This document shows positions 1-5,933 of a stretch of 5,933 bases of DNA, in pieces (within the stretch, counting starts at the first letter, position 1; every line of letters begins with the position of its first letter). A program made the position numbers and the translations under genes. The DNA is taken from assembly GCF_903643065.1 (NCBI RefSeq), contig NZ_CAHJWX010000142.1:1-5933 (forward strand). The letters run 5' to 3'. Origin of the DNA: Sphingomonas bacterium (GTDB lineage Bacteria > Pseudomonadota > Alphaproteobacteria > Sphingomonadales > Sphingomonadaceae). Under the pieces are notes generated by a model. The model worked only from the letters and a program-made list of their open reading frames with translations. It did no database searches and was not told where the DNA came from.

Positions 1-1383
1 CCCCAGCCACTCCAGCCGGTGCGGCAGCAGCGTGAACAGCGAGCCCGCGCCGATCGCCGCCAGCGCGGCCCAGCCCAGCGGCCAGCGCCACGGGTTGACC
101 GGGGCGTCCAGCGCCCTCGCCAGCACGCGCGCCTTGATGATCGAGGTCAGCGCCAGCGTCGCCATCAGCGCCACGGCGACGCCCGCCGCCTGCCAGTGCG
201 GCGGCCAGCCGAACGCGCGCGCGCCGAGCACCAGCGCGAAGCTGAGCGCGATCTGGACGGCGAGCATCGCCACCGAGATGCCCAGGTTGGTCAGCCGCGC
301 GACATAGACCAGCGCCGATTCGCACACCGCGCCGGTCGAGGCGAGCACCTCGGCGGTGAGCAGGAAGCCGAGCGCGGCGGTGCCGGCGACGAAGCGCGGG
401 CCGATCACCCCCATCACCGCCTTGCCCGGAATGGAGCCCATCAGCGCGATGCCGCCCTGCGCCGCCATGATCCAGAACGCGACTTGGCGGACCTGGTCGG
501 CGATCGCGCGGCGGTCGCCCCGGGCGAGGCTGTTGGTGATGACGGGCCCCAGGATGGGGTCGAAGCTGGTCTTGAGCTTCTGCGGGATCGAGCTGACCTG
601 CTGCGCCATATAGTAGAGGCCGACCACCTCCGGCGCGAACAACAGGCCCAGGATGAAGCGGTCGACATTGCGGCTCCCCCATTCGAGCGCGTCCGCGCCC
701 GCGAGCGGGGCGTTGCGGCGCGCGAGGTGCCACAGCGCGAGCGGGCGCGGCGACCAGCCGCTCGGGATGCCGTACGAGCGCAGGAACGGGATCAGGCTGG
801 CGGTCAGCGCCGCCACCATCGAGGCGACATAGGACAGGACCAGCCCGTCGCGGATGGTGACGAACGAGAACAGATACGCCGCCGCCGAGATCGTCCACGG
901 CTCGACGATGGCGCGCGCGGTGACGGTCGCGCGCACGTTCAGTCGATACGCCAGCGCGGCGAGGCTGACGTCCGACAGCGCGGGGCCGAGCACGACGAGG
1001 CCGAGGTAGCGATCGAGCCCGTGCACGGGCGAGTTCGGGTACATGACCTGCGGGAAGCACCAGAGCAGCGCGCTCAGCCCCAGCGAGGCGATCGCCGCGA
1101 CCGCCATCGCGTCCCAGGCCACCCAGGCCTGCGGCCGCTCCGCCTCGCGCAGCGCCTGGGCGAGCCCGCGCTTGAGCCCCAGCGTCGCGAGCAGCGCGGC
1201 CAGCTCCACCACCACGACCGCGAGCGCGAAGCGGCCGAGCAAATCGGGGCCATAGCGCCGCCCGGCGATGAACAGGAACGGCAGCCGCGCGGCCAGCCGC
1301 AGCACGAACCCCGCGATATTGGTGCGGCCCCCCCTGGCGAGCGTGTCGATGTCGGGGCGGGGGGTCGTCAACTGATCCGTCAT
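1..1383 (-). CDS. Polysaccharide/lipopolysaccharide flippase (Wzx/MATE-like), 3' end beyond window
   Basis: An open frame of 461 codons runs from ATG at 1383 to base 1 without a stop, so the C-terminus lies outside the window. The product is a multi-pass inner-membrane protein. Hydrophobic segments are visible near residues 22-40, 52-72, 91-110, 127-146, 181-200, 242-260, 300-318, 333-352, 367-388, 398-416 and 435-455. The start MTDQLTTPRPDIDTLARGG leading straight into the first helix, and the mid-protein stretch R238-N-V-D-R-F-I-L-G-L (residues 238-247) followed by VGLYYMAQQ, are typical of oligosaccharide flippases of the MOP superfamily. These move lipid-linked sugar units across the inner membrane for O-antigen, capsule or exopolysaccharide assembly. 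The start is forced: a TGA lies five codons upstream in frame. There is no Shine-Dalgarno, and the ATG overlaps the upstream nuclease stop (ATGA), suggesting coupled translation. Which polysaccharide is exported cannot be told from the window. Confidence 0.8.
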   Translation of the reverse strand, partial: MTDQLTTPRPDIDTLARGGRTNIAGFVLRLAARLPFLFIAGRRYGPDLLGRFALAVVVVELAALLATLGLKRGLAQALREAERPQAWVAWDAMAVAAIASLGLSALLWCFPQVMYPNSPVHGLDRYLGLVVLGPALSDVSLAALAYRLNVRATVTARAIVEPWTISAAAYLFSFVTIRDGLVLSYVASMVAALTASLIPFLRSYGIPSGWSPRPLALWHLARRNAPLAGADALEWGSRNVDRFILGLLFAPEVVGLYYMAQQVSSIPQKLKTSFDPILGPVITNSLARGDRRAIADQVRQVAFWIMAAQGGIALMGSIPGKAVMGVIGPRFVAGTAALGFLLTAEVLASTGAVCESALVYVARLTNLGISVAMLAVQIALSFALVLGARAFGWPPHWQAAGVAVALMATLALTSIIKARVLARALDAPVNPWRWPLGWAALAAIGAGSLFTLLPHRLEWLG

Positions 1384-1414
1384 GCTGAACTTGTTTCAGC
1401 ATCCACGCGCGACG
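1379..1414. repeat. REP-like palindromic repeat, left arm
   Basis: This is the exact reverse complement of 1751-1786 over 36 bases; the match ends at 1378/1787 and at 1415/1750. It contains a hairpin of its own: ATGCTGAA (1382-1389), loop CTTGT, TTCAGCAT (1395-1402), followed by an arm tail ending in CACGCGCGACG. It encodes the last ten residues of the nuclease (SRVDAETSSA) and its TGA, and it supplies the ATG of the flippase. I recall the same core, and peptides read through it such as HAELVSAS and MLKQVQHD, as common in alphaproteobacterial genomes; this is memory, not a search. Confidence 0.85.
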
Positions 1415-1730
1415 CCGAACCGGGGTTGAGCGGCGCGAAGCCATAGTCGACCGCCAGATCGCGCCAGCACGGGTTGGTGGCCTCGATCAGATTGATCTTC
1501 CACGCCCGATGCCAGCGCTTCAGCTGCTTTTCTCGCAGGATGGCATGTTCCATGTCGCCGAAGAACTCGACCAGCACCAGCCGGGTCACGCCGTACCGGT
1601 TGGTGAAGCCGCGGACCTGCTTCTCGCGATGCTGCCACCAGCGACCCAGCGGGTCGGATGTCACGCCGATATAGAGCGTGCCACGCCGCTGGCCGGCCAG
1701 GATGTACACGGCGGGCGTGCGCTGTCTCAT
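1380..1730 (-). CDS. Single-domain GIY-YIG endonuclease (YhbQ/UPF0213-like)
   Basis: A 116-residue protein made of one GIY-YIG nuclease domain, a fold that cuts DNA using a metal ion. The signature elements are present: VYIL at 8-11 (Y9), LYIGVT at 19-24 (Y20), an arginine in GRWWQHR (R30), and the catalytic glutamate in REKQLKRW (E67), followed by WKINLIEATNP and WRDL, the usual end of the small stand-alone family. Catalytic residues therefore look intact. Residues beyond about 97 are not part of the fold; the last ten come from the repeat at 1379-1414. The gene starts 60 bases after the polA stop and its TGA overlaps the flippase ATG, so it may be co-transcribed with both. A weak GGGA about 15 bases upstream is the only ribosome-site candidate. 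Members are often annotated as UvrC-like, but no other UvrC domain is present. Biological role is unknown. Confidence 0.88.
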   Translation of the reverse strand: MRQRTPAVYILAGQRRGTLYIGVTSDPLGRWWQHREKQVRGFTNRYGVTRLVLVEFFGDMEHAILREKQLKRWHRAWKINLIEATNPCWRDLAVDYGFAPLNPGSASRVDAETSSA

Positions 1731-1750
1731 TCGTGCAATCCCGTTCGAGC

Positions 1751-1786
1751 CGTCGCGCGTGGATGCTGAAACAAGTTCAGCATGAC
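1751..1786. repeat. REP-like palindromic repeat, right arm, just past polA
   Basis: Inverted copy of 1379-1414, identical over 36 bases. Its inner hairpin is ATGCTGAA (1763-1770), loop ACAAG, TTCAGCAT (1776-1783). It begins 5 bases beyond the polA stop codon on the transcribed strand, so in polA mRNA the hairpin would form directly after the coding region and could protect the 3' end or attenuate transcription into the nuclease gene. There is no run of T after the stem, so it is not a textbook intrinsic terminator. The long arms could also pair with each other across the nuclease gene in RNA or single-stranded DNA. Confidence 0.85.
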
Positions 1787-1790
1787 AAGG

Positions 1791-4559
1791 TCAGTGCGCG
1801 CTGCCCCAGCTTGCGCCCACGCCGATCTCGACGCCCAGCGGCACCGACAGCGGCACCGCCGGTTCGGCGGCGGTCGCCATCACGCCTTCGATCACCGGGC
1901 GGGCGGCGTCGACCAGCTCGTCGGGCACCTCGAACACGAGCTCGTCATGGACCTGGAGCAGCATCCTGACGCGATCGAGCCCCGCTGCCGCGAGCGCCGG
2001 TTCCATGCGGACCATCGCGCGCTTGATGATGTCGGCGCTGCTGCCCTGGATCGGCGCGTTGATCGCGGCGCGCTCGGCGCCCTGGCGCTCGTTCATGACC
2101 TTGGACTTGATCCGGGGGAACCAGGTCTTGCGGCCGAAGAGCGTCTGCGTGAAGCCGCGCTCGCGGACCTGGGTCAGCGTGTCGGCCATGTAGCGGTTGA
2201 TGCCGGGGAAGCGTTCGAAGTAACGGTCGATCATCGCCTGCGCCTCGTCGGGCGTCACCTCCAGCCGGCCCGCCAGCCCCCAGCGGCTGATGCCGTACAG
2301 GATGGCGAAGTTGATCGTCTTGGCGCGCGACCGGGTGTCGCGGTTGACCTCGCCGAACAGCTCGGTGGCGGTAAGCGCGTGGATGTCCTCCCCATCGGCA
2401 TAGGCCTGTTTGAGCGCGGGGACGTCCGCCATGTGCGCCGCCAGCCGCAGCTCGATCTGCGAATAGTCGGCCGCCAGGATGACGTGGCCGGGTTCGGCGA
2501 TGAAGGCGTCGCGGATCTGCCGGCCGACCTCGGTGCGGATCGGGATGTTCTGGAGGTTGGGCTCGGTGGACGACAGCCGCCCGGTCTGCGCGCCGGTCAG
2601 GCTGTAGCTGGTGTGGACGCGGCCGGTCGCCGGGTTGATCTCTCCCTGGAGCGCGTCGGTATAGGTGTTCTTGAGCTTGGTCAGCTGGCGCCATTCCAGC
2701 ACCTTGCGCACCACCTCGCTGCCCGGCGCCTTCTCGCGCGCGAGCCGTTCCAGCTCGGTGACGTCGGTCGAATAGACCCCCGACTTGCCCTTGCGCCCGC
2801 CCTTGAGCCCCAGCCGCTCGAACAGCACGTCGCCCAGCTGCTTGGGGCTGCCGATCGTGAACGGGCCGCCGGCGAGCTGGTGCACCTCGCCCTCCAGCGC
2901 GGCGATCTGGCCGCTGAACTCGGCCGACAGCGCGTGGAGCCGTGCGGCGTCGACCTTGATCCCGCGCCGCTCCATCGCGGCGACAACGGGCACCAGCGCG
3001 CGATCGACCATCTCGTACACCCGCGTCGCCCCCTCCGCCGGCAGGCGCGCGCGGAACCGCTTCCACAGCCGCAACGTGACGTCCGCGTCCTCGGCGGCGT
3101 AGCGGGTGGCGGTGGGCAGGTCGATCTCGGCGAAGCCGCGCTGCGTCTTGCCGGTTCCGACCACGTCCTTGTACGCGATGCATGAATGCTGGAGGTGCGT
3201 CGCCGCCAGCTCGTCCATGCCATGGCCGTGCAGCCCGGCATCGAGGTCGAACGACAGCACGATCGTGTCGTCGTGCGGGGCGACGGCGATGCCGCGCTCG
3301 CCCAGCACGATCATGTCGAACTTGATGTTGTGCCCGATCTTGAGGACGGACGCGTCCTCGAACAAAGCCTTGAGCCGGTCCAGGCACGGTTCGCACTCGA
3401 TCTGGTCGGGGTTGTCGGCGAGCAGATCGGTGCCGCCATGCCGGAGCGGCACATAGCAGGCGCGGTTGGGAGCGAGCGCGAGGCTGACGCCGACCAGCTC
3501 GGCGCGCGTCGCGTCGGTGCCGCTCGTCTCCGTGTCGATCGCGACGAACCCCTGCGCGCGCGCGTCGGCGATCCAGCGGTCGAGCGCGTCGAGCGTCAGC
3601 ACCGTCTCGTACGCGTCGTGGTCGCACGGCGGGTCCGGCGCGAACGGCGCGCTCGGCACCGCGACCGGCGCGTCGGCGACCTGCGCCAGCTTGGTGAGCA
3701 GCGTGCGGAAGCCGTGATGCTCCAGGAAGGCGCGCAACGGCGCCTCCGGGATGCCCTGGAGCACCAGCTCGTCGAGCGGGTGCTCCAGCGGCGCGTCGCA
3801 TTTCAGCCTGACCAGCTCGCGGCTCATCCGCGCGGCGTCGGCATGGTCGCGCAGATTGTCGCGCAGCTTGCCCTTCTTGAACGTGTCGAGCGCGGCGGCG
3901 GCGAGCACGCCCTCCACGTCGCCATGCTCGTTGATCAGCTGCGCCGCCGTTTTCGGCCCCACGCCCGGCACGCCCGGCACGTTGTCGACGCTGTCCCCCA
4001 TCAGCGCCAGTACCTGGCCGAGCTTGTCGGGGCCGACGCCGAACTTCTCCTGGACATAGTCCGCGCCCAGCCGGCGGTTGTTCATCGTGTCGTACAGGTC
4101 GAGCCCGGGCTCGATCAGCTGCATCAGGTCCTTGTCGCTGCTGACGATCGTCACCTGCCAGCCCTGCGCCAGCGCCGCCTTGGCATAGGACGCGATCAGG
4201 TCGTCCGCCTCCAGCCCCTCCTCCTCGATACACGGCAGCGAAAAGGCGCGCGTCGCGTCGCGGATCATCGGGAATTGCGGGACGAGATCGGCGGGCGGGG
4301 GCGGCCGGTGCGCCTTGTAGTCGGCGTACATCTCGTTGCGGAAGGTCTGGGACGAGGCGTCGAGGATCACCGCCATGTGCGTCGGGCCGCCCCCTTCTTC
4401 CTTGGCGCCGGCGTGGACCTCGTCCGCCAGCTTCCAGAGCATGGTCGTGTAGCCATAGACGGCGCCGACCGGCTCGCCATGCTTGTTGGTGAGCGGCGGC
4501 AGGCGATGGTAGGCGCGGAAGATATAGCCCGAGCCGTCGACGAGGTAGAGATGGGGCAT
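1791..4559 (-). CDS. polA: DNA polymerase I
   Basis: A complete 922-residue PolA (E. coli: 928), cytoplasmic, which fills gaps and removes RNA primers in replication and excision repair. Three domains appear in order. The 5'-3' flap nuclease spans about 1-295, with D8 in LVDGSGY, D67, the acidic group EADD (117-120), SDKD (141-144), and the helix-hairpin-helix region GDSVDNVPGVPGVGPKTA (188-205). The 3'-5' proofreading exonuclease spans about 320-505, with DTET (D342, E344), NIKFD (D415) and YAAED (Y487, D491), so proofreading looks active. The polymerase domain spans about 515-922, with motif A DYSQIELR (D698), motif B R743...K747...F751...Y755, and motif C VHDE (H871, D872, E873). Phe at 751 (F762 in E. 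coli) predicts normal discrimination against dideoxynucleotides. The start MPHLYLVDGSGYIFRAYH matches the family start; no clear ribosome site precedes it. Confidence 0.98.
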   Translation of the reverse strand: MPHLYLVDGSGYIFRAYHRLPPLTNKHGEPVGAVYGYTTMLWKLADEVHAGAKEEGGGPTHMAVILDASSQTFRNEMYADYKAHRPPPPADLVPQFPMIRDATRAFSLPCIEEEGLEADDLIASYAKAALAQGWQVTIVSSDKDLMQLIEPGLDLYDTMNNRRLGADYVQEKFGVGPDKLGQVLALMGDSVDNVPGVPGVGPKTAAQLINEHGDVEGVLAAAALDTFKKGKLRDNLRDHADAARMSRELVRLKCDAPLEHPLDELVLQGIPEAPLRAFLEHHGFRTLLTKLAQVADAPVAVPSAPFAPDPPCDHDAYETVLTLDALDRWIADARAQGFVAIDTETSGTDATRAELVGVSLALAPNRACYVPLRHGGTDLLADNPDQIECEPCLDRLKALFEDASVLKIGHNIKFDMIVLGERGIAVAPHDDTIVLSFDLDAGLHGHGMDELAATHLQHSCIAYKDVVGTGKTQRGFAEIDLPTATRYAAEDADVTLRLWKRFRARLPAEGATRVYEMVDRALVPVVAAMERRGIKVDAARLHALSAEFSGQIAALEGEVHQLAGGPFTIGSPKQLGDVLFERLGLKGGRKGKSGVYSTDVTELERLAREKAPGSEVVRKVLEWRQLTKLKNTYTDALQGEINPATGRVHTSYSLTGAQTGRLSSTEPNLQNIPIRTEVGRQIRDAFIAEPGHVILAADYSQIELRLAAHMADVPALKQAYADGEDIHALTATELFGEVNRDTRSRAKTINFAILYGISRWGLAGRLEVTPDEAQAMIDRYFERFPGINRYMADTLTQVRERGFTQTLFGRKTWFPRIKSKVMNERQGAERAAINAPIQGSSADIIKRAMVRMEPALAAAGLDRVRMLLQVHDELVFEVPDELVDAARPVIEGVMATAAEPAVPLSVPLGVEIGVGASWGSAH

Positions 4560-4566
4560 GGCGAGG

Positions 4567-4595
4567 GTATTAGCGGATCAAGCAGGCGGTTTACA
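4567..4595 (-). promoter_or_regulatory. Possible polA promoter
   Basis: On the minus strand TAATAC (4572-4567) resembles a -10 box and TGTAAA (4595-4590) sits 17 bases upstream as a poor -35 (three of six consensus matches). If used, transcription would begin only a few bases before the ATG at 4559, giving a very short leader or none, which would agree with the absence of a Shine-Dalgarno. The weak -35 overlaps the first half-site of the 4587-4654 array, so whatever binds there could also affect polA. This is tentative. Confidence 0.25.
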
Positions 4596-4654
4596 GCCGG
4601 TTGAACCCGGTTTACCCGTTTTGACCTGATTTCAGGTAAAAACGGGTAAACTCG
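4587..4654. promoter_or_regulatory. Phased half-site array, likely operator of the divergent ATPase gene
   Basis: Six related half-sites resembling CGGTTTACC fill most of the 97-base gap between polA and the ATPase gene. Four read forward, starting at 4587 (CGGTTTACA), 4598 (CGGTTGAAC), 4608 (CGGTTTACC) and 4617 (CGTTTTGACC), with steps of 11, 10 and 9 bases. Two read in reverse, CGTTTTTACC (4644-4635) and CGAGTTTACC (4654-4645), 10 bases apart. Spacing near one helical turn would place the sites on one face of the DNA, as for a cooperative regulator. The array ends 2 bases before the ATPase start codon and must overlap its promoter. Autoregulation by the ATPase's own winged-helix region is a reasonable guess; no other regulator gene is visible. 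Confidence 0.55.
4610..4651. repeat. 42-bp near-perfect palindrome
   Basis: Arms GTTTACCCGTTTT (4610-4622) and AAAACGGGTAAAC (4639-4651) are exact reverse complements. Inside them ACCTG (4624-4628) and CAGGT (4633-4637) pair around an ATTT centre. The only mismatch is G4623 against A4638. It is the core of the half-site array and ends 5 bases before the ATPase ATG, leaving no room for a normal ribosome site; the only purine-rich stretch, CGGG at 4643-4646, lies inside the arm. Folded in RNA, the stem would bury that stretch, so control of translation is also possible. Confidence 0.9.
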
Positions 4655-4656
4655 TC

Positions 4657-5835
4657 ATGGATGCCGTTCGGAACCCCTTTGCACCAGGAGCGGGCAACCC
4701 GCCGCCTGAACTGGCAGGACGGCAGGTGCTGCTCGACCAAGCCGACGTGGCGCTGCAACGCGTGAAACAGGGCCGGGCTTCACAAAGCCTGATTCTGGTC
4801 GGGTTGCGAGGTGTCGGAAAGACGGTGCTGCTGAACCGCATCAAGGTCATGGCGGAGGGCTACGGCTATCGGACCGCGTTTGTGGAGGCACATGAGGGCA
4901 AGTCGTTAGCCGAGCTGCTGCTACCGTCGATCCGCAACCTGCTCTTTTCCTTCAGCATGATGGACGCGGCGAAGGAAAAGGCGCGACGTGCTTTGCGTGT
5001 GCTGCGCGGTTTCCTGAGCGCGATCAAGCTGAACCTCGGCCAACTGGACCTGGAGATCGGCCTGGATGCCGAACGCGGCGTCGCGGACAGCGGCGACCTC
5101 GAAAGCGACCTGCCGAACCTGTTGCAGGTCGTCGCGGAGGCGGCGCGCGCGGCCAGCAGCAGCGTCGCCCTGCTCATCGACGAACTGCAATATTTTGATG
5201 AACGCGAGTTCAGCGCACTGATCATGTCGATGCACAAGATCAACCAGGCCGGCCTGCCATTCGTGATGTTCGGCGCCGGCCTGCCGCAAGTGATGGCGCT
5301 CGCGGGCGAGTCGAAATCCTATGCCGAGCGGCTGTTCCGCTATCCACCGATCGGTCCGCTCGATCCCGAAGACGCCGCCGCGGCGCTACGATCGCCGATC
5401 GAGAGCGAAGACGCGGCGATCACCGAACCGGCGCTGGCCCGCATCCTGGAGCTCACCGGGGCCTATCCCTATTTCCTCCAGCAATGGGGCCATGATTGCT
5501 GGAACACCGCCGCCGATCCGTTAATCGAACTCGATGACGTCGACCGGGCCAGCCTGGTCGCGATCCGTACGCTCGATGAAGGCTTCTTCAAGGTACGGTT
5601 CGATCGCTGCACGCCATCGGAGCGCCGGTACATGCGCGCGCTGGCCGAACTGGGGCCCGGCGCGCACCGATCCGGCGATATCGCCCAGATGCTTGGCTTG
5701 AAGACGACCAGCGTCGGACCGACGCGGGGCAAGCTGATCAAGAAAGGCATGATCTACGCGCCAGCCCATGCCGAGACCGAGTTCACCGTCCCCTTGTTCG
5801 ACGAATATATGCGACGCGCGATGCCCGACCTCTGA
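4657..5835 (+). CDS. P-loop ATPase with C-terminal winged-helix-like region
   Basis: A complete 392-residue soluble protein with no signal peptide or membrane segment. The N-terminus NPFAPGAG...PPELAGR (6-22) is the lead-in typical of a bacterial ATP-binding family related to the archaeal ATPase/STAND and Orc1/Cdc6-like groups. Walker A is GLRGVGKT (49-56), Walker B VALLIDE (170-176, D175 and E176), and GAG at 206-208 occupies a sensor-1-like place. R225 and R228 in AERLFRYP are arginine-finger candidates, and GAYPYFLQQWG (268-278) marks the lid. Residues about 318-385 (SERRYMRALAELG...SGDIAQMLG...GKLIKKGMIY) look like a winged helix that could bind DNA. All ATPase residues seem intact. The ATG at 4657 gives the conserved start. 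It stands alone: no partner gene follows, and the next gene faces it. Its base composition is a little less GC-rich than polA, hinting at an accessory gene. Function is unknown. Confidence 0.85.
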   Translation: MDAVRNPFAPGAGNPPPELAGRQVLLDQADVALQRVKQGRASQSLILVGLRGVGKTVLLNRIKVMAEGYGYRTAFVEAHEGKSLAELLLPSIRNLLFSFSMMDAAKEKARRALRVLRGFLSAIKLNLGQLDLEIGLDAERGVADSGDLESDLPNLLQVVAEAARAASSSVALLIDELQYFDEREFSALIMSMHKINQAGLPFVMFGAGLPQVMALAGESKSYAERLFRYPPIGPLDPEDAAAALRSPIESEDAAITEPALARILELTGAYPYFLQQWGHDCWNTAADPLIELDDVDRASLVAIRTLDEGFFKVRFDRCTPSERRYMRALAELGPGAHRSGDIAQMLGLKTTSVGPTRGKLIKKGMIYAPAHAETEFTVPLFDEYMRRAMPDL

Positions 5836-5865
5836 TGGGCGCGCGCCTTAACCCTTGAGCGCCCA
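5836..5865. terminator. Weak hairpin between convergent gene ends
   Basis: TGGGCGC (5836-5842) and GCGCCCA (5859-5865) form a 7-bp GC-rich stem around a 16-base loop directly after the ATPase stop. The second arm lies inside the end of the facing gene. The loop is long and there is no T-run on either strand, so it is at most a weak bidirectional terminator. Confidence 0.2.
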
Positions 5866-5933
5866 GCGCAGCACCTCCGCCGCGACGCCGGCGCCGGCGC
5901 GCACGGCGGGGCGGGCGAGCGCGGGGGTGGACA
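5848..5933 (-). CDS. C-terminal end of an unidentified gene, rest beyond window
   Basis: On the minus strand the last 28 complete codons of a frame enter from the window edge and end at TAA (5850-5848); the visible end is EVLRWALKG. Every codon but the final GGT has G or C in the third position, the same bias as polA and the flippase, and the stop is TAA placed 12 bases from the convergent ATPase stop. This supports a real gene end rather than chance. The tail is too short and too alanine-rich to name a family. It is arranged tail to tail with the ATPase gene. Confidence 0.5.
   Translation of the reverse strand, partial: STPALARPAVRAGAGVAAEVLRWALKG

Follow-up and report, generated by a model that had tools for sequence, protein, structure and literature searches.

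A single-domain GIY-YIG nuclease gene enclosed by inverted CGTC-tagged REP hairpins in a sphingomonad, and the matching of hairpin class to nuclease clade

The CGTC-tagged REPs, CGTC-1 to CGTC-4, were described by Di Nocera and colleagues in 2013 and, as far as the available text of that paper goes, apparently have no dedicated transposase (PMC3733652). According to the same text, they consist of the tag CGTC (or TGTC, or CCTC), an 8- or 9-bp stem beginning with AT, a 4- or 5-nt loop and a CCA-like tail; dimers occur, and the elements are frequent in Alphaproteobacteria (PMC3733652). The other relevant systems are those of RAYT and REPIN, for which the accessible parts of two papers state that a different repeat group lies beside each enzyme, that doublets are the main unit, that the RAYT genes are single-copy and inherited in place, and that genomes possessing the enzyme have more repeats (PMC3116915, PMC8049555). 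A literature search, with most subscription papers outside its scope, found no paper linking GIY-YIG proteins to REPs or REPINs. Two candidates were set aside: in the available text of PMC9465073, GIY-YIG and rayt genes stand unlinked in one table and, in that of PMC10928387, the match to rayt is an author's name.

The stretch of DNA analysed here (the window, 5,933 nt) is contig C142 in the fragmented assembly of a Sphingomonas bacterium (486 contigs, 2.63 Mb, 72% complete). It carries, between polA and a gene for a polysaccharide flippase, a 408-bp unit (1379-1786) in which inverted arms lie around a GIY-YIG gene. The features are:

1..1383, minus strand: polysaccharide flippase gene, which runs off the window; one edge of the insertion site
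1379..1414, plus strand: left arm, fitting a CGTC-tagged REP of the ATGCTGAA-CTTGT-TTCAGCAT type
Parts of the left arm: tag GTC at 1379-1381, after C1378; hairpin at 1382-1402; tail CCACGCGCGACG at 1403-1414
1380..1730, minus strand: single-domain GIY-YIG nuclease gene, 116 aa
1751..1786, minus strand: right arm, a perfect inverted copy of the left arm, with the tag TGTC on its own strand
1791..4559, minus strand: polA (DNA polymerase I), the other edge of the insertion site

An earlier note on this DNA had described a nuclease gene tightly bracketed by perfect 36-bp inverted arms with nested hairpins. An inverted-repeat search of the window returns the arms at exactly this length (36 nt each, 100% complementary, 336 nt between them), the next inverted pair being 35 nt at 71%. 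Each arm is laid out as GTC, an 8-bp stem (ATGCTGAA/TTCAGCAT), a 5-nt loop (CTTGT) and CCACGCGCGACG, and the hairpin nested in it is borne out by folding as DNA (-7.3 kcal/mol, z -2.3, with six of 200 shuffles equally stable). There is indeed a single GIY-YIG gene between the arms, but the bracketing is imperfect: the end of the gene runs into the left arm, which contains the stop codon and the last ~11 codons of the ORF. The listed ATG of the flippase (1381-1383) also falls within the left arm, and 4 bp separate the end of the right arm from the polA stop codon. No Rfam family reaches its gathering score anywhere in the window.

The unit of arms and nuclease gene is real and more than a chance arrangement, because its hairpin (21 nt, up to three mismatches) recurs at 41 sites of the 2.63-Mb genome and the reversed pattern at none. 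With a pattern that frees two stem positions and their partners, 48 sites are found in 30 loci of the host genome, one palindromic site being entered on both strands. Both variable stem positions are paired at 44 of these 48 sites (with shuffled partners, 22.3 on average and at most 32), and the paired changes in the stem (ATG/CAT, ACC/GGT, ATC/GAT) imply conservation of the fold in spite of sequence change. The base before GTC is C at 44 sites, T at three and G at one. The arrangement of the sites is equally regular: 43 of the 48 are paired with a neighbour, and 21 of the 22 neighbour pairs are inverted with their tags outward (one pair being the palindromic site counted twice). When that site is left out, the 20 inverted pairs, tails inward and tags outward, span 84-105 bp. 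The tail CCACGCGCGACG is matched with at most two mismatches at 25 of the 48 sites, including the two of the window unit, and an extended tail, CCAYGCGCGACG, is shared by both arms around the gene and by many doublet ends (again 25 of 48 with at most two mismatches). The window unit has the plan of a doublet with a gene in its middle, and gene-free doublets far outnumber the single nuclease unit in this genome. It had been suggested that lone arms elsewhere are non-autonomous copies of the unit; the repeat is dispersed, mostly as inverted, REPIN-like doublets and not as lone arms. In all this the repeat fits a CGTC-tagged REP: it has the tag, the stem ATGCTGAA, the loop CTTGT, the tail CCA, many copies and inverted dimers.

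The enclosed ORF matches the Pfam GIY-YIG family (E 1.3e-14) and no further Pfam family. Neither small GIY-YIG protein of the host has an NCBIfam match at E 0.01, and the nuclease has no match in PADLOC at the same threshold. Among 21 aligned members, Y20, R30, H34, E67 and N86 are invariant and Y9 is nearly so, a set of residues that we take to be the GIY-YIG catalytic pattern. An AlphaFold2 model of the nuclease (mean pLDDT 86.8) matches GIY-YIG folds, the nearest solved structures being UPF0213 (1zg2), Slx1 and the N-terminal domain of UvrC; the best structural match has an E value of 0.005, with none below 0.001, and the match in sequence between the nuclease and 1zg2 is weak (E 0.14). That Slx1 is a branched-DNA nuclease agrees with the idea that the nuclease may recognise a folded substrate. 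The title of 7cq4, among these solved structures, names a complex with 5' flap DNA. A plasmid search found relatives on 32 records.

The pairing of GIY-YIG genes with CGTC REPs is widespread. The sphingomonad set consists of the window and 80 loci (L064-L143) fetched from among the 149 matches listed outside it, 70 of them chosen by rank of score, three being skipped, and ten added, most of which come from repeat-rich genomes; six of these ten have no hairpin. A strict hairpin filter missed loci with a differing outer stem pair, and so a relaxed filter was used for the counts. A tagged hairpin then lies within 250 bp of the gene in 74 of the 81 loci (window included), and on both sides of it in 49, compared with 0-7 of 81 when positions were placed at random in the same loci (20 trials). 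A wider set, made up of the best 80 of 583 confirmed stretches from named genomes and 30 loci examined from a phylum-wide draw (299 genomes, 87 matching), gives 97 of 110 loci with a tagged hairpin, or 86 of 99 without the window and ten loci already counted. Outside Sphingomonadales, the hairpin accompanies 33 of the 40 named loci: seven of seven in Betaproteobacteria, 15 of 16 in Gammaproteobacteria, five of seven in other or unplaced Alphaproteobacteria (L165 and L186 being the two unplaced), two of three in Planctomycetota, two of two in Myxococcota, and the single loci of Nitrospira and of an unplaced member of Pseudomonadota. It does not lie beside the nuclease in the single loci of Anaerolineae, Deltaproteobacteria and Candidatus Brocadiia. 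Overall, the tagged hairpin is absent from seven of the 81 and 13 of the 110 nuclease loci; five of the seven form one subgroup of the tree, in which other palindromes adjoin the gene. Enrichment of the hairpin beside related small GIY-YIG genes, on which the earlier note had staked its proposal, is therefore found both within and beyond the sphingomonads.

The hairpins were divided by loop length and inner stem into class A (CTGAA, loop of 5), class B (CCCGC, loop of 4), class C (other, loop of 5) and class D (other, loop of 4). Hairpin class goes with nuclease clade: mapped on the tree of the nucleases, it changes 13 times, loci without a hairpin being counted as a fifth label ('none'), whereas shuffled labels change 47.7 times on average and in none of 200 shuffles as rarely. 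The 81 loci represent only 26 genomic contexts (83 in the joined set), so much of this match is by descent and, since many loci lie in common genomic places, the comparison was repeated with one locus per context. The nearest neighbour is then of the same class in 43.6 of 73 cases (shuffled mean 20.7, maximum 37), and the co-variation of repeat type with nuclease that the earlier note had proposed to look for is seen in this form as well. Class D is mixed, its nearest neighbour being of the same class in 7% of the draws with one locus per context.

A similar correspondence is seen in repeat numbers across 73 genomes, for which membership of the clades was taken manually from the tree; clade A does not include L096 and L097, whose hairpins are of class A but which fall outside the main clade. 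Matched clades and repeats are associated in all three cases (A with A, AUC 0.84, p 8e-6; B with B, 0.91, p 7.5e-6; C with C, 0.84, p 4.5e-5; all uncorrected for kinship), and there is some signal among unmatched ones (clade C with A repeats, AUC 0.73, p 0.005; clade B with A repeats, 0.68, p 0.05). For 25 of the 73 genomes the tree includes no locus, so the comparison was repeated on the other 48. The matched values there are 0.80 (p 5e-4), 0.85 (p 3e-4) and 0.82 (p 4e-4) for A, B and C, respectively, also uncorrected for kinship; for the unmatched pairs, clade C with A repeats gives p 0.06 and clade B with A repeats p 0.22, and the others have p of at least 0.06, bar clade A with B repeats, where the clade A genomes have fewer (AUC 0.31, p 0.03). 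The window's class of repeat is scarcer where the matching nuclease clade is lacking (median 1 versus 14.5), instead of equally abundant there, which would have told against the earlier note. There are exceptions in both directions. Of the 55 genomes in which the tree places no nuclease of main clade A, eight have at least nine A repeats and 14 have at least four. Three of the eight exceed 100 without a clade A nuclease among the fetched loci (G009 with 153, G016 with 142 and G037 with 109), and the other five have 9-27, among them G019, G051 and G055, for which there was no fetched locus, and G072, in which a nuclease beside A hairpins branches outside the main clade. Conversely, fewer than four A repeats are present in two genomes that do have a clade A nuclease.

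We consider it probable that the protein recognises and nicks CGTC hairpins in single-stranded DNA, and that in this way it would spread or maintain the repeats. The nuclease would bind its own hairpin class once the DNA has become single-stranded, with stem and loop as the marks of recognition, and would nick the folded hairpin near the CGTC tag or the loop; repair or copying after such nicks could move or maintain short doublets as non-autonomous copies, while the gene unit would move seldom. The parallel with RAYT and REP that the earlier note had drawn is well supported genetically, by the enrichment beside the gene, the scarcity of the repeat where the clade is lacking and the match of class to clade; the cutting and spreading of hairpins we infer.

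A different role for the same recognition, which appears somewhat unlikely to us, is that the nuclease recognises the hairpins and, as a site-specific enzyme for single strands, limits or shapes the uptake and recombination of repeat-bearing DNA, the repeats themselves being spread otherwise. Association and clade matching would be equally expected in that case, and a gonococcal relative (L192), 59% identical to the nuclease, adjoins ATTCCCGC hairpins. The idea also fits a 2025 report in Nature Communications on Ssn, which are said to be small GIY-YIG nucleases with cognate repeats that cleave DNA only when it is single-stranded, and in a sequence-specific manner; a GIY-YIG protein of Neisseria reportedly cuts single-stranded repeats and modulates transformation. 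That work is said to stress transformation and tools, and not REPIN-like doublets or mobility. Part of the nuclease-repeat pairing may already be known from it, which would limit the novelty of what is described here. By itself, however, a role in DNA uptake leaves unexplained both the higher repeat counts in clade-bearing genomes and the extended tail that unit arms and doublet ends have in common.

Of 68 relatives with a polA match, 29 polA loci were read, and none has the nuclease near polA, so that syntenic polA-flippase junctions lacking the unit, as the earlier note had envisaged, do exist. The flippase lies within about 1.5 kb of polA in 28 of the 29 (in 26 of these within 300 nt), and similarity to it begins at most 54 nt from the polA stop codon in 11. 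Removal of 1379-1786 from the window leaves 29 nt between the polA stop codon and the conserved portion of the flippase, within the range of the short junctions of relatives. A tagged hairpin occurs within 420 bp behind polA in three of the 29, all without the gene. Inspection by eye shows no target duplication at the window unit. Among the fetched loci, 25 rows of a comparison record hairpin DNA that one genome has and another lacks at the corresponding junction, two doublets of the host genome (L021, L026) being included; at least four of the rows repeat another row (overlapping locus), several concern a single hairpin or extra hairpins beside a nuclease unit, and such rows do not separate gain from loss. 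Nuclease loci are often common to different species, and the gene therefore seems to be mostly inherited in place, probably moving only rarely. Self-copying of the gene into intergenic junctions in the manner of a homing endonuclease, with the repeats merely as its ends, is very unlikely. GIY-YIG enzymes do include homing endonucleases, and the absence of the unit behind polA in the relatives read would suit such a gene, but such a gene would need the empty junction as its target, and the junctions in use differ; the excess of gene-free doublets over the one unit in the host genome, and the sharing of loci between species, argue in the same direction.

We attach just as little probability to the view that the hairpins act as RNA, as terminators or mRNA stability elements, and that the GIY-YIG protein processes transcripts. 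Paired changes in the stem would serve RNA as well as DNA, but the solved fold neighbours, Slx1 and UvrC, act on DNA. Nor would a terminator role need the outward order of tags that the doublets keep, even though REPs have been proposed as RNA elements in the available text of PMC3733652.

The host genome has a second small GIY-YIG gene, on contig C24, which is UPF0213-like and provides a control. A CGTC hairpin lies within 250 bp of none of 25 UPF0213-like loci (the host's own included, as well as two matches of about 50 bits, L307 and L308). Instead, a repeat of the form TTCG..CTGAGC..GTCGAA is found at 14 of the 25 (13 with a narrower first pattern) and at none of the 81 window-type loci; Fisher p values for sister versus window-type loci are 3e-18 for the CGTC hairpin and 4e-11 for the TTCG..CTGAGC repeat. 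The latter is dispersed in some of 61 genomes searched, with up to 118 copies, and has a median of 17 copies in 21 genomes with a UPF0213-like gene versus 2 in 16 without (p 0.01; in this comparison of 37 genomes, matches below 70 bits were not scored as UPF0213-like). Within the 81 window-type loci, tagged hairpins number 4.2 per kb at up to 250 bp from the gene, compared with 0.49 per kb in the remaining non-ORF DNA and 0.05 per kb inside ORFs. We reject as hardly credible a passive association, in which palindromes gather around dispensable small intergenic genes with the enzyme uninvolved: hairpins away from the gene are indeed mostly intergenic, and those behind polA in three relatives stand there without it, but near the gene they are 8.7 times as dense as in other non-ORF DNA, the sister gene lacks the hairpin and has a different repeat of its own, and hairpin class tracks nuclease clade across contexts.

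To return to nicking of the hairpins by the nuclease, the enzyme likely cuts them, and a large repeat family would thereby have its missing partner; a GIY-YIG partner matched by clade is a named candidate for the enzyme that the CGTC REPs apparently lack. More tentatively, single-domain GIY-YIG nucleases may be a second, chemically unrelated kind of REP/REPIN enzyme, in which each subfamily owns a repeat superfamily and each clade its own stem-loop code, with doublets spread from Proteobacteria to Planctomycetota; the window type would go with CGTC REPs and the UPF0213-like type with the TTCG..CTGAGC repeat. If this is true, REP/REPIN systems have at least two origins, with unrelated enzymes, and the nucleases form a natural set in which the stem-loop preference of each shows in the repeats beside it.

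Compared with known systems, the window nuclease has the predicted GIY-YIG fold of UPF0213 (1zg2), Slx1 and the UvrC N-terminal domain, and differs from the UPF0213-like genes of the genomes analysed in that these are without CGTC hairpins. It resembles Ssn, as these are reportedly defined, in being a small GIY-YIG protein of one domain that has a cognate repeat. The window arm, with its 8-bp stem and 5-nt loop, is like family 2 of the CGTC-tagged REPs as given in the available text of PMC3733652; the term GIY-YIG is absent from that text, whereas here a GIY-YIG gene is the regular neighbour of the repeat. Like a RAYT REPtron, the locus type is a small enzyme gene flanked by its own repeats (on both sides in 49 of 81 cases and on at least one in 74) and, as in RAYT/REPIN systems generally, different repeats adjoin different enzymes, doublets are the unit, the enzyme seems mostly to be inherited in place and repeats are more numerous with the enzyme. 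Unlike RAYT, the window enzyme is a GIY-YIG protein, by its only Pfam match and by the folds that its model matches, and not a tyrosine transposase of the IS200/IS605 group; the tag is CGTC here and GTAG there, and copying by the GIY-YIG enzyme is putative.

The window's own genome carries a second small GIY-YIG gene, which is UPF0213-like:
L032 (a locus on contig C24), 1492-1782: second small GIY-YIG gene, UPF0213-like

It is followed by an inverted repeat pair, TTCG..CTGAGC..GTCGAA, that is unlike the arms in the window. The same repeat is present at 14 of the 25 loci homologous to this gene (its own included), which suggests that gene and repeat form a second nuclease-repeat partnership.

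The GIY-YIG genes of L078, L100, L113 and other loci share a single genomic place, which on our reading is probably directly before pheS; the hairpin there is of class B (CCCGC, loop of 4) or class D (other, loop of 4), according to the nuclease clade.

Beyond polA, the window contains two adjacent features:
4610-4651: 20-bp inverted repeat, arms 95% complementary, 2-nt spacer
4657-5835: AAA ATPase gene

The repeat, which immediately precedes the gene, may serve as an operator or as a hairpin resembling a terminator; PADLOC matches to the ATPase were all weak.

The listed ATG of the flippase gene (1381-1383) is provided by the left repeat arm, and a TTG lies four codons inward, beyond the arm. 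Downstream of polA in three relatives (L263, L278 and L281), CGTC hairpins other than class A (CTGAA, loop of 5) stand without a nuclease gene, and thus this junction may have received repeats repeatedly.
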